Below, one piece after another: positions 1 to 64,000 of a stretch of 64,000 nt of DNA (positions within the stretch are counted from its first letter, which is position 1; every line of letters starts with the position of its first letter). The stretch is from Atopobium deltae (GTDB taxonomy: Bacteria; Actinomycetota; Coriobacteriia; Coriobacteriales; Atopobiaceae), in NCBI RefSeq assembly GCF_001552785.1, contig NZ_KQ959487.1, forward strand, positions 62,001-126,000. The letters run 5' to 3'. Made by a program: the position numbers and the translations under genes. The notes under the pieces were generated by a model. It ran no database searches and was not told the DNA's origin. It was given only the letters and a program-made list of their open reading frames with translations.

Positions 1-490
1 CTAAAATCTCTGAGGTAATACGCTGTGTGGAATCGGCATTGCTTACATAAGCAGCCAGTTTTGTTCCCGCCTGCACATGGGGCGATAAGCCTAATTTCTC
101 GCTCAAAGGAATGCTGATCGCGACCATCCCTTGCGGTACCGAAAGGCTCTGCCCTGCTTCACGAAAATTAAATTTCGAAAGTGGCGCGCCTGCACAAACA
201 GGAACACTTACTGATTTGCCGATAATATCGTCAATACGCGTAATTGCCTGTTGCGGCGCGAGTTCGCTCACCCAATCGCGCAGCACAACATCAGCAGCCT
301 CAATGGGTTTGCCTGCTTCAATCGTATGCGTTGCCACAGCGACGCGCACAATGTCACCGCCATATTTTGCAAGTAATTCCGAGCGCTGAGCCGCAAAACG
401 AGCCTGCACTGATTGCGTATAGGATAAAAACACTACCCCCACCGCCAGCGCACACGCGCACGAAAAAATGATTCTGAACTTCCGTGACAT
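1..490 (-). CDS. cpaB: CpaB/RcpC-like Flp pilus assembly protein (SAF domain), 3' part outside window
   Basis: The reading frame runs off the left edge; about 163 codons are visible. It begins with a short basic stretch (MSRKFR) and one hydrophobic segment at residues 7-24, then a SAF-like domain (GDIVRVAVATHTIEAGKPIE, then a second half with VPQGMVAISIPLSEK). This architecture is that of CpaB/RcpC, inner-membrane-anchored proteins of type IVb (Tad/Flp) pilus assembly. The start at 490 is chosen because a GGAG lies about 8 bases upstream. The rest of a tad locus would lie to the left of the window. Identification comes from reading the protein, not from a search; another SAF-domain protein is possible. 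Confidence 0.72.
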   Translation of the reverse strand, partial: MSRKFRIIFSCACALAVGVVFLSYTQSVQARFAAQRSELLAKYGGDIVRVAVATHTIEAGKPIEAADVVLRDWVSELAPQQAITRIDDIIGKSVSVPVCAGAPLSKFNFREAGQSLSVPQGMVAISIPLSEKLGLSPHVQAGTKLAAYVSNADSTQRITSEIL

Positions 491-673
491 CACCACTCCG
501 TACCACGAACTTATCGGTACGTTTATTGTGAAAGGTACACAAGCGGGTAAGGGTCACAATATGAAGTTTTCGATTTTGAACTGTCAGCTTTCTAACAAAA
601 ATCTAACAGGTTTCTCTGCACATATGGTCTTCTCGACAGCAAGGACAAAAAGGCGCAGCAAGGACACATGAAG

Positions 674-2077
674 TTAGGGCAACATCGCGGGATCAATATC
701 GGGCGCAAGCGAACGAGCGGCGCTTTCCATTTCCTGAGCAAGCGCTGCATACGCCGCAAGACGTTCAGGAGCAATGTGTTCGCTGCATATAGCTTGCATA
801 ACCTGGCAGCCTGGCTCGTGTGCGTGAGTGCAATCTCTAAATTTGCAGTCCTGCGCGGCATCAACAATGTCAGAAAAGACAAGCGAAAGCCCCTGCTCAT
901 GACCCATAAGCGCTAAATTGCGCAAGCCTGGGGCGTCGATAATAACGCCTCCGTGAGGAATTTTAACCATGCGGCGGGCGACGGTGGTATGTCTTCCCGC
1001 ATCGTCGGATGCGCGTACCTCAGCGGTTTGCAGGGCCTCGTGACCCAATAAAGCGTTAAGCAAGCTTGATTTACCTGCGCCAGACTCACCGAGCACAAGA
1101 GTGCAGGTCTTCTCGACAGCATAGCTGCGCAGGGCTTCAAGGCCCCACTGCGCAAGGTCGGGCACTTCGGTTTGAGGCTTCGCTGAGAAGGGCGCGGAGG
1201 CCAACGGCGACACTTGCGTGGATGGCTGCCAGGTGGGAGAAGAGCTCGTAACTACGACGGGGATATCGGTACCGACAACGCGACGTAAAAGCAAAATTTG
1301 CTCGATGAGCTGGTCATGTTGGGTAATTCTGTCGGCCTTCGTAAGGACAATAACAGGGCGAGCGGAGCAGTCTCGCGCGATGACGAGTGAGCGTATAATA
1401 CGATTAATATCCAGTGCTGGAGCCGAATTCTGCGCTGCGGGCAAATTCGTCGCCACCGAAGCAGCCGCATCCAACAGTGGCTGCGCAATAAAAACCACGT
1501 CAACATTAGCAGCCAACACCTGCTGAGTGCCTCGGCGAGAACCCCGCCAGCGAGCGAGTTGATTTTTTCGCTTGATCACGGCTTCTATAACACCCATATC
1601 ATGCGCATGCGGACGACGCACAACAACCCAATCGCCCACCGCCACGCCTTCGTAGGCATCTTCTGCTCGAGAAGCGCACGCAGGAACTTTTTTCCCACTA
1701 GAGGGCTGACGAGAAGTTCGTAGCGCAGCATCGCGAGAAGCCCTAGCGGCACTTCGAGAAGATTTGTCAGAATCGCGAGCGACCTGCGCTGCATCGCGAG
1801 AAAACACAGGCGCATACTGCGCTCGAAGCGTGGCGTCCGCGCAACAAACCGCAGGAAATCCGCGGTCAAGACGCACAACACACCCGAGGTGATACTGTTG
1901 TGCGTCTACTCCTGTTTTTTTTGAAAGACGCTTGGTGAGCTGCTCATACTCACGATATTGCTCATCGCTTACAGCCAGCTGATCAAAGCGAGGTGCGGCG
2001 AGCAGTGCCGCACCCGCGGGCTGTGCGTCGAGCAACGTCGCATCTGTTAGAGCCGTATCCTCAGCACGAGCGTCCAC
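674..2077 (-). CDS. rsgA: RsgA, ribosome small-subunit-dependent GTPase
   Basis: RsgA (YjeQ) is a circularly permuted GTPase that tests late 30S subunit assembly. The permuted order is visible: an OB-fold region first, then the G4-like VLTKADR, then the P-loop GESGAGKSSLLNALLG, then DAPGLRN (G3), and last a zinc-binding cysteine/histidine cluster (CKFRDCTHAHEPGC). At 467 residues it is much longer than the usual 300-350. The excess is an Ala/Arg/Ser-rich insert at about residues 90-135 within the OB-fold region, plus a long N-terminus. It lies 8 bases downstream of the ATPase gene and is probably co-transcribed with it. Confidence 0.93.
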   Translation of the reverse strand: MDARAEDTALTDATLLDAQPAGAALLAAPRFDQLAVSDEQYREYEQLTKRLSKKTGVDAQQYHLGCVVRLDRGFPAVCCADATLRAQYAPVFSRDAAQVARDSDKSSRSAARASRDAALRTSRQPSSGKKVPACASRAEDAYEGVAVGDWVVVRRPHAHDMGVIEAVIKRKNQLARWRGSRRGTQQVLAANVDVVFIAQPLLDAAASVATNLPAAQNSAPALDINRIIRSLVIARDCSARPVIVLTKADRITQHDQLIEQILLLRRVVGTDIPVVVTSSSPTWQPSTQVSPLASAPFSAKPQTEVPDLAQWGLEALRSYAVEKTCTLVLGESGAGKSSLLNALLGHEALQTAEVRASDDAGRHTTVARRMVKIPHGGVIIDAPGLRNLALMGHEQGLSLVFSDIVDAAQDCKFRDCTHAHEPGCQVMQAICSEHIAPERLAAYAALAQEMESAARSLAPDIDPAMLP

Positions 2078-2085
2078 AGCAATGC

Positions 2086-4806
2086 CTAGTTTTTATCGAG
2101 TGAGCGCATAAGCGCTTTTTCGGCCTCGACCAGCGGGATAATGAGCGCGGCCAAGAGCATCGCAATACCGTACTCCACCACATCAATCTCGGCAAAGCCA
2201 AATGCAGCGGACAGCGGTGTTTCGATAACCACAAAGGTCAGGATCAGTGCCATACCAAAGGCAGCCCAGATCCAGATGTTTTGCTTCTTCAGCACGAACA
2301 AGGACTGACGGCGGCTACGCATGTTGAGCGAATGGAACATCTCGACCATCGAAAGCGTCAGGAAGGCCATGGTCATGCCATCTTTACCAGCGGTCGGATC
2401 GATGAGCACCTGCGAAATGTCAAAGGTACCAAATTCGTACCAGTGTCCAATAAAGTAGCTAACCAGCGTCAACGCTGCGATAAGTACACCTTGCACGATG
2501 GTGTCAATGCTTAAGCCACCCGAAAAAATACCATCTTTTGCATCGCGCGGTCTTCTCGTCATGATATTGGGCTCAGCAGGCTCGGTTGCCATCGCAAGTG
2601 CAGGTAGCGAGTCGGTAATCAAATTGATCCACAACAGATGTGTAGGTTCCAAAATGGTAAAACCAACAAGCGACGCCACAAAGACCGAGATAACCTCAGC
2701 CAAGTTGGACGACAGCAAGAACTGAATGCACTTACGAATGTTGTCGTAAATGCGGCGTCCTTCTTCGACAGCACCAATGATCGTCGCAAAGTTGTCGTCG
2801 GCCAGCACCATATCGGCAACGTTTTTGGTGACGTCGGTTCCCGTGATGCCCATGCCAATACCAATGTCAGCGCGCTTGATAGAGGGCGCATCGTTCACGC
2901 CATCGCCAGTCATGCCCACGATTTTGTTTTGCTTTTGCCAAGCGTCAACAATACGAACCTTGTGCTCGGGTTGCACACGCGCATAGACGCCATAATCGGC
3001 GATGTGTGCGGCAAGCTCTTCATCCGAAAGTTTGTCGAGCTGGGTGCCCGAAATCGCCTGTGTGCGATCCTGAATAATGTCGAGTTCTTTTGCGATGGCT
3101 ACAGCGGTATCGATGTGGTCACCTGTAATCATAACAACGCGAATACCAGCAGATTTTGCCTGAGCAACGGCCATTTTAACCTCGGGACGCACGGGGTCGA
3201 TCATGCCCGAAAGGCCCACAAAGGTAAGGTCGTGCTCGAGCTCTGAAGGGGCAAAGCTTGCTGGTTGCGTGAGCCCCCAGCTGCGAGAGGCCGAAGCCAT
3301 CACGCGCAGGGCCTTATCGGCAAGCTCTTTATTTTGTTGCATAATCGTGGCACGGATTTCGTCCGTCATGTCGATAACACCGTCGGCGGACAAATACTTT
3401 GTGCAGCGCGCAAGGACCACGTCGGGGCCACCCTTCGTGTACTGCATAAAGCCTTCCTGCGTGCGAACCACAACCGACATCATCTTACGGCCCGAATCAA
3501 AGGGCGCTTCGCCGACACGCGGATACTGCGTGCGCAACGCACTTGTGACAAAACCTTTCTTTGCAGCATCAGCTACTAGGGCTGCCTCTGTAGGCTCACC
3601 CACCGCCTCGTTTGCCTGATCATCCCAGACGGCGTCCGAGGCCAAAGCCATAGCACGAACGTGCTCATCAATGTCATTTGTAGCACACTCGACAACGGTC
3701 ATTTTATTTTGTGTCAACGTGCCGGTCTTATCGGAACAAATAATTTGCGTGCTGCCAAGGGTTTCGACCGCCGAAAGCTTGCGGATAATAGCGCGCTGCT
3801 GGCTCATCTTCGTAACGCCCAGCGACAACACAATGGTCACAACTGCAACCAGTCCCTCAGGAATGGCAGCAACGGCCAGCGATACCGCAATCATAAAGGT
3901 ATCGAGCACGTGATCGAAATTCGAAAGGAAGGCCAGGCCATACTTCAAAAAGCCTGTTAAGAAAATCGCAACCGAAATGCCCACGACCAAAATTGTCAGT
4001 ACGTGGGAGAGCTCGGACAATTTGCGCTGCAGAGGGGTTTGTCCATCTTCTGCCTGCGTCAGAGCGTCGGCAATCTTACCCATTTCGGTATCCATGCCCG
4101 TGGCAACAACGACCGCACGACCGCGGCCAAAAACCACGGTTGAGCCCATATAACACATATTTTTACGATCGCCAAGCGGGATGTCGCTGGACGGCGCTCC
4201 AGAGGATTGCGCGTCTTGACCTTGCTCCGCTTGAGCTGTCTGCCCCAAATTAAGGGTGTCGACAAACTTGCTGACAGGCACCGACTCTCCCGTGAGCGCC
4301 GCTTCTTCAATCTTGAGCGAGGCACTCTCTAAAATACGACAGTCCGCAGGAACAGCGTCACCTGCCTCAAGCAGCACAATGTCGCCGACTACGAGCTCCG
4401 CCGAAGGCACCTGCAGCTGCTTGCCATCGCGAATAACTTTGCTAGCAGCAGCCGTCATTTCTTGCAGGGCAGCCAACGCCTCTTCGGCTTTTGCCTCCTG
4501 CACAACGCCAAGGACGGAATTCAGAATGACGACGAACATGATGATAATAACGTCGGCAAAGTCAGCAGACCCCTTATACAAACCCTCGATAGCAGAAATA
4601 CACGCCGCAATAATCAGCATAATAATCATGGGGTCAGCCATCTGTGCAAAAAAGCGCTTGTACAGCGGGTCCTTCTCGGCTTGTTTTAATTTGTTGGGTC
4701 CATGCTCGGTGAGCCTTTGCTGAGCATCGGTCGATGTCAAGCCTTCTTGCGTAGAAGAATTAAGGCCATCCACAACGTCTTGTGCATCAGTCAAGTACTC
4801 TTTCAT
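2086..4806 (-). CDS. P-type cation (calcium-type) ATPase, P2A family
   Basis: A 906-residue P-type ATPase. Visible landmarks are the N-terminal cation ATPase domain (LTEHGPNKLKQ), TGESVPV in the actuator domain, the phosphorylation motif DKTGTLTQNKM, the TM4 motif AAIPEGL, and MTGDGVNDAPSIKRADIGIGMG in the P domain. A six-helix C-terminal membrane block follows (LLWINLITDSLPALAMATEP). These are the marks of bacterial PacL/LMCA1-type Ca2+ pumps that export calcium using ATP; Mn2+ cannot be excluded. A strong AAGGAGGAG ribosome site precedes the start. The start is preceded by a structured leader of about 250 bases. rsgA follows after 8 bases. Confidence 0.92.
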   Translation of the reverse strand: MKEYLTDAQDVVDGLNSSTQEGLTSTDAQQRLTEHGPNKLKQAEKDPLYKRFFAQMADPMIIMLIIAACISAIEGLYKGSADFADVIIIMFVVILNSVLGVVQEAKAEEALAALQEMTAAASKVIRDGKQLQVPSAELVVGDIVLLEAGDAVPADCRILESASLKIEEAALTGESVPVSKFVDTLNLGQTAQAEQGQDAQSSGAPSSDIPLGDRKNMCYMGSTVVFGRGRAVVVATGMDTEMGKIADALTQAEDGQTPLQRKLSELSHVLTILVVGISVAIFLTGFLKYGLAFLSNFDHVLDTFMIAVSLAVAAIPEGLVAVVTIVLSLGVTKMSQQRAIIRKLSAVETLGSTQIICSDKTGTLTQNKMTVVECATNDIDEHVRAMALASDAVWDDQANEAVGEPTEAALVADAAKKGFVTSALRTQYPRVGEAPFDSGRKMMSVVVRTQEGFMQYTKGGPDVVLARCTKYLSADGVIDMTDEIRATIMQQNKELADKALRVMASASRSWGLTQPASFAPSELEHDLTFVGLSGMIDPVRPEVKMAVAQAKSAGIRVVMITGDHIDTAVAIAKELDIIQDRTQAISGTQLDKLSDEELAAHIADYGVYARVQPEHKVRIVDAWQKQNKIVGMTGDGVNDAPSIKRADIGIGMGITGTDVTKNVADMVLADDNFATIIGAVEEGRRIYDNIRKCIQFLLSSNLAEVISVFVASLVGFTILEPTHLLWINLITDSLPALAMATEPAEPNIMTRRPRDAKDGIFSGGLSIDTIVQGVLIAALTLVSYFIGHWYEFGTFDISQVLIDPTAGKDGMTMAFLTLSMVEMFHSLNMRSRRQSLFVLKKQNIWIWAAFGMALILTFVVIETPLSAAFGFAEIDVVEYGIAMLLAALIIPLVEAEKALMRSLDKN

Positions 4807-4823
4807 ACACTCCTCCTTGAAAC

Positions 4824-4900
4824 GATCGGGCTTCTGAGCAGCCTTTTTGTGCTTATGTGCAAGTCATAAAGGCCTACACGCGCCACATTGATGCCCGATC
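4824..4900 (-). promoter_or_regulatory. long-range inverted repeat in the leader of the cation ATPase gene
   Basis: GATCGGGC at 4824-4831 and its exact complement GCCCGATC at 4893-4900 flank the last 60 bases of the leader, just upstream of the AAGGAGGAG ribosome site. Further upstream in the same leader are two more hairpins (CACCA/TGGTG near 4933-4946 and CCGCGC/GCGCGG near 4909-4922). The gap 4807-5085 therefore looks like a structured 5' untranslated region. Function is unknown; I could not match it to the manganese-sensing yybP-ykoY class. Confidence 0.4.
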
Positions 4901-5085
4901 ATAATTCCCCGCGCGAGCGCGGAGCAAGGGCTCACCAACGCTGGTGGCTTGTGTGTAAAAACGCAGCTGTAGTGCGCGCGGCTGACACGTTTAGCAACGC
5001 GCAGCTGGTACGTTCAGTACTATACCCTATTTCGCACGTTCTTTTATCTAGCGCAGCTATTTCACATGCGCTTTTATCTGTGTTT

Positions 5086-6321
5086 CTAGCACGCCTCGTT
5101 CGTAACCTTTTGTCCCCCAATATAGGTTGCCGCAAGGGTCAAGTCCTGCTTCAACACATTAAAATCTGCCTGGCGCCCAGGAAGTATAAAGCCGCAGGTC
5201 TTCTCGATACCCGCCGACACAGCCGCGACTTCGGTCGCCATACGAATAGCCTTATCGAATGTCACGACCTGCCACTTCACCAAATTGCGCACAGCCTGCT
5301 CGAGCGTGAGCACCGAACCCGCGATGCTCCCAAGCGTGCCCTCTGCAAGAATAAGGTGCGCGAGGTTGTCCTTCATACGAATGGGGAAATCGCCGAGCAT
5401 GTAATCGCCCTCGGGCATGCCGCCGCAGCGCAGGCAATCCGTCACCAGGCAAATCCACTCCCAGCCACGCGTGGCCACAAGCGCTTTTATTGCCTCGGGA
5501 AGTACGTGCATGCCATCGCAGATAAGTTCGGGGTAGGTCTGCGAGGTTGTCATAGCGCAACCGACCAAGCCCGCATTTCGATGATTGAGACCGCTCATGC
5601 CGTTGTAGGTGTGGACAAAGGAGGTCGCGCCCGCAGCCACCGCTGCCATACCCTGCTCATAAGTCGCATCCGAATGGCCCAAGACGCTCACGACACCCAT
5701 CTCGCGCAATGCGCTGCAATATGCAACCGAGCCGTCGCGTTCGGGCGCAAGCGCGCTTTTGCGAATGAGGCCATGCGCAGCTTTTTGCCAACGTTTTAGC
5801 AGTTCAACATCGGGATCGCACATAAACTCGGGGTTTTGCGCACCCTTGTGCCTCTCGGTAAAGAATGGTCCCTCAAGATAAATGCCTTCAATACGCGCGC
5901 CGAGAAAATCGTCCCCTCGCATCGCTTTTGCCTCATAGACGCTAGCGCATGCGCGTTCAATTTCGGAAGCACGCTGCGTGAGTGTGGTGGGAACCCACGA
6001 GGTAGTACCGTGTGTTGCCAAAGCGCGGCTCGCAAGGTTAACGCCCTCGGGGTCACAGTCCATAACATCGTGTCCCACAAAACCGTGAATATGCGTGTCA
6101 ACGTAGCCTGGCGCCACAATGCAGCCGCTGTAATCCAACACTGGAGCGTCAGCGGTGTCGGCTGCATCGCCATACGGCAGATCAGGCGTCACATTACCAA
6201 AACACCCATTGTTGACCTGCAAAAATCCTGTCCCCAGCACTCCTCCTGGAAGCACAAAAGTGTCAGCTTTTACAAAATAGGTATCGGCGCCAAGCGACGC
6301 GTCGTTCACTGCATTACTCAC
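5086..6321 (-). CDS. nagA: N-acetylglucosamine-6-phosphate deacetylase
   Basis: A 411-residue amidohydrolase that removes acetyl from GlcNAc-6-phosphate, feeding amino-sugar catabolism and cell-wall recycling. Visible family motifs are VDTHIHGFVGHDVMD (the HxH metal site), EGPFFTERHKGAQNPEFM (metal-binding Glu), VLGHSDAT and FVHTYNGMSGLNHRNAGLVG (the two further metal His), and LVTDC, where the catalytic Asp sits in a family-typical LVTDA-like context. Length is normal. No nagB or PTS neighbour is visible here, so it seems to be expressed alone, divergent from ldhA. The gap between the two (6322-6502) holds the promoters. Confidence 0.93.
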   Translation of the reverse strand: MSNAVNDASLGADTYFVKADTFVLPGGVLGTGFLQVNNGCFGNVTPDLPYGDAADTADAPVLDYSGCIVAPGYVDTHIHGFVGHDVMDCDPEGVNLASRALATHGTTSWVPTTLTQRASEIERACASVYEAKAMRGDDFLGARIEGIYLEGPFFTERHKGAQNPEFMCDPDVELLKRWQKAAHGLIRKSALAPERDGSVAYCSALREMGVVSVLGHSDATYEQGMAAVAAGATSFVHTYNGMSGLNHRNAGLVGCAMTTSQTYPELICDGMHVLPEAIKALVATRGWEWICLVTDCLRCGGMPEGDYMLGDFPIRMKDNLAHLILAEGTLGSIAGSVLTLEQAVRNLVKWQVVTFDKAIRMATEVAAVSAGIEKTCGFILPGRQADFNVLKQDLTLAATYIGGQKVTNEAC

Positions 6322-6424
6322 GGTATTCTTTTCCTCTCAACGCTTATGCATGCACGTGTATAGAATTATAAGGCATGCTATAACCATACTACTCTTTTAA
6401 ACCGTTAAATTTAAGCGTAAGTTC

Positions 6425-6465
6425 TTGACAAACTACCGCGACACGCTCCGTGTACGTCCTATAAT
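6425..6465 (+). promoter_or_regulatory. candidate promoter of the D-lactate dehydrogenase gene
   Basis: A perfect TATAAT at 6460-6465 lies 37 bases upstream of the ATG at 6503. A perfect TTGACA lies at 6425-6430, but the gap between them is 29 bases, too long for one sigma-70-type promoter, so the two may belong to separate start sites or one may be coincidental. Confidence 0.35.
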
Positions 6466-6502
6466 GAACAGGTACTACCAGCACGAAACGAAAGGTTTGT
6501 TT

Positions 6503-7507
6503 ATGCGTATATTGGTTTACGGAGCGAAGAGTTACGACGTCGACTCGTTTAAAGCAGAACAAACACACTATCCCTCACTGGAACTCGAATTTACCGAGAC
6601 GGGACTCAATCCTTTTACCGCCTGTCTTGCTAATGGATACGACGCCGTATGCGCGTTTGTGAATGATAATCTTTCGGCCATGACCCTCGACATTCTTGCT
6701 GGTTGTGACATCAAACTCGTCCTCATGCGCTGCGCTGGGTATGACGCAGTCAACGTTGAGTATGCAAAAACGCTCGGCATAACCGTTCTGCGCGTCCCCG
6801 CCTATTCGCCCGAGGCAATCGCCGAGCATGCCATGGGCCTCGCGCTGTGCGCCAATCGCCGCATTCATCGCGGGTACAACCGCGTTCGCGATAATGACTA
6901 CTCGCTGGTCGGTCTTGTTGGTGAGACCCTCCATGACAAAACCGCTGGTATTATCGGCACGGGCCGTATTGGTGCAGCGCTGTGCCGCATTTGCAAGGGC
7001 TTTGGCATGACGGTGTTGGGAGCCGACCCCTACCCCAATCAAAAGTTGGTGGACGAAGAGCACGTCGTCGACGCCTATGTTTCTAACGAGGAGCTTTACC
7101 AGCGCAGTGACCTCATTTCGCTGCACGCATTTCTCGACGATAAGAGCTACCACATGATTAACGATAAGACCATCCGTGCCATGAAGGATGGCGTTATTTT
7201 TGTTAATACGAGCCGCGGTGGCTTGGTTGATACACCAGCACTCGTACGCGGCATTTTGTCGGGCAAAATTGGTGCCGCGGGCCTCGACGTGTATGAGGAA
7301 GAGAACCCCAACGTGTATCGCGACCGTACCGACGAAATTTTTGACCCCCCCACTGCGCAGCTGTGCGCATTTCCAAACGTGGTTGTTACCAGTCACCAGG
7401 CATTCTTTACCCGAGAAGCCCTCGCACAGATTGCTCATACGACCATGACGAATGCGCAAGCTTTTGCGGATAATCAACCGTTTATTAAGCAAAGTGTTGT
7501 ATGCTAA
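6503..7507 (+). CDS. ldhA: D-lactate dehydrogenase (2-hydroxyacid dehydrogenase family)
   Basis: A 334-residue D-isomer-specific 2-hydroxyacid dehydrogenase, reducing pyruvate to D-lactate with NADH. The dinucleotide-binding motif is AGIIGTGRIGAALC. The catalytic Arg lies in VNTSRGGLVDTPAL, the Glu in DVYEEENP and the His in VVVTSHQAF, in family order. An upstream in-frame TTG at 6425 would add 26 residues without homology, whereas the ATG at 6503 follows GAAAGG and opens with the typical MRILVYGAKSYD, so it is chosen. The next gene is pyruvate kinase, so the pair makes and then consumes pyruvate to regenerate NAD during fermentation. Confidence 0.9.
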   Translation: MRILVYGAKSYDVDSFKAEQTHYPSLELEFTETGLNPFTACLANGYDAVCAFVNDNLSAMTLDILAGCDIKLVLMRCAGYDAVNVEYAKTLGITVLRVPAYSPEAIAEHAMGLALCANRRIHRGYNRVRDNDYSLVGLVGETLHDKTAGIIGTGRIGAALCRICKGFGMTVLGADPYPNQKLVDEEHVVDAYVSNEELYQRSDLISLHAFLDDKSYHMINDKTIRAMKDGVIFVNTSRGGLVDTPALVRGILSGKIGAAGLDVYEEENPNVYRDRTDEIFDPPTAQLCAFPNVVVTSHQAFFTREALAQIAHTTMTNAQAFADNQPFIKQSVVC

Positions 7508-7521
7508 CGATACAGCAAAAT

Positions 7522-7600
7522 GCAACACGATTTGGAATGCCGCACACCGTTACTGCAGCACAATTTATATGCCGCACATCGTCAATGCAGCACAATTTGC
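7522..7600 (+). repeat. imperfect 32-33-bp tandem repeat upstream of pyk
   Basis: Two and a half tandem units lie at 7522-7554, 7555-7586 and 7587-7600. Each begins GCA(A/G)CAC(A/G)ATTT and carries ATGCCGCACA about 14 bases in. The array fills most of the gap between ldhA and pyk and ends just before the pyk ribosome site, so it is likely transcribed leader. No function is known to me. Confidence 0.6.
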
Positions 7601-7625
7601 AAACTTTGCAAAGAAAGGAAGCGCT

Positions 7626-9074
7626 GTGAGCAATAAGAAGACAAAAATTGTTTGTACTATGGGCCCCTCGACCGAGGATGAAAACGTCCTGCGCGAACTC
7701 ATTCGCAATGGCATGAACGTTGCCCGTTTTAACTTCTCGCATGGATCGCATGAGTATCACCGTGCTGGCATCGAGCGCGTGCGCAGAATTGCTGCAGAAC
7801 TTGGTGTTCCCGTTGCCATTATGCTTGACACCAAGGGTCCCGAGGTCCGCACTGGTGAGCTCAAAGATCACAAAAAAGTGACCCTGACCACGGGTGACGA
7901 CGTTGTGATTACCACTGACGATAATGTCATCGGTGATGCACATCGCTTCTCGCTCGACTACAAAAACCTCCCCAACGAAGCCGTACCTGGATCCATCATT
8001 CTTATTGACGACGGGCTTATCGGTCTGGAGGTCACCAAGGTCGAGGGTACCAACATGTATTGCCACGTTAACAACGGTGGTGAGCTGGGCGAGAAGAAAG
8101 GCGTCAACCTGCCCAACATCAACATCGGACTTCCCGCTGTTACCGAGCAGGATCGCAAGGACATCATCTTTGGCTGTGAGCTGGGCATCGACGCTATTGC
8201 TGCTTCGTTTATTCGCGATGCCGCAGGCGTTCACGAGATTCGTAAGATTTGCGCAGAGCATGGCGCCGAGCGCGTATCGGTCTACCCCAAGATCGAGAGC
8301 GCCCAGGGTGTTGCCAACTTTGACGAGATCCTTGAGGCCTCCTCGGGCATCATGGTTGCCCGTGGTGACTTGGGCGTAGAGGTGCCTGCCGCCAAGGTTC
8401 CCCACATTCAAAAGACCATCATCAAGAAGTGCAATGCGGCGTATAAGCCCGTCATTACCGCAACACAAATGCTCGACTCCATGATTCGCAACCCCCGTCC
8501 GACGCGCGCCGAAGTCAACGACGTTGCAAACGCCATTTACGACGGCACCGACTGCGTTATGCTTTCGGGCGAGACTGCCGCTGGTAAATACCCTGTTGAG
8601 GCTGTTAAAACCATGGCTGCCATTGCCGAAGAGACCGAAGGCTATCTCAACGAGCGCGGCACTTACTTTGATCGCGGCGGCGTTAAGAATGTAAACGGCG
8701 CTATCGGTTTTGCGGCTGTTACTACCGCCAACCGCGTGGGCGCAAAATGCATTTTGGCTCCCACTTCGTCGGGTCGTACTGCACGCCTTATTTCGAACTT
8801 CCGTCCGAAGCTTCCCTTGTATGCCTTCACCTATTCCGAGAAGACCTATCGTAAGTGCTGCTTCTACTGGGGCGTCACCTGCTTCTTGGCACCCGAGAAC
8901 GACAGCTTCCATGACACCATCCGCGGTGCGCTTGATGCTGCACAGCAACGTGATCTTGTCGAGAAGGACGATCTTGTGGTCGTTACCGCTGGTGATCCCA
9001 AAACCTCGCCTGTACAGGGTGACTACTCAACTTCGACCAACATGATTATGGTGTGCCAGGTTAACGACAAATAG
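7626..9074 (+). CDS. pyk: pyruvate kinase
   Basis: A 482-residue pyruvate kinase, making pyruvate and ATP from phosphoenolpyruvate. Hallmarks in order are KIVCTMGPS, NVARFNFSHG, MLDTKGPEVRTG, VSVYPKIES (the catalytic Lys), ARGDLGVE, KPVITATQMLDSM and RPTRAEVNDVANAI, followed by the C-terminal allosteric domain (ILAPTSSGRTARLIS). The GTG at 7626 is chosen because AAAGGAAG lies directly upstream and the frame then opens VSNKKTKIVCT. The open frame extends to 7452, but that part is the repeat-containing spacer. Confidence 0.95.
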   Translation: MSNKKTKIVCTMGPSTEDENVLRELIRNGMNVARFNFSHGSHEYHRAGIERVRRIAAELGVPVAIMLDTKGPEVRTGELKDHKKVTLTTGDDVVITTDDNVIGDAHRFSLDYKNLPNEAVPGSIILIDDGLIGLEVTKVEGTNMYCHVNNGGELGEKKGVNLPNINIGLPAVTEQDRKDIIFGCELGIDAIAASFIRDAAGVHEIRKICAEHGAERVSVYPKIESAQGVANFDEILEASSGIMVARGDLGVEVPAAKVPHIQKTIIKKCNAAYKPVITATQMLDSMIRNPRPTRAEVNDVANAIYDGTDCVMLSGETAAGKYPVEAVKTMAAIAEETEGYLNERGTYFDRGGVKNVNGAIGFAAVTTANRVGAKCILAPTSSGRTARLISNFRPKLPLYAFTYSEKTYRKCCFYWGVTCFLAPENDSFHDTIRGALDAAQQRDLVEKDDLVVVTAGDPKTSPVQGDYSTSTNMIMVCQVNDK

Positions 9075-9128
9075 TGGTTTGTTACACTGACCGCAATTGT
9101 AACGCTAAGCGCCAGCTGTAGCATTCGT

Positions 9129-9146
9129 CTGTAACGTTCGTTACAG
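9129..9146. repeat. 18-bp inverted repeat after pyk
   Basis: CTGTAACG and CGTTACAG are perfect 8-base arms separated by TT. Related TGTTACA/TGTAACG words recur at about 9080, 9100 and 9210, so this may be a cluster of protein-binding half sites, or it may fold with the downstream terminator. Position argues against an operator for pyk itself. Confidence 0.45.
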
Positions 9147-9167
9147 TGCTGACATCGTAAACGAAAC

Positions 9168-9200
9168 GAGCGGGACCGAAATGTTCGGCCCCGCTCTGCT
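9168..9200 (+). terminator. terminator hairpin of pyk
   Basis: GAGCGGG (9168-9174) pairs with CCCGCTC (9190-9196), with an inner CCGAA/TTCGG stem and an ATG loop, about 12 base pairs in all. The following tract is only weakly T-rich (TGCTATT), so efficiency is uncertain. It lies about 95 bases past the pyk stop. Confidence 0.6.
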
Positions 9201-9258
9201 ATTAGGGCACACTGTTACGTAATGCTCTTTAGCGCAATTTACATCTCAAAGCCATCGT

Positions 9259-9606
9259 CTAGTGTCCTGGAAAAAGCACTGGACGAATAAAGAAGTGTCC
9301 CAGCAAAACAACTACGAGCATAGCTGCTATAAAAATTCCCAGCCATATAAGTGAACTACGCAGCTCTTTTTTGGTAAATCCAGGATGGGGCAAGGAGGTT
9401 AAAAGGACAAGCATCATTATTGCGGCAGAATAAACTTGATTGCTGGTAAAATATGCTGGCAGAGGAAAGCCTGTATATTTACATATGCTTCCGAGGAAAA
9501 ATACCGCTAATCCCGCTATAAGCACCTTTGCTGCATACCATACATATTTATAGGTAGCACTCATGCCCCACGCTACACGCTCATCAAGACCTGTGTTTGC
9601 GTTCAT
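9259..9606 (-). CDS. small multi-pass membrane protein of unknown function
   Basis: A 115-residue protein with three clear hydrophobic segments, about residues 26-46, 56-76 and 90-110, joined by short charged loops. I do not recognise a family. The ATG at 9606 is chosen because a GAGG site lies 7 bases upstream; a GTG 21 bases earlier is possible. Its start lies one base after the stop of the remnant upstream (TAA-T-ATG), which suggests translational coupling to what was once a longer upstream gene. An immunity-type or holin-like role is speculation. Confidence 0.6.
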   Translation of the reverse strand: MNANTGLDERVAWGMSATYKYVWYAAKVLIAGLAVFFLGSICKYTGFPLPAYFTSNQVYSAAIMMLVLLTSLPHPGFTKKELRSSLIWLGIFIAAMLVVVLLGHFFIRPVLFPGH

Positions 9607-9607
9607 A

Positions 9608-9787
9608 TTAGTACCTCGTAACCTCAAGTAGCTGATCTGTCCTCATTTTAATAGACTTACCCCAACGCTTATAAGTCGTGGTTCTTTCTTTACATTTCAA
9701 CTTAAAGCCGAGATTTGGATCATCGGGGATTGTGCCTCCTAAGAGATCTATGATACCCCCGATAGCGCCAGCAACGCCACCAACCGC
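9608..9787 (-). pseudogene. 5'-truncated open frame with glycine-rich N-part
   Basis: Fifty-nine codons are open between two stops, ending one base before the membrane-protein start. The visible peptide opens with a Gly/Ala/Ile-rich stretch (AVGGVAGAIGGIIDLLGG) and continues with a basic tail rich in Lys/Arg/Thr. There is no ATG or GTG before codon 30, so the 5' end is missing. The tight junction with the next gene argues the frame was real. A glycine-zipper stretch occurs in small bacteriocins and in membrane peptides; I cannot assign either. The remaining bases to 9983 show a possible TTGACC-16-TAAAAT promoter near 9795-9825 but no other gene. Confidence 0.4.
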
Positions 9788-9983
9788 TTATAAAAAGATT
9801 TTATAGCGCTCTATGCAATGGTCAAAATAGTGAAAGCGCAAAAGAAATCATGGGTCTTATAAAGAGTGTATAGTAAACCCGTCTTACTAGAGTATACGTT
9901 AGGAAAGCGGGCAGTTACAGAAATTCTGCCACAAACCCCTCACACCCATTGTTAAGGCGTGTTTATGCAGGCTCGCGCCTGAA

Positions 9984-10298
9984 CTAATGCCTAAAACGCA
10001 ACGAATAACGCCTGTTCACTTCGTCAATCACGGCGACAAGTTTTTTAAATTCTGCATCTTGCCCGATGCCCGTTAAAAAAGCCAGTCCGTTAAAGACGGG
10101 AACATGCCAATCGACATCTTCTTTTACGGTGGAGATGTAAATATCGGCGGTACGAATTTCTTGGCGAAGGTGCTTCATTTCTACCGCTTCGCATTCTGCG
10201 TCAATATTTTTTGCAGAAAGCAACCTTTGCACCTTAGAAGCAACCGTTTGCGATGTTGCCACGCCAGATCCACATGCAACAATAATACGAGCAGTCAA
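9984..10298 (-). CDS. orphan PTS EIIB component, galactitol type
   Basis: A 104-residue PTS IIB protein. The phosphocysteine lies in IIVACGSGVATSQT, close to the P-loop of GatB-type domains, and the rest has the right length and pattern. It accepts phosphate from IIA and passes it to sugar bound by IIC. Start: GTG at 10313 overlaps the ribosome site AGGGAGGAA, so TTG at 10298 just after it is more likely. No IIA or IIC gene is next to it; a IIC-like fragment of another family lies far away at about 43 kb. The gene follows the GntR regulator on the same strand, which may control it. Confidence 0.82.
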   Translation of the reverse strand: MTARIIVACGSGVATSQTVASKVQRLLSAKNIDAECEAVEMKHLRQEIRTADIYISTVKEDVDWHVPVFNGLAFLTGIGQDAEFKKLVAVIDEVNRRYSLRFRH

Positions 10299-10359
10299 AG
10301 GTTCCTCCCTCACACGCCTTTATTACTCTCACCATAGCAGTTTATACCAAGCACGGTAC

Positions 10360-11106
10360 CTACAATTGCCGTACACGATCTATTTCTGAACTTATCACAC
10401 AACGGTTTGCAGGGAGCCAAACACTGCCCCACTCAACAGGTACCCCATTATCAAGACGCACAAGCTGATCGAGATCAAGCACAGGCGCATGCTCGTCACA
10501 ACGCAGCCATTGAGCACGCTTTTTTCCTGCAGTGCGCGCGCTATAAATCATTTCTGACTTACCAATCTGATGCCCACTGAGGCGTTCAACCGCTTCAAAA
10601 AGTCCCTCTTCAGAAAAATCTGCTTTATCGAGGCCGGGCACCGCCGAAAGATTGAGGTGGCTTTCGATAAACATGACGGGCTCACCGAACACTTCTCGAA
10701 CGCGCGCAAGATATAAATAGGATTCGCCACGACCGATGCCAAGGGCATCGGCACAAGCTTTGCCAGCAAGTTCAACGCGCTTCTCAACAACCGTTGTTTG
10801 ATACGGAATACCTTGCTCGTTCATCGATTCGGCGAAGGAGAGTAACGAGTTGGATGAGGGGCGCGCCATAACAGGCTGCGTAACATAGGTGCCACGACCC
10901 CGCTGCTGCACCAAAAGCCCCTCGTCAACAAGGGTTTTAATGCCTTTTTGAACGGTGCCGCGCGAAAGGTCGAGCATCTGCATGAGCTCATGCTCCGAAG
11001 GAATGCGATCGTCTACTCCCCACTGCTTTGAGTAGATCTTTTCGCGTACAAAATCCGAAACCTGTACATATAACAGTTCATCTGCTGATTTTTCGAACTT
11101 TGTCAT
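10360..11106 (-). CDS. GntR-family transcriptional regulator (HutC/UTRA type)
   Basis: A 248-residue repressor-type protein. The N-terminal winged helix is recognisable in IPSEHELMQMLDLSRGTVQKGIKTLVDEGLLVQQRGRGTYV at about residues 38-77 (key run SEHELMQMLDLSRGTV). A UTRA ligand-binding domain fills the rest and ends VEWGSVWLPANRCV. HutC-type regulators commonly sense phosphosugars or amino acids, and the PTS IIB gene downstream fits a sugar signal. The ligand cannot be read from sequence. Confidence 0.88.
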   Translation of the reverse strand: MTKFEKSADELLYVQVSDFVREKIYSKQWGVDDRIPSEHELMQMLDLSRGTVQKGIKTLVDEGLLVQQRGRGTYVTQPVMARPSSNSLLSFAESMNEQGIPYQTTVVEKRVELAGKACADALGIGRGESYLYLARVREVFGEPVMFIESHLNLSAVPGLDKADFSEEGLFEAVERLSGHQIGKSEMIYSARTAGKKRAQWLRCDEHAPVLDLDQLVRLDNGVPVEWGSVWLPANRCVISSEIDRVRQL

Positions 11107-11286
11107 ATCATCCCCTCGTCACGAGCCTCTTTGTTTATTCTAGCGTATTCCAATCGTCTTGTATGCGAACCCGTTTTTGGTTTGCTGGGCGGTAGGACGC
11201 TGTGGCGCTGGAGCGCAACCGACGCGCACGGCACCATTCGCGCAAGTGAGGCAGACTGCTTACGTGCGACGCAAGCATGACATACC

Positions 11287-13758
11287 TTACGCACGAAGCT
11301 GCGCGCCCAAACCCTTTTCGAGCTTCGCAAGCATCTTGTGGTGGATCTTCTCGACCTCCTCGGATGTCAAGCTTCGATCAGACGCACGATAGAGCAGCGA
11401 TACAGCCATGGACTTTTTGTTCGCGCGCTTCAGATCATCGTCGCGGTAGACATCAAACAGCGTTGCCTTTGTCAGCAGCGGGCCAGCAGCAGAATGTATG
11501 CGTTGCATGAGCACCTGTGCGCTCACCGATTCATTGACGATAAGAGCGATGTCCATCTGCACTGCGGGATGCGTCGGAATTGCTTGATAAGGCAACTCGC
11601 GGACGGCGTGCTTGAGCAGCACGTCTTGTGCGAGCTCAAAGGCGATGACGGGAACGTCAATATCAAAGTTGTGCAAGGCTTGCGGGTGCAGAGCGCCGAC
11701 CCAGCCGAGCTTCTCGCCAGCCACTTGGATAGTTGCCGCTTGCCCTGGTGCAAGCCAGTCATAAGCTTCGGGATCGGCAACCTCGAAGCGCGCCTTTTGG
11801 ATACGCAGGGCTTTGAGCAGCGTCTCGATCGCACCCTTCGCATCGAAGAAGTTGTAGCTTGCAGGCTTATGATTCCACGCAGCCTCACCAGCTGCTCCGC
11901 ACAGGACAGCCGACACAAAGCTGGGCTCGTCAGGCTGAGCTGCGTCTGCGCTTCCAAAGAAGCAACGACCCTGTTCGTACAGCGCAATATCGTCAACGCC
12001 GTGCGCAAGGTTGTACGCAACACAGCGCAAAAGACCCGGAATGATGCTGCGGCGCATCTCGGATTGATCGGAAACCAAGGGGTCAAGCAGCTCTACGGGA
12101 AGACCGCGTCCATCCTCCGACATCTGCAAACGCGCAAGATCGCTGTGATCAGCAAAGCAATAGGTCGTCGTTTGGTGCAGGCCACAGCTGCGCAGCGTTT
12201 GCCCGATGATGCGCACACGATTCTGATCCAGCGTAAGGCCACCAACATGGTTTTTTGCAGCTGGCAACGTCGGCGTGACGCGATCCATGCCCCAGAGGCG
12301 CAAAATTTCCTCAATCATGTCAGCTTCGCGCGTCAGATCGGGACGATTCGCAGGCGCTACAACCTTCCAGGGCAACTCTGTGCAGTCAAGCTTGCAGCCC
12401 AAACGACGCAAAAAGCGCTGCATATCAGCATCGGCAATATCGGCACCACAGAGCTGGCGAACGCGCCCGGGACGCAACGACATATGCGCATGCTCGTACG
12501 AGCGCGCCACGCAATCAATAGCACCCTGCGCTACCTGCGCACCGCAAATTTGTTCAAACAAGGCCGCCGCAATCGAAGCCGCGCGGTCGCATTGCGTGGG
12601 ATCGACCTGGCGCTCGTAGCGAATCGACGCTTCACTCATCAGATCAAGATTGCGACTCGTGCGCGAAATATGTCCTGCCGAGAAGACCGCGCTCTCGAGC
12701 AAAATATCGGTGGTATCATCGTCGATTTCGGAGTTTTGCCCGCCCATAACGCCAGCAAGCGCGACGGGCTTCTCGCCATTATCGCTGATAAGAGCCATGT
12801 CGGGCGTGAGGGTGCGCGTTTGTCCATCGAGGGTAACAAGCTGCTCGCCTTCATGCGCGGCACGCACGACGATGTGGTACTTGCCGTCGTCAGCACGCAT
12901 GAGTTTGTGCAGGTCAAAGGCATGCAAAGGCTGGCCCGTCAGATACATCACGTAGTTGGTAATATCTACGACATTGTTGACACTGCGTGTACCTGCGGCG
13001 TTAACGCGACGAGCAAGCCACTCGGGACTGGGACCAATTTTTACTCCATGCATTACGCGTGCGACGTAACGGCAGCAGAGCTCTGGATCATCGATACACA
13101 CCTCAAGCTGATCTTTTGTTGCAGGGGTATGTTCGTTTTGAATCGTAGGGGTAATCGTGGGATCGTCGAGATGCACATCGGTATCGTAAATGGCGCCTAC
13201 TTCGGTCGCAATACCGTACATCGACAAGCAGTCGGGACGATTAGGCGTAATTTCGGCATCGATGATGGTGTCAGCCAAGCCTACATACTGGGCAAATGAT
13301 ACGCCCACGGGAGCATCAGGCGGCAAAATCATAATGCCCACCGAATCTGGCGCCAGTCCCAACTCGCGCTCCGAGCAATTCATGCCGTACGACTCAACGC
13401 CGCGCAGCTTCGATTTTTTAATGGTGATGCCGCCTGGCAAATGAGCGCCGATAAGGGCGGTGACCACGTGATCGCCCTCGTTAAAGTTTTGAGCGCCGCA
13501 GACAATTTGTAGTGGTGCTGGATTGCCCTGCTCGTCGGTGCTAAACGAACCGACATCAATCTTGGTTACCCACAGGTGATCAGAATCGGGGTGCGCGGTC
13601 TTCTCGACCACTTTACCAGTGACGATATGGTCAAACGCTTCGCCAGTATTCTCGACAGTCTCGACCTCTGTGCCCGTACGAACAAATTCGCGACACAGAT
13701 CCTGTGGGTCATCGGGGAGCTCGACCATAGTTTTGAGCCATTCATATGAGATACGCAT
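11287..13758 (-). CDS. pheT: phenylalanyl-tRNA synthetase beta subunit
   Basis: An 823-residue PheT. It starts MRISYEWLKTMVELPDD, has the tRNA-binding EMAP-like domain (LQIVCGAQNFNEGDHVVTALIGAHLPG), B3/B4 and B5 domains (TPNRPDCLSMYGIATEVGA), and the C-terminal anticodon-binding domain (HPAVQMDIALIVNE ... SLTSEEVEKIHHKM). Together with PheS it forms the alpha2-beta2 enzyme charging tRNA-Phe. It follows pheS by 40 bases in the same transcript. A 653-codon open frame on the opposite strand is a shadow of its codon bias. Confidence 0.96.
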   Translation of the reverse strand: MRISYEWLKTMVELPDDPQDLCREFVRTGTEVETVENTGEAFDHIVTGKVVEKTAHPDSDHLWVTKIDVGSFSTDEQGNPAPLQIVCGAQNFNEGDHVVTALIGAHLPGGITIKKSKLRGVESYGMNCSERELGLAPDSVGIMILPPDAPVGVSFAQYVGLADTIIDAEITPNRPDCLSMYGIATEVGAIYDTDVHLDDPTITPTIQNEHTPATKDQLEVCIDDPELCCRYVARVMHGVKIGPSPEWLARRVNAAGTRSVNNVVDITNYVMYLTGQPLHAFDLHKLMRADDGKYHIVVRAAHEGEQLVTLDGQTRTLTPDMALISDNGEKPVALAGVMGGQNSEIDDDTTDILLESAVFSAGHISRTSRNLDLMSEASIRYERQVDPTQCDRAASIAAALFEQICGAQVAQGAIDCVARSYEHAHMSLRPGRVRQLCGADIADADMQRFLRRLGCKLDCTELPWKVVAPANRPDLTREADMIEEILRLWGMDRVTPTLPAAKNHVGGLTLDQNRVRIIGQTLRSCGLHQTTTYCFADHSDLARLQMSEDGRGLPVELLDPLVSDQSEMRRSIIPGLLRCVAYNLAHGVDDIALYEQGRCFFGSADAAQPDEPSFVSAVLCGAAGEAAWNHKPASYNFFDAKGAIETLLKALRIQKARFEVADPEAYDWLAPGQAATIQVAGEKLGWVGALHPQALHNFDIDVPVIAFELAQDVLLKHAVRELPYQAIPTHPAVQMDIALIVNESVSAQVLMQRIHSAAGPLLTKATLFDVYRDDDLKRANKKSMAVSLLYRASDRSLTSEEVEKIHHKMLAKLEKGLGAQLRA

Positions 13759-13798
13759 AGGAAATGCCTTTCAGTTATCAATTAGAGTCGATTGTCGA

Positions 13799-14905
13799 TT
13801 AGAATTGTTGCAAAAAGCGCATATCGCCTGTTATAAGCATGCGCAGGTCGGGCAGGTCATAACGAAGCGCCGCGACACGTTCGGCGCCGATACCAAACGC
13901 AAAGCCAGAGTACTTCTCGGGATCAATGTCAACATAACCAAAGACGTTGGGATCGACCATACCGCAGCCCAAAATCTCGAGCCAGCCCGTGTTCTTGCAA
14001 AAACGGCAACCGCTGCCGTGGCAAATGTTGCACGAAACGTCGACTTCGCAACTCGGCTCCGTAAAGGGGAAAAAGTGCGGTCGATAGCGCGTGGCACGGT
14101 CGGCACCAAACATGGCACGACAAAAATGGTCAAGGGTTCCCTTGAGGTCGCCAAAGGTAATGCCTTCGTCAACAACCAGGCCTTCGATCTGTGTAAATTG
14201 CGGCAGGTGGTTGGCATCAGCTGTATCGGGGCGAAAAACGGTGCCTGGGCAAATCATATAAATAGGTGGCTTTTGTTCCTCCATCGTGTGGATTTGCACG
14301 CCCGAAGTTTGGGTGCGCAACAATATGTCCGACTCGCCCTGGACGCGCGCGGGGTAGTTGCCGGCACTTGCGGGGCCAGCGGTGTCAGCGGCAGCGGTGC
14401 CTTGCGTACGATCGCGCAGATAAAAGGTATCGCGCGGCGAACGAGACGGATGATCTTCGGGAGCATTAAGCGCGGTGAAATTGTAATAGGTCGTCTCGAC
14501 ATAGGGGCCATCTTGTACGCTATAGCCCAGACCCACAAAAAATTCTTCGATCTCTTCCACAATCTGAGAAATGAGATGTTGCGTACCAAGCGTATGCGGG
14601 GTACCTGGCAAGGTTACGTCAACAGCCTCGGCCTTCATGCGCGCCTGCAGCGCTTGCTGCTGCAAATCCGCTTTGCGCTGGCCGAGGAGGGCCTCGAACT
14701 CGGTGCGCACTTCATTCGCCTTTTTTCCCACCAGGGGACGCTCGGCGGGATCTACCGTTCCCATCGAACGCAAAACAGCTGCAAGCGTGCCTTTTTTGCC
14801 CATCACGACGACACGGATGTGCTCAAGCTCGTCCAAGGTCGTAGCTGAAGCAAGCTCAGCTGTTGCCTGCTGTGCAATGCTTGTAAGCTTATCGATAAGC
14901 GACAT
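13799..14905 (-). CDS. pheS: phenylalanyl-tRNA synthetase alpha subunit
   Basis: A 368-residue catalytic subunit. Class II motifs are visible: HPSRSPRDTFYL (motif 1 region), the phenylalanine-pocket stretch VFRPDTADANHLPQF (motif 2), and FGIGAERVAALRYDLPDLR (motif 3). The N-terminal coiled coil (LATLDELEHIRVVVMGKKG region) binds tRNA. An upstream in-frame start at 14962 lies inside the terminator stem of the leader, whereas ATG 14905 follows AAAGGAAA, so 14905 is chosen. An insert around residues 195-215 (GTAAADTAGPASAG) is unusual. Expression is controlled by the T-box just upstream. Confidence 0.96.
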   Translation of the reverse strand: MSLIDKLTSIAQQATAELASATTLDELEHIRVVVMGKKGTLAAVLRSMGTVDPAERPLVGKKANEVRTEFEALLGQRKADLQQQALQARMKAEAVDVTLPGTPHTLGTQHLISQIVEEIEEFFVGLGYSVQDGPYVETTYYNFTALNAPEDHPSRSPRDTFYLRDRTQGTAAADTAGPASAGNYPARVQGESDILLRTQTSGVQIHTMEEQKPPIYMICPGTVFRPDTADANHLPQFTQIEGLVVDEGITFGDLKGTLDHFCRAMFGADRATRYRPHFFPFTEPSCEVDVSCNICHGSGCRFCKNTGWLEILGCGMVDPNVFGYVDIDPEKYSGFAFGIGAERVAALRYDLPDLRMLITGDMRFLQQF

Positions 14906-14931
14906 CGAGTTTCCTTTCTCAAATGTTCCAT

Positions 14932-14967
14932 AAAAAACGCCCTCAAGCTTCGTAAAGCTCAAGGGCG
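14932..14967 (-). terminator. T-box terminator hairpin of pheST
   Basis: CGCCCT (14938-14943) and AGGGCG (14962-14967) pair, continued by AGCTT/AAGCT across a two-base mismatch around a CGTA loop. It is followed in the transcript by six U (14932-14937). It lies directly downstream of the T-box antiterminator and 27 bases before the pheS start. Confidence 0.85.
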
Positions 14968-15225
14968 AAAATTTTTCCGCGGTACCACCTTGATTAATGT
15001 TTGCTGTTCGCGTACACGAGCGTGCGCAACGCTGTGCATGTGCGCGGGTTCGCGCGAATGCAAACGGGCAAACATCCCCTTATTGATTCTCGTATCGTGA
15101 GAAAAACGGATCACCTACTGATTGGAACACTCACGGCTGGCGCCTTACGTACCTCGCACGCGCGGTGGTCGCCTTACGAACTCTATGCGGCGAGCCCAAT
15201 GCACCTCGCACCACTTATTCCAACG
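14932..15225 (-). ncRNA. T-box leader controlling pheST
   Basis: The hallmark T-box sequence AAGGTGGTACCGCGG lies at 14977-14991 on the minus strand, followed by the terminator. Upstream, GTTGGAA near 15222 pairs with TTCCAAT near 15122, closing a long Stem I-like arm of about 100 bases. T-boxes sense uncharged tRNA through a specifier codon and the tRNA acceptor end; for pheST this would be tRNA-Phe (UUC). A TTC occurs in the upper part (near 15178), but I could not place the specifier loop with confidence. This fills most of the 14906-15351 gap. Confidence 0.85.
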
Positions 15226-15304
15226 TTCAGGTCACGGCTGCTAGAGTGAACGCCCTTCTCGAATTGCATAGGTATTTCTCAACCTCGAATACCTTCTCTG
15301 TCTA

Positions 15305-15335
15305 CAATTACGCCGAGAAGAACCCTCTCCGTCAA
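15305..15335 (-). promoter_or_regulatory. candidate promoter of the pheST T-box transcript
   Basis: TTGACG at 15335-15330 and TAATTG at 15310-15305 are spaced by 19 bases, just past the end of the HAD phosphatase gene. The spacing is slightly long. Transcription would begin near 15298 and run through the T-box. Confidence 0.4.
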
Positions 15336-15351
15336 CGCCTTGCAGCATAGC

Positions 15352-16212
15352 TTAGCACACCGACGATGAAAATGGGAATTTTCCTTGCGACAACGCACGA
15401 ATATTATGAGCTACCGCATCGTCTTCCACTCTGCCCGTGCGCCAGTTTGCCACCGCAGCCGCCTCGGGAACAGCACCCGCAACGGCAACGGAATGCTTCA
15501 CGTGCCTGAGCATGGCAACATCATTGCCACCATCGCCAAACACCATGACCTCATCAAGCGAAATCTCTAGCGCTTCTGCTAAAACATCAATGCCAGCAGC
15601 CTTGTTCCAGCCTTTTTTCATAACGTTGAGAAGACCAGGGTTAGGCACGTCAAAATCCCACTGCGGCAAAGCTTGCTGAAGCTCATCGCACAGCTCGTGG
15701 GTTTTTGCAAGATCGAGCTCGGTAAACACGTTGACCTTATCGATGCCCACAAGCGCCGCCAGATCGGCATCGAGCTCTTCGAGCGTATGCTGCCCGTCGT
15801 AGTCGTGCCCAACCGCGCCGCGCGCATACGCAGCAAAACTTTGTGCCAGCACCACGCGGTCGCCACACAAAATATGAGGAATGCCCTCAACAAAGCAATA
15901 CACGCCCGTGTTTAGCCGACCAAAGCACGCCTCCAACAGTGGCAGCAGTTCAGCGACCGAAAATTCCGCTTGACGAAGGAGCTTTCCATTTAAATAAACC
16001 GATTGCCCATTGGCGGCAACGCAAGTCGCATACGTGCGCGCATCCTCTCGAAAAATGCTATGCAACCAGGGCTGTCCACGTCCCGTGCACGGAGCAAAAT
16101 ATAAACCCGCCTCCTGTGCCTCGTGAATAGCTTGCAGCATATTAGGCGAAATTTGCTTTTCGCCATACGGGAGTATCGTGCCGTCGATGTCGGAAAGTAT
16201 GAGCTTAATCAC
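15352..16212 (-). CDS. HAD-superfamily phosphatase, Cof type
   Basis: A 286-residue haloacid-dehalogenase-type hydrolase. Motif I is LSDIDGTILP, where the first Asp is the nucleophile. Motif II is the Thr in CTGR, and motif IV is VFGDGGNDVAML. The large middle cap places it in the Cof/IIB group, which dephosphorylates sugar phosphates, flavin precursors and similar small molecules. The start is GTG at 16212 behind GGAGG; the open frame reaches 16302, but upstream codons lack homology. Substrate unknown. Confidence 0.86.
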   Translation of the reverse strand: MIKLILSDIDGTILPYGEKQISPNMLQAIHEAQEAGLYFAPCTGRGQPWLHSIFREDARTYATCVAANGQSVYLNGKLLRQAEFSVAELLPLLEACFGRLNTGVYCFVEGIPHILCGDRVVLAQSFAAYARGAVGHDYDGQHTLEELDADLAALVGIDKVNVFTELDLAKTHELCDELQQALPQWDFDVPNPGLLNVMKKGWNKAAGIDVLAEALEISLDEVMVFGDGGNDVAMLRHVKHSVAVAGAVPEAAAVANWRTGRVEDDAVAHNIRALSQGKFPFSSSVC

Positions 16213-16304
16213 AAGACCTCCAGAATTGTTCTCGCGCAGCGTGCCCGTGCGTATATCATGCATAATAGGTGCATATGTATTATATGCGCATAAGGAGGTC
16301 ATCT

Positions 16305-17855
16305 ATGAATGCAAATACCATCCCACAACATACACAGCTGCAAGAACAGCTGCAAGACGACCTTGCCGAACTCGATAGTATCGAGAAACGCCTGTTTGCG
16401 TTTCTCTATGCATCTACCAGCATTTACTTTAATGGCACCACGGTTGATCCCGTCAAGGCAGCAGCTGGACGCGGTGAAGCGCTGACCGTTTTTGATGAGG
16501 AGCAGCGCAAACTGCTGTGCAGCCCCGATACAGGCGAGCTCTTAGAGCGCTTGCGCCAAGCCGATAAGTGCGGCGAACTTGATGAAACCCGCTCGGCCCA
16601 AGTGCGCATCCTCTCGCGCGATCGCGCGCAGCAGGCCGACATCCCCTTTGACGTTGCCAGTGATTTTACGCGCCTGCGTGCCGAGGCGGGCGACGTATGG
16701 CATAAGGCAAAAATCAGTGGCGATTGGGCAAGCTTCGAGCCCCTTCTCGATAAGATCGTCAAAAGCATGAAGCATATTGCCAGCTATAAGGATGCCTCGA
16801 AGAGTCCTTATGATGTGTGGCTCAATGAGTTTGAGCCTGGTTGCGATCGAGCACTGTACGACAACTTCTTCGAGGCGGTTAAAAAGACGGTTGTGCCGCT
16901 GGTCAAAAGCATTGTCGCCCACAAGTATCAGCCAAGTCGCGCCTGCGTCGAGGGGGCGTTTGATCCAGGTCTGCAATGGGAGCTTGGCCGCGAACTCATC
17001 AAACTCGAGGGTGTCGACACCGATGCACTGGTCTTGGCCAAAAGTGAGCACCCCTTTACGGATTCATTGACCACGCAGCACGTCTTCGTGACCTCGCATG
17101 TGTATGAACATGACGTTTTATCCAATATCTTCTCAATCCTGCACGAAGGTGGCCATGCCCTATACGAACAAGGCGTAGACAGCCACTACAATTACACCTG
17201 CCTTAAAGGTGGCACGAGCATGGGCATGCACGAAACGCAGTCGCGCTTTTTCGAGAATATCGTGGGTCACAGCAAAGCATTTGCCCCTGTTTTGCTCGAC
17301 CTCCTTACCAAGTACTTCCCCGAGCGCATGAGCGGCGTCAAGCTTGATGCATTTTATGCTGCCGAGAATCGCGTCACGCCGTCACTCATCCGCATGGATG
17401 CCGACGAACTCACCTATCCCCTGCATATTTTGATCCGCTACGAGATGGAGCAGGAGCTCTTCGCAGGTGACATCACAGCCCGCGATGTTCCGCGTGTATG
17501 GGCACAAAAATACAAGGATTATCTGGGTATTGACGTCCCCAACCACAGCGTGGGTGCACTGCAGGATATGCACTGGTCAGATGGCTGCATTGGCTACTTC
17601 CCCACCTATGCGTTGGGTAGCGCCTACGGAAACCAGCTTGCCGCCAAGATGATAGAAGAGGGCATGGACTTTGACGGCGTGATTGCATCGGGCGACCTTG
17701 AGCCCATTCGTGAGTGGCTGCACAGCCGCATTTGGCGCTATGGCCGCAGTAAAGATCCTTTGGTACTCTTCGAGCAGGCCGTCGGTGCAAAGTTTGATCC
17801 TCGTTTTTACACTGAGTATCTCGAGAAGAAATTCTCGGACATTTACCAGCTGTAA
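16305..17855 (+). CDS. carboxypeptidase Taq, M32 metallopeptidase
   Basis: A 516-residue M32 metallocarboxypeptidase that trims C-terminal residues from peptides in the cytoplasm. The zinc site HEGGHALYEQG (HExxH) is followed by the family motif HETQSRFFEN, which gives the third ligand. ATG 16305 is chosen since AAGGAGG lies 7 bases upstream; the frame opens to 16269 without support. The M32 C-terminal region (IGYFPTYALGSAYGNQLAAKM) is intact. dtd follows within 30 bases and is probably co-transcribed. Confidence 0.93.
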   Translation: MNANTIPQHTQLQEQLQDDLAELDSIEKRLFAFLYASTSIYFNGTTVDPVKAAAGRGEALTVFDEEQRKLLCSPDTGELLERLRQADKCGELDETRSAQVRILSRDRAQQADIPFDVASDFTRLRAEAGDVWHKAKISGDWASFEPLLDKIVKSMKHIASYKDASKSPYDVWLNEFEPGCDRALYDNFFEAVKKTVVPLVKSIVAHKYQPSRACVEGAFDPGLQWELGRELIKLEGVDTDALVLAKSEHPFTDSLTTQHVFVTSHVYEHDVLSNIFSILHEGGHALYEQGVDSHYNYTCLKGGTSMGMHETQSRFFENIVGHSKAFAPVLLDLLTKYFPERMSGVKLDAFYAAENRVTPSLIRMDADELTYPLHILIRYEMEQELFAGDITARDVPRVWAQKYKDYLGIDVPNHSVGALQDMHWSDGCIGYFPTYALGSAYGNQLAAKMIEEGMDFDGVIASGDLEPIREWLHSRIWRYGRSKDPLVLFEQAVGAKFDPRFYTEYLEKKFSDIYQL

Positions 17856-17882
17856 ACCGGCTACACATCGTAAGGAGATCGC

Positions 17883-18335
17883 ATGAGGGCTTGTATTCAA
17901 CGCGTCACCCACGCACGGGTGTCCATAGATTCCGAGGTCGTGGGCAGCTGCCAAAAAGGCCTCATGATACTGCTCGGCGTCGCGGAAGATGATACCGCAA
18001 AGACCGCCCAGCAGCTTTGGAGCAAAATTTACAACCTTCGCATTTTTAATGACGAGAAGGGCAAAATGAACCTTTCGCTGGCTGATATTGAAGGCGACGC
18101 GCTGATCGTGAGCCAGTTTACATTGTATGCCGATGCTCGCCGTGGAAGGCGCCCGTCGTTTATTCAGGCTGCCTCTCCGCAGACAGGCTCTGCGCTGTAC
18201 GAGAAGTTCTGCGAGTTTGCGCGCGGTGATATTCCAACACTTGATCAGGGTGTTTTTGGCGCCGATATGCAGATTGAACTCGTAAACGATGGTCCCGTGA
18301 CCATTTGGCTTGATACTAAAGAACTAGGCTTTTAG
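17883..18335 (+). CDS. dtd: D-aminoacyl-tRNA deacylase
   Basis: A 150-residue Dtd protein that hydrolyses D-amino acids (and glycine) mis-attached to tRNA. It opens MRACIQRVTHARVSID and has the two active-site motifs SQFTL and the C-terminal cross-subunit NDGPVTIWLDT with Gly-Pro. Length is typical. A GGAGATCGC ribosome site precedes the ATG. It is the last gene before a strong terminator. Confidence 0.95.
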   Translation: MRACIQRVTHARVSIDSEVVGSCQKGLMILLGVAEDDTAKTAQQLWSKIYNLRIFNDEKGKMNLSLADIEGDALIVSQFTLYADARRGRRPSFIQAASPQTGSALYEKFCEFARGDIPTLDQGVFGADMQIELVNDGPVTIWLDTKELGF

Positions 18336-18412
18336 CCACAAGCTTAGGCCCAACGCAGCTTCGAGCGCTCAAGCTTAGCCTTGCGCACTCGACGATCTTG
18401 CGAACATGCAAC

Positions 18413-18447
18413 AAAAGCAGGTTGCCTTTGGGGCAGCCTGCTTTTTT
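18413..18447. terminator. bidirectional terminator between dtd and ricT
   Basis: AGCAGG-TTGCC (18416-18426) pairs with GGCAG-CCTGCT (18432-18442), an 11-bp stem with a short loop. Six T follow on the plus strand and AAAA precedes, so it can serve the convergent genes dtd and ricT from both sides. Confidence 0.85.
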
Positions 18448-18481
18448 GCACTTGGTTGTAGCTGTTATGTATCTTCAGCTA

Positions 18482-19972
18482 TTACTCATTTTCATTCTGG
18501 GAGCGTCTACGACGGTGACGCACTGGTATCGTAACGGTGGGTTGAGACACGCCCTTATCGCCTGGACGGCGATGACGACTTGTCCCAGAACCGCCCGCAT
18601 CACACGGGCTTGCGCTACGAGGATTCACACCACGACTACTCACACCACGCGCATCGATATGTGTCACCACATGTGTGCTCTTGTGGCGTGATGCCGCAGA
18701 TGGTGCAGATGCAGATGACGCAGAGCTTGCCGAGAAGGCGTCCTCTTCATGTGAGGTATTATGACGACGGCGTTTACGCGGGGAAATAGCATTTTCGGTG
18801 CCATTCTCGGCGACGGGGCTATACGAAGCGCGCTGATCGCGTCGGTCGTCGCGTTGATCTTCTCGCCTAGCAGTGCGACCTTTGGAGGCACGTCCTTGTG
18901 AGGCTTGTGAGCCCTGCGAACTGCGGTTGCGCGAGCCCTGCCGCCCCTGTGAGCGGGTGTTTTTACGAACCGTATCGGTATCAAAATCAATAAATAGATG
19001 CATATCGTCGTCGGGCTCGGGAGGCAAAAAACCGTTTTTACGATCGAGCTCCGCGAGGGCCACCTGAATCTCGGGCGAGTTCAAGCGATCGAGCGCCGAA
19101 CGAGAAACGCTATCGGGACGGCAGCCGCAGCCGTGCGCCTTGGCTTTTGCGCAAGCGGCAGGAGACGCGTCCATGTCAGCCAGAGGGATGCGAATCTGCT
19201 TACCGCTTTCGAGGCGCAGCGAAATCTCCTCTTTGGGCGTGTTGTACTCAATAATTTTTGCTGTACCTAGGGGTGTGTCGATGAGGGTATTGCGCTTTGG
19301 TGCACGAGACTTAAAGTCGCGATACGCCTCAAATTCATAGCGCAAGCAGCACATAAGCCTGCCGCAGGCGCCCGAAATCTTTGCCGAATTCAGGGGCAAA
19401 TCCTGCTCTTTGGCCATGCGAATCGAAACAGGTTCAAAAGGACGACCAAATCTGCGACAGCATAATTCTTGTCCGCAGTGAGCAAAACCGCCCACGATGG
19501 CGGCTTCTTCGCGCACACCAATCTGACGCATGTCAATGCGCTTTTGCAGCGCATGCGACAAATCGCGCACGAGCTGACGAAAATCAACACGATCGTCTGC
19601 CACAAAATAACAGACGGCCTTCTCGTCATCAAACAGGTATTCGACGGCCACGGGCTTAATATCGAGCTCGCATTTTTTTGCCAGCTCACTAAAGATGGGA
19701 AGAGCGCGCTCGGACTGGATGGCAAGATCGTCGGCATGTGCAAGGTCTTCATCTGTGGCAATGCGCACGACGCTGGACAATGTGGCTTCGCCTAGGGTGT
19801 CGCCCAACTCTTCCGTGGGGACGTCAAAGGCGTCGCGGGTGGTCAGGCCTATTTCGCAGCCGCGCTCGGTGGTCACAATAACATGATCGCCCATCACGGC
19901 GCCGCAATCATTTGGATCAAACCACAGGTCATGAATACTATATGAAAATTTCACCGGTAAAACGGTGGGCAT
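18482..19972 (-). CDS. ricT: RicT (YaaT), PSP1-domain protein
   Basis: A 496-residue protein with a PSP1 domain. The conserved cysteines CGQELCCRR and CGRLMCCLRYE at about residues 167-230 are those that bind iron-sulfur cofactor in the Bacillus RicAFT complex, which adjusts RNase Y processing. The core ends near residue 280. The remaining 215 residues are low-complexity Ser/Arg/Ala with RRxRR clusters, probably disordered and nucleic-acid binding. Its ATG overlaps the holB stop (TAATG), as in the common tmk-holB-ricT order. RicA and RicF are not in this window. Confidence 0.9.
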   Translation of the reverse strand: MPTVLPVKFSYSIHDLWFDPNDCGAVMGDHVIVTTERGCEIGLTTRDAFDVPTEELGDTLGEATLSSVVRIATDEDLAHADDLAIQSERALPIFSELAKKCELDIKPVAVEYLFDDEKAVCYFVADDRVDFRQLVRDLSHALQKRIDMRQIGVREEAAIVGGFAHCGQELCCRRFGRPFEPVSIRMAKEQDLPLNSAKISGACGRLMCCLRYEFEAYRDFKSRAPKRNTLIDTPLGTAKIIEYNTPKEEISLRLESGKQIRIPLADMDASPAACAKAKAHGCGCRPDSVSRSALDRLNSPEIQVALAELDRKNGFLPPEPDDDMHLFIDFDTDTVRKNTRSQGRQGSRNRSSQGSQASQGRASKGRTARREDQRDDRRDQRASYSPVAENGTENAISPRKRRRHNTSHEEDAFSASSASSASAPSAASRHKSTHVVTHIDARGVSSRGVNPRSASPCDAGGSGTSRHRRPGDKGVSQPTVTIPVRHRRRRSQNENE

Positions 19973-21204
19973 TACAGGGCCTCCTTGGCGGATAACAGCA
20001 TGACCTCAAGGGCTAGCTGCGGTGATACATTTTGTTGGATATCTCGAATGGCAACGTCCGTGGCCTTGAGCGCCTCGAGCACTGCTTGGGAGTTTGTCGT
20101 GCGTGCCAAGCGCACAATTTTGTGCGCCACATCGGTATTCTCGACAGACTGCTCCATATGCTCGCAGCATAAAAGCGCATCACGAAGCACCCGCTGTATG
20201 ACATTGAGTACTTCTATCATACCCAAACGATTCTGCGAGGTTCGCTCGCGCTTTTTTTGCGCCTCGATGGTCGACTGTGCTTTTTTGGACAGATACTGTT
20301 CTTGAATGGACGCCTCGTGGAGCTCCTCGTCGGTGGGCTCATCTGCGGAACTGCCGTCGATATCGCTAGCGGTGGACGCTTTTGCGGTCGACTTCATCGC
20401 CGTCTTCGTGGATGCAGGCATCACGAGCTCCGTTAACGCCTGCGCAGCCTGCAAAATTTCCCAGGCATTCATATGTGCGAGCCTGAAGAGAAGATCGAGC
20501 ACTTGACGACGTGCCTCTTGCCGAAGCGGAGATGCCAAAAAAGCAATGGCATCAGCGGCGTTTCCCGTTAAGGCAAGCGCAATGGCAGCACGCTCGTCAC
20601 AAATGCCCGACACGCTTTGCACAGCTGGCAGCGCATCGGCATCGCAGGTTTGCACCAGCGGAATAATCTGACAACGCGACACAATGGTGGGAAGCACGCT
20701 TTGCAACGAGCGCGCCAGAAGCACAAACACCGTCGTTGCAGGTGGCTCTTCAATGGTCTTGAGCAGGGCATTGGCGCTGCTATCAAAAAGCATATCGGCA
20801 TCTTGCACAATATACAGCTTGTTGGCTGCGCGCACGGGAGCCATTGCGACATCGGCGATAAGATCGTGCACTTGGCTCACCAAATAACCAGCAACGCCTG
20901 CTGGAGCATACCAATGCACGTCAGGGTGGCTACGATGAGCAACGCGCAGGCATTCATGACAGGTCGTATCGCCCACTTGCGGACAGACGAGGCTTTGCGC
21001 AAGTGCTTGGGCAAGCTGTGCTCTTTCGACAGAAGTGGCACCGACAAACAAATATGCATGCGACAGTTTATGGCTACTCAGTGCGGCCTGCAAAAATGAG
21101 GTAGCACGAGGCTGTGTCGTCATATGCTGTAAAGCTTGTGAGGCGAGTTGCTCGACGGGTTTCGAGGCGGCTTGCGGGATGGCATGCGAGTTGACACTAC
21201 TCAT
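19972..21204 (-). CDS. holB: DNA polymerase III delta-prime subunit
   Basis: A 410-residue clamp-loader subunit. The AAA+ core is recognisable (HAYLFVGATSVERAQLAQALAQ), but the P-loop is degenerate (GATSVERAQ rather than GxxGxGK), as is usual for delta-prime. The zinc module CPQVGDTTCHEC and the sensor segment SANALLKTIEEPPATTVFVLL are present, with SRC (SRCQIIPL) after it. ATG 21204 overlaps the tmk stop by 8 bases (ATGAGTAG), showing coupled translation. A charged, Ser/Thr-rich insert around residues 268-305 is atypical. Confidence 0.88.
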   Translation of the reverse strand: MSSVNSHAIPQAASKPVEQLASQALQHMTTQPRATSFLQAALSSHKLSHAYLFVGATSVERAQLAQALAQSLVCPQVGDTTCHECLRVAHRSHPDVHWYAPAGVAGYLVSQVHDLIADVAMAPVRAANKLYIVQDADMLFDSSANALLKTIEEPPATTVFVLLARSLQSVLPTIVSRCQIIPLVQTCDADALPAVQSVSGICDERAAIALALTGNAADAIAFLASPLRQEARRQVLDLLFRLAHMNAWEILQAAQALTELVMPASTKTAMKSTAKASTASDIDGSSADEPTDEELHEASIQEQYLSKKAQSTIEAQKKRERTSQNRLGMIEVLNVIQRVLRDALLCCEHMEQSVENTDVAHKIVRLARTTNSQAVLEALKATDVAIRDIQQNVSPQLALEVMLLSAKEAL

Positions 21205-21829
21205 CGGCAAGCTCCACAAAGATGTCAGCAAGCTCACGCTTCACACGCGCTTCTACCTGCAGTATTGTTCCTGATGCATCAATGAGTTTCACACGATCAG
21301 ATTCTTGTTGCGCAAGACCCATAAAGCGCTGCTGCACCCGTTTTTGAAACGCCAAGCCTGCCGCTTCAAGACGGTCGGGCGTCGTTTGTGTAGCGCGGGC
21401 ATAGGCCTCTTCGGGATCCAAATCAAATACCAGTGTTCGTGTAGGGATCACGCCGCAGCAGCCAAGCGCATTGGCACGGCTCACGAGCTGCTCGTCGAGA
21501 CCACGACCGCCCGCTTGATACGCCGTCGTTGAGTCAAAAAAGCGGTCGCACAAAACGATGCTGCCATCTTGCAAGGCAGGAAGAATAACCTGCTGCGTCA
21601 ATTGTGCACGAGAGGCTTCATACAGAAGCAACTCACATTCGTCGCTCATGTCATGGTTGCGCACGTCAAGCAAAAGCTCGCGAATACGTTCCGAGATGGT
21701 AGTACCACCAGGTTCGCGAAGCTCCACCAACGAAAGCCCCGAGCTACGAAGCGTATGCGCTAAGCGTTTGATCTGCGTGGTTTTACCACAGCCATCAATG
21801 CCTTCAAATGTAATAAACATTCCTGCCAT
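21197..21829 (-). CDS. tmk: thymidylate kinase
   Basis: A 210-residue dTMP kinase converting dTMP to dTDP. The P-loop is FEGIDGCGKTTQ. The DRF motif lies in LCDRFFDSTTAYQAGGRG, and the LID region contains DLDPEEAYAR. The start could be either ATG 21829 or ATG 21820 (MFITFEG, preceded directly by AGGA). It lies 15 bases after topA and overlaps holB. Confidence 0.94.
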   Translation of the reverse strand: MAGMFITFEGIDGCGKTTQIKRLAHTLRSSGLSLVELREPGGTTISERIRELLLDVRNHDMSDECELLLYEASRAQLTQQVILPALQDGSIVLCDRFFDSTTAYQAGGRGLDEQLVSRANALGCCGVIPTRTLVFDLDPEEAYARATQTTPDRLEAAGLAFQKRVQQRFMGLAQQESDRVKLIDASGTILQVEARVKRELADIFVELADE

Positions 21830-21844
21830 AGCTCTGCGTCACCA

Positions 21845-24517
21845 CTATGAGGATTTCTCGTCGCTTGCGGTCTTGGTACTTGCGGTCGTCTTTTTCCCGC
21901 TCGTCGATTTTCTCGATGTGCTCGCCTTTTTGCTGGCACCAGCCTTAGTGGTCGCAGCCTTAGTGGTGCCAGCTTTTTTGCCAGAAGCGGCCTTGCTCGA
22001 GCGCCTACCGCGAGCAGACGCTTTTTCTTTGGAAGGACAGTCCAGATTGGGACAGAGCTTCCACGGACCGCGCGCAGTTTGCACGATAACCAGCGGTGCC
22101 TCGCAGTCGGGGCACTGCTCCTGTGTCGCCGTTAAGGCACCACGCGCAGGCAAGGGATAGCTCGTCTGACAGGTTTCGTAATTCGTGCAGCGAATAAAAC
22201 GCTTACCCGTGCGCTCCGACTTGTGCGCCACAAGCTCGCCTGTCGCGCCCGTTTGTGCACACACATGGCAAACGCCAACCACGACATCAGGCTCCTGATT
22301 GGTCGAACACGCTGGATTCACGCACACTTCAAACGCCTTGCCCCTAAATGGCTTGCACTTAATGCGCGGAGCACCACACTCGCTACAGCAAGCCGCGGCG
22401 CCGTGGAGCGCCTCAATGCGCACGTTCGAGGGAACAGGATAGGTCACGTCACAATCGGGCCAGCCCATGCAGCCAATAAAATTGCCACGCGTCTTGGCCG
22501 AAGACTTAAGCACCAAATCTTTGCCGCAGACGGGGCAAGCGCCCACGCGCGCATCGGCGGTCACGGCATCGGAAATCGCGTCACCCAAATCTTGTGTATG
22601 GTCGATAAGACCATCCATCATGTCAGCCAACAGCGAACGCGAGTGCGTAACCACTTCATACTGAGTGTCACTACCCTGCGCAACGTTAGTCATATCCTCT
22701 TCGAGCTTACTGGTCATCTCGGGAGAGGTAATGTGCGGCGCATAGGTTTGCAAAGCGTCGATAATAGCCATACCCAGCTGACTTGGCTCAACGGGATCAT
22801 TCTTCAAATATTTCACCGCGTACAGGCGCTCAATCATGGACGCACGAGTCGACTTGGTTCCCAGCCCCAGGCGCTCCATTTCTTGAATCAACTTGCCCTG
22901 GCTGTAGCGCGCAGGAGGCTCCGTTTGCTTTTGCGTCAACGTGGTGTCGTGCAAACTGACTTCGTCACCCTGCTGCAAAGCTGGAAGCTGCTCATCCTTT
23001 TTAAGACCGTAGTGATAAATGCTCCGAAAACCAGGGGCTTTAAGAACATCGCCCGATGCGGCAAAAAGCTCGCCAGCCACATCGATCTTCAGTTTTGTTT
23101 GCTCGATAAGAGCAGCGTCAAGCAAGGTTGCTAAAAAGCGACGCGCAATCAAGTTGTAGAGCTTCCACTCGGCAGGCGTCAATTTTTCGGGACTTACCGC
23201 CGCTGTGGGATAAATGGGCGGGTGATCCGTCGTCTGCTGCTTGCCGCGCGTGGGGTGCAATTTTGCTTGCGATAAAATCTGCTCGCAGGCTGCACGGTAG
23301 GCTGGAACCGCCTTAAGGGTTCCCACTACCGAGCGCAAATTAAGCGATGAGGGGTAGACGGTATTATCGACACGCGGGTAGCTGATAAGACCTTCCATGT
23401 ATAAGGATTCCGCCAAACGCATGGTTCGTGCAGGCGAAAGTCCTTCGGCAGCAGCTGCCGCTTGCAGTGAGGTTGTATTAAACGGTGCTGGAGGTGCTTG
23501 TTTGCGCTGGCGGGTAGTGACTTCTACCACACGTCCTTGCTTCACGCCGTCGACCGCCGCAAACGCTGCCTGAGCTGCGTCAGCGTCAAAAAAGCGACCT
23601 TGTGTGTGGGAGATTTTAAAACTGTCGTCAGGCGCACCAGCCGCAGCCTGCGCGGTCTTCTCGGCTGGCGCAGCGGGCACACCAGCTGCAGAAGCCATGC
23701 TCGTTAAAAGCCAGTAGGTTTGCGGGACGAAGGCCATACGCTCGCGTTCGCGCTCAACAACCAGCGCTAGAGTCGGCGTTTGCACGCGGCCAGCAGAACG
23801 CGTATTGCCAAAGCCACTTTGCTTCGCCACAGTCAAATAGCGTGTCAACACGGCGCCCCAAATGAGGTCGATGTAGCGGCGCGAATCTCCAGCATCAGCC
23901 AAGTCTTGATCCAGGTCAACAAGGTTGCGAAAAGCATGATCAATCTCGGCTTTTGTAAAGGCAGAGTAGCGCGCGCGACTCACGGGAACGTCAGGTGCGA
24001 CCTCGCGAATTTGCAGCAAGGCATCCGAACCAATGAGCTCACCTTCACGGTCAAAGTCGGTACCGATGATGATTTCGTCCGCTTTTTTCGCAAGATTTTT
24101 GAGAGCACGGACAATTTCTTTTTCTGCGGGGAGCTTCTCGACAGGGGCCCAGACCAAGTAGGGCAAGCTCGCCAGATTCCACGATTTAATGGAAATACCG
24201 TCGGCCATATAGGGGCGGCGTTTCGTAGCAAAAGGAGGTGTGGGAAGCGTCGAGGGCACATCACAGGAAAGCACTTCTCCCCGCTCGCTTATAGCAAACC
24301 ACCCATCACGCTTTTTGTAGTGCAACTCCGCAGGAAAACTCGGTTCCAAAATGTGGCCACGCAAACCAATGCTGACCCACGCCTCCTGCTCGTGTTCGAA
24401 GCGATACACGGGCGTGTGGTAGACCTTATCGACCACCGGCTTTGCCGAGTCGCTCAAAAGGCGTGCAATTTGAAGAGCGGCATCATTTTTCTCTGCGACA
24501 ACGAGTTTCACTCGCAT
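21845..24517 (-). CDS. topA: type IA DNA topoisomerase I, archaeal-like catalytic core
   Basis: An 890-residue topoisomerase I that relaxes negative supercoils. The Toprim domain opens KLVVAEKNDAALQIARLL and contains IIIGTDFDREGELIG. The catalytic tyrosine lies in GLISYPRVDNTVYPSSL, and the decatenation-region motif is SAGRVQTPTLALVVERE. Three or four C-terminal Cys4 zinc ribbons follow (CPVCGKD ... GC, CCSECGAP, CHVCAQTG, CPDCEAP), then a Lys/Ala/Ser/Thr-rich tail of 55-60 residues like the processivity tails of actinobacterial TopA. The Toprim and tyrosine motifs resemble archaeal enzymes more than the usual bacterial ones (TD-L-DREGE, YxRTDS). Confidence 0.92.
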   Translation of the reverse strand: MRVKLVVAEKNDAALQIARLLSDSAKPVVDKVYHTPVYRFEHEQEAWVSIGLRGHILEPSFPAELHYKKRDGWFAISERGEVLSCDVPSTLPTPPFATKRRPYMADGISIKSWNLASLPYLVWAPVEKLPAEKEIVRALKNLAKKADEIIIGTDFDREGELIGSDALLQIREVAPDVPVSRARYSAFTKAEIDHAFRNLVDLDQDLADAGDSRRYIDLIWGAVLTRYLTVAKQSGFGNTRSAGRVQTPTLALVVERERERMAFVPQTYWLLTSMASAAGVPAAPAEKTAQAAAGAPDDSFKISHTQGRFFDADAAQAAFAAVDGVKQGRVVEVTTRQRKQAPPAPFNTTSLQAAAAAEGLSPARTMRLAESLYMEGLISYPRVDNTVYPSSLNLRSVVGTLKAVPAYRAACEQILSQAKLHPTRGKQQTTDHPPIYPTAAVSPEKLTPAEWKLYNLIARRFLATLLDAALIEQTKLKIDVAGELFAASGDVLKAPGFRSIYHYGLKKDEQLPALQQGDEVSLHDTTLTQKQTEPPARYSQGKLIQEMERLGLGTKSTRASMIERLYAVKYLKNDPVEPSQLGMAIIDALQTYAPHITSPEMTSKLEEDMTNVAQGSDTQYEVVTHSRSLLADMMDGLIDHTQDLGDAISDAVTADARVGACPVCGKDLVLKSSAKTRGNFIGCMGWPDCDVTYPVPSNVRIEALHGAAACCSECGAPRIKCKPFRGKAFEVCVNPACSTNQEPDVVVGVCHVCAQTGATGELVAHKSERTGKRFIRCTNYETCQTSYPLPARGALTATQEQCPDCEAPLVIVQTARGPWKLCPNLDCPSKEKASARGRRSSKAASGKKAGTTKAATTKAGASKKASTSRKSTSGKKTTASTKTASDEKSS

Positions 24518-24589
24518 ACTCCTTTATCTATAAGCTTATGCAACTACTTGTGTATGTACCGCTAAGCTCATGCGTCTATACGGTTGGTC

Positions 24590-25396
24590 TTAGCCTTGGC
24601 CTTGGTCGCGATTCGCGTAATCCTCACGCGTCCATCGAAGAGCGGCTTTACCATCGCGCACGATAATGACCTGGCGAGCAATCATCAGCGAAAGCTCATA
24701 CAAAGAAATGAGTGCGGCAAACATCAAAATCATGGTAACGGGCGAGGCATCGGGAGTAACCACTGCCGACAGGCCCATGAGCCCGACATACACATAGCGC
24801 CAGGCGCCACGAATGGTTGCATAGGGCAATACGTGCAACGCAGTCAGGTAAAAGACCACCAAAGGCAGCTCAAAGGCAATGCCAAAACCAATTTCGAGAA
24901 GCACGATCATATCGATATAATCTTCTGCCTGCGCAATGATGCGCGCAAAGTCGGCTGCCTGCTCATAGAGCCAACCAAAGGCTGCGGGCAGCGCTACAAA
25001 ATAGCAAAAGATCATGCCCAAATAAAACAAGACGATAAGGGCGGCGACCGTAGGCACCACCCATTTTTGCTCATTGGGCTTGAGCGCAGGCAGGAAAAAC
25101 GCAAGTACCTCCCACACGACAATGGGCGTGCAGACGATAAGCGATGCGTACATAGCAAGTTTAAAACGTATGGTAAAACCACCCAGAGCGGTCAGCACGG
25201 TTAGCTGTCCGTCGGGAATATATTCGCGAATGGGATCGATCAAAATGTCGATCAATACGGGCGTTGCCTCGTATAACACCACCGTTGCTATCAACAGGGC
25301 AACGACGATGATCGTAAGACGGCGGCGAAGCTCTCCCAAGTGGTCGAGCAGGGGCATGCGAGCTGGTCCAATAGGCATATGCAACGGGATGGGCAT
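24590..25396 (-). CDS. tatC: TatC, twin-arginine translocase subunit
   Basis: A 268-residue membrane protein with six hydrophobic segments and the TatC signature LLDHLGELRRRL at the N-terminus, where the conserved Glu contacts the twin-arginine signal. FGIAFELPLVVFYL and the C-terminal VVTPDASPVTMILMF segment are typical. It forms the signal-receptor complex with TatB, encoded 12 bases upstream. At least one likely Tat substrate is encoded in this window, the ZnuA-like lipoprotein at 58.8-60.1 kb. Confidence 0.94.
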   Translation of the reverse strand: MPIPLHMPIGPARMPLLDHLGELRRRLTIIVVALLIATVVLYEATPVLIDILIDPIREYIPDGQLTVLTALGGFTIRFKLAMYASLIVCTPIVVWEVLAFFLPALKPNEQKWVVPTVAALIVLFYLGMIFCYFVALPAAFGWLYEQAADFARIIAQAEDYIDMIVLLEIGFGIAFELPLVVFYLTALHVLPYATIRGAWRYVYVGLMGLSAVVTPDASPVTMILMFAALISLYELSLMIARQVIIVRDGKAALRWTREDYANRDQGQG

Positions 25397-25408
25397 CGTG
25401 CGTATAAG

Positions 25409-26161
25409 CTACCTCGTCCCTCCCTCCTTTACTGAATCGCTTGCATCCTTAGGTTCTGGTTCTGAGGCGGGTGCTGACTGCGGGGCCGCTGCTTCAGTTG
25501 CTTCGGCTTGCGCTGGTTCGGCTGGTTCGACCGACATTGGCTGAGAAGTACTTTGTTTTTTGGAGGCCACCACGACCACGGGTTTTGCTGGCTCGTATAA
25601 ACCATACAATGCCGAAGCTGATTTGGGATCAGCAGGTTCGGCTGGTTTGTCGGCAGCGGACTCTTCGGTTGTAGTTACCTCGGCAGGTTTGTTTGTAGGC
25701 TCGTCTACAGGTTTGTTTGTGGACTCCTTGGCTGGTTCGCCTGAGTCTTGCTCGCTGGTCTTCTCGTCCGTACCCTCGGAATCACTTGCAGTCTCTGTAG
25801 GTTTGTCGTCAATCTCATCAGAAGCTGCTTTGACCTCATCGGTCTTATCGGCAGCAGGAGATGAAGAATTTTCCTGCTCGGCGCTGGCCTTCTTTTGGGC
25901 AAACGTTTCCTTTTTTGAAGCACTGTCCTTATCGGCATCAAGCTCATCTTCGATCTTGGAGCTTGTGTTATCCTGGGCGCTCTCGTTCATGGGGTCGAAA
26001 AGCTCGGTTTGCAGCACTTTGGTGACGTTGTCCTGCGCGGCGCGCATTTGCCGAAGGGCTCGACCAACAGTCCTGCCTATACCAGGCAGCTTGTCGGGGC
26101 CAAAGAGCAAAAAGCCAAAAAGTAAAATGAGTGCGAGCTCGGTCTCGCCAATACCAAACAC
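25409..26161 (-). CDS. tatB: TatA/B-type twin-arginine translocase subunit with long acidic tail
   Basis: A 250-residue protein. The first 20 residues (MFGIGETELALILLFGFLLF) are the TatA/B membrane helix, followed by the FGPDKLPGIGRTVGRALRQM hinge and amphipathic helix. A short coiled region follows. From about residue 65 to the end the protein is low complexity, rich in Glu, Asp, Ser, Pro and Thr, with repeated NKP(V/A)(D/E) units. The Glu at position 6-8 and the gene order next to tatC favour TatB over TatA. Confidence 0.87.
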   Translation of the reverse strand: MFGIGETELALILLFGFLLFGPDKLPGIGRTVGRALRQMRAAQDNVTKVLQTELFDPMNESAQDNTSSKIEDELDADKDSASKKETFAQKKASAEQENSSSPAADKTDEVKAASDEIDDKPTETASDSEGTDEKTSEQDSGEPAKESTNKPVDEPTNKPAEVTTTEESAADKPAEPADPKSASALYGLYEPAKPVVVVASKKQSTSQPMSVEPAEPAQAEATEAAAPQSAPASEPEPKDASDSVKEGGTR

Positions 26162-26170
26162 AAAGACCTC

Positions 26171-26491
26171 CTAGTCCTGTGTTACCACATGAAGCTCATC
26201 GGCAACACCTAAGAGTGTCAAAACACGAGCAACATTCTTTTGGGGGTTGACGCAGGTCAAGTGGCGCTGCGAGTCGGCGGCCTTGTGGGCGGCGCCAACA
26301 AGCACGCCAATACCTGTAGAGTCAATGTAGCTTACCTGTGCAAGGTCAACAACAATAGTTTTTGCATCGGGGTTCGCAAGCGTTTGGGTCAGCGCGTTGC
26401 GCAAGGTGTCGGCACACGAGACGTCGACCTCGCCGCTTACTACCATCGTAGTTGTATCTGCCGTATGTGTAAAAGAAACTGCAAGTTCCAT
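26171..26491 (-). CDS. STAS-domain protein, anti-sigma factor antagonist type
   Basis: A 106-residue single-domain protein. The STAS phosphorylation loop is YIDSTGIGVLVGAAH, with the Ser that is phosphorylated in SpoIIAA/RsbV relatives. Such proteins release sigma factors by binding unphosphorylated to a kinase anti-sigma factor. No anti-sigma kinase is adjacent; instead tatB follows by 9 bases, so the partner must be elsewhere. Confidence 0.9.
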   Translation of the reverse strand: MELAVSFTHTADTTTMVVSGEVDVSCADTLRNALTQTLANPDAKTIVVDLAQVSYIDSTGIGVLVGAAHKAADSQRHLTCVNPQKNVARVLTLLGVADELHVVTQD

Positions 26492-26605
26492 ACTCTTCCT
26501 TCCTCAGGCAGTCCCAATGCAGCATGTGGTGCTCATGTTCGGCGCTGCGTTATGGTGCTGCTTCATAGCGCACGTTGGTACTGCGCATGACACCCCTTTG
26601 TGGTG

Positions 26606-27331
26606 CTACTTTTGAGCTGGATTACCAAGGGCATCCTTCAAACCCTGTGCGCCAGAGCCTGATTTTTGCGGCTTGTTGAGCTCGTCGATATGCGACTGTG
26701 CGTAGTTCTTCACGTTTGCTTTATTATCGGGATCAGCAGCGACAGCCTTTGCATAAGCATCTTTTGCTGCATCAACCTTTTGATTTGCTTCGTACATCAA
26801 GCCCAGGTACAACCATGCCATCGCAAAGTCTTTACCTTCACCAGCGGTGTACTCTTCAAGCGCTTTGCGTGCCTCATCGGTTTTGCCCGCTAAAAATTGA
26901 GACATATACAAACGGGTGCGTACCTCGGGTGTCTCTTTTTGCTTCAAGTATTTTTCATACTGTGCAACAGCCTTGGTGTACAGATCTTGCACATGTGCTT
27001 TGGCAGTATCGTCCTTAATAAAGGAGCTTGCAGAACCCGCCCATGCCATATAGGTGTTGCCCAATTTAAAGATCTCGTCGATGTTCTTCTCGTCAGAAGA
27101 AACTTTAGCTTCTTGCTTGGTAACAGCATCTTTGTAGATGTTATCAACGTCCTTCATACTCGAAATTTTTTTCGTTTGCCGTGCGCCATTTTGCTGCGCT
27201 TGGCGAGCCATTAAGAAAGAAGAAAGCGACGGGAGCAAGACGGAAAGCACCATGAGCACGGCAAGAACGCCAACGATTACCACGGTTGCGCGCTTTTGCC
27301 TGTTGTTCTTCCGTTTTTTATGTTGATCCAT
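26606..27331 (-). CDS. membrane-anchored TPR protein
   Basis: A 241-residue protein with a basic N-terminus (HKKRKNNRQKR), one membrane helix at about residues 17-42, then an extracytoplasmic helical domain with tetratricopeptide-like repeats (FAMAWLYLGLMYEANQKVDAAKDAYAKAVAADPDN fits a TPR; the canonical core is AWLYLGLMYEANQ). Probably a protein-protein scaffold at the cell surface. It heads the block leading into STAS, tatB and tatC. Partner unknown. Confidence 0.8.
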   Translation of the reverse strand: MDQHKKRKNNRQKRATVVIVGVLAVLMVLSVLLPSLSSFLMARQAQQNGARQTKKISSMKDVDNIYKDAVTKQEAKVSSDEKNIDEIFKLGNTYMAWAGSASSFIKDDTAKAHVQDLYTKAVAQYEKYLKQKETPEVRTRLYMSQFLAGKTDEARKALEEYTAGEGKDFAMAWLYLGLMYEANQKVDAAKDAYAKAVAADPDNKANVKNYAQSHIDELNKPQKSGSGAQGLKDALGNPAQK

Positions 27332-27525
27332 ATTCGTTCCTCACGATTAGGTGGTGCTTCGGTTTGAGTGCTGAGCGTTCTCTTTGCACTTACTATATAT
27401 AAAGTGTCAAACAAGTATTACATAAAAAATGCGGCAGCGGAAATTCACAACACGAATGCTACAAATTTGAGAAGCGTGCGGTCTCGTTGCGCGGGACGAG
27501 AAGATCGGTCGAGCCGCACGGAGCG

Positions 27526-28851
27526 TCAGCGGGCATCAGCGTTGGCACCAGTGTCGGCGCGACGCTCTTGTTCGAGCTGCAGCGCCACATACTTCACGCA
27601 TGTCACAAATACATCAAGAGCGGCATCGAGCTGTTCGAGCGTTGGGTAGCTTGGTGCAAGGCGAATATTCGAGTCTCGTGGGTCCTTCCCATAAGGCCAG
27701 CAAGCACCCGCTGCCGTAAGCTTGACGCCCAAACGCGCTGCAAGCGCACAAATGCGTTTTGCTGAGTTGTCGAGTCCTTCAAACGAAATAAAGTAACCAC
27801 CTTTTGGATGCGACCAGCTAGCAATACCAAGGTCTGCAAGCTGCGCTTGCAGCTTGGTAAGCACCAACTCAAATCGCGGACGCAAAAACTGCGCGTGCTG
27901 ACGCATGAGCTCGCGGATCTTCTCTTTTGATTGTAAAAATAACACGTGCTCAAGCTGCGACAGCTTATTGGGACACACGCGATGAATAGAAAAACCAGCC
28001 TTGAGCTCGGCAATGTCGTCAGGCGACGCCGCAACCCATGCCATACCCGAGCCAGGGAAGGTCATCTTAGAGGTTGAGGCAAATTCATACACCAAATTGC
28101 TTTTTCCGCACTCGTTCAGCGCCGTAAAGATATTGAGAAGTTCGTCGGCTGGCTCAAAAATATCGTGCATGCAATAGGCATTGTCCCAATAAATCCTAAA
28201 ATCGGCGGCGGCGGGCTTAAGCGCTGCAAACGCACGAACTACCTCGTCGGAATAGGTAATGCCACTGGGATTGGCATACTTCGGGACACACCAAATGCCT
28301 TTGACGTGCTCGTCGTGTTCCACCCACTGACGAACCTGCTGCATATCGGGACCGTCTGGCGTCAACGACACAGGAACATTCATAAAACCAAACGCCTCGG
28401 TCAGCGCAAAGTGGCGATCGTAGCCAGGACACACACACAAAAAGATCAGTTCTTTTTGCCGTGCAAGCTGTTGTGCAAAAGGCGCACACCCCGCGATGCC
28501 GTGAATGTATGCGTGCTGCAGCGTGTCATACATGATGCTCAAACTCGAGGAGTCCCCTACCAGCACCTGTTCGGAGCTCACATCCAAAATCTCGGCGGCG
28601 AGCTTACGCGCTGAAGGCAGACCTTCGATGTAACCATAATTTGCAGCATCGACGGTATTATCGATAAGATCGCTGGCGTGATTGAGCACGTCAAGCATGG
28701 GGCGCGAAAGATTGACCTGCTCGGGATTTGGTTTGCCGCGAGCCATATCAAGACAAAACTTTTTATCTGCAATTGTTCGTATCAACTCTTCGAGCTTTGT
28801 AGCCTCTTGTGCAAGCTGAGTATCGCTTAATGATTGATAATAAGAAGACAC
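27526..28851 (-). CDS. class I/II PLP aminotransferase, Aminotran_MocR type
   Basis: A 441-residue fold-type I aminotransferase of the group annotated as PF12897-like aspartate/alanine aminotransferases. The opening LDMARGKPNPEQVNLSRPMLD, the segment GDSSSLSIMYDTL, and the PLP-lysine region FASTSKMTFPGSGMAW are visible. The start is GTG 28851, which has GGAG five bases upstream; the open frame to 29043 encodes a Cys/Ala-rich stretch with no coding character and overlaps the divergent gene. Amino-group donor and acceptor cannot be told from sequence; aspartate is likely. Confidence 0.85.
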   Translation of the reverse strand: MSSYYQSLSDTQLAQEATKLEELIRTIADKKFCLDMARGKPNPEQVNLSRPMLDVLNHASDLIDNTVDAANYGYIEGLPSARKLAAEILDVSSEQVLVGDSSSLSIMYDTLQHAYIHGIAGCAPFAQQLARQKELIFLCVCPGYDRHFALTEAFGFMNVPVSLTPDGPDMQQVRQWVEHDEHVKGIWCVPKYANPSGITYSDEVVRAFAALKPAAADFRIYWDNAYCMHDIFEPADELLNIFTALNECGKSNLVYEFASTSKMTFPGSGMAWVAASPDDIAELKAGFSIHRVCPNKLSQLEHVLFLQSKEKIRELMRQHAQFLRPRFELVLTKLQAQLADLGIASWSHPKGGYFISFEGLDNSAKRICALAARLGVKLTAAGACWPYGKDPRDSNIRLAPSYPTLEQLDAALDVFVTCVKYVALQLEQERRADTGANADAR

Positions 28852-28892
28852 GCTCACTCCAAACGTTATACGTCCTGGGTATGTCATATACT

Positions 28893-28914
28893 TTGCTATT
28901 GGGTAGTATAGCAA
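28893..28914. promoter_or_regulatory. dyad between the aminotransferase and a divergent small gene
   Basis: TTGCTAT and ATAGCAA are perfect 7-base arms with an 8-base spacer, placed in the 88-base gap between two divergent starts. It overlaps a possible -35/-10 pair for the aminotransferase (TTGCTA, 18 bases, TATATG on the minus strand). It could be an operator serving both genes. Confidence 0.4.
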
Positions 28915-28939
28915 TGTCCATACGACGAATTGAGACTTT

Positions 28940-29287
28940 ATGACAACACAGGCACATAGAGCGCAAGCACACGGCTGGCGCGAAGCACACGCACACGCAC
29001 GCGCAGCGCAGAAGCACGCCACAGGACTCACACAGCAACACACTGCAGCTCGAGCCGAAGGCTATGGTGAGCTGCAGCGTCTTATCGATAGCTTGTACAA
29101 AAACACCAAGCGGGTTTCTCATCTTGACTTAAGCATTCGAGCCGAGATGGAAGATCTTCCCGCCGATTTGCTTGAAGTGGTCGATCTGCTCCCCGCAGGA
29201 ACCTATTCACGCAGTCGTATGTGCGATCAGCTTAATTCGATTATTACTGCTCACGGATGGGGCTACGTCTACGGAACCGTCTCATAA
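28940..29287 (+). CDS. hypothetical protein, 115 residues
   Basis: The N-terminal 40 residues are low complexity (Ala, His, Gln, Arg). From residue 45 the sequence looks like a folded helical domain (YGELQRLIDSLYKNTKRVSHLDLS, key run LQRLIDSLYKNTKRV, then LPADLLEVVDLLPAGTYSRSRMCDQLNSII). I do not recognise a family. The ribosome site is weak. Its 3' end overlaps the end of nhaA, on the other strand, by 44 bases. The folded half suggests a true gene, although the overlap lowers confidence. Confidence 0.5.
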   Translation: MTTQAHRAQAHGWREAHAHARAAQKHATGLTQQHTAARAEGYGELQRLIDSLYKNTKRVSHLDLSIRAEMEDLPADLLEVVDLLPAGTYSRSRMCDQLNSIITAHGWGYVYGTVS

Positions 29288-30662
29288 GCGACGAGTTGTA
29301 GAGGCGTACGGACACAATACCGAGACTGCCCGCGGCAACACTTCCCAGCAAAATAGCGCATTTAGCAGCTAAAACTTCTGCTGGATCGGGGAAGGCCATC
29401 GAGGCAATGAGGATGGACATCGTAAAGCCCATGCCGCCCATAATACCCACCGCCATAATCTGGCTCCAGCTGACATGCTTGGGCAGACGAGAAAATCCTA
29501 CGCGCACTAGCGCCACCGTCACACCCACGATACCAATCGGCTTACCGATAACCGCACCGAAGAAGACACCCATCGCAATGGGATCAGTAATAAGCGCGCC
29601 AAAATCAGCACCTACGAGGCGCACCTGCGCATTCAAAAACGCGAAGAGCGGCAAGATAATAAAATGCACGGGCACGGAAATTTCGCGCTCAACGCGGACG
29701 AGCGGCGGTGTGACGTGATGTAACACGTGCTCGACCTTCTCGGCATTTTTAGTAAAACTGTGCTGACCCAAAATGTGGGTCTCGTCGTTGTACACATCAT
29801 CCAATTTGCGCGCCTGTCCATTGAGCCAATCGCGCAGAGCACTCAGACGAATGTCGGATCGTGCGGGCAAGAAAAAGGCCAGGATAACGCCCGCGAGCGT
29901 AGCATGCACGCCAGATTTATACATACAAATCCATAAGAGAAGACCAACCACAAGGTACGGCTTGACCGTGTAGATGCGCGCCTTATTAAGACTCCAGAGC
30001 CCCAACATGGCAACGCCGCAGGCAGCGAGCCAAAAAACGGACGGAGTCTGCCCGTAAAATACCGCGATGACCACAATGGCCAAAATGTCGTCGGCGATGG
30101 CCAGCGTTTGGAAAAAGACTTTTGTCTCGGGTGTAATTTTGTTGCCCAAAAGCGACATAACGCCCAAGGCAAAGGCGATGTCGGTGGCAATGGGAATGGC
30201 CCAGCCGTGCGCTTGACCCGACGCGTTAAAAAAGATATACACGCAGGCAGGCACTACCACGCCGCCAACTGCCGCAAGCATGGGAAGCGCCGCTTGCCGC
30301 GGGCGACGCAGCTGTCCGACGGTCACTTCATATTTGAGTTCGATGCCCACGAGCAAGAAGAATATAGCCATGAGAAAATCGTTGACGAAGGCTTCGATAC
30401 TCATGCTTATAGCAAAAGATCCTACCCCGATGCTCAGATCAGTCATAAAAAATTGATGGAGCGGTTCGTACATTGCCGAGTTGGCAACCATAACGGCCAG
30501 AAGCGCGGCAAATACCATTACCGCCGCCGAAACGGTGCCGTTCGACAAAAATTTACTTACTTTCGAACGTTTAACAAGGCGGTTTACCACCGATGTCTCG
30601 CGAATAATGGTCGAACGCTTTGGCAGTTCTTGCATCGCGGGCTTACCAGAACGTGGGGCCAT
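29244..30662 (-). CDS. nhaA: Na+/H+ antiporter NhaA
   Basis: A 472-residue antiporter with about twelve membrane segments, exchanging internal Na+ for external protons. The ion-binding aspartate pair lies in TLAIADDILAIVVIAVFYG, and IATDIAFALGVMSLLG precedes it, as in E. coli NhaA. The 45-residue N-terminal extension is cytoplasmic and basic, and the loop near residues 278-320 is longer than usual. Monocistronic; the upstream region contains one copy of the dispersed GGTCTTCTCGACAGCA word. Confidence 0.93.
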   Translation of the reverse strand: MAPRSGKPAMQELPKRSTIIRETSVVNRLVKRSKVSKFLSNGTVSAAVMVFAALLAVMVANSAMYEPLHQFFMTDLSIGVGSFAISMSIEAFVNDFLMAIFFLLVGIELKYEVTVGQLRRPRQAALPMLAAVGGVVVPACVYIFFNASGQAHGWAIPIATDIAFALGVMSLLGNKITPETKVFFQTLAIADDILAIVVIAVFYGQTPSVFWLAACGVAMLGLWSLNKARIYTVKPYLVVGLLLWICMYKSGVHATLAGVILAFFLPARSDIRLSALRDWLNGQARKLDDVYNDETHILGQHSFTKNAEKVEHVLHHVTPPLVRVEREISVPVHFIILPLFAFLNAQVRLVGADFGALITDPIAMGVFFGAVIGKPIGIVGVTVALVRVGFSRLPKHVSWSQIMAVGIMGGMGFTMSILIASMAFPDPAEVLAAKCAILLGSVAAGSLGIVSVRLYNSSLMRRFRRRSPIREQ

Positions 30663-30903
30663 AGTAACTCCTTCATCTCATACTATCTTCGTAGGTCTTC
30701 TCGACAGCATATGCTGTCTTGTGCGGGGCATACTGTTTCGCACGGCACATAGCGCTTCGTGCAGGGCGTAATGTTCTATACTGAAGTTATGCTGAAGCTA
30801 GACTAACACAGACAGGCTTTGGCGCAGGCGTACGCTCGCTTCAAAAAGCTTCAGACAATTTTGTTCTTCTTGTTCTGATTCTGTTCACAAAAGGAAGTTG
30901 CTT

Positions 30904-31770
30904 ATGAACACTCAGCACATCGCTATCATTGCAGACTCTGGTACCGATCCAGGAATCTCGTTTATACAGGCGCATGATATTCGCATTATACCATTGCGCA
31001 TTAACTATACCGACGGTTCGAGCTATCGATCCATGGTCGACATAAGTTCTGCTGAGGTCATACAGAGCTTCGAGAAAGAAATTCCAACGACCTCGCTCCC
31101 CTCGCCCGACGCCATCCAAAAAACCTTGGAACAGGCGCGCGCTGACGGCTATCAAAAAGCGATTATCGTCACGATTTCGAGTGGGCTTTCGTCAACGAAT
31201 CAAACGGTCGGTCTTATCGCCCGCGACTATGCCGACTTTCCTGTGACCGTGCTCGATACCAAAAACATTGGCTTGGGGGCGGGACTTATTGTGCGGGCTG
31301 CAGCATTGCTGGCCGAAAAGGGTGTCGCGTACGAAGACATCATTCAAAAATGTACGCAGCTTACCGAGAATACCCGTCTTTGGTTTTCTACAAAAACCCT
31401 GTCGTACCTGCGCAAAGGTGGGCGCATTTCCGAAGCGACCTATCGTTTGGGCTCCATTTTAAACATCAAGCCTGTGATTACGTGCACACCCAAGGGCAAA
31501 TATGCACCTGTGAAGAAGGCACGAGGGTTTCAGAAGGCGCTGCAAGAAGAGGTTAATTTTGTGGCGTGCTATGCGCAAAAGTTTTCCAGCGTTATTGTGG
31601 GGATTTGCTCGTCGAACTCTCAGGAGTGTGCGCGCGAGCTTGAACGCGCTATACGCGAGCGTCTAACCAACATTGCGCAGGTTATTCATACACAGGCGCC
31701 ACCTGAGCTGCTTGTACATACAGGTCCCGATTTGGTGGGCATGTGTGTGCAGCCCAACATTTTTGAGTAG
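30904..31770 (+). CDS. DegV family protein (fatty-acid-binding)
   Basis: A 288-residue DegV protein. It opens HIAIIADSGTDPG (the DSxxD motif) and has TSLPSPDAIQKTLEQA, ISSGLSSTNQT and a C-terminal KPVITCTPKGKYAPVKKARG region typical of the family, which holds an acyl chain for FakA-type fatty-acid kinases. ATG 30904 follows AAAGGAAG. No fakA-like kinase is adjacent. Confidence 0.9.
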   Translation: MNTQHIAIIADSGTDPGISFIQAHDIRIIPLRINYTDGSSYRSMVDISSAEVIQSFEKEIPTTSLPSPDAIQKTLEQARADGYQKAIIVTISSGLSSTNQTVGLIARDYADFPVTVLDTKNIGLGAGLIVRAAALLAEKGVAYEDIIQKCTQLTENTRLWFSTKTLSYLRKGGRISEATYRLGSILNIKPVITCTPKGKYAPVKKARGFQKALQEEVNFVACYAQKFSSVIVGICSSNSQECARELERAIRERLTNIAQVIHTQAPPELLVHTGPDLVGMCVQPNIFE

Positions 31771-31800
31771 TCCGTATCGTGCTAGCTGGCTGCTACAGCG

Positions 31801-32517
31801 CTAGTGCTGCGCCGTGGTATTCGCTAAGTATTCTGCCAAAAACAATACAACCTGTGCGCTGGTATGCCCCGCTGTTTTCTCGAACACGGGGTATTCTACC
31901 TGCTGCGAATCGTCGGCCTTATCGGATATGGCACGAATAATCACAAAGGGAATGTTATTGAGCCAACAGGTTTGTGCAACCGAGGCGCCTTCCATCTCGC
32001 AGCACAACGCCTTAAAGTCGTGGGCGAGCTGCTGCTTTTTTTCGCGATCTGCAATAAATTGATCACCCGAAACAACGCGTCCCACAAAAACGTCAGCGGT
32101 ACACTCGCTGCGCTTGCAGGCGTCGACGCAGGCCTGCTGCAGGGTTGTATCGGCAGGAAATGCGCGGGTGTGCAGGCCAGGCACCTCGCCTTGAGCGTAG
32201 CCAAAAATGCGTGCGTCAACATCGTGGTGCACCGCATCGGACGAAACCACAATGTCTCCAATGGCAATGCGATTATCGAGCGAGCCCGCCGCACCAGAAT
32301 TGATAATGTGCGTAACGCCAAAGAGATCGATAAGAATTTGCGTACACACACTGGCATTAATTTTCCCAATCCCGCTGCGCACCACTACGACGGGGCATCC
32401 CTCAAGCGTGCCTTCCATAAACGTGGTGTGAGCGCGGTGGGTGGTAGTGGGCTGCTGCAAAACGTCACATAAAAGCTCCGCTTCGACATCCATGGCGCAG
32501 ATAATACCCAGTTTCAT
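31801..32517 (-). CDS. mtnN: 5'-methylthioadenosine/S-adenosylhomocysteine nucleosidase
   Basis: A 238-residue MTA/SAH nucleosidase that splits adenine from the by-products of SAM use. Motifs: MKLGIICAMDVEAELL with the conserved Glu, NSGAAGSLD, GDIVVSSDAVHHD, EMEGASVAQTCW with the substrate-binding Met-Glu, and the catalytic Asp in ISDKADD. It starts one base after the pcrA stop and is likely co-transcribed with it. Confidence 0.94.
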   Translation of the reverse strand: MKLGIICAMDVEAELLCDVLQQPTTTHRAHTTFMEGTLEGCPVVVVRSGIGKINASVCTQILIDLFGVTHIINSGAAGSLDNRIAIGDIVVSSDAVHHDVDARIFGYAQGEVPGLHTRAFPADTTLQQACVDACKRSECTADVFVGRVVSGDQFIADREKKQQLAHDFKALCCEMEGASVAQTCWLNNIPFVIIRAISDKADDSQQVEYPVFEKTAGHTSAQVVLFLAEYLANTTAQH

Positions 32518-32518
32518 G

Positions 32519-34990
32519 CTACTCGTCCTTTATTTTTGTGAGCGGTGCAAAACCCTTCATGAGTTTTTTCTTTTTGCCCGTACGGCTAAATACTATCTCA
32601 ATAATATCGCCATCGACCGAAAGCACTATTCCCGTACCAAAGGTTTTATGCGCGACCTTATCGCCTACCGCAAAACTCTGATACGTGGGGTTGGCTTGCG
32701 CTTGCATGCGTGCCTGCTGTTTTTGTGTATCTGACTGGCGGTGCGCCGTGTTGGAGGAGCGGGTGGCGGAACCAAACACGCGGCCGCCATACATATCCGA
32801 ACCCTGACCAGAACCAAAGGTACCGCGACGGTCACCGCGCTTTTCCCAACCAACACCCGAGAAGCCCGCCGAACCAACGCCTACCAGATGCACATGTTCA
32901 TTAGGGATTTCGTTTACAAAACGGCTGCGAGGATTATTTTGCGTTGAGGTAAAGCTTCGGCGCATAACGGCGTAGGTCAAATACAGGCGACGACGGGCGC
33001 GGGTGATAGCCACGTAGGCAAGCCTGCGCTCCTCTTCGAGAAGGGCGGGATCGGCACCAAAGGTAGTATGCGGGAAAATACCATCTTCCATACCTGCGAC
33101 AAAGACCACAGGAAATTCCAAACCTTTAGCGGCGTGCACGGTCATCATGGTTACTGCACTTGACGAACCCGCAAGGGTATCTAGGTCACTACGCAGGGCA
33201 AGCCATTCGACCAGTGCTTGCAATTTTTGTTCGGCAACAGCAGGACGACGCAACGGCGACGACGAGGGCTCTGCGGCTGTTGACACGGCTGCGGGCTGCG
33301 GCGCTGCGGGCTGCGTGGCAGCAACTGCCTCGGCGACTGACGCGCCACCCTGCACACTTTCGTCGGCCCCCAGCACGCCCGCCTCTTTGAGCTGCGCTAA
33401 CGATTCGAGCAACTGGTCGGTATCCTGGTGCGTTTCGTCAAATTCGGCAACGACGCCAAAGAATTCCTGGATATTCTCAATACGACTGCGCGCGTCGACG
33501 GTGTTCTCAGCCTGGTAGGCTTGAATGAGCCCCGCTTTATCGACAATCGCTTGCGCCACGTCGGGCAGCTCGCCCGTCATATAGTGGCAAGCCTCGATAG
33601 CGCTCGTAAAGGTCGCCAGCGAATTGCGCGCCTTCGTGCTCAAGAGGCCCTCTTCGGCAATGCACGCCTGCGCTGCCGAGAAAAACGACAGCCCGTAACG
33701 CTGCGCAAACTCCGAAATTTTGGCAACCGACGTCGTACCAATGCCGCGACGAGGCACGTTGATGACGCGGCGCGCCGCAACGTCGTCGTCGGGGTTCACC
33801 ACGAGCTTGATATAGGCCATGACATCGCGAATTTCCTGACGATCGAAGAAGCGCGTGCCACCCACGATTTTGTAGGGAACGCCCGCGCGCAAAAACATAT
33901 CTTCCAAAATACGCGACTGCGCATTGGTGCGATAAAAGACTGCCACGTCATCGTAGCTGGTATTATTCTGATGCAAGGACTCGATTTCCGATGCAATCCA
34001 GCGCCCCTCATCGCGTTCGTCCGCCGCCTGATACAGCTGGACCTTATCGCCATACGAACGCGATGTAAATAGCTGCTTGGCCTTGCGATGAATATTGTGC
34101 GCCACCACGGCGTTGGCCGCCGCCAGAATATGACCTGTTGAACGATAGTTTTCCTCGAGTTTAACCACCACGGCATCTGGATAGTCCTTCTCGAAATCAA
34201 AAATATTTTGAATATCGGCGCCGCGCCACGAATAAATCGACTGATCATCGTCACCCACGACCATCAAATTTTTGGATCGCGCCGCCAAAAGATTCGTAAT
34301 TTTGTATTGCACATGGTTCGTGTCCTGATACTCGTCCACCGAAATGTGCGAGAAGCGGTCCTGGTACTTTGCGAGCACCTCAGGAAAGCCGCTCAAAAGC
34401 ATGTAAGCATAGACGAGAAGATCGTCGAAGTCCATCGCATTGGCCCGACGCAGGCGTTTTTGCAGCTCATCGTAGACATCGGCGCTTTTTCGCGCCATGG
34501 GGCTCTGGGCAGAGTCGGCCATTTCTTGTGGCATGATCAGCGCATTTTTTGCAGCCGAAATCTGCACGCGAATAGCATTGAGTGGGAACGATTTTTGCTC
34601 GATCTCCAAATCGTTCATGATAGCTTTGACCAGGCGTTTAGAGTCATCGTCATCGTAAATCGTAAAGTTGGGCCTAAAGCCGAGCAGCGCAGCATCGTCT
34701 CGCAAAATGCGCACGCATAGGGCGTGGAAGGTGCAAATCCACATGCCGCGCGTTTGTTCGGCAAGCAGTTGCTGCAGACGGTCGCGCATCTCGGCAGCAG
34801 CTTTGTTAGTAAAGGTGATCGCAAGTATTTGCCACGGACGCACGCCTTTGTCAGCAATAAGATGTGCGATGCGATAGGTCAACACGCGCGTTTTGCCCGA
34901 GCCAGCACCAGCCAACACCAACAAAGGGCCGTCGGTTGTTGCAACGGCTTTTGCCTGCGCGGGATTAAGACTCGAAAAATCAATTGCCAT
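32519..34990 (-). CDS. pcrA: ATP-dependent DNA helicase PcrA/UvrD
   Basis: An 823-residue superfamily 1A helicase for repair and replication-fork clearance. Motifs: LNPAQAKAVATTDGPLLVLA (Q motif), GAGSGKTRV (Walker A), VDEYQDTN (motif II), VVGDDDQSIYSWRGAD (III), VMTVHAAKGLEF (V), VAITRARRRLYL (VI). It ends with a Tudor-like domain (VGDKVAHKTFGTGIVLSVDG). An Ala/Pro/Gln-rich insert of about 40 residues near positions 560-605 in domain 2B/2A is absent from usual PcrA. ATG 34990 follows GGAGTAGTC. Confidence 0.95.
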   Translation of the reverse strand: MAIDFSSLNPAQAKAVATTDGPLLVLAGAGSGKTRVLTYRIAHLIADKGVRPWQILAITFTNKAAAEMRDRLQQLLAEQTRGMWICTFHALCVRILRDDAALLGFRPNFTIYDDDDSKRLVKAIMNDLEIEQKSFPLNAIRVQISAAKNALIMPQEMADSAQSPMARKSADVYDELQKRLRRANAMDFDDLLVYAYMLLSGFPEVLAKYQDRFSHISVDEYQDTNHVQYKITNLLAARSKNLMVVGDDDQSIYSWRGADIQNIFDFEKDYPDAVVVKLEENYRSTGHILAAANAVVAHNIHRKAKQLFTSRSYGDKVQLYQAADERDEGRWIASEIESLHQNNTSYDDVAVFYRTNAQSRILEDMFLRAGVPYKIVGGTRFFDRQEIRDVMAYIKLVVNPDDDVAARRVINVPRRGIGTTSVAKISEFAQRYGLSFFSAAQACIAEEGLLSTKARNSLATFTSAIEACHYMTGELPDVAQAIVDKAGLIQAYQAENTVDARSRIENIQEFFGVVAEFDETHQDTDQLLESLAQLKEAGVLGADESVQGGASVAEAVAATQPAAPQPAAVSTAAEPSSSPLRRPAVAEQKLQALVEWLALRSDLDTLAGSSSAVTMMTVHAAKGLEFPVVFVAGMEDGIFPHTTFGADPALLEEERRLAYVAITRARRRLYLTYAVMRRSFTSTQNNPRSRFVNEIPNEHVHLVGVGSAGFSGVGWEKRGDRRGTFGSGQGSDMYGGRVFGSATRSSNTAHRQSDTQKQQARMQAQANPTYQSFAVGDKVAHKTFGTGIVLSVDGDIIEIVFSRTGKKKKLMKGFAPLTKIKDE

Positions 34991-35246
34991 GACTACTCCA
35001 AAACGTACGTTCGTGCGTTGATCCAAATCTGCGTTGCTAGTATACGCTGTCAGCAAGACATCACTGTGTGCTGACCATATTGTGCCTTACTGTGTACCAG
35101 TCAAGTCTAACGGCAAACCTGTGTTGCGCGCTACTCAGATCACAATTCGTACGATAAGCAAAGATTATGTGGGTATATATCCTGCATCCACCCTGCATTT
35201 GTTTTGATTCACCTTTTGTATTTGCCCTACCTCTGGAGTGACCTGC

Positions 35247-36479
35247 GTGCTCGAACAATTTTTGCTCACATATCTTGACGCTCGCACTGGCGAGAATACC
35301 GACGGCGAAAAGCCCGCGAACCAGCCCAGCGAGCGTATCAGCGCCTCCCCTGCACTGGCGCGCCAGCGCTACGGCGTGGCGGTATGCATTGTGGGCATTG
35401 CGCTTAACGTGGGACTTTGCATTTTTAAAGGGCTTATCGGCCTGGCAGCGGGATCGCTGTCCATCTGTGCTGACGCGCTCAACAATCTGACCGATGCCAT
35501 CTCAAACATTGTCGCTATTCTCGGCTTCCAGCTGGCCGCAAAACCTGCCGATAAGGGTCACCCCTATGGGCACGGACGCTACGAGTACGTGAGTGCGCTG
35601 ATCGTTGCCGTGCTCGTGGCAGTGTTGGGCTTTGAACTGTTGCGTTCGGCGGTCGAGAAGATCATAAGCCCGACGCTCACAAACTACAGCATCGTTACCT
35701 ACGTGGTGCTCGCTGTATCGGTTGCTATCAAATTTTGGATGGCAAACTTTAACAAATCCGCTGGTCAGCGCATTCAATCTGAAAGCTTATACGCCGCCGC
35801 GATCGACGCAAAAAATGACGGCATTGCCACTGCAGCAGTTCTTGTATGCGCTGTGCTCAGCACCATGAGCCCGTTTAATTATGATGGTTGGGTAAGTTTT
35901 GGGGTGGCCCTCTACATTATGTACAGCGCCTACGAACTTATCGTCACCACGATTGATCCGTTGCTCGGGCGTGCACCATCCGACGAATTTATCGCCCATA
36001 TCCACGCCACCATTACGAAGCACCCCGAGGTGTTGGCGACGCATGATTTAATGGTGCATAACTATGGACCAGGCCGACTGTTTATGAGCGCGCATATCGA
36101 GATGCCTGCCGAGATGGATTCGTTGGCCGCGCACGCCGTGCTCGATGCCATTGAGCAGGAGTTTTTTGCTGAAGGCATTTCGTGTATTTTGCATTACGAC
36201 CCCATTGTTACCGACGTATCGCATACGGCAACCTTGCATAGTTGGCTTGCGTGGCGTATTCGCTCCATCGATCCGCGCCTCACCATCCATGATGTGCGCT
36301 GCACGCACACGCATTCGCATCACCATATTGATCTGGATTGTGTGCGCCCCGACACGCTACCCATGAGCGATCAGGAGCTTCGCGAGGCTATCTGCACCAT
36401 TATTCGCACGCGCTATGATGACGCGGTTTGCAACATTACCATTGACCACGACTTTTTAGAGATCGACACACAGAAATGA
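35247..36479 (+). CDS. cation diffusion facilitator (CDF) family transporter
   Basis: A 410-residue metal/proton antiporter exporting a divalent cation such as Zn2+, Fe2+ or Mn2+. Six membrane segments are visible. The metal-binding ADALNNLTDAISNIVAI helix carries the NxxD site of TM2, and HPYGHGRYEYVSALIV has the cytoplasmic histidines. A cytoplasmic ferredoxin-like domain and an extended His-rich C-terminal part (CTHTHSHHHIDLD) follow. GTG 35247 is preferred because GGAG lies 8 bases upstream, whereas GTG 35238 overlaps that site. The ABC exporter gene starts 10 bases downstream. Confidence 0.9.
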   Translation: MLEQFLLTYLDARTGENTDGEKPANQPSERISASPALARQRYGVAVCIVGIALNVGLCIFKGLIGLAAGSLSICADALNNLTDAISNIVAILGFQLAAKPADKGHPYGHGRYEYVSALIVAVLVAVLGFELLRSAVEKIISPTLTNYSIVTYVVLAVSVAIKFWMANFNKSAGQRIQSESLYAAAIDAKNDGIATAAVLVCAVLSTMSPFNYDGWVSFGVALYIMYSAYELIVTTIDPLLGRAPSDEFIAHIHATITKHPEVLATHDLMVHNYGPGRLFMSAHIEMPAEMDSLAAHAVLDAIEQEFFAEGISCILHYDPIVTDVSHTATLHSWLAWRIRSIDPRLTIHDVRCTHTHSHHHIDLDCVRPDTLPMSDQELREAICTIIRTRYDDAVCNITIDHDFLEIDTQK

Positions 36480-36489
36480 GTGATAAGCC

Positions 36490-38310
36490 ATGTCCCAACG
36501 CGCAGCAACACAACTCGATAAAGCGGTCGTCGCACGCACGATACAACGTTTTTGGGATGTCACCAAAAAGGCACCTGGCATGGCGGCGCTGGCGGTCGTC
36601 ACCTCCGTTGCGTACATCACACTTTTGACCTACATCAACACCTGGATCATGAGTTTGATTGTCGACCGCGTGCAGCAAGCCAATGTTGAGCACGACCAAG
36701 TATGGCAGGTGTTTGGCGTCTATATTGTGGCGCTGTTTGTGACCAATGCAGCAGGACAGATTTGCTCAAAGCTGCAGGACTATTCCGTCTATAAGCTCGG
36801 CATTCACGGAGACTACCACCTCTATCACCTGTGTTTTAACAGGCTTTCGCAGCAATCCATGACCTTTCATTCCAACCACTTTAGTGGGTCGCTCGTATCG
36901 CAAACCACCCGCTTCGTGGGCGCATATTCGGCGCTGGTCGACGTAGTGGTGTACTCGCTTATTCCGACCATTGCCTCCGTCGTGTGTACCATTATTGCTT
37001 TGGGCGCTGTCATTCCCGTTTTTGTGGTGGTGCTCAGCGCGATGCTCATTTTGTATTTGGTGGTTGCCACGCGCATGTATCAAAAAATCATGCCCTTATC
37101 GGTAAAAACTTCCGAAGCCCACAACCGCCTTTCGGGCATTGTGTCGGATACCATAACCAACATTTTGGCGGTGCGTACCTGCGGTCGAGAAGATTTCGAA
37201 ACCGACCTCTTTAACAACGCTACCGAGAAGACCAAGCAAGCCGCCAGTCGCTCCATGCATGCCATGGTGCAACGTGGCTTTGCCACAAGCGCCCTTATCA
37301 CCTTTATTATGGTGGTGACCTCGATTTTTGTAGTGGGAGGCAACGCGTGGTTTGGGATTTCGGCCGGTAGCCTGGTCATGATTTTTACCTACACCTACCA
37401 GCTGTCCATGCGTTTTAACTACATCAACTCCATGATGGCTCGCATCAATCGCGCTATTGGCGAGGCGGCCGAGATGACCAAAATTCTTGACGAGCACCAG
37501 CTTATACAGGATAGCCCCGACGCGACCGAGCTCAAGGTCACCCGTGGCTCCATTCGCTTTGATCATGTGAGTTTTGCGTATCGCGATCAGGATCAAAACG
37601 AAAAGGTCTTCGAAGACATCACGCTTGACATTGCCGCTGGTCAGCGCATTGGTATTGTTGGTCGCTCGGGTTCGGGAAAGACGACGCTTACCAAACTGTT
37701 GCTGCGCCTCTCCGATATTCAGGCTGGGTATATTTACATTGACGGACAAGACATCACGCACGTCACGCAAAAAAGTTTGCACCACAATATTGCGTATGTG
37801 CCACAAGAAGCACTGCTCTTTCATCGCTCTATTCGAGAAAACATTGCGTATGGTCGTCCCGATGCAACAGATGAGCAAATCTATGAGGCAGCGCGCCAAG
37901 CCAATGCGCTGGAATTTATCGAAGCTCTGCCGCATGGATTTGCAACGATGGTTGGTGAGCGAGGTATAAAACTCTCGGGCGGGCAGCGTCAGCGCATTGC
38001 ATTGGCCCGCGCCATCCTTATTGATGCGCCCATTTTGGTGTTGGACGAAGCCACCTCGGCACTCGACTCCGAAAGCGAGGCGCTCATACAGGATGCGCTT
38101 GCAAAACTCATGTACGGACGCACTGCGCTCGTTATTGCACACCGCCTTTCGACGGTTGCAACCCTTGATCGTATTGTGGTGCTACACGATGGAAAAATTG
38201 CAGAGGATGGCACCCACGACCAGCTCATTAGTGCTGGTGGTGAGTACAGTAAGTTGTGGAGTCGCCAGACGGGTGCATTTTTGGATGATGCCTTGTACGA
38301 GCAGGAATAG
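36490..38310 (+). CDS. ABC transporter, fused permease and ATPase (exporter type)
   Basis: A 606-residue half-transporter. The N-terminal part has about six membrane helices and the ABC transmembrane type-1 pattern. The ATPase domain from about residue 355 shows Walker A GRSGSGKTTL, Q-loop YVPQEALLF, signature LSGGQRQR, Walker B ILVLDEATSALD and H-loop IAHR, all intact. Exported substrate unknown. Co-directional and nearly contiguous with the CDF gene, so they may form one efflux transcript. Confidence 0.9.
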   Translation: MSQRAATQLDKAVVARTIQRFWDVTKKAPGMAALAVVTSVAYITLLTYINTWIMSLIVDRVQQANVEHDQVWQVFGVYIVALFVTNAAGQICSKLQDYSVYKLGIHGDYHLYHLCFNRLSQQSMTFHSNHFSGSLVSQTTRFVGAYSALVDVVVYSLIPTIASVVCTIIALGAVIPVFVVVLSAMLILYLVVATRMYQKIMPLSVKTSEAHNRLSGIVSDTITNILAVRTCGREDFETDLFNNATEKTKQAASRSMHAMVQRGFATSALITFIMVVTSIFVVGGNAWFGISAGSLVMIFTYTYQLSMRFNYINSMMARINRAIGEAAEMTKILDEHQLIQDSPDATELKVTRGSIRFDHVSFAYRDQDQNEKVFEDITLDIAAGQRIGIVGRSGSGKTTLTKLLLRLSDIQAGYIYIDGQDITHVTQKSLHHNIAYVPQEALLFHRSIRENIAYGRPDATDEQIYEAARQANALEFIEALPHGFATMVGERGIKLSGGQRQRIALARAILIDAPILVLDEATSALDSESEALIQDALAKLMYGRTALVIAHRLSTVATLDRIVVLHDGKIAEDGTHDQLISAGGEYSKLWSRQTGAFLDDALYEQE

Positions 38311-38341
38311 CATCCTGTACGCAACACCTGTGCTCAGGGCC

Positions 38342-38827
38342 CTATTCGCTCAACTCAAACTCACTTAGCTCAATCTGCCGAAAACGAATGCCGCAGGTCA
38401 TAAGCACGCGACGTGCAATCTGGCTGTCGACTCTGTCCTTATACTTATCAAAAAGGTATACCACTTCGCCAATGCCCGCCTGCGCAAGCGTTTTTGCGCA
38501 CTCGTGGCATGGGAACAGCGTAACGTAGACGGTGGCGTGATGCATATCCTTCAGGCTGCCGCGATAGTTAAGAATGGCGTTGGCCTCGGCATGAATCACG
38601 TAGCTGTGCTTATCTTCCAGCGGATCATCCGAATCGCCCCAAGGGAAATCATCGTCCGAGATTGGCGACGGCGTCCCGTTGTACCCCACCGATAAAATGC
38701 GATTATGAACATCGGCAATACATGCACCGACCTGCGTTTTTGGATCTTTACTTCGCAACGAGGCAGCAATCGCTACACGCATAAAAAACTCGTCCCAAGA
38801 AATAACCTGACTGCGCTTATCTGGCAT
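38342..38827 (-). CDS. dCMP deaminase (ComEB-like zinc deaminase)
   Basis: A 161-residue cytidine/deoxycytidylate deaminase. The zinc site is HAEANAIL (HAE) and PCHECAKTL (PCxxC). The substrate pocket residues lie in SVGYNGTPSP. It converts dCMP to dUMP, feeding thymidylate synthesis. ATG 38827 follows AAGGG; the frame opens to 38863 without support. Confidence 0.92.
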   Translation of the reverse strand: MPDKRSQVISWDEFFMRVAIAASLRSKDPKTQVGACIADVHNRILSVGYNGTPSPISDDDFPWGDSDDPLEDKHSYVIHAEANAILNYRGSLKDMHHATVYVTLFPCHECAKTLAQAGIGEVVYLFDKYKDRVDSQIARRVLMTCGIRFRQIELSEFELSE

Positions 38828-38972
38828 AGTGGATCCCTTCACTTTACCTATACAATCGCCCAACCATACAGCCGAAACGTTTTTAAAATGCCCTTGGTAC
38901 CAGTATAATGAATGTTCATAAGTTCATGTTGTGGCAACAATGACGCGATACATCAGAAGAGGGGCATTTGTC

Positions 38973-39440
38973 ATGAATTCTCGTGGTTCATATAAAACAA
39001 AGCAACGAGAAGATATTATCGCATACCTCAGTGATCACAAAGACCATTACTTCTCGGTCGATAGCATTTATGCAGCACTGCGCGAGTTAGGCAGCGAAAT
39101 TGGTCGTACCACGGTGTATCGCAACCTCGAGCTTTTGGCGGCCGAACACATCGTCTTCAAGGCGTTCTCGCCTAAGGCAGAGGCGTTGTATCGTCTCGCC
39201 CCCGAAACCAATGCGGCGCAGCTGGTGTGTTTATCATGCGGCAAGGCTTTTGCGGTCGACTGCACCATGGTTGAGGATTTTACCTCGCATATTAAGGCTG
39301 AGCACGGATTTATCGTTAATGGCGAGAAGACCATCCTGTATGGCACCTGCCCTGAGTGCCTTCCCAAAGTCAAAGCGGAGCAAGCTGAACAGGCCACCGA
39401 CGCCGCCTCAGAAGCCGACGAGCTCGACACAACGGACTAA
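38973..39440 (+). CDS. Fur-family metal-dependent regulator
   Basis: A 155-residue Fur-family repressor. The winged helix is SVDSIYAALRELGSEIGRTTVYRNLELL (key run GRTTVYRNLELL), followed by a dimer domain with two CxxC motifs (CLSCGKAF and CPECLPK) that bind structural zinc, and HGFIVNGEKTILYG. The acidic C-terminal tail is unusual. Which metal it senses (Zur, Fur or PerR type) cannot be told, but Zur fits the two zinc-uptake loci in this window. A TATAAT lies at 38904-38909, followed by ATGAA-TG-TTCAT, a possible autoregulatory site. ATG 38973 follows GAGGGG. Confidence 0.9.
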   Translation: MNSRGSYKTKQREDIIAYLSDHKDHYFSVDSIYAALRELGSEIGRTTVYRNLELLAAEHIVFKAFSPKAEALYRLAPETNAAQLVCLSCGKAFAVDCTMVEDFTSHIKAEHGFIVNGEKTILYGTCPECLPKVKAEQAEQATDAASEADELDTTD

Positions 39441-39448
39441 GCTTCAGT

Positions 39449-39661
39449 CTAACGAATTTCCACCGCGGTATATCCTGCCTCTTGTACCGCGCGCTCAAGC
39501 TTGCCGTTAGAAACTAACAATCCCGCATCAACCTGCGCAGTTCCAGATTCGAGTGACACTTTTACATTTTTAACGCCTGGTACAGCTTCGAGTGCTTGTT
39601 GTACGTGCTGTTGGCAGTGCTGGCAGGTCATGCCCTCAATGCATATTGTTTTGTGTTTCAT
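39449..39661 (-). CDS. copZ: CopZ-like copper chaperone
   Basis: A 70-residue heavy-metal-associated domain. The copper site is GMTCQHCQQHV (MTCxxC), followed by the typical beta-alpha-beta pattern with VPGVKNVKVSLESG. It hands Cu(I) to the ATPase CopA, encoded 400 bases upstream on the same strand beyond a broken gene. ATG 39661 follows GGAAGGA. Confidence 0.93.
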   Translation of the reverse strand: MKHKTICIEGMTCQHCQQHVQQALEAVPGVKNVKVSLESGTAQVDAGLLVSNGKLERAVQEAGYTAVEIR

Positions 39662-39734
39662 AGCTTTTCCTTCCTTCTTGCCACAGTAATCACCACAAAG
39701 ACCGCTGAAGTTATCACCCGTCGGTTTTCTCGTA

Positions 39735-40004
39735 TTTCTCAATATCTTTGAGCAGGGGTCTTATCGCCAACCACCGTCGCCTCGTTTCGGGCAAGTGAGC
39801 GGATAAGCAATTCTACCCGTCCCCGTGTGAAAAACCTTGTTGGGCTCGTTATGCAGCGTCAAGGCTGTTGAAGCTGTGAGAATGAACTTCCCTTTGTCGT
39901 GATCGACATCGCATTCGTGGCGCACCGCATCCCAAATGCTAGGAACCACTTGCTATTCATCGATAAGCTGCGGGCGCTTTTCATATGATTTACTATACAC
40001 TTTT
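39735..40004 (-). pseudogene. remnant of an AAA ATPase with DUF4143-type architecture
   Basis: The frame reads ...KRPQLIDE-stop-QVVPSIWDAVRHECD, then DKGKFILTASTALTL and HTGTGRIAYPL. In intact AAA_14/DUF4143 ATPases the first motif is usually RPxLIDEWQ, so the TAG at the Trp position (TGG to TAG) is a clear nonsense change. GKFILTGS and GAGRIARL-like motifs follow in the right order. The N-terminal P-loop part and the whole C-terminal half are missing. It separates copZ from copA and is non-functional as read. Confidence 0.75.
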
Positions 40005-40064
40005 CAGACGATCTTCTCGATACGTACCCTGTTGTAAATGCTCAAGCAGTGCGGTTTTGGAGCC

Positions 40065-42575
40065 CTATGAAATGCGACAGGTATACAGCCGCAGCGCGTT
40101 AGTTACCACAAACACTGATGAGAAACTCATCGCGAGCGCCGCCATCATCGGGTTAAGACTTATGCCAAACGGCGTGAACAAACCCATCGCCACGGGAATG
40201 CATAGCGCATTATAAATAAAAGCCCAAAACAGATTTTGCTTCATCGTGCGCGTAATGGCATGCGAAAGACCAATCGCTTTGATCACGTCGGTTGGTGAGG
40301 AGTGCATCAGGACAATATCTGCCGACTGCATCGCAATATCGGTCCCCGCGCCAAGCGCAATGCCCACGTCCGCGCGCGCCAACGCTGGCGCATCATTAAT
40401 GCCATCGCCCACCATGGCAACGTGCTTGTTTTGTTGTTGCAACTGTGCAACGACCTCTTGCTTTTGCGTGGGTAGTACCTCCGCTCGCATGTCGAGAAGA
40501 CCGAGCGTTTGCATAACATGCTGAGCAGTTTTGGTTTGATCGCCCGTAAGGAGCATCGTGTGCAGACCCTGGGCATTGAGCTTCGCGATCGCGTGCGCGG
40601 CGTCTGGTTTTATCGTGTCCTGCAATGCCATAAAGCCGCACAGGCCATCCCCTATTGCACAAAATAGTACGGTCGCACCTGTGTTCATCTGCGCATATGC
40701 TTCTTGGAGCAGGGCGGTTTGGCGGGGATCGTCCTCGTGAAGCAAGCCTAAGCGATTCATCAGGCGCTGGTTGCCCATACAGACGCGCACGCCATCGACA
40801 GTCGCTTCAAGCCCTTCGCCAGGGATTTGTGCAAACTGCTCGACGGTTTCCTCGGTCTCGCTCGACTTATTGACAGGAGTGGACCCCACCCGATTAGACG
40901 ACTCATCAATATAGTTCACGATGGCGCGCGCTAAGATGTGCTCGGATTTTTGCTCGAGCGCGTAGATGTACGCCAGCGTTTCGGCTTGGACGGGCGACGC
41001 AGCAGGCCCATCGGACAACGCGGCGGCTGACTCGTCCGACGTCTTGTCATCAAGCCACACAACCTTGCTCACCTGCGGCGTGCCCGTTGTGAGCGTGCCG
41101 GTCTTATCGAACACCACGGTGTCGATCGTGCCCGCGGTTTCGAGCGCTTGTGCGTTTTTAATCAGAATGCCCATGCGAGCGGCTCGACCCGTCCCCACCA
41201 TGAGCGCCGTTGGCACCGCAAGGCCAAGCGCACAGGGGCACGAAATCACCAACACCGACACCGCATGCTTTAGAGCCGCAGAGAAGTTCTGCGGATCTGC
41301 AAAGCCGTACCAAGCCACAAAGGTGATAAGTGCGAGCGTCATGACAATTTGCACGAATACGGCGGCAATTTTGTCGGCGAGGCGTTGCATAGAAGCCTTG
41401 CTCATTGTGGCTGCATCGACCATGCGGACAATTTCGGCAAGCACGGTATCTTGCCCGACAGCCTCGGCGCGCATCATAAGCCAGCCCGATTGCACCAGCG
41501 TCGCAGCATTGAGCTTATCACTAGGATGCTTCGTCACAGGCAACGGCTCACCCGTCAGCGCCGATTCATCGATGCTCGCCTCTCCTTCGAGCAACACGCC
41601 ATCGACCGCGAGCGACTCTCCTGTTTTTACAATAAGCGTATCTCCCACGACGACCTTCTCGACAGGAATGGTCAACTCCTGACCGTCGCGTACAACCGTT
41701 GCTGTGGATGGCACCAAATGCAGCAGCGATGAAAGGGCGCTGGTCGTTCTACCCTTGGCGCGCGCTTCAAAATATTTGCCCAGGGTAATGAAGGTCAAAA
41801 TCATGCCCGCTGAATCAAAATAAAGGCCATGCACAGCATGCATCAGCTGCATCATATCGGCGCGCTGGTACGCCTGCCACGCGACCGCCAACATACCTAA
41901 ACTATACAAATATGAAGCCGCTGATCCAAGCGCAATAAGCGCGTCCATCGTGGGCGCTCGCTGAACAAGTGACGAGAAGCCCGACGCAAAGTACGAACGA
42001 TTGATCCACATGAGCGCAGTCGCAAAACAGAGCTGCAGTACTGCTTGCATGGCAAAGCCTTCGAGTATGGCCAGCATAGGTGGCATATACCATCCAAACA
42101 TGGGACCCATGGCAAGATAAAAGAGTGGCACTGAGCAGATGAGCGAGGCTATGAGCTGCTTTTTCTTTTTGATAAAGGCGCGCTGGGCCGCCGTGGTAGG
42201 TGCTATGGTGTTGGGTGCTGCTGCGGTGGTTGATGTGCTGTTCGCTGCCTCATTTTGCCACGCTTTAGTGCCCTGCAAACTGGCGTCTTGCGCCTCTGAA
42301 GCTTGTTCAGCGGCTTGGCGCGATGTTGCTTTATATCCCGTTTTTTTAACTGCATCAATGATGCAAGTGCGCATCTCGGAGCTTCCATCAAACGAGACGT
42401 TCATCGTGTTGGTCAAGACGTTGACGGAAACATCATGCGTACCAGGCACTGCTTCGACTGCCTTTTGTACCCGATTTTGGCAGGCTGAGCAGGTCATCCC
42501 CTCCACATCGAAAGTTTCGGAAGCGAGTGCGCAGGGCTTATCAGTCTGTACTTTTGTCTGAGCTGTTCTAGACAC
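40065..42575 (-). CDS. copA: copper-exporting P1B-type ATPase
   Basis: An 836-residue P1B ATPase. A single N-terminal metal domain (GMTCSACQNRV) is followed by a variable linker, eight membrane helices, TGEPLPV, the Cu(I) motif ISCPCALGLAVPTALMVGTG in TM6, FDKTGTLTTG, the nucleotide-domain SEHILARAIV (the HP motif is replaced by H-I-L, as seen in some family members), and VGDGINDAPALARADVGIALG. It pumps Cu+ out of the cell. With copZ it forms a copper-resistance pair. I found no CsoR or CopY gene nearby. Confidence 0.94.
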   Translation of the reverse strand: MSRTAQTKVQTDKPCALASETFDVEGMTCSACQNRVQKAVEAVPGTHDVSVNVLTNTMNVSFDGSSEMRTCIIDAVKKTGYKATSRQAAEQASEAQDASLQGTKAWQNEAANSTSTTAAAPNTIAPTTAAQRAFIKKKKQLIASLICSVPLFYLAMGPMFGWYMPPMLAILEGFAMQAVLQLCFATALMWINRSYFASGFSSLVQRAPTMDALIALGSAASYLYSLGMLAVAWQAYQRADMMQLMHAVHGLYFDSAGMILTFITLGKYFEARAKGRTTSALSSLLHLVPSTATVVRDGQELTIPVEKVVVGDTLIVKTGESLAVDGVLLEGEASIDESALTGEPLPVTKHPSDKLNAATLVQSGWLMMRAEAVGQDTVLAEIVRMVDAATMSKASMQRLADKIAAVFVQIVMTLALITFVAWYGFADPQNFSAALKHAVSVLVISCPCALGLAVPTALMVGTGRAARMGILIKNAQALETAGTIDTVVFDKTGTLTTGTPQVSKVVWLDDKTSDESAAALSDGPAASPVQAETLAYIYALEQKSEHILARAIVNYIDESSNRVGSTPVNKSSETEETVEQFAQIPGEGLEATVDGVRVCMGNQRLMNRLGLLHEDDPRQTALLQEAYAQMNTGATVLFCAIGDGLCGFMALQDTIKPDAAHAIAKLNAQGLHTMLLTGDQTKTAQHVMQTLGLLDMRAEVLPTQKQEVVAQLQQQNKHVAMVGDGINDAPALARADVGIALGAGTDIAMQSADIVLMHSSPTDVIKAIGLSHAITRTMKQNLFWAFIYNALCIPVAMGLFTPFGISLNPMMAALAMSFSSVFVVTNALRLYTCRIS

Positions 42576-42941
42576 AATAAATCATCCTCAAATAGTTGCT
42601 GCGGTATCCGTTACCGCGTTATCGCGCTACCGCGTGTTACCACATGCTGCGGCGTGTTGGTCGCACGCACATTGTTGCCACGCATATCGTTACATGTTTA
42701 TGATCGGATATATATCTACTACCCATGCTCAAGACATTCTTTCGATTGAAAAGCGGCATTTTAAGCAAATGAAGCCGCACCAACAAAGGTAGGGCTCCAT
42801 TACTTGCATTGTTATATTGCGCCGTTGTTATGACCCGCAACGTTACTCATGAGCGGCAACGTTACGCTACGCTTGCACTGGCACGCAGTCATGCCATAGT
42901 CGCACATCAAATGCTTGTTAATCGCGCGTTACACGCACAGT
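42576..42941. other. 366-base gap without a recognised gene
   Basis: The stretch upstream of copA contains short repeated words (GCAACGTTAC twice, at about 42838 and 42862; CGCGTGTTAC-like words near 42615-42640) and a weak hairpin (GCGGC/GCCGC near 42750-42778). A 67-codon open frame on the minus strand has no ribosome site and no coding look. I see no clear copper operator or RNA gene. Confidence 0.4.
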
Positions 42942-43163
42942 TTACTTGGTCTTCTCGGCAAGATACTGAGTACGCTTGAAGAGCACAAACAGGCTGCCGC
43001 CAATAATTTTGAGCAGCGCGGCGAAGCTATTATAGTCAGCCGCGGTCGAATCAAACGAGGTAAAACCCCACGAAAACGAAACAGCGGTCAACACACCACC
43101 AGCGACAACAAAGACCAGCATGTGGCTGACACCGTTCATGAACTGCGCAAAGATGGCCTGCAT
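42942..43163 (-). pseudogene. fragment of a PTS IIC membrane component, fructose type
   Basis: The 73-codon frame reads MNGVSHMLVFVVAGGVLTAV, then SFDSTAADYNSFAALLKIIGG. This matches the start of fructose-family IIC domains (typically LMTGVSYMLPFVVAGG... ALLKxIGG). It stops soon after the second membrane segment would begin, while full IIC is over 300 residues. Upstream, no IIB domain is attached. It is therefore a truncated relic. The tail (KRTQYLAEKTK) does not align with the family pattern. Confidence 0.6.
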
Positions 43164-43371
43164 TCTGATGGATTCGAGTAAGGTGGGTGCAACGGGACTC
43201 ATTCGCTTTGGATCACCCACCGCCGCACAGATTATCGTGAGTGAAACTGACCCCGCAGGACAGATTGCTCAGTCACTTGCAGGGTCAGAAACGCGTCTTA
43301 TGATTGCGAACTAGTCACGCAAACGTGTTCGCGAAATAAGTTGCACAACGTAGCGCAACAAAGCGCAAAAA

Positions 43372-44433
43372 TTAGTCGTCCAAAACGACAACGGCCTTGA
43401 TAAGGTCAGCGGGCTTTTGCTTCATCAAAAGCAGGGCCTCTTCCACATGATCCCAACCATGGAAAATGTGCGTGATCTCGGGACGCAAGTCCAGGCGACC
43501 AGCCGAAACAAGGCTTGCGAGCTTCTCCATGCGCAGACGACCACCAGGCATAAGGCCGCCACGAATGTCCTTGTGACCCATACCAACACCCCAGTCGGTA
43601 CGAGGAATGGTAACGAAGTCGCCCGAGCCAAGGTAGTTGACGTTGCCAATTTTTCCGCCAGGCTTCAAAGCCTTTACGGCCTGCTCAAAGGTGTGGACGT
43701 TACCGCCAGCAACGCATACACGATCGACGCCCTTGCCATCGGTCATAGCAAGCACCTGATCGGCAATAGGACCATCTTTGTACGAAATGAAGTCGGTAGC
43801 GCCATAGCCACGAGCAGCCTCAACACACGCAGGACGAGTGCCTACGGCAATAATGCGAGAAGCACCGCGAAGGCTAGCGCCAGCAACAGACATAAGACCA
43901 ACGGGGCCAATGCCAATAACAAGAACAGTGTCACCAAACTGGACATCGGCAAGCTCAACAGCGTGGAAGCCCGTAGGAACCATGTCGGACAGAATGCAGG
44001 CGTCAGCAGAATCGATATTCTCGGGAAGGTGTGCAAGGTTGCCATCAGCATCGTTAACGTGGAAGAACTCAGCAAAAACGCCGTCTTTGAAGTTCGAGAA
44101 TTTCCAACCAGCCAGCATGCCACCCGAGTGCATGGGGTAACCTGCCTGCGCCTCAAGCGAATTCCAGTCGGGGGTAATGGCGGGAACCAAAACGCGGTCA
44201 CCAGGCTTAAAGTCGCGAACAAGCTCGCCGACCTCGACAACCTCGGCAGAGCACTCGTGACCCAAAATCATATCGTGGCGATCGCCAATGGCGCCTTCCC
44301 ACAAGGTATGAACATCAGAGGTACAAATAGCAATAGCGAGTGGTTTACAAATGGCATCAAGAGGGCCACAGGTCGGGCGTGGTTTCTCAATCCAGCCAGA
44401 CTCACCAATCTTCAGCATTGCATAACCTTTCAT
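43372..44433 (-). CDS. NADP-type zinc-dependent secondary alcohol dehydrogenase
   Basis: A 353-residue medium-chain dehydrogenase very like the Thermoanaerobacter brockii isopropanol dehydrogenase (352 residues). It shares MKGYAMLKIGESGWIEK, the zinc ligands Cys37 (AICTSDVHT), His59-Glu60 (ILGHECSAEV) and Asp150 (LSDMVPTGFH), and ITPDWNSLEAQAGYPMHSGG. The cofactor loop GIGPVGLMSVAGA ... VGTRPACVEAA has the Gly-Thr-Arg arrangement that prefers NADPH. Likely role: reduction of ketones or aldehydes during fermentation. ATG 44433 follows AAAGGGG. The upstream region carries two strong dyads. Confidence 0.92.
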   Translation of the reverse strand: MKGYAMLKIGESGWIEKPRPTCGPLDAICKPLAIAICTSDVHTLWEGAIGDRHDMILGHECSAEVVEVGELVRDFKPGDRVLVPAITPDWNSLEAQAGYPMHSGGMLAGWKFSNFKDGVFAEFFHVNDADGNLAHLPENIDSADACILSDMVPTGFHAVELADVQFGDTVLVIGIGPVGLMSVAGASLRGASRIIAVGTRPACVEAARGYGATDFISYKDGPIADQVLAMTDGKGVDRVCVAGGNVHTFEQAVKALKPGGKIGNVNYLGSGDFVTIPRTDWGVGMGHKDIRGGLMPGGRLRMEKLASLVSAGRLDLRPEITHIFHGWDHVEEALLLMKQKPADLIKAVVVLDD

Positions 44434-44502
44434 AAAACCCCTTTCTATGAAGTTCATTGGCGGACTCAAGCAGCCCGCATCTACAAGTGTGCTCCTGTAA
44501 TC

Positions 44503-44531
44503 TGCATACAGATATAACTAGTTTGTATGCA
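44503..44531. promoter_or_regulatory. dyad upstream of the alcohol dehydrogenase
   Basis: TGCATACA and TGTATGCA are perfect 8-base arms around a 13-base AT-rich spacer, 70 bases upstream of the dehydrogenase start in the 329-base divergent gap. Size and symmetry suit a dimeric regulator. Confidence 0.5.
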
Positions 44532-44539
44532 CGGAACCA

Positions 44540-44559
44540 TATGGACCAGACGGTCCATA
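44540..44559. promoter_or_regulatory. second dyad in the same divergent gap
   Basis: TATGGACC and GGTCCATA are perfect 8-base arms with an AGAC spacer. Outer words ACGGAAC and GTACCGT extend the symmetry partly. It lies one helical turn beyond the first dyad and could be an operator or a transcript hairpin; the rest of the gap up to 44762 is AT-rich and holds a TACAAT at 44726-44731. Confidence 0.5.
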
Positions 44560-44762
44560 CCATGTACCGTTCCCTCATAGAGACAAACTGATTCATATAG
44601 TTTTTACCAATCCGACAAGCGTTTTAAATTGACCGTTTATCGCGTTTCCTATGCAGAATTTGTGACTCACACGACCGCTCAAAAAACTAATTCGGTTTTC
44701 AATTTCATTTTAGAGAAAAAAGTTTTACAATAGCTTCGAGCAATACCGATGAAGGAGTTTCC

Positions 44763-45806
44763 ATGCAATCGATACCACAAAACACCACATGCGCCGCACA
44801 AAACGCCTGCGCGGCCGCAATGCGCACCACATCCCGCAGAACACAGCTCGCAACAACGCTTCTAAGCTTTGTTCTTCTCACCTGCCTTGCGAGCTTTTTA
44901 GCCCTTAACCTGAGCGGCTGTGCTGGCAAATCACCTTCAAACACGGGATCGAATGCAACAAGCTCCTCCCCCAACGCCGCAGGAAAGCAAACGATTTACA
45001 CCACGTTTTTCCCCGTCTACGACCTTACCAAGCGCATCGTTGGCGATAAAATGGACGTCAAAATGATCATCAAAGGCAACCAGGAGCCTCACGATTTTGA
45101 GCTGCAAGCTGCCGATATGGCTAACATTTCTAAGGCGCGCCTCATTGTATATAACGGTGCGGGTATGGAAAACTTCATCGATGATCTGAAAGCAAGCGCC
45201 AAGGATGACTCGAAGTTTTTGGATCTTTCGCAGGGGCTCACCCTTTTGCAAAGCAAGGATGCCAAAAAGGATGATCACTCGAGCGTGAATCCGCACACTT
45301 GGTTAAGCATCAAAAATGCCTTGGTTGGCCTCAATACCATTTACACCAAGCTCGCAAGTATCGACCCCGATAATGCCGACTACTACAAAGCGAATTACGA
45401 AAAAGCAAAGGCCGAATTTGAGGCGCTCGACAAAAAGTTTACGGACGCCCTCGCGCCAATTCCTGCCGAGAAGCGCTACTTTGTCGTTTCACACGCAGCC
45501 TTTAACTATCTGGCACAGGACTACGGCTTAAAACAGGTGGCTGTAACTGGTATTTCTCCAGAAGATGAGCCCTCAGCAGCCCAGCTTGCGACCATCGCCG
45601 ACTTCGTCAAAAAGCACAAGATTTCAACCATTTTCTTTGAAGGCAAGGCCACGCCCAAGGTCGCCGATACCCTCGCAAAAAACACGGGCACAAAGACCGA
45701 CACCATCTACACGATGGAAAGCCTCACAGAAGATGAGCAAAAGCAGGGTTACCTCGCCTTGATGGAGCATAACCTCAAGGTGCTCACCAGGGCACTGCAG
45801 GCTTAA
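44763..45806 (+). CDS. znuA: zinc/manganese ABC transporter substrate-binding lipoprotein (cluster A-I)
   Basis: A 347-residue lipoprotein. A long signal peptide ends in a lipobox LSGC with Cys53. The metal-binding cluster A-I fold shows YTTFFPVYDLTKRIVG, the first His in QEPHDFELQAAD, the second in VNPHTWLSIKNA, the third in VVSHAAFNYLAQDYG, and the acidic ligand region FFEGKATPKVADTLA. It captures Zn2+ (or Mn2+) outside the membrane for the ATPase and permease encoded next. ATG 44763 follows AAGGAG. Confidence 0.93.
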   Translation: MQSIPQNTTCAAQNACAAAMRTTSRRTQLATTLLSFVLLTCLASFLALNLSGCAGKSPSNTGSNATSSSPNAAGKQTIYTTFFPVYDLTKRIVGDKMDVKMIIKGNQEPHDFELQAADMANISKARLIVYNGAGMENFIDDLKASAKDDSKFLDLSQGLTLLQSKDAKKDDHSSVNPHTWLSIKNALVGLNTIYTKLASIDPDNADYYKANYEKAKAEFEALDKKFTDALAPIPAEKRYFVVSHAAFNYLAQDYGLKQVAVTGISPEDEPSAAQLATIADFVKKHKISTIFFEGKATPKVADTLAKNTGTKTDTIYTMESLTEDEQKQGYLALMEHNLKVLTRALQA

Positions 45807-45838
45807 GCTCGCGAGAAGATCAAGCTGACGAGAAGATC
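45805..45838 (+). repeat. 17-bp tandem repeat between znuA and znuC
   Basis: AAGCT(C/G)(G/A)CGAGAAGATC occurs twice in tandem (45805-45821 and 45822-45838). Each copy contains the dispersed CGAGAAGA word. The second copy runs into the AGG that serves as ribosome site for the ATPase gene. Confidence 0.75.
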
Positions 45839-45847
45839 AGGTTTTAC

Positions 45848-46534
45848 ATGCACGACATTCTTGACATACACGACCTTCAGTTTTCGTACGAGACGCATCC
45901 TGACGCACAGCCCATCTTGGATGGCCTTGATCTGACGGTTGCACGTGGAAGCTTCACGGCCCTTATCGGCATCAACGGCGCTGGTAAATCAACTCTTATG
46001 AACCTTATTCTGGGTAATCTGAAGCCTGCGAGGGGCAGTATCAAGCTCTTTGGCGATGACCAAAGTCGCAACAATCACTATAAGGACCTCGCGTACGTAT
46101 CGCAGAACTCCATTCTCGCGTACAAAAACTTCCCCACGACCCTGGAGGAGGTTGTGCGCATCCACTTGAAACACCTCAAAAAGCAGGCCGACGTCACCGA
46201 ACTTCTCGACACCGTCGGTTTGACCGAACACTTTAACAAGAAGCTCTCCCAGCTTTCGGGCGGACAGCTGCAACGCGTTGGTCTTTTGCTGGCGCTCATC
46301 AAAGACGCGCAGCTCATTTTGCTTGACGAGCCGACCAGCGGCATCGATAAGGCTTTCTCGCGAGAGCTGTATCGCATCCTCAAGACACTGACACAACAAG
46401 GCAAAACGGTATTGCTCATTACCCATCATTTGTCAGACGCCCTTGAGTTTGTCGATAAGGTCGTTCAGCTTGCCGACGGGCGTTGCAAGCAGGTACAACC
46501 CGAAGCAGTTCGCTGCGATATGGGGGTGTGCTAA
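45848..46534 (+). CDS. znuC: zinc/manganese ABC transporter ATPase
   Basis: A 228-residue ABC ATPase. Walker A GINGAGKST, Q-loop YVSQNSIL, signature LSGGQLQR, Walker B LILLDEPTSGID and the switch His in LLITHHLSD are all present. It energises uptake by the permease encoded next; its stop overlaps the permease start (TAATG), showing coupled translation. Confidence 0.93.
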   Translation: MHDILDIHDLQFSYETHPDAQPILDGLDLTVARGSFTALIGINGAGKSTLMNLILGNLKPARGSIKLFGDDQSRNNHYKDLAYVSQNSILAYKNFPTTLEEVVRIHLKHLKKQADVTELLDTVGLTEHFNKKLSQLSGGQLQRVGLLLALIKDAQLILLDEPTSGIDKAFSRELYRILKTLTQQGKTVLLITHHLSDALEFVDKVVQLADGRCKQVQPEAVRCDMGVC

Positions 46535-47340
46535 TGGACGTCTCGTTGCTTGACATGCTGAACTACGACTTTATGCAGCGTGCGTTTATCGTCGGCACCA
46601 TTTTGGCAGCGCTTTTGCCCTGCATTGGACTGCCCATTTTGCTGAAGCGCTTCTCGATGATGGGCGACACCTTGTCGCACGCCTCGCTTGCCGGTGTTGC
46701 AATTGGTTTGTGCTTTGGCTTTAATCCCCTGCTGGGATCAGTGGTGAGCTGCATTATTGCTGCTTTGAGCATTGAACTTATCAGCGCAAAACTCAAATCC
46801 TACCAGGAGATTTCCACCGTCATTGTGCTGGCCGCTTCCATTGGTCTGGCGGGTATTTTTACGAGTATGGCAGGCAATAGCAATTCCATTAGTTCATACC
46901 TCTTTGGATCGATCGTCACCATTGATGACGCTGAGCTGCTTTTTGTGATTGGCGTCGCAGCGGTGGTTGTCGTGAGCTATGCCCTTCTTTATAAGCGCCT
47001 GTACCTCGTCGTTTTTGACCCCGTATCGGCACCCTTGCTGGGCATTAACGTCAAAGCGCTGAGCTTTATCTTTTCGTTTTTGGTGGCCATCACCGTATCG
47101 ATTGCTGCAAAAACGATTGGTTCGCTCATTGTTTCGTCGTTACTGGTCGTGCCCGTTATTAGCGCGATGCAGTGGAGCAAAAGCTATCGTTCAACCCTAG
47201 CGCTGTCCTGTGTGTTGTCGCTGCTTGCGGTGTATGTCGGACTAAGCGTGTCGTACGTAGCGAACTTACGCCCCGGTGCCGTCATCGTACTTATATCGGT
47301 CGGTATCCTGCTGGTTTCGCTCGTCTGCAAAAAGAAATAA
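46534..47340 (+). CDS. znuB: zinc/manganese ABC transporter permease
   Basis: A 268-residue ABC-3 family permease with eight or so hydrophobic segments. The family signature around DTLSHASLAGVAIG and VSAPLLGINVKALSF is visible, as is the conserved TIGSLIVSSLLVVPVISA. ATG 46534 overlaps the stop of the ATPase gene by one base. The histidine-triad gene follows after 43 bases. Confidence 0.93.
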   Translation: MDVSLLDMLNYDFMQRAFIVGTILAALLPCIGLPILLKRFSMMGDTLSHASLAGVAIGLCFGFNPLLGSVVSCIIAALSIELISAKLKSYQEISTVIVLAASIGLAGIFTSMAGNSNSISSYLFGSIVTIDDAELLFVIGVAAVVVVSYALLYKRLYLVVFDPVSAPLLGINVKALSFIFSFLVAITVSIAAKTIGSLIVSSLLVVPVISAMQWSKSYRSTLALSCVLSLLAVYVGLSVSYVANLRPGAVIVLISVGILLVSLVCKKK

Positions 47341-47383
47341 AAAGAATTGACCTCAAAGATTTACGTAAGAAATTGGTGATTAC

Positions 47384-49162
47384 ATGATTGCTCAACGCTT
47401 TAACACTCGTACCAAAATCGCGATAAGTGCTGCCTTGTGCGCTGCCCTTATTGGAGGTGGGTATGCGCTCGCACAAAAAGGCCCCGCTGCCAAGCCTCAG
47501 TCTGCACCCGTTGCCTCCCATAAGGCGGCTGCCAAGATAACGACTGGTACGTTTAAGGAGAAGCCCCGCGCGTATGTTGGCGATAACACCACGCAGGTGC
47601 TCATCGACGCACCCAAAGTTTCGGCCGACCAGATTGTCAAAATCATTAAACATGGTGATCACTGGCATGTGTTCACCAAGGATGGCCGAGAAATCATCAC
47701 GTATACCGACCCCACCAAAGCAAAGAATGCAGGACAGCTGCAAAGCACCAGCAAGGTGGTTTCGAAAAACGAACTGAAGAAGATTGATCCCAATACCGTG
47801 GTAAAGCTGCTCAAACACGGCGATCACTGGCACATTTTTACGGCTGGCGGCCAAGAGTATGTAAGCTACACCGATCCACGCCCGTTTTATCCGAATGCGT
47901 ATGTCGGTACCTATGAGGGCAACCACGCCGCTCTGCCTGGGTCTTCGGGCGGCAACGGCGGCGCTGGTGGTGGCACGACGCACCAGACGAACCATCCAAG
48001 TGGCGGTAACGCAGGTGGCGCGGGCACGACCCCTTCCGTGCCAGGACTGAACTTCGTGCAGGTTGTGAGCTTGGAAGAGCTTGCTAAAAAGCCCATCGTA
48101 AAGATTCTGCAGCATGGGGATCACTACCACGCCTACACGGCCGACGGTACGGAGTACATCACTTACGGCGACCCTCGTTCGGTATTTCCTCATATCACGA
48201 TAGGTACCTACGAGGGAAACCATGGCACAACACCTGCGCCTGGCGGCAACCCCGCGCCAGAGCCTGCACCCAGGCCCATCCCCGATAACCCTAACGATCC
48301 CAAGCGTGTCGTGCGCATCCAAAAGCACGGCGACCACTGGCACATTCACCACGCCGACGGCACCGAAAGCATCACGCACACCGACCCCGCCCCACTGTAC
48401 CCCCACATCAAAATTGAGGAGTACGACGAGAACCACGGCCATCACTTTGAGCCGCTCAACCCCGACGAGAAGCTCAACTACGATGATGTCGAGGCAAAGC
48501 TTATTGTTCCTCTGGAGAAAATCACCTACGGCAATGTGATCCATACCTCGGGATTCGATCGCGAAAATCAGCGCTTCATCATCCCGCATTTTGATCACTA
48601 CCACTATGTCTCGATAGAAACGATCATTCAATTCTGCAAGGTTAAGGATCCCAGCTTCGGCGGTTACTCGGCTCGCGATGTTGTGGCTACCCTGAAGTAC
48701 TTAATCGAGCATCCCGAGGCACGTCCCGAGGGCCACAATGGTTGGGGCAATGCTGCCAAGCCTAAGCCAAAGCCAGCCCCTGCGCCCGGTGGTGGCACGG
48801 GCGGTACGGACGAAACGCCTGATGCTCCGAAGCCCGATAAGCCCAAAAAGCTCGTGCGCATTGTGCAAGAAAACAAAAAGTGCTGGGTTTTGTACTATGA
48901 TAACGGCAGCACCTGGATCGTCTTTAAAAACCCTGCGCAAGATTACCCCAACGTTAAGATCGAGAAGTTCGACGATGTCCCCAACGCTGGCATGACGGCA
49001 GAAGAAATCACAAACACCTATGCCAAGAAATACGGGATGACAATCGATGAATTTGAGGACCGCATCATCAAGCTGCCCTACAGCGCGCTGCAAAACATCA
49101 AGTTTAACGATGACGGAACTGTCGTCATTCACGGAAAGACTTACGTGTTCAAGAAGCTGTAG
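47384..49162 (+). CDS. histidine-triad (Pht-like) zinc-binding surface protein
   Basis: A 592-residue exported protein: signal peptide at residues 1-30, then repeated modules built around HxxHxH, namely HGDHWH at 90-95, 145-150 and 315-320, HGDHYH at 244-249 and HFDHYH at 402-407. A sixth module near 495-535 has lost the histidines. Several modules continue with a (T/S)(Y/H)TDP...YP...I pattern. Gly/Pro-rich linkers (residues 185-215, 283-305, 450-485) separate them. This is the pattern of streptococcal PhtA/B/D/E, which store zinc at the surface and pass it to AdcAII. Placement directly behind the ABC zinc genes supports the same job. I see no LPXTG, choline-binding or lipobox anchor. Confidence 0.88.
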   Translation: MIAQRFNTRTKIAISAALCAALIGGGYALAQKGPAAKPQSAPVASHKAAAKITTGTFKEKPRAYVGDNTTQVLIDAPKVSADQIVKIIKHGDHWHVFTKDGREIITYTDPTKAKNAGQLQSTSKVVSKNELKKIDPNTVVKLLKHGDHWHIFTAGGQEYVSYTDPRPFYPNAYVGTYEGNHAALPGSSGGNGGAGGGTTHQTNHPSGGNAGGAGTTPSVPGLNFVQVVSLEELAKKPIVKILQHGDHYHAYTADGTEYITYGDPRSVFPHITIGTYEGNHGTTPAPGGNPAPEPAPRPIPDNPNDPKRVVRIQKHGDHWHIHHADGTESITHTDPAPLYPHIKIEEYDENHGHHFEPLNPDEKLNYDDVEAKLIVPLEKITYGNVIHTSGFDRENQRFIIPHFDHYHYVSIETIIQFCKVKDPSFGGYSARDVVATLKYLIEHPEARPEGHNGWGNAAKPKPKPAPAPGGGTGGTDETPDAPKPDKPKKLVRIVQENKKCWVLYYDNGSTWIVFKNPAQDYPNVKIEKFDDVPNAGMTAEEITNTYAKKYGMTIDEFEDRIIKLPYSALQNIKFNDDGTVVIHGKTYVFKKL

Positions 49163-49232
49163 CACGCAGCCTAAATGCATCGCAGCACTGCTAACGTTAC
49201 AATAATCAACTTGATCGTCACCTCTTAAAAGC

Positions 49233-49275
49233 ATCCCCTCTGTAGATACAACAATCTATAGAGGGGATCTTATTT
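49233..49275 (+). terminator. terminator after the histidine-triad gene
   Basis: ATCCCCTCTGTAGAT (49233-49247) pairs with ATCTATAGAGGGGAT (49254-49268), 15 base pairs with one G-U, a six-base loop and a short T-rich tail CTTATTT. It ends the zinc uptake transcript. Confidence 0.85.
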
Positions 49276-49372
49276 AGTAGAGGAATACTACCGACTATTT
49301 GATGTCGGCCAATTCAAGATCATACGCTCAATATAGCGCAGCTTACTGCATCTTTTAAGATCCTAGATCCTG

Positions 49373-49723
49373 CTAGAGCAGTGCGTCTTCCCATTCTTCC
49401 TGTTTAAAACCAATCAAGATGGCATTGTCGAGAATGACAAGCGGGCGTTTTACCAACTTCCCATCGCTTGCCAAAAGCTCAATCTGCTGTTTTTCGGTCA
49501 GGGTAAGAAGCTTATCTTTAAGCCCTAACTCACGATACAGCACGCCACTTGTATTAAAGAAGCGCTTGAGCTCTTTGTCACTTTTTGTATACCAGTTTGT
49601 CAGTTCTTCAACCGTGGGATTATCTTTTGTGATGTCACGATCCTCATAGACCAAGCCGTGATCATCAAGCCATTTTTTGGCACGACGACAAGTTGAGCAC
49701 CTTGGGTATTCCAAAAATAACAC
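49373..49723 (-). CDS. ArsC/Spx-family thioredoxin-fold protein
   Basis: A 116-residue protein with the CxxC motif at the start (YPRCSTCRRAKKWL) and the family pattern RDITKDNPTVEEL ... KRPLVILDNAILIGFKQEEWE. It belongs to the ArsC/Spx/MgsR-type group. Members are thiol-based reductases or RNA-polymerase-binding stress regulators; the conserved Arg of true Spx cannot be verified by eye, so the role is open. Confidence 0.85.
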   Translation of the reverse strand: MLFLEYPRCSTCRRAKKWLDDHGLVYEDRDITKDNPTVEELTNWYTKSDKELKRFFNTSGVLYRELGLKDKLLTLTEKQQIELLASDGKLVKRPLVILDNAILIGFKQEEWEDALL

Positions 49724-49896
49724 AATAGCCTCCCCTTATTTGAGCTACATACGAACTTCGTACGCAAGTAACGCATTAACCAAGATTTTTATACCCTGGT
49801 ATGCGCAATTCAAGCACACTTTAAACGTCTCGCAAACATGAGCCACGCATGGGATCGGGCGCTGCTCTGAACGCAACCCAAATGCGGGTAGCAGCC

Positions 49897-50591
49897 TTAA
49901 TCCAAAAAAGCAGCGTAACCGCTATGGAAGAACCTCATGACCGAAAGCATCTTTTGATATGCCTGCTCACGCCGCGGAGTCCTGCGTACGATGTCGGCAA
50001 AAATCAAAAAATACGAGCGCGCAAAAATCTGGCTCATTTCTTCAGACAGGACGGGCTTCTCGACAGGATGCTCGAGACGGTCTTGCTGCTGCTGATAGCG
50101 AGCCGTGCTTTGAAGCTCAATATTTACCAAACGATCGATAAAGCTGAGCCATGATGTGCCTTCGGATTTATCCAAGATGAGAAGGACCTCTTCTCGATGA
50201 TCGTAGATGCACGTTAGAAACGCGCTCGTGAAGCCGAGCGAGAAATCATACATGACGTGCATATTTTGCTTGCTGGCTGGCTGCTCGAAAAAGGTGACGT
50301 TTGCTTTGATCATCAGATCAAGCAGCTCGTTGCCAACAGGAGAAACAAGTGCATCAAACAGGCCTTCTTTGCTCTCGAAGTAACCGTAGATGGCGCCCGT
50401 CGTCAGACCACTTTTTTTGGCTATGCGACGCAGCGAGGCTTTTTCGAAGCCCTTCTCGGCGAACTCTTGGAGGGCAAAATGCATATACGTTCGCGCGATT
50501 GGACACCTTTTTGGGTAAGCGGCGCGACAGGTACAGCGGGCACGGCCGTTATTTCGGGAATGGTCGTTGTCCTGTTTGATGCACTATTCAT
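49897..50591 (-). pseudogene. TetR-family regulator with an apparent one-base frameshift
   Basis: From ATG 50591, six bases after the ABC gene stop, the frame reads MNSASNRT..., then VQSRERI. At about 50486 it must shift by one base to continue HFALQEFAEKGFEKASLRRIAKKSGLTTGAIYGYFESKEGLF (key run LTTGAIYGYFESKEGLF), the TetR DNA-binding domain. The normal TetR first helix would read SRERILHFALQEF across the join, so one base (a T in a TTG codon) seems lost. Translation from an internal ATG at 50484 gives 195 residues lacking the start of helix 1. Either the gene is inactive, a sequencing error is present, or the short form works. Confidence 0.75.
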
Positions 50592-50597
50592 AAACGC

Positions 50598-52385
50598 TTA
50601 AACTTTCGCGAGTTTCCAGCCAGCGGCCTTTTGACGAGCCTGGATAAAGTCAGCATAGAGGCCCTTTTGCGCAACGAGCTCGCTGTGCGTGCCACGCTGC
50701 ACAATGCGACCAGCATCGACGACCAAAATCTGATCGGCGTGCATAATCGTCTTGAGGCGATGAGCAATCATGATGACCGTCTTGTGTTTGGTGAGCTCGA
50801 CGATTGCCTTTTGCAATTCTAACTCATTTTCGGGATCGACATTTGCGGTTGCCTCGTCGAGCACGACAATCGGCGCGTCACGAAGCATGGCACGCGCAAT
50901 CGAAATGCGCTGGCGCTGTCCGCCCGAAAGCAGAGCGCCATTCTCGCCCAACTTGGTTTGATAGCCGTCGGGCAGTTGCTTGATGAATTCCTCACAACAG
51001 GCTCGACGAGCTGCAGCAACAACCTGTTCGTGCGTTGCTGCAGGCGTTCCAAACGCGATGTTATTCTCGATAGTATCGTCAAACAAAAAGACGGATTGGA
51101 AGACGGTTGAAAAGTTCAGCATGAGTGATTCGATCTGGTACTCGCGGATGTCGTGGCCACCGATCGTAATGCTTCCCGCGTCAACGTCCCAGAAACGCTG
51201 GAGCAGGCGCACGAGCGTCGTCTTGCCCGAGCCCGAAGGGCCCACCAACGCACAGGATGTACCTGCGGGAATGCTGAGGCTCACGTCATGCAGGATTTGG
51301 TGCGTGTCGTACGAGAAATTCACGTTGCGCACGGCAATGTCGAGTGCGTGCGGATTTGGGGTCGCAAGTGCTGCGGCAGAGGTGGCGGCGGAAACGCCAG
51401 CCTTGAGCATTTTGTCGCCCTCGGGCATAGCCTTGGTTGCCAGAGTCGCATTCACACGATCCATGATCGCATCCAGCGAGCGCAGCGCGGTAGAAAACAT
51501 ACCCGACATCTCCAAGCGACTAAAGAGCATGAAGGATGCGGCAATCAGCGTCAAACAAATCGCAGGGTCTGCAGCTTCAAACAGAAGCTTATAGCAGCTC
51601 AACAGGCACACGACCAGACTCGCTCCCTTCGCGATACAGGCTTGCAACAACGCAAAACGAATACCCGCATACTCAAGCTGCACGAGGGTCTTCTCGCACT
51701 CGTCAATAGCACAGGCCAGATGACTTTGCGCGTCGTCAACAAGCGAAAACGCGCGCACGACCGAAATACCCTGCACGTACTCGAGCACCGCGTTGACAAT
51801 AGTGCGCTGCGCCTTGACCTGTCGCTGCGCAAAGCTACGCACATAGCCCTGCAACGCCTCGATGGTTATCGAGAAGAGCACGAGCGTGCCAAAACTCAAG
51901 GCGCCAAGACGCCAGTCGAGCACACACATCGACAAGCAAATGATCAGCGAAAATGACATGCCACCCAAAATCATCTGATAAGCAAGGCCACCCAGATTTT
52001 GCATGATGTCCAAATCGTTAGTGACAAGGGTAGTCACTTCGCCGAGGTTCTTATCGTTAAAGAATCCCATGGGGAGCTTGCGCAGATGATCGGCCACTTC
52101 GGCGCGCTTGTAGCCCGCCATAGAATAGTTGGCATGACAAAAATTCTGGCTCGACAGATGGGCCATAATGGCCGCGCCGCAAATGCTAAAGGCCATGATT
52201 GCGGCCGCCACTATCGCCGTCGTGGGCGACAGGGTTTTATGCACCAGAGCGCTCAGCACAATCCACAGCGCCGTTACCTGGAAGCCTTCGAAGAAGGAGC
52301 GCAAAAGGGTGAAGAGAAGACCGCGGCGCAGATACGGGGCAAACACCGCGCCAAAGGCAAAGTATTTCTTGAAGATGGAGAACAT
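50598..52385 (-). CDS. ABC transporter, fused permease and ATPase, second half of a pair
   Basis: A 595-residue half-transporter with six membrane helices, Walker A GPSGSGKTTL, signature LSGGQRQR, Walker B IVVLDEATANVD and H-loop IAHR. It begins one base after the stop of the partner ABC gene, so the two very likely form a heterodimer. Pairs like this, in this order, include the YbtPQ/IrtAB importers of iron-siderophore complexes as well as drug exporters. The metal-type operator and the Zn genes around favour a metal or metallophore role, as inference. A TetR gene follows at once. Confidence 0.88.
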   Translation of the reverse strand: MFSIFKKYFAFGAVFAPYLRRGLLFTLLRSFFEGFQVTALWIVLSALVHKTLSPTTAIVAAAIMAFSICGAAIMAHLSSQNFCHANYSMAGYKRAEVADHLRKLPMGFFNDKNLGEVTTLVTNDLDIMQNLGGLAYQMILGGMSFSLIICLSMCVLDWRLGALSFGTLVLFSITIEALQGYVRSFAQRQVKAQRTIVNAVLEYVQGISVVRAFSLVDDAQSHLACAIDECEKTLVQLEYAGIRFALLQACIAKGASLVVCLLSCYKLLFEAADPAICLTLIAASFMLFSRLEMSGMFSTALRSLDAIMDRVNATLATKAMPEGDKMLKAGVSAATSAAALATPNPHALDIAVRNVNFSYDTHQILHDVSLSIPAGTSCALVGPSGSGKTTLVRLLQRFWDVDAGSITIGGHDIREYQIESLMLNFSTVFQSVFLFDDTIENNIAFGTPAATHEQVVAAARRACCEEFIKQLPDGYQTKLGENGALLSGGQRQRISIARAMLRDAPIVVLDEATANVDPENELELQKAIVELTKHKTVIMIAHRLKTIMHADQILVVDAGRIVQRGTHSELVAQKGLYADFIQARQKAAGWKLAKV

Positions 52386-52386
52386 G

Positions 52387-54273
52387 CTACGCCTCCTTAG
52401 GTGTGTCGGTGTCGGTCATGTTTTTGGCGCCAATGTGCGCGCGATACATGTCGGCATATAGCTCGCAGCTTTGCATAAGCTGCCCGTGCGTGCCTGAAGC
52501 CTCAATGCGACCATCGTTGATCACCACAATGCAATCGGCATCTTTGACGGTCGAAAGCCTGTGCGCGATCACCACGAGGGTCTTATCTTCCACCAGTTTT
52601 GCAACCGCAGCCTGCACTTCGGCCTCCGATTCAGGGTCGGTGTAGGCGGTTGCCTCATCAAGCAACACAATGGGCGCGTCTTTGAGCATGGCACGCGCAA
52701 TAGCAATGCGCTGGCGCTCGCCGCCCGAAAGATGCCCGCCCGAGCTGCCCACAACCGTTTGGTAGCCCTCGGCTAAGCTGCAAATAAACTCATGGCAGCC
52801 CGACGCCTTGGCACAGGCGATAACCTCGGCATCAGTCGCAGCAGGCCTACCCATGCGAATGTTATTCATGATCGTATCGTCAAACAAATACGTCTTTTGA
52901 TCGACGTAAGCGATAAGACCAGCGAGCTGCTCGGCGGTCATCTGCGGCAGCCCCACGCCAGCAATAGAAACGCTTCCCTGTGTCGGGTCCCAAAAGCCCG
53001 CGATAAGGCGCGCCAGGGTCGACTTGCCTGAACCAGAAGGTCCCACCAGCGCCGTCACGCTTTGCGGCTCGATGTCCAGATTGATGTTATGCAGCACTTC
53101 TCGAGAACCGTCATAACTAAATGACACATTATGCAAGCTAATTGGCTTAGCGAGAAGATCGGCGGGGTTGACGCTCGTGCCCAAGGGCGCGTCGGAACCC
53201 ATATCGGCGCTCGCACGCTGTTGCTCGGGCGCACTCAAAACCTTTTGAATCTCCCCCACCGTGATACCGATTTCGGCCAGAGCATCGCTGAAGCTCATGG
53301 CAGCATACAGCGGCGGAAAAATGCCGAGTGACAACACCGCTGCCAGCACAAACGTTTCGGGCGCAAGGGAGCCATCAAGCACAAACAAGCAGCCCAGCGG
53401 AAGCACGAGCAGCAAGGTCGCAGGGGCAACGCTGAGCGCGACATCGGACCAAATCTGGCAATGCGCCATCCAGTCGATAAAGGCGTGCGCCGAATCGTGC
53501 ACCGCCTGCGAAAACTTTTTGTAGGAACTCGCCGACTGACCAAAGGCCTTAATAACCTCCATGCCCGAAATGAACTCGACGGAGGTATTGTTCATGATTT
53601 TGCCCGTACGCACGGTGTTACTAAACCATTTATCGTAATCGAGCATCATGCCCATCATACACACCATGCCCAACGCTATAGGCACAAAGGTCGAAAGTGC
53701 AAGCCGCCAATCGAGCACAAATAAATAGACGATAACGGCGCACGAAACAAGTAGATTAGAGCTGAGCTCGGGCACTGCGTGAGCCATGGTTGTTTCAATG
53801 CTGTCGACCTTCTCGACCATCAGGGCTTTGAGCGTGCCCGACGGCGTATCGAGCACGTAGCCCATGGGCACGCATGTCAACTTTTGCGCAAGCATGCGGC
53901 GGATGCGCGACACCGTGGCAAAGGTCGCCGCGTGCGACACGGCCGTGGAACTAAAATGGCCGATAAGATACACGAGGTAGCCCGCGGCGGCCCACGCAAG
54001 CCACTGCACAAAGCCGTGCCAATCTCGAGAGCCCTGCAGGATGTTGGCAATAATATTGCCAGCCGCGACGTAGGGAACCATGCTTCCCGCTACGCCGAGA
54101 ATAGCAAGCGCGACCGAAAGCGCATAGTCTTTCTTTTTGTCCGACCATGCAAACAGTTGCGCTATGGGTGAAGGCTGCCGCGTGACCTCGTTTTGCTGCC
54201 CGGATGCAGCCGCCGCTGCAGGCGCAGCGGCTGCAGCGGGTGCAGAGCCAGCCTTAGTATCTTGGGTACTCAT
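52387..54273 (-). CDS. ABC transporter, fused permease and ATPase, first half of a pair
   Basis: A 628-residue half-transporter. The N-terminus carries an Ala-rich low-complexity stretch (residues 8-27), then six membrane helices. The ATPase domain shows GPSGSGKSTL, LSGGERQR, IVLLDEATAYTD and IAHR; the D-loop region AYTD differs from the usual SALD, and the partner has ANVD, so both sites may still bind ATP. ATG 54273 is chosen since GAGG lies 7 bases upstream. The promoter with an overlapping palindrome is at 54309-54351. Confidence 0.88.
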   Translation of the reverse strand: MSTQDTKAGSAPAAAAAPAAAAASGQQNEVTRQPSPIAQLFAWSDKKKDYALSVALAILGVAGSMVPYVAAGNIIANILQGSRDWHGFVQWLAWAAAGYLVYLIGHFSSTAVSHAATFATVSRIRRMLAQKLTCVPMGYVLDTPSGTLKALMVEKVDSIETTMAHAVPELSSNLLVSCAVIVYLFVLDWRLALSTFVPIALGMVCMMGMMLDYDKWFSNTVRTGKIMNNTSVEFISGMEVIKAFGQSASSYKKFSQAVHDSAHAFIDWMAHCQIWSDVALSVAPATLLLVLPLGCLFVLDGSLAPETFVLAAVLSLGIFPPLYAAMSFSDALAEIGITVGEIQKVLSAPEQQRASADMGSDAPLGTSVNPADLLAKPISLHNVSFSYDGSREVLHNINLDIEPQSVTALVGPSGSGKSTLARLIAGFWDPTQGSVSIAGVGLPQMTAEQLAGLIAYVDQKTYLFDDTIMNNIRMGRPAATDAEVIACAKASGCHEFICSLAEGYQTVVGSSGGHLSGGERQRIAIARAMLKDAPIVLLDEATAYTDPESEAEVQAAVAKLVEDKTLVVIAHRLSTVKDADCIVVINDGRIEASGTHGQLMQSCELYADMYRAHIGAKNMTDTDTPKEA

Positions 54274-54308
54274 AACATTTCCTCTCATGAGCCTCTTGTG
54301 CGGTTTTT

Positions 54309-54351
54309 GTTAGCGGTATCTAACTATAGCCTTTTTGTCTTAATTTTGTAA
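54309..54351 (-). promoter_or_regulatory. promoter and overlapping palindrome of the ABC-ABC-TetR operon
   Basis: On the minus strand TTACAA (54351-54346) and TATAGT (54328-54323) are 17 bases apart, a good sigma-70-type promoter. The palindrome GTTAGCGGTATCTAAC (54309-54324) overlaps the -10 and the expected start, 36 bases before the first ABC gene. It shares GTTAGC...TAAC with the palindrome at the zinT promoter. It could bind the TetR protein encoded downstream or a metal repressor. Confidence 0.6.
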
Positions 54352-54541
54352 CAGTGTAATATTTTATTTTGTGGAAGGCTCGTAAAAATTTTCCGCCTCT
54401 CTGCGTGAGCTGCGAGTCGCCACACGGGCGTTGCCGCACGAACACTACGGTTATGCCGCGGACGTGCACGGCGGTTATACAAAGTGATTTTCCAGTAGCA
54501 CTGGCGCGTAATGGTATAAGCAATTTATTTTTGCATGTGGT

Positions 54542-55975
54542 ATGTTAGTTTCTATGAATATGCATCCTGACATAGCAAAGCCCGCACAAACGCAGGTAGG
54601 GCAAGCTACGCAAAAACAGGTAGCACGAACTGCGCAAACGCAAAAACACTCTAACGGCGCACCTCTGCGACTCGCTATTATTGGCGGAGGCGCCGCGGGG
54701 TTCTTTTTAGCACTAAACGCACACGAGCTCCACCAACGCTTGAGTCAGGAAGCCGCTCGCCAACAGCTGCAGCAACAGCACCCACAGCGCAAACAGCGGT
54801 CGGCGTGCCCACAGCACCCATACCCCCGCCCGCTCGAAATACATATCTTCGAGAAGAGCGCCCGAGTAATGAGCAAGCTTGCACTCACGGGTCATGGCCG
54901 CTGTAATTGCACGAATACCTTTGCTAAGGTCAAGCGCTTGGATGAAGTATATCCACGCGGGTCGCGACTGCTTAAAAAATTGTTTAAACAATTTGGCCCA
55001 CGCGACACCTACCAATGGTTTGAGGAACACGGTGTAGCACTTATGACACAGGACGATCAACGCATCTTTCCTGCAGCGCAAACAAGCCAAACCATACTCG
55101 ATATGTTCTTAGAGCATGCGCACAAATACAGAGTGCAGCTGCACCTCAAACAGCGCATAGACTCCCCCGAAAACCTGCTCATACAAAATGGCGGCTCCTT
55201 CGATTTTGTCGCCGTGACCACAGGTGGCGCTTCGACTGCCGTGACCACTGGTGGCTCCCCTACGAGTTCTGTTGCGGATACTGTATCTGCCTGCGTGCCA
55301 AGCCTGTTTGGTTTTTGCATTGCGGATCCGCAGTTGTGCGCACTCGCAGGATCTTCTCGGCAGGAGGCACGCCTCAGTATTCCTCACACGTCATTTTGTG
55401 CGAAAGGACCGTTGCTCATCACGCATCAGGGCGTAAGTGGACCAGCAGCGCTTAGCTTGTCAAGTTATGCGGCGCGGTGGCTTGCCGAGAAGGGCTATCA
55501 GCATGAGCTTTGCATTAACTGGACTGGTGCCCGCAATCAGGACGAAATCCGCCAGCAGCTTGCAGACCTGCTACAAAAAAATCCTCACAAGCGTCTTGCA
55601 AACGTGCAGCCGCATCAGTTGAGCCAGCGCTTATGGAACTACCTTATCGAGAAGAACGACCCAGCGCTGCGCAAGAAGCACTGCAGCGAGGTATCAAAAA
55701 AGCAGCTTAATAAGCTGGTGCTCACGCTTGCTAACGATACGTACGAAGTTTCTGGACGCAGCGCTCATAAAGAGGAGTTTGTGACCTGCGGAGGGGTTTC
55801 TTTGCGAAGCGTGAACTCGGCTACGTTGGAATCAAAGCGGCAAGCTGACCTGTACTACGCTGGAGAAGTTCTGGATATCGATGGCATTACTGGAGGCTTT
55901 AATCTGCAGGCTGCCTGGACGTGCGCCTGGGTGGTCGCACATGCGATCACATGCATAGCCACCCAGGTTGACTAA
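54542..55975 (+). CDS. BaiN/HI0933-type FAD-dependent oxidoreductase
   Basis: A 477-residue flavoprotein. The FAD site is LAIIGGGAAGFFLALNA near residue 43, after an unusual Gln/Ala/Thr-rich N-terminal extension of 40 residues. Family landmarks: KLALTGHGRCNCTN, QDDQRIFPAAQTSQTILDMF, LITHQGVSGPAALSLS and the C-terminal DIDGITGGFNLQAAW. HI0933/YhiN/BaiN proteins are FAD enzymes of poorly known role; BaiN reduces bile-acid intermediates, but that substrate is not implied here. ATGs at 54542, 54554 and 54560 are all possible starts, none with a strong ribosome site. Confidence 0.87.
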   Translation: MLVSMNMHPDIAKPAQTQVGQATQKQVARTAQTQKHSNGAPLRLAIIGGGAAGFFLALNAHELHQRLSQEAARQQLQQQHPQRKQRSACPQHPYPRPLEIHIFEKSARVMSKLALTGHGRCNCTNTFAKVKRLDEVYPRGSRLLKKLFKQFGPRDTYQWFEEHGVALMTQDDQRIFPAAQTSQTILDMFLEHAHKYRVQLHLKQRIDSPENLLIQNGGSFDFVAVTTGGASTAVTTGGSPTSSVADTVSACVPSLFGFCIADPQLCALAGSSRQEARLSIPHTSFCAKGPLLITHQGVSGPAALSLSSYAARWLAEKGYQHELCINWTGARNQDEIRQQLADLLQKNPHKRLANVQPHQLSQRLWNYLIEKNDPALRKKHCSEVSKKQLNKLVLTLANDTYEVSGRSAHKEEFVTCGGVSLRSVNSATLESKRQADLYYAGEVLDIDGITGGFNLQAAWTCAWVVAHAITCIATQVD

Positions 55976-55984
55976 TGCTTTACG

Positions 55985-56026
55985 TGTCGCCTAGAGCTGT
56001 TGCTTTCGACACCTCCAAAGGCGACA
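55985..56026. terminator. possible bidirectional terminator
   Basis: TGTCGCCT (55985-55992) and AGGCGACA (56019-56026) are perfect 8-base arms between two convergent genes. The loop of 26 bases is large and there is no T-tract, so this is weak. Confidence 0.3.
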
Positions 56027-56043
56027 TCATCATCTAAACACGC

Positions 56044-56589
56044 TTACTTATCTTGTACAGCACCCTGAGCCGTATCCTGAGTTCCACTTTGAGCCTTCTT
56101 CTGGAAGTATGCATCAAGTTTTTGCGCGTACAGCTGCTTTTCGTATTTTGTTTTAAGCGTAAACACCACCGAGAGCGCTGCAAAGATAACCAGGTAAATG
56201 ATCGTAAAGGTTGCCCAAATGCCAAGGTTTTGCGCTGGAAACCACGAGAATACCGTCATAAACAAGACGCATAAAATAACGTACAACACAACACCAAACA
56301 GGGCAATTCTTGCAGGGTAGCTGAGCGCCTTAAACACATAGTGCGTAAAAAAGACTACTTGTAATCCGACGGCGATCGCACAGGCACCAAATAGCTGCCA
56401 CGAAAGCAAAACGCCCTGCAGGGCTTCTCCTTCGGCAAATACGGTGCCCACAGCCAAAAAGATGAGCATAACCGTCGTAAAAGAGATGCACAGCGAGGTA
56501 GCTGCATACATCCAGGGGTTACCAAAAGCACCTTCGAGATTGCTTGATTCTTGATTCTTGTAATCACTTGTTTGCGTGAGCGTTTTCAT
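56044..56589 (-). CDS. DUF3021-like membrane protein
   Basis: A 181-residue protein with four membrane segments at about residues 28-50, 62-85, 95-117 and 125-147, followed by a basic cytoplasmic tail (LKTKYEKQLYAQKLDAYFQKK, key run KYEKQLYAQKLDAYF). This matches DUF3021 proteins, which are encoded next to LytTR regulators and are thought to control their activity at the membrane. A LytTR gene indeed lies 110 bases upstream. Confidence 0.78.
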   Translation of the reverse strand: MKTLTQTSDYKNQESSNLEGAFGNPWMYAATSLCISFTTVMLIFLAVGTVFAEGEALQGVLLSWQLFGACAIAVGLQVVFFTHYVFKALSYPARIALFGVVLYVILCVLFMTVFSWFPAQNLGIWATFTIIYLVIFAALSVVFTLKTKYEKQLYAQKLDAYFQKKAQSGTQDTAQGAVQDK

Positions 56590-56699
56590 AAAAGTCTCCT
56601 TGCATTTAGGCGTGCTGCAGACAGGCGTTTAGGCGTGCGTTGTAAGCGTGCACCTTTCGAGCGGGTACGGCGGCATACGGCCGCAAACGATTGACCAGC

Positions 56700-57137
56700 C
56701 TACATGTCGAGTTTTTTGCGGATAATCCCAGCGTATTGTCGCGAAACGATGAGTTTCTCGGCATTATCGAGCGTAATAATCAAACGCCCGTTAAACTCGG
56801 GTTCAATGCTCGCAATACGGTTAAAATTCACAAGACAAGCGCGTGCAATGCGCACAAAGTCGCAGGTTTCCAGGCGCGCTTTGGCTTCGTACAGCGGCAT
56901 TCCCAAACGCAGCACGCTTGTGTCCGTATAGGCAAAGCAACGCTTATCGACCGATTCGATATAGAGCACCTGCGCGGTAGGAACTACGCAAAGCTTCTGA
57001 CCGTCCATTCCCGAAAGGCGCTGTGCGTCGCTGCGCAAGTTTGTTACCAAACGCTGCAGTGTTTCCGTCTTTTGCGGATACCGGACAAGCACATATATGT
57101 CATTCAGCTGTTCATCCTGCACAAGCTCTACTTTCAT
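56700..57137 (-). CDS. LytTR-domain transcriptional regulator
   Basis: A 145-residue protein. The C-terminal LytTR DNA-binding domain is clear: VLYIESVDKRCFAYTD, LYEAKARLETCDFVRIARACLVNFNRI (key run RIARACLVNFNRIASIEP), and LIVSRQYAGIIRKKL. It lacks a receiver domain, so it is of the short type whose activity is set by a membrane partner such as the DUF3021 protein. ATG 57137 follows AGGGGG 7 bases upstream. That ribosome site is part of a strong inverted repeat. Confidence 0.88.
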   Translation of the reverse strand: MKVELVQDEQLNDIYVLVRYPQKTETLQRLVTNLRSDAQRLSGMDGQKLCVVPTAQVLYIESVDKRCFAYTDTSVLRLGMPLYEAKARLETCDFVRIARACLVNFNRIASIEPEFNGRLIITLDNAEKLIVSRQYAGIIRKKLDM

Positions 57138-57139
57138 TA

Positions 57140-57212
57140 ATAAACCCCCTCTCATACAAGCTGCTTTAACCATAGAACATCAAACAACTTGCTTTGAGTG
57201 TAGGGGGTTTAT
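57140..57212 (-). promoter_or_regulatory. hairpin hiding the LytTR ribosome site
   Basis: In the transcript ATAAACCCCCT (57212-57202) is the exact complement of AGGGGGTTTAT (57150-57140), which contains the ribosome site of the LytTR gene. Inner pairs CTCA/TGAG and CAAG/CTTG extend the stem. If transcription starts upstream of 57212, this would block translation until opened. Confidence 0.55.
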
Positions 57213-57238
57213 CACACAAGTTCTCTGCGAAATGACTG

Positions 57239-57269
57239 AGTTGCAAAAATGCCTGCCTCAGTTGCAAAA
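57239..57269. promoter_or_regulatory. candidate LytTR binding site
   Basis: AGTTGCAAAA occurs at 57239-57248 and again at 57260-57269 in the same orientation, 21 bases apart, i.e. two helical turns. LytTR regulators bind direct repeats of about nine bases with GTT in the centre and this spacing. It lies 100 bases upstream of the LytTR gene, so autoregulation is plausible. Confidence 0.5.
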
Positions 57270-57287
57270 GCGCGACCACACCAAACG

Positions 57288-58112
57288 CTATACCTTGATT
57301 GACGGAGGCACCACCTTCGTTTTTCTCGTCAGGCGTGCGTAAATCAAGAAGAGCACAATGCCGATGACCGCGCTTACTACGATGGAGCCACCAGGGCGCA
57401 CGTCGTAATGGTACGAAAACGTCAAGCCGCTCAAAGTGTAAATCATGCCCAGAATCACGGACAAAATGCAGGTCTGCTTATAGCTGCGTGCGACGATAAG
57501 GGCCGTCGCGACGGGCAGCGTCACGAGCGACACTACCAACAGAGCGCCCACGACTTTGCAGGCAAGCGCAATCATAATGGCGGTAACCAGCGTAAAGATG
57601 CCGTTGACAAAGCCAACCTTCACGCCCGACAGACGGGCAATGGTGGTGTCCACAGCCAAATCCAACAAGGCCGCATAAAAGACAATACTGATGACCACGG
57701 TCAGCACAAACACAGCCGCCGTGCTGATAAGATCAACCACGGTCACCGACGAAATCGAGCCAAACAAATACGACTCAAAGGTGTTTCCACCAGGGGCGAG
57801 GTCGGCCAAAATAACGGACAGACCCAGGCCAGCGCTCATAATAACCGCCACCGACATATCGCCGAAGTGCGGCATCTTAGCACGAATGCCCTCGATGAAG
57901 AAGGCCGAAATCACGCAGCTAATCACGGCGCCAATAACGGGATTGAATCCCAAAATCAAACCGAAGCCAACACCCATAAGCGAAGCATGCGACAGAGCGT
58001 CGCTGACCATCGACGTTTTGCGGTTGATCATCACAATACCAATCAGGGGCAACGCAATCGCAAGCATGATGCCAGCAGCGAGCGTGCGGCGCATAAAGTC
58101 AAACTCAAGCAC
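57288..58112 (-). CDS. znuB: zinc/manganese ABC transporter permease, second locus
   Basis: A 274-residue ABC-3 permease with eight or nine membrane segments. MVSDALSHASLMGVGFGLILG and VVGALLVVSLVTLPVATA are the family landmarks; the latter differs from the first-locus permease (TIGSLIVSSLLVVPV), so they are paralogues rather than recent copies. Its start overlaps the end of the ATPase gene by 8 bases. Confidence 0.92.
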   Translation of the reverse strand: MLEFDFMRRTLAAGIMLAIALPLIGIVMINRKTSMVSDALSHASLMGVGFGLILGFNPVIGAVISCVISAFFIEGIRAKMPHFGDMSVAVIMSAGLGLSVILADLAPGGNTFESYLFGSISSVTVVDLISTAAVFVLTVVISIVFYAALLDLAVDTTIARLSGVKVGFVNGIFTLVTAIMIALACKVVGALLVVSLVTLPVATALIVARSYKQTCILSVILGMIYTLSGLTFSYHYDVRPGGSIVVSAVIGIVLFLIYARLTRKTKVVPPSIKV

Positions 58113-58776
58113 GATTCATCCTTCCTGCATCAATTTTGTACGTTGCATCAAAGCTCACATGCCTGCATACCAGCTCAAGCTCATGCGAGACGAGCAGCGT
58201 CGTAATGTCGCGCTCTTTGCGAATGCGCTCGAGGGTATCCAAGAAGCTAATTTTGCTGTCATTGTCGACACCAGCGGTAGGCTCGTCCAAAATCAACAGC
58301 TGCGGGTTGTTGATAAGCGCGCGGGTAATCATGACGCGCTGTTGCAAACCACCCGAAAGCTCATTAAAAGGAACGTTGATATAGGTGGACAGCCCCATTT
58401 GCTTTAGCGCCGTTGACGCCTTTTGAATATGCTTTTTACGAGGCACTTTAATAAAACCAAAGTCGTTATACAAACCTAAGCAGACCATCTCGCAACAGGT
58501 TGTGGGAAAGGCAACCTTGTCCATCACACTTGCCTGAGGAACATACCCAATACGCGTCAGGTCGGTAAGCTTGTCGATGGGCGTACCAAACAGCTCTACC
58601 TTGCCTTTGAAGCCTTTGAGCTCGCCCAGCAAGACCTTTAACAGCGTCGACTTGCCCGAGCCATTCTCGCCCGTAATACAACACGCCTCGCCCTTCTCGA
58701 CGCAAAAATCAATGCCGCGTAGCACGGGGTCGGCCGTATATCCAAACGTAAGCTCGCTTACATCAATAATGTGCAT
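58105..58776 (-). CDS. znuC: zinc/manganese ABC transporter ATPase, second locus
   Basis: A 223-residue ABC ATPase: Walker A GENGSGKST, Q-loop YVPQASVM, signature LSGGLQQR, Walker B LLILDEPTAGVD, switch His in LVSHELEL. It lies 11 bases after the substrate-binding gene and overlaps the permease gene. Confidence 0.92.
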   Translation of the reverse strand: MHIIDVSELTFGYTADPVLRGIDFCVEKGEACCITGENGSGKSTLLKVLLGELKGFKGKVELFGTPIDKLTDLTRIGYVPQASVMDKVAFPTTCCEMVCLGLYNDFGFIKVPRKKHIQKASTALKQMGLSTYINVPFNELSGGLQQRVMITRALINNPQLLILDEPTAGVDNDSKISFLDTLERIRKERDITTLLVSHELELVCRHVSFDATYKIDAGRMNRA

Positions 58777-58787
58777 AGCGTCTCCTA

Positions 58788-60125
58788 CTACTTCAGCGAC
58801 TCGTAAATCGCCTCGATATTTGCTCTCATAATTTCGACGTAGCCGTTCATCTTGCTGCCCTGCTCCTCGCTGACATACTCCATCGAGGCCAGCGGAATCG
58901 CCTTGCCGCCGATTTCTCCGGCTACGGTATCGGCACCCTTGGACGACGCACCAAGCTCGTAAAACACGGTGTTGACGTTATGACGTTTGCAAAAATCAAC
59001 CGCCTTGCGCACCGTTTTGAGCGCGGGGGCCTCGGTGGACGTCAGTCCCTGCAAGGGAAAATGTTTAATGTTAAAGTCGCGGCATAAATACGAGTACGCG
59101 TTGTGCGTGACCACAAATTCGCGCCGCTCCAGCTTCGAGAACTTCTCGTTATACTCGGCCGTAATGTCGGTTAGCCGAGAAACCACGTTGAGCTTGTTCT
59201 TTTTAAAGCTGCGCGCCTCGTCGGGTGCCAGCTCGCATAAGCGATCCTGAATAGCGCTGCAATACTGCTTCGCGTTGACGAGCGACAGCCACGAGTGCGG
59301 GTCAAAGGTGATCTTATCGTGACCCGATGATGAGCCTTCCATCAGGGTTTTTGTTGGAATTTCGTCGTCATTCTCGCGCGTCACAAAGCGATACGACAGC
59401 AAGCTTTCGGAAGCGCGATCCGAAATAATGATCCAGTCGTCTCCGTCGGGAAGGGTAAAGCCAATGTAGCCGCTTTCGTGACCCATCTCCAGCGCGTAAA
59501 CGTGGTCGGGCTCCACCGTAAACGTCGTGTGCTGCGTCACGACGGACCCCTTTTGATTCATAATGCTGCGACCGTGCTTAATGAGGTCGGCCTGACTCAT
59601 CTGCTTTTTGTCTTTGAGAAATGCGACGCGCAGAATATCCTGGTGCGTGTGACCAAATTCAAAGCCGTAGGTCCCTGGCTTGACCTCAAGGCGGGCCATG
59701 AACTGGAACTCTCCCATGGCGGCGGCACCTTTATAGGTGATAAGTTCGATGCTGTCGGACAGCTTTAGCACGGGCAGGTCGGGCAGATTGTCGCGCACTT
59801 GGTCGAGCCAGTGCTCCATGTTGGCACCGTTTACGACCAGTAGGTGTGATTCTGACAAATTGCGCAGCGACCGAGGCGTGGGCTCCCACATGTGGGGATC
59901 CTTGTTCGATGGCATAAATGAATGCAGGTTAATGGCGTCGCCCGCCACCTCGCGCACCAAATCAAAGACGGGATAAAACGAGGCATACACGGTTGGTTTT
60001 TGCCCCTCTTGCAGGGCATGTTTATGACCAGAACGCCCAGCACACGCAGAAAGTGAGCCGAGCGCCAGAGAAGACAGCGATGCTGATGCACATAAGCCGA
60101 GAAATGCTCTTCTCGAGTAATCCAT
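58788..60125 (-). CDS. znuA: ZnuA-like substrate-binding lipoprotein with a large inserted domain
   Basis: A 445-residue protein. The signal carries a twin-arginine motif (SRRAFLG) and a lipobox LSAC (Cys28), so it is probably a Tat-exported lipoprotein. The cluster A-I fold is split: YASFYPVFDLVREV and the first His in DPHMWEPT (His78), then an insert at about residues 132-268, then the second His in DPHSWLS (His277), VVTHNAYSYLCRDF and the C-terminal VFYELGASSKGADT. Common ZnuA has only a short His-rich loop at this point. The insert is beta-rich in look and carries FGHTHQD, TQHTTF and EMGHESGY, which could bind metal. ATG 60125 follows GGAG. Confidence 0.88.
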   Translation of the reverse strand: MDYSRRAFLGLCASASLSSLALGSLSACAGRSGHKHALQEGQKPTVYASFYPVFDLVREVAGDAINLHSFMPSNKDPHMWEPTPRSLRNLSESHLLVVNGANMEHWLDQVRDNLPDLPVLKLSDSIELITYKGAAAMGEFQFMARLEVKPGTYGFEFGHTHQDILRVAFLKDKKQMSQADLIKHGRSIMNQKGSVVTQHTTFTVEPDHVYALEMGHESGYIGFTLPDGDDWIIISDRASESLLSYRFVTRENDDEIPTKTLMEGSSSGHDKITFDPHSWLSLVNAKQYCSAIQDRLCELAPDEARSFKKNKLNVVSRLTDITAEYNEKFSKLERREFVVTHNAYSYLCRDFNIKHFPLQGLTSTEAPALKTVRKAVDFCKRHNVNTVFYELGASSKGADTVAGEIGGKAIPLASMEYVSEEQGSKMNGYVEIMRANIEAIYESLK

Positions 60126-60213
60126 ATAACACTCCTGTGGTGTAATGGTATCTATCGTACATATATGAAAAAACTTACATATGCCAAATCTTTCAGATAA
60201 GCACGTTATAAGA

Positions 60214-60314
60214 AAGCAGGCTGCCTGCGGCACGTGCCGCACTCAATCGTGCGTACGTGTGTCGCACGTGGGGCGTGTCGAGCACAGTATGTGCCATGCA
60301 CAAGCAGCCTGCTT
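60214..60314 (-). promoter_or_regulatory. nested palindromes between zinT and znuA
   Basis: AAGCAGGCTGC (60214-60224) and GCAGCCTGCTT (60304-60314) are exact complements enclosing 79 bases; the 3' arm is followed by TTCTTAT in the transcript. Inside lies the perfect 14-bp palindrome GCGGCACGTGCCGC (60227-60240) and further GTGC/GCAC words. It looks like a structured attenuator or partial terminator between the first two genes of the operon. Confidence 0.5.
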
Positions 60315-60329
60315 GCAAGCTACAAAGAT

Positions 60330-60971
60330 TTATTCTTTGATCTCGCCCTTGATCTGATCAAGCGTGGTAGAAGGCTTCACGAAGGTGGGATACCAATCGG
60401 TCTTCTTCTCCATCTCCTCTACGCTTGCGCCAAAGCGAAGGTGGAAGTGAACGAGCTCTTCCTCACCGTGAACGCCCATGAGCATCATGTAAGGATACTT
60501 GGCATCCTTATCGGTAGCCTTGAAAATGTTCCACTCGAGCTCGGCGCCGCCGTGCTTAACCTTCTTGGCCTCGACAAACTCGTACTTGGACTTAGCAATC
60601 TCTTTGCCGTCCTTGTCCTTAAAACCATCAAGGAAGGTGATGCTGTCCTCGGTAACCTCGATGCCCTTGAACTCTGCGGCAGTCTTGGTCTTCATCTCGT
60701 TTTTAACATCTTCGGGCTTCTTGTTGTCGCGCTTGGCTACCTCTTCGTAGGTAGCGTCAAGCTCTTTTTCGTCGAGATAACCGTCGATGCTGTTCCAAAC
60801 ACCCTTCCAGTCAGCCAAAGAAGCAGCCTTCTTGGTGTCTTTTTGCGCAGACTCGGCTGGCTTTTCTTGCGACTTTGAGGTATCCTGAGCCTTCTGTCCG
60901 CCGCAGCCCACGAGCGTGAGCGCCAACACCATAGAGATGCCAGAAGCGGCAATACCGGTAAGCTTGTTCAT
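60330..60971 (-). CDS. zinT: ZinT-domain zinc-binding lipoprotein
   Basis: A 213-residue lipoprotein: signal with lipobox LVGC (Cys23), a charged Lys/Ser/Glu linker to about residue 50, then a ZinT (YodA) domain starting LADWKGVWNSIDGYLDE, the family opening. The zinc ligands are visible near the end as VHGEEELVHFHLRFG (three His). ZinT binds Zn2+ outside the membrane and feeds ZnuA, and here the gene heads the operon that contains that ZnuA. Confidence 0.92.
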   Translation of the reverse strand: MNKLTGIAASGISMVLALTLVGCGGQKAQDTSKSQEKPAESAQKDTKKAASLADWKGVWNSIDGYLDEKELDATYEEVAKRDNKKPEDVKNEMKTKTAAEFKGIEVTEDSITFLDGFKDKDGKEIAKSKYEFVEAKKVKHGGAELEWNIFKATDKDAKYPYMMLMGVHGEEELVHFHLRFGASVEEMEKKTDWYPTFVKPSTTLDQIKGEIKE

Positions 60972-61002
60972 TTCAAACCCTCCATTCGGATTGTAGCTAT
61001 TA

Positions 61003-61055
61003 GTTAGCCTTGGTTAACATTAGCTTAAATTACTCTACCGTCGCGCTGATGTCAA
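61003..61055 (-). promoter_or_regulatory. zinT promoter and overlapping palindrome
   Basis: On the minus strand TTGACA (61055-61050) and TAATTT (61032-61027) are exactly 17 bases apart. The near-perfect palindrome GTTAGCCTTGGTTAAC (61003-61018) sits at the expected start site. It resembles the GTTAGC...TAAC palindrome at the ABC operon promoter and, loosely, DtxR/IdeR-type boxes with TTAG-CTAA symmetry. Suggested role: metal-dependent repression. Confidence 0.65.
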
Positions 61056-61380
61056 TAAAAAACATTCTTTTTTTGCGTCAGTCTTTACGGTATGTACACA
61101 TGCTTTTACATGCGCATATGTACATATTTTTATAAAGCGTGGTCGCGGGGTTGGGGGGGTAGTGGTGGCGCGACTGGCGTGCGGCAACGCGGCTGTGTTG
61201 ACGCGATTAGCGCGACTGGCACGGCGTTGTGTGCCGGTGTTGTGCGCGATCGCACCGTTGCAACGTTGTGGCGGCGCAGAAGATGTGTCCGAACTCTGAT
61301 TTACACTTGGACAAGGTATTAGGCAAAGCTCTTACGTGAAGTATTTGCCAAAAGAACAACTATAACCCACACAGGTACTC
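61056..61380. other. gene-free G-rich stretch
   Basis: No gene is supported in these 325 bases. The part at 61141-61290 is strongly G-skewed on the plus strand, with GGGG-TT-GGGGGGG followed by GTGGTGG, and the direct repeat GCGCGACTGGC near 61168 and 61210. It might fold into a G-rich structure. A 76-codon open frame here has a Cys/Arg/Gly composition with no coding look. Confidence 0.4.
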
Positions 61381-61461
61381 ATGAGGTATCTCATTATTTT
61401 TCTTACGGCTTTTGCCGCATCCACTCTCATCCACTACGCCAAAAGAAGATCCCCTGAGTAA
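61381..61461 (+). CDS. possible 26-residue single-span membrane peptide
   Basis: ATG 61381 is preceded by AGGTACTC. The peptide is MRYLIIFLTAFAASTLIHYA followed by KRRSPE: one hydrophobic span and a basic end. Small hydrophobic peptides of this kind include type I toxins and membrane regulators. It lies in a decayed region and overlaps the tail of a pseudogene on the other strand, so chance is a real alternative. Confidence 0.3.
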   Translation: MRYLIIFLTAFAASTLIHYAKRRSPE

Positions 61462-62008
61462 CCTGTAACCAAAATGTAGCAGCTCATGCCAAGCTCTTTA
61501 TACAATTCTTCGTCCATGTAGGGACATTACAGTATTACGGGGTTATCGCGTCTGTGTAAAGGCTCTTGGGCAGAACGCGCGTTTTCGGGCAACTTTTTCC
61601 ACATCGCCTTAAAAAGTGTTTTATCTCGTGCCTTATTAGATTCGCCTATATCTTGATTAGATTCGCCTATATCTTGAATGCTGTCACTTTCATCAAAACT
61701 AACTTCTAAACTGTCCATATAATTTTTGTCTATAAATATTAGTATCTGATTAAGTGGGATACACTCTTTAGGAAGTTCTGGTATGCATATTTTTAAGGGA
61801 TTTCCTTAGATAAATTCACCGTAATTAAAAAATCCAACAGCAAATTGTCCTGTGGCCACAAGCTCACTAAAGGGACCCAGTAACCATACAACATCAATTC
61901 CTTGTTTTAAGTCATCCCAGTAAGTTAAACCGTATAAAAGTGTAATTTTTTTCCATAGCTTGCTCCAGATAAGCTATCTGTACTCTATAAGCGACCCTTA
62001 CGAACAGC
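61434..62008 (-). pseudogene. decayed gene of unknown family, AT-rich
   Basis: One minus-strand frame stays open across three stops: TAA at 61808-61806, TAA at 61529-61527 and TAG at 61436-61434. Before the first stop it reads LLYGLTYWDDLKQGIDVVWL and GQFAVGFFNYGEFI; between stops KICIPELPKECIPLNQILIF; after the second MDEELYKELGMSCYILVTGY. Further 5', a second frame (RVAYRVQIAYLEQAMEKNY) joins it only if one base is changed at a run of seven A at 61952-61946. The protein-like runs in a consistent frame suggest a real gene now broken by at least two stops and one shift. I do not recognise the family. Confidence 0.6.
61635..61676. repeat. 21-bp perfect tandem duplication
   Basis: ATTAGATTCGCCTATATCTTG occurs twice in tandem, with 21-base period, inside the decayed gene; it would encode QDIGESN twice on the minus strand. 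Confidence 0.85.
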
Positions 62009-62197
62009 CTACATAAGCGGCACTCTGCAAAAAGGTGCAGGGTGCCTTACAATGATTGGCCCCCTTGGGCCCAAAGCATACGGTCTGCATAGTAAGTGCG
62101 CAAGCAGCTCTTCAGACGAGACATACAACGAAACGTTTCCTCGTGCTTCGATGTGCTGTGGGTCAATGCGTTGCGCCTTGAAGGCTCGCGTGTAACG
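62009..62197 (-). pseudogene. open frame without a start codon, possible gene remnant
   Basis: A 62-codon frame between two stops reads YTRAFKAQRIDPQHIEARGN, then VSLYVSSEELLAHLL and ALGPRGPIIV. It has a protein-like look but no start codon with a ribosome site and no recognised family. A hairpin (GGCACTCTGCA/TGCAGGGTGCC at 62029-62056) lies inside it. Confidence 0.25.
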
Positions 62198-62232
62198 TCA
62201 TTCTAAAGGAACGCTTAGACACATCTTACGCA

Positions 62233-62442
62233 CTACATGATAGACGTAACGTCTGCCACGATGAATTCGGAGAGATACCAGTTGCTAAAAGGACCGTTCT
62301 CCTCATCGGAATTATGAAAACACACGACCGCCACGGGGGTCACCACCTTTTTGAGCGCAACGCTGATATGTGCAGCGTTGATATGCGCTGTGTTGATATG
62401 CGCTGTGTTGATATGCGCTGTGTTGAGCGCCACAATGATCAA
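62233..62442 (-). pseudogene. truncated NADAR (YbiA-like) domain fused to repeat-coded leader
   Basis: The 69-codon frame ends with VVCFHNSDEENGPFSNWYLS, which fits the opening of NADAR-family proteins (ADP-ribosyl-glycosidase-like; typical pattern FHxxDEEN-G-xSNWY). It stops some 120 residues too early. The first 25 codons are the translation of a 15-bp tandem repeat (INTAH units). It is probably a broken gene whose 5' end was replaced by the repeat. Confidence 0.5.
62365..62424. repeat. 15-bp tandem repeat, four units
   Basis: GATATGCGCTGTGTT at 62380, 62395 and 62410 is preceded by a variant GATATGTGCAGCGTT at 62365. The period of 15 keeps any reading frame open. Confidence 0.9.
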
Positions 62443-62530
62443 GCGCCTGATTGCATCGGATTACTCTTGATTGCGTACGATTTTGTATAAGCTACTTGCA
62501 TTATACTAGAGCCGAAAGAAGGTGGTCAGC

Positions 62531-63298
62531 TTGAAAAAATCAACCTGGGATTTTTATGCTCCCGCCTACCGCTTTGCCATGCGGGGCGAGAAGACCACGT
62601 ATCGCTGGCTATACGATCATATACAGCACCGAGTGCACGATAAGACCGTGCTTGAGCTCGCGTGCGGTCCTGGCATGTTAGCAAAGCATATAGCGCCCGT
62701 AACCAAACAAATGATAGCAACCGACTATTCGGAAGGTATGATTGCACAAGCAAATAAGCAGCAGGGCGGCGATGATGCTGGCGACGACTGCACTGTCAGT
62801 GTTGGCGATGCTAGCATCGCTAGCTACACTGACGACATTTGTGCTAGTGGCGCTGGCATCGCTGGCTACACTGATGCTGGTGGCGAGCACGATGAGCGCG
62901 CGAAACTTACATTTGAAGTTGCTGACGCAACCAAGCTTGCGTATGTTGACGATTCATTTGACGTTGTTATTATCGCCAATGCTTTACATACGATGCCACA
63001 ACCCAACCTAGCCTTGCAAGAAATTAAGCGTGTGTTGCGTCCAGACGGGCTGCTTATTGCTCCAAATTTTGTTGTTGCGAGTAATTCTGGCTTTGTGGGT
63101 AAACTTTGGCTGCAGTTTCTAAAAATGGTGGGGCTAAGTTTTGACCACAGTTGGTCGTATCGAGCATATCTTAAATTCTTGGCGGTGCATGGCTGGGATT
63201 GCACCTATTCCAAGCTGCTCGAAGGTCGCGTGCCTCTTTGTTATGTTGAGTGTCGTCGCACCCATACGAGCAATTCTGATTTTACAAATCTGGTATGA
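62531..63298 (+). CDS. class I SAM-dependent methyltransferase
   Basis: A 255-residue methyltransferase. Motif I is VLELACGPGML; the acidic loop IATDYSEGMIAQA follows; then FEVADATKLAYVDDSFDVVI (motif II region) and LRPDGLLIAPNF (motif III). The substrate is unknown. Between the two halves of the SAM fold, residues about 78-123, lies a low-complexity insert rich in Gly, Asp, Ala and Ser, built from imperfect DNA repeats (SIASYTDD / GIAGYTDAGG). TTG 62531 is chosen because AGAAGG lies just upstream; GTG 62522 overlaps that site. Confidence 0.82.
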   Translation: MKKSTWDFYAPAYRFAMRGEKTTYRWLYDHIQHRVHDKTVLELACGPGMLAKHIAPVTKQMIATDYSEGMIAQANKQQGGDDAGDDCTVSVGDASIASYTDDICASGAGIAGYTDAGGEHDERAKLTFEVADATKLAYVDDSFDVVIIANALHTMPQPNLALQEIKRVLRPDGLLIAPNFVVASNSGFVGKLWLQFLKMVGLSFDHSWSYRAYLKFLAVHGWDCTYSKLLEGRVPLCYVECRRTHTSNSDFTNLV

Positions 63299-63343
63299 CG
63301 CGAGCTTGATGAGATGCTGTAGCAACTGGTTTAGCATACACGG

Positions 63344-63389
63344 CGCCCGCAGAAAACGTAATGTCTTCTACGGGCGTTTCGCTTTTTTT
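63344..63389 (+). terminator. terminator after the methyltransferase
   Basis: CGCCCG-C-AGAA (63344-63354) pairs with TTCT-A-CGGGCG (63366-63376), ten pairs with one mismatch, and TTTTTTT follows at 63383-63389. Confidence 0.8.
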
Positions 63390-63450
63390 ATATGCGCCTA
63401 CGAGCACTGATAGACACGCTTGGCGCTTAGCGCTTGGCGCTTATGGACGC

Positions 63451-64000
63451 TTAGCGCTTGTCTGCCTTCTTGTTGCGCCTGTGTGCAACAAACCACGAGG
63501 CTGCAAGCATACCTGATCCCATGAGCGTTCCAACAAGGCTTGTCGAAATGTTGGTCAGATCACCCGTCTTTGGCACGGCGCGGGTTGCAGCGGCCTTGGG
63601 CGATGGCTTGGGCGTGGGCTTAGGCGCAGACGGCGGCACTGGGTGAGGATCGGCAGCCTTTGTAGGAACAACCGTCAACTGGATGGTCTTCTCGTCAGAA
63701 GCAGAAGAATCCTTGCCGTCGGGCCACTGTACCGCGTTCCACACAAACGAGAACAGCTTGCGCGTGCCCGCTTGTGACGTAGCCACGGCCGAGAAGTCTC
63801 CCACAACCGTACCGACAATCGTATGTGGCTTGCCAACGGTCGCCTCGTGGTCCAGCTCGACGGCAGGTACGGTCAGCTTCATCCAACCGTCGGCGGCGCC
63901 CGCAGCGTCAACCACAGCTTTAAGGTCGGCGTAAGTCTTGATCGCGGCGGGATTAGCCAGCGCAAAGCGCACGGTGACCGTTTTGCCGCTCACTGAAACG
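63451..64000 (-). CDS. C-terminal part of a sortase-anchored surface protein
   Basis: The frame is open to the right edge; 182 codons are visible. A beta-rich extracellular domain (LTVPAVELDHEATVGKPHTI, IVGTVVGDFSAVATS) is followed by a Pro/Lys/Ala-rich wall-spanning region (about 64 residues from the end), the sorting signal VPKTGD (LPXTG-type), a hydrophobic span, and the basic end RRNKKADKR. This is the standard order for covalent attachment to peptidoglycan by sortase. It may be a pilin or adhesin; the N-terminal part lies outside the window. Confidence 0.82.
   Translation of the reverse strand, partial: VSVSGKTVTVRFALANPAAIKTYADLKAVVDAAGAADGWMKLTVPAVELDHEATVGKPHTIVGTVVGDFSAVATSQAGTRKLFSFVWNAVQWPDGKDSSASDEKTIQLTVVPTKAADPHPVPPSAPKPTPKPSPKAAATRAVPKTGDLTNISTSLVGTLMGSGMLAASWFVAHRRNKKADKR

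Follow-up and report, generated by a model that had tools for sequence, protein, structure and literature searches.

Two palindromes at the ABC–ABC–TetR and zinT–znuACB promoters of Atopobium deltae: predicted operators of one EqbA-type DtxR-family repressor

Two promoters in a 64,000-nucleotide stretch of Atopobium deltae DNA (the window) carry similar 16-bp palindromes. Are both operators of a single metal-responsive regulator, as the first-pass annotation had proposed? The palindromes themselves are real and exact. One, GTTAGCGGTATCTAAC (other strand, GTTAGATACCGCTAAC), occupies positions 54309–54324 at the promoter of an ABC–ABC–TetR operon; the other, GTTAGCCTTGGTTAAC (other strand, GTTAACCAAGGCTAAC), occupies positions 61003–61018 at the start of a zinT–znuACB operon. 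Neither is assigned a strand. The ABC box has the exact core GTTAGN6CTAAC and is a putative operator for a DtxR-family repressor. The zinT box departs from that core by one mismatch, in the R/Y form GTTAGN6TTAAC, and is an exact copy of GTTARCCWWGGYTAAC, the metal box of the family. The ABC box is four mismatches away from this family box and is without the CC..GG core found there. A third half-site, GCTTAA, adjoins the zinT box at 61023–61028 with 10-bp phasing.

Both boxes are placed where a repressor could act. The putative ABC promoter (TTACAA-17-TATAGT, 54323–54351, minus strand; a consensus match only) has a − 35-like TTACAA/GTTACA and a − 10-like TATAGT at 54328–54323, which shares two bases with the ABC box, so that the overlap described earlier is borne out. 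At zinT, the putative promoter TTGACA-17-TAATTT (61027–61055, minus strand) combines a perfect TTGACA (61055–61050) with a weak − 10 sequence, TAATTT (61032–61027), 17 bases further on. The zinT box opens 9 bases past TAATTT, close to the start of transcription expected from this candidate promoter and in agreement with the earlier placement. A mechanical promoter scan offered TTAACC-16-TACAAT here; the TTGACA-17-TAATTT pair was absent from its list because TAATTT matches the consensus at only three of six positions.

The gene orders had been read correctly, and all of the genes are on the minus strand. The first operon encodes ABC transporter subunit 1 (52387–54288, membrane plus ATPase domains), subunit 2 (50598–52385) and a TetR-family regulator (49897–50484), whose upstream part is likely to lie in a different frame; by its sequence, the host tetR looks frameshifted near 50485. 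In a comparison with PDB entries, two-domain P-glycoprotein chains outscored the half-size relatives overall. The half-size relatives were led by IrtA and YbtP for subunit 1 and by YbtP and YbtQ for subunit 2. IrtAB and YbtPQ are siderophore importers with an exporter fold, and a metallophore importer is consistent with these nearest solved half-size relatives; the putative substrate and direction of the host pair are read from this sequence proximity. The second operon encodes the ZinT (YodA) metal-recruitment lipoprotein (60330–60971), the metal-binding protein ZnuA (58788–60125; start codon picked by eye in an open reading frame that opens at 60242), which carries a long insertion compared with the Pfam profile, the ATPase ZnuC (58105–58776) and the ABC-3 family permease ZnuB (57288–58112).

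Counting sites within the window and the host genome gave no excess. With up to two mismatches, GTTAGCN6TAAC had 29 matches in the window versus 44 expected. In the host genome, the exact pattern had three matches (three for the reversed control) and the symmetric GTTARN6YTAAC had five (four for the control), all five intergenic. Scans of the host genome with one or two mismatches, the latter suggested earlier as a check, stayed at or below control and cannot decide whether there is a metal regulon. One host site (C1:113465), inside a short tandem repeat next to an ArsR-like gene, is probably spurious. No site was found at the host dtxR promoter or at mntH, and feo has degenerate sites only. 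That the boxes exceed chance thus does not follow from the window or host counts; it follows strongly from comparison with other genomes.

At the ABC promoters, we searched 67 loci coding for relatives of the first ABC subunit over the interval from 350 bp ahead of the match to 60 bp into it. An exact GTTAGN6CTAAC was present at 26 of them; shuffling predicts 0.05. A site with at most one mismatch was present at 30 of the 33 loci with an adjacent TetR gene versus one of the 34 without. Of 28 loci with tetR just upstream, 24 had the exact site in the stretch that separates tetR from the ABC genes, and none had it upstream of tetR. One and the same site was common to loci whose TetR proteins have four different recognition helices.

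Across 11 genomes of Clostridia and Coriobacteriia, GTTAGN6CTAAC occurred at 122 sites versus 41 for the control, with little or no enrichment in five of the genomes. The sites were mostly intergenic: in the fetched regions, only 10 of 58 were mostly coding, though 85% of the bases there are coding. The genes that they precede include those for FeoA, siderophore-binding proteins, Trep_Strep ECF components, a heme-binding protein, nonribosomal peptide synthetases (NRPS) and DtxR-family proteins. In a domain scan that covered 30 of the 62 neighbouring open reading frames, we counted four Peripla_BP_2, three Trep_Strep, two FeoA, one Shr-like heme-binding, three DtxR and three AraC domains; further neighbours encode NRPS condensation and AMP-binding domains, CbiQ and others. 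Non-metal neighbours (ribosomal protein S4, hydrolases, methyltransferases) were also present. Six of 19 DtxR-domain genes had an exact site no more than 600 bp away. A TetR-like gene was near five of the 58 sites in the fetched regions, the other 53 having none nearby. A riboswitch search at the ECF operon gave no hit at the gathering score.

The zinT-type box also marks some feoB and mntH genes in the family of the host. Exact GTTARCCWWGGYTAAC was found in five of 140 family genomes (one for the reversed control), preceding zinT, feoB, two Nramp genes and a gene for a small Cys-rich membrane protein. With up to two mismatches, we found 14 sites at 30 feoB loci and 10 sites at 30 Nramp loci, compared with means of 0.19 and 0.27, respectively, for 200 permuted palindromes; 21 of the 30 feoB loci and 25 of the 30 Nramp loci had no such site at two mismatches. 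The zinT gene of Olegusella (G029) has two copies of the box, and that of a further genome (G019) has a single, distant site with one mismatch, equalled by 18 of 300 shuffles.

Which protein might read these boxes? The host genome encodes just one protein that is clearly DtxR-like, from contig C4 (L156:1174–1716). It has the Pfam domains Fe_dep_repress and Fe_dep_repr_C and lacks a FeoA/SH3 domain. Its segment EACLMEH aligns with DACRxEH of the box-adjacent regulators and places a cysteine at what we take to be the position of Cys102 of DtxR. The same position corresponds to Cys104 of EqbA, as numbered in the EqbA report (PMC3672683). The best profile score of the C4 protein was to MntR models, at 75.9 bits, far under the 153-bit cut-off. 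MntR is likewise an SH3-less member of the DtxR family. By a rule given in the EqbA report (PMC3672683), it differs in having a Mn-selecting Glu where the C4 protein has Cys; moreover, the targets of the box in relatives are mainly iron genes.

EqbA of Streptococcus equi (2008) offers the closest parallel. This DtxR-like repressor has no SH3 domain but has the DtxR-type cysteine; it controls siderophore genes and binds DNA with Fe2+ or Zn2+ in electrophoretic mobility shift assays; its published operator (eqbB) contains GTTAGATGTATCTAAC, and the eqb locus carries an ABC pair, EqbK/L, 29% identical to YbtP/Q (PMC3672683). A word check established that GTTAGATGTATCTAAC conforms to GTTAGN6CTAAC: the word within the palindrome required for EqbA binding recurs at the host ABC promoter. 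The two cases also differ. EqbA acts at a single operator, a 36-bp palindrome carried by a mobile element and described as unlike other iron boxes (PMC3672683), whereas the present box is 16 bp long and spread across many chromosomal operons, including zinT–znu. The C4 protein is likened to EqbA by its SH3-less domain make-up and cysteine only.

The box had originally been compared with those of DtxR/IdeR. A DtxR-like box is supported, of the EqbA type and of one-dimer size at 16 bp; the classical 19-bp box TTAGGTTAGSCTAACCTAA is absent from both sites. According to PMC8464063, the classical box has four CCTAA repeats and binds two dimers, and DtxR/IdeR of Actinobacteria such as Saccharopolyspora exerts metal-activated control of iron genes. 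A one-dimer consensus put forward in that paper, TTAGGNNNNCCTAA, has the same TTAG-N6-CTAA spacing. The present box adds an outer G/C and is less constrained at its inner positions, and the host protein lacks the SH3 domain.

Taken as sequence evidence, these results make it likely that one SH3-less, EqbA-type DtxR-family repressor uses both palindromes as its operators. The idea of one metal regulon is well supported because the box is enriched at metal genes across genomes, its word is contained in the published EqbA operator and the host has an SH3-less DtxR protein; the comparative genomics and the EqbA word likewise uphold the proposed link of the ABC pair to metal status. When ferrous iron, or some other divalent metal, is in sufficient supply, the C4 protein would sense the metal and its loaded dimer would bind GTTAG-N6-CTAAC at both sites, covering the − 10 sequence of ABC–ABC–TetR and the start of zinT–znuACB and keeping RNA polymerase off; its metal specificity is a prediction. 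Metal shortage would switch both operons on. They are probably on together, since the common box precedes metal-uptake genes in relatives and matches the EqbA operator, and the ABC pair may import a metal chelate.

A refinement compatible with the DtxR operator is that two regulators meet at the ABC promoter on the same or overlapping sites, DtxR reporting metal shortage and TetR the transported ligand. From Clostridia to Coriobacteriia, TetR constantly accompanies the ABC pair that bears the box, which speaks for such an arrangement; the host tetR may be broken, which speaks against it, and we regard it as a rather unlikely variant. Less probable still is that the ABC palindrome serves the TetR of its own operon alone, with the zinT palindrome the only metal box and the likeness due to chance or convergent half-sites. 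Favoured after the ABC-locus conservation had been seen, this explanation accommodates the coupling of site and TetR adjacency (30/33 versus 1/34), the missing CC..GG core and the ordinary position of a TetR operator near − 10. It was dropped as the main reading, and is kept as a rival that fits less well, because the sites lie at metal genes genome-wide, the same word is present in the published EqbA operator (PMC3672683), TetR neighbours are rare (5/58) and the site is found on the ABC side of tetR rather than upstream of it (24/28 versus 0/28). The unchanged site in the face of four recognition helices and the seemingly frameshifted host tetR also count against it. A search of open-licence literature for a TetR operator with GTTAG gave nothing relevant among the papers listed; the counterpart for DtxR led to EqbA. 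Two unrelated near-palindromes 6.7 kb apart would agree with the window and host counts, which equal controls, but are very improbable because the ABC site is conserved at orthologous promoters (26/67 versus 0.05) and the zinT-type box recurs at family metal genes.

Iron regulation is poorly described in Coriobacteriia and many gut Clostridia; among the open-licence papers listed, we found none on iron control by DtxR/IdeR in Coriobacteriia, Eggerthella, Lachnospiraceae or Clostridia. We tentatively suggest that an EqbA-type SH3-less DtxR reading GTTAG-N6-CTAAC may be the master regulator of iron, and possibly of zinc, in Coriobacteriia and many Clostridia, in the role held elsewhere by Fur, Zur or IdeR; that the zinT–znuACB zinc importer may have moved under an iron-type switch; and that TetR–ABC–ABC pairs may serve these anaerobes as a standard module for iron starvation that has gone unrecognised. 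An operator known once, from a horse streptococcus, would become a scannable box that allows regulon-wide prediction. The box would show which of the uncharacterised ABC pairs, ECF transporters and biosynthetic genes in anaerobes of the gut and mouth belong to metal starvation, and the control of a zinc-type importer by an iron-type regulator becomes a testable question.

The two 16-bp palindromes that the first-pass annotation had picked out lie exactly where it placed them, and its assignment of both to promoters was borne out. The ABC site (54309-54324), an exact GTTAGN6CTAAC, touches a TATAGT -10-like hexamer of the minus-strand ABC-ABC-TetR operon; the zinT site (61003-61018), a GTTAGN6TTAAC variant, is found just past the promoter-like pair TTGACA-17-TAATTT, ahead of zinT-znuA-znuC-znuB. 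The two words are not special by counting alone. The two-mismatch pattern was rarer in the window than in shuffles (29 versus 44.3), and the 1.45-Mb host genome contained three exact sites versus three for the reversed control, and five symmetric GTTARN6YTAAC sites versus four. All five symmetric sites are intergenic: at the promoters of ABC-ABC-TetR and zinT, at an ECF-ABC-ABC operon (C5:143135, 20 kb from zinT), at an MFS gene (C13:21138, L016:1501-1516) and at a tandem-repeat spot on contig C1. The C13 copy is the second exact GTTAGN6CTAAC of the host; it precedes the MFS transporter gene and adjoins a truncated ABC ATPase remnant. The ECF-ABC-ABC operon (L137:10152-17150; host C5:136-143 kb) encodes a PF09819-type S component, with two ATPases and a CbiQ-like T component in one ORF; a second ABC pair of the exporter type comes next. 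Here, GTTAAGCAAAGCTAAC adjoins a TATAGT-like -10, and no riboswitch was found upstream of the ECF genes.

Conservation of the ABC site was assessed at 67 loci encoding relatives of the first ABC subunit. The promoter region contained exact GTTAGN6CTAAC at 26 of these loci (shuffles give 0.05), one-mismatch copies at five and two-mismatch copies at three. The exact-site loci span Curtanaerobium (Coriobacteriia) to Clostridium, Breznakia and rumen Lachnospiraceae. The site was exact in 25 of the 33 loci with a TetR gene (one mismatch in another five) versus 1 of 34 without, a co-occurrence that first suggested that the ABC site is simply the operator of the TetR protein. However, in the 11 genomes carrying box-bearing ABC loci, the word recurs across the chromosome (122 versus 41 control sites), and a TetR-like gene lay within 2.2 kb of only 5 of 58 fetched sites. 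The site also stays constant while the TetR recognition helices differ (TTGAIYGYF, TNGAFYAHF, TVSGIYKHF, TTGALYKRY). Moreover, it lies, exact, between tetR and the ABC genes in 24 of 28 loci and upstream of tetR in none (three at up to one mismatch). The host tetR itself (window 49897-50593, minus strand) looks frameshift-broken near 50485, its first ~36 codons (MNSASN...QSRERI) and the remainder being in different frames; this could reflect a misassembly or a genuine loss of control by TetR.

The excess over control was clear in Clostridium minihomine (28 versus 6), Curtanaerobium respiraculi (17 versus 0) and four more genomes (13/1, 11/2, 11/3 and 9/2), and small or nil in the other five (12/10, 11/9, 5/3, 3/3 and 2/2). 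The 58 fetched sites comprise all those listed for G168, G171, G172 and G173, and all but the ABC site itself for G163; 10 were mostly coding, while 85% of the fetched bases are coding. Of 62 candidate neighbouring ORFs, 30 were chosen by hand and scanned. They matched Peripla_BP_2 (four), Trep_Strep ECF S-component, DtxR-family and AraC-type (three each), FeoA, NMT1 and methyltransferase (two each), and Shr-like heme-binding, ABC ATPase, CbiQ, NRPS condensation, AMP-binding, flavin reductase-rubredoxin, E1-E2 ATPase, ATC hydrolase, abhydrolase and ribosomal S4 (one each); one had no match. In the seven genomes with complete site lists, an exact box lay within 600 bp of 6 of 19 Fe_dep_repr_C matches, the pattern expected from autoregulation. 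Conserved exact boxes precede a class I methyltransferase gene in Olegusella (L286:2340) and Atopobium oral taxon 810 (L287:2273); a similar gene beside the zinT operon (window 62522-63298) has no clear box. In Curtanaerobium respiraculi, a box (L293:2437) separates an NRPS condensation gene from a divergently oriented AMP-binding gene; the two may belong to a siderophore cluster not yet described in this anaerobe.

The operator word has been published once, for EqbA of Streptococcus equi. As described in PMC3672683, this DtxR-like protein lacks the SH3 fold, has the DtxR-type cysteine and binds the eqbB promoter with the aid of Fe2+ or Zn2+, Mn2+ being less effective; binding requires a 36-bp palindrome, which by word check contains GTTAGATGTATCTAAC. 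PMC8464063 proposes TTAGGNNNNCCTAA as a one-dimer DtxR site, and the TTAG-N6-CTAA spacing is common to it and the box. The host encodes one clear DtxR-family protein with both DtxR domains and no SH3 (a second, weak match fell below the cut-off). Its EACLMEH motif aligns with DACRxEH in four of six box-adjacent regulators; the remaining two have ETEKIEH and DASEIEH. The host dtxR promoter has no box site; those of the two same-genus genomes (L151, L152) carry sites with one mismatch, no more than 50 bp from the start. In the open-licence literature searched, judged mostly from listings and including portions of PMC6814731 and PMC9331361, neither a chromosomal box regulon in Coriobacteriia and Clostridia nor zinT-znu and TetR-ABC-ABC as its members was found.

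The zinT site has a richer core (GTTARCCWWGGYTAAC) than the ABC site. Exact copies occur in 5 of 140 family genomes, one each, versus one control site, and precede zinT (host), feoB, two Nramp genes and the gene of a small Cys-rich membrane protein. Allowing up to two mismatches, we found 14 sites in 9 of 30 feoB loci and 10 sites in 5 of 30 Nramp loci. By comparison, 200 permuted palindromes averaged 0.19 and 0.27, respectively; not one attained either site count, and a single one attained the Nramp locus count. Sites of this type also occur at some other ABC pairs of the order, four of which (L237, L239, L241, L242) have no TetR-like gene within the ~10 kb fetched, but a fifth (L243) has one 2 kb away. 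Full-length ZinT was present in 3 of 60 genomes, host included. The host zinT promoter has the exact site, that of Olegusella two sites (one and two mismatches) and that of G019 only ATTAGCTTAAGCTAAC, 244 bp upstream, with 18 of 300 shuffles as good. At the host feoA-feoA-feoB promoter (L224:3851-3990, contig C33), we found a cluster of degenerate, box-like half-sites and no single clean copy; half-sites recur about every 10 bp, likewise at zinT (61003, 61013, 61023). Between zinT and the methyltransferase gene, a gene-poor stretch (window 62360-62440) holds a short tandem repeat (gatatgcgctgtgtt and variants).

The half-size solved relatives of the ABC pair are led by IrtA, YbtP and YbtQ, which fits a putative metal-chelate importer. 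We infer that the same DtxR regulator acts at both operons, and likewise which metal it senses. On the best reading, a DtxR dimer loaded with metal and bound to one 16-bp box would block polymerase at both operons, and metal shortage would release DtxR and free both.

Follow-up and report, generated by a model that had tools for sequence, protein, structure and literature searches.

The locus analyzed here lies in a 64,000-nucleotide stretch of Atopobium deltae DNA (the window) and consists of four genes, zinT, znuA, znuC, and znuB, all on the minus strand, which carries every feature given below with its coordinates unless stated otherwise. The first gene, zinT (60330..60971), encodes a divergent ZinT lipoprotein of 213 amino acids with the lipobox LVGC and the ligand motif VHGEEELVHFH. 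It matches PF09223 (E=1.3e-14, 54.9 bits against a cut-off of 27) and reaches 51 bits against the NCBIfam ZinT model, for which the cut-off is 300. The ATPase gene znuC (58105..58776; PF00005, E=1.8e-29) and the permease gene znuB (57288..58112; PF00950, E=6.2e-51) follow znuA. Upstream of zinT and on the same strand, the window holds the C-terminal part of a surface protein (63451-63999) that bears a sortase-like anchor (VPKTGD) and a spacer rich in proline, and a methyltransferase-like gene lies between the two on the other strand.

The znuA gene (58788..60125) encodes a cluster A-I zinc-binding lipoprotein with an inserted domain, as a precursor of 445 amino acids. The start codon is an ATG (60125) with an AGGAG Shine-Dalgarno sequence upstream; a 484-amino-acid open reading frame from a GTG at 60242 was rejected as an over-extension since the longer frame has no support. 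Both lobes of the binding protein are covered by the match to PF01297 in Pfam (E=1e-64, residues 45-441), and its best sequence relatives in the PDB, Bacillus subtilis YcdH and pneumococcal AdcA, each align in two pieces that flank the insert. Furthermore, an AlphaFold2 model of the whole mature protein superimposes on MntA, PsaA, YcdH, and ZnuA structures with Z scores of approximately 25. Alignment to AdcA and YcdH predicts a core zinc-ligand set of three histidines and one glutamate: His78 in a DPH motif (59892..59894), assigned by homology to AdcA/ZnuA; His277 in DPHSW (59295..59297), which aligns to the DPH.W of YcdH and AdcA; His341 in THNAY (59103..59105); and Glu416 in SMEYV (58878..58880), at the position of Glu279 among the AdcA ligands (PMC7858048). 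All four residues are invariant across the nine insert-bearing proteins that we aligned. The window contains a second znuA, without an insert, at 44763..45806 on the plus strand. A gene for a Fur-family regulator (38994-39320) lies approximately 5 kb from this insert-free znuA and its ATPase gene.

We found that metal ligands 1 and 2 are separated by 199 residues in the window ZnuA, while the same spacing is 61-141 residues in 30 ZnuA homologues that have no known insert. The original prediction had placed about 135 extra residues between the first two metal ligands; the segment is real, but its size is closer to 143 residues (precursor residues 132-274; 59304..59732). It ends just before DPHSW, where other ZnuA members have a short or histidine-rich loop. 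AlphaFold2 predicted the segment to be folded rather than disordered in two models. Alone it forms a compact, beta-rich domain of ten strands and one helix (pLDDT 79.6, pTM 0.79), and within the full ZnuA chain it folds about as well. Profile searches of the insert returned no known, widespread domain in Pfam, NCBIfam, PHROGs, or PDB sequences, so that the two findings most damaging to the idea of a novel inserted domain, disorder and membership of a common family, were both absent from our data. The best Pfam match, T6SS-SciN (E=0.23), fell below the cut-off and was set aside, and nothing real was found in NCBIfam, PHROGs, PDB sequences, or plasmids searched with tblastn. A Foldseek comparison of the predicted fold with solved structures gave a best E of 0.029 (probability 0.30), which is weak, and the best VIA-align match (Z 5.0, rmsd 3.5, 88 aligned residues) indicates a weak resemblance to jelly-roll capsid proteins. 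These matches appear to reflect common jelly-roll arrangements, none of them clear, and we therefore assign the insert neither to a known fold nor to a new one. Two origins for the domain were considered and rejected: an internal duplication, to which the similar segments YGFEFGH and YALEMGH had pointed (p=0.18 against shuffles), and a diverged ZinT (hhalign probability 0.1%, no match to PF09223).

The insert is conserved as strongly as the transporter core. Mean pairwise identity among the nine members is 70.7% for the insert, 70.5% for the N lobe, and 71.8% for the C lobe. Furthermore, the insert is under purifying selection, with a dN/dS of 0.07-0.13 in two close pairs, and the spacing between ligands 1 and 2 is 199-200 residues in all nine genomes. 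Together, this spacing, the mean identity of approximately 71%, and the low dN/dS exclude chance as an explanation for the insert. Among the histidine motifs to which the original prediction drew attention, GHTH (His159 and His161; 59643..59651) and GHES (His216; 59478..59480) are invariant in nine of nine members, but QH is not conserved and reads QR in one of them (L039). In the AlphaFold2 model, GHTHxD and GHES each sit in a short turn between two predicted strands. Since ZinT coordinates zinc with an HxH plus H set, and the invariant set of the insert resembles the H...HxH of ZinT, it is reasonable to infer that His159, His161, and His216 form a second zinc site, with His216 as its candidate third ligand, while bearing in mind that this set was chosen after the fact out of 71 invariant columns.

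We considered whether the domain might act without a partner. One possibility is that the insert is an autonomous buffering domain for zinc or other divalent metals that feeds the cleft and stands in, as a folded unit, for the histidine-rich loop, with ZinT as an independent buffer encoded in the same operon. The invariance of GHTH and GHES would suit such a role, as would the metal-feeding role proposed for canonical histidine-rich loops at that place (PMC7858048) and the presence of histidine-rich loops there in several insert-free paralogues. We nevertheless regard autonomous buffering as somewhat doubtful because it leaves unexplained why, in our sample of the class, the insert is restricted to cassettes that encode ZinT. 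It is more improbable still, and in our judgment quite unlikely, that the insert has a structural or regulatory role in cleft opening or ZnuB docking and binds no metal of its own. Its placement between the first two metal ligands and the strong tracking of the C lobe by its divergence (r=0.89) are consistent with this, but the four core ligands are canonical, related ZnuAs use a normal permease without any such domain, and a purely structural role needs no invariant GHTH and GHES.

The N terminus of ZnuA (60042..60125) was predicted to combine a twin-arginine motif with a lipobox. Both are present, as SRRAFL (residues 4-9) and LSAC with lipidated Cys28, separated by an uncharged h-region, and the genome encodes TatC (E=4.9e-54), which makes a Tat-lipoprotein signal plausible. 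The combination is not special, however: insert-free paralogues also have lipoprotein signals of the RR type, and the twin arginine, kept in eight of the nine insert members, is RK in the ninth. The export signal therefore says little about the insert, and a Tat-type signal is ordinary for these bacteria.

We next consider the distribution of the domain. A scan of one genome per species across 84,980 species, which requires exact peptide patterns and so would miss distant relatives, found the insert in seven loci, all within Coriobacteriia, a class of actinobacteria from the gut and mouth (Olegusella, two Atopobium-named genomes, Slackia exigua, Gordonibacter sp., Berryella, and one further Coriobacteriales). 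Within the class, the insert was found in 9 of 398 genomes from six genera, a patchy distribution, and two genus-mates of the window's genome are without it. No other real match was found among 296 genomes drawn from the phylum, where weak matches (L081-L083, E 0.006-0.05) were taken as chance because they lie in long proteins unlike binding proteins, and no relatives were found in viral contigs. In a tree built from core sequences, the nine insert ZnuAs cluster together on a long stem with 100/100 support, and their nearest group among the sampled ZnuAs comprises insert-free ZnuAs of the same genomes together with their relatives. This grouping on the core tree makes a single origin of the insert, followed by patchy spread or loss, most likely.

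The carriers of the insert include oral and other human-associated species. This, together with a beta domain that has many conserved residues, would agree with an insert that binds a partner other than ZinT, such as a metallophore, a protein with which the host sequesters zinc, or a ligand on the cell wall or host surface, and so serves zinc stripping or acts as an Lmb-type adhesin. Host-protein binding by AdcA and Lmb relatives (PMC8878332, PMC3691195) adds to the case. We consider a partner of this kind unlikely, since the conserved neighbors at the nine insert loci showed no metallophore genes and since ZinT, a conserved partner inside the cassette, is the simpler candidate.

The surroundings of the insert-type znuA are invariant. 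That znuA follows zinT was borne out well beyond the window, as zinT lies directly upstream in all nine insert loci, each of which is ordered zinT-znuA-znuC-znuB while the outer flanks vary between genera. The proposed survey of Coriobacteriia homologues thus yielded complete linkage of insert and ZinT. Moreover, ZinT was detected in only 10 of the 398 class genomes, namely the nine insert genomes and a tenth, G342, in which ZinT itself occupies the same site. Perfect linkage can, however, come from a cassette that is inherited as a unit. In a mirror-tree comparison, distances among ZinTs correlate with those of the insert (r=0.74), the C lobe (r=0.59), and the N lobe (r=0.34). In a column bootstrap, the excess of the ZinT-insert correlation was absent in 5.6% of replicates over the whole core and in 15% over the C lobe, so that closer tracking of ZinT by the insert than by the core is only suggestive.

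The linked ZinTs (P0002, which is the product of window positions 60330-60971, and those of L033-L039 and L047) form a divergent group that keeps the three ligand histidines (H...HFH) and has VHGEEE(L/M) beside the HFH ligands. This acidic patch adjoins the metal ligands and could serve as a docking surface. In Coriobacteriales bacterium DNF00809, the znuA with the insert is preceded by two tandem zinT genes (L038:5806-6459 and 6916-7572). In Olegusella-type loci, the gene directly after znuB (L033:10632-12815, L034:4346-6529) encodes a P-type ATPase whose N terminus is very rich in His and Cys. In the window, the gap between zinT and znuA contains a GC-rich, terminator-like inverted repeat, GCAAGCAGGCTGC...GCAGGCAGCCTGC, followed by TTTCTT (60216-60310; hairpin at 60216..60228). 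The repeat could be a terminator or attenuator that separates the level of ZinT from that of the transporter, bearing in mind that terminator-like hairpin matches were no more numerous than in shuffles. A simple scan for a shared operator upstream of zinT found no common palindrome.

We hypothesize that zinT-znuACB encodes a dedicated zinc importer in which the insert is probably a metal-binding port, and most likely the surface on which the co-encoded ZinT docks. We hold this reading with middling confidence. It draws on the four retained core ligands, on a folded and conserved insert with an HxH plus H set, on the linkage to zinT and the mirror-tree result, and on the precedents of L049, AdcA, and TIGR03772 discussed below. 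According to this hypothesis, a folded, probably metal-binding beta domain would stand in for the flexible histidine-rich gateway loop. Zinc would first be captured by lipoprotein ZinT, by the His159/His161/His216 cluster of the insert, or by both. ZinT would dock on the insert as on a fixed acceptor port, with the histidine cluster serving as a waypoint or acceptor, and zinc would then cross a short gap to reach the His78/His277/His341/Glu416 site of ZnuA before moving on to ZnuB and ZnuC. The insert would in this way do in trans what ZinT would do in cis in AdcA or in the loop-inserted L049. A more specific and more tentative proposal, to which we give less credence, is that the insert represents a new family of zinc-chaperone-receiving domains, in which a folded port docks a separate ZinT and uses an HxH/H site of its own to hand zinc on to the ZnuA cleft, and that accessory domains were inserted independently at the cluster A-I gateway at least three times, the insert being one such case.

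The binding protein belongs to a known family, ZnuA, and it is the inserted domain that is new; insertion at that site has a precedent in TIGR03772. Among the titles and abstracts listed by targeted searches of open-licence papers, none described the inserted domain or a ZinT placed in the loop. The way in which ZinT assists ZnuA is unsettled, and no direct ZinT-ZnuA interaction has been observed in vivo in Gram-negatives (PMC7858048). The insert lineage offers a clean, deletable handle on this question since it keeps ZinT separate and has a folded domain at the very place where, in AdcA, the loop touches the ZinT-like domain, and the handle is strengthened by a related lineage with ZinT at the same site. 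Taken together with the corynebacterial case, the histidine-loop site would be a recurrent slot for accessory zinc domains, the recognition of which would aid annotation.

Lastly, we compared the cassette to known systems. The window ZnuA shares with AdcA/ZnuA proteins of cluster A-I (YcdH, 2O1E; AdcA, 7JJ9) the same fold (Z approximately 24-25) and the same four zinc ligands, as well as a lipoprotein nature, znuC-znuB partners, and an accessory region at the histidine-rich loop. In AdcA, however, the ZinT domain is C-terminal and the histidine-rich loop is largely unresolved, while the window has a folded domain in place of the loop and ZinT as a separate lipoprotein; its ZnuA ends with the C lobe, and a C-terminal ZinT fusion of the AdcA type is absent. 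The base of the AdcA histidine-rich loop, at the position of the insert, contributes to the contact surface with the ZinT-like domain; the authors of that study speculate that the loop moves zinc across to or from this domain (PMC7858048). Compared to ZinT itself (PF09223; Escherichia coli YodA/ZinT), the window zinT product has the H...HFH ligand set but is divergent and carries a lipobox.

An architectural parallel within the same bacterial order is L049 of genome G342 (982-2574), a ZnuA-family protein in which metal ligands 1 and 2 are separated by a complete ZinT domain (E=2e-53), whereas AdcA has its ZinT domain at the C terminus. The domain sits between ESHSYEP and DEHVWTSP, which is the site of the window insert, so that the likeness consists of an accessory zinc domain at the same place. 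The inserted domain differs, being ZinT in L049 and an unrelated domain accompanied by a stand-alone ZinT in the window, and the ZinT of L049 has an SDHLHAPE-type segment where that of the window has VHGEEE. On the core tree, L049 falls in a distant ZnuA clade, separate from the nine insert ZnuAs. Its tree neighbor L021 has a 141-residue low-complexity spacer at the ligand 1-2 site.

The TIGR03772 anchored-repeat binding proteins, which include Corynebacterium diphtheriae ZnuA, are also zinc-binding proteins in which a long insertion separates ligand 1 from ligand 2 (the two ligands are 278-288 residues apart in proteins of other actinobacteria), and they have partner surface proteins in the gene cluster. 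The window ZnuA scored 84.6 bits against this model, for which the cut-off is 350, with its best stretch in the C lobe only, and an hhalign comparison of the two inserts, made from shallow profiles, gave a probability of 0.2%. A very remote link may exist, as HxH motifs occur in both. In C. diphtheriae ZnuA, an HxD/HxH motif is present apart from the three zinc ligands His63, His317, and His383, and the adjacent genes encode proteins of the membrane and cell wall that share this motif and bound zinc in thermal-shift assays (PMC12445094). The partners in that system are therefore HxD/HxH membrane and wall proteins rather than ZinT, and the clade in the tree differs as well. Since one and the same site carries three different insertions, two with a connection to ZinT and the third with other zinc-binding proteins as partners, a zinc-handling role appears to be the most economical reading of the insert.
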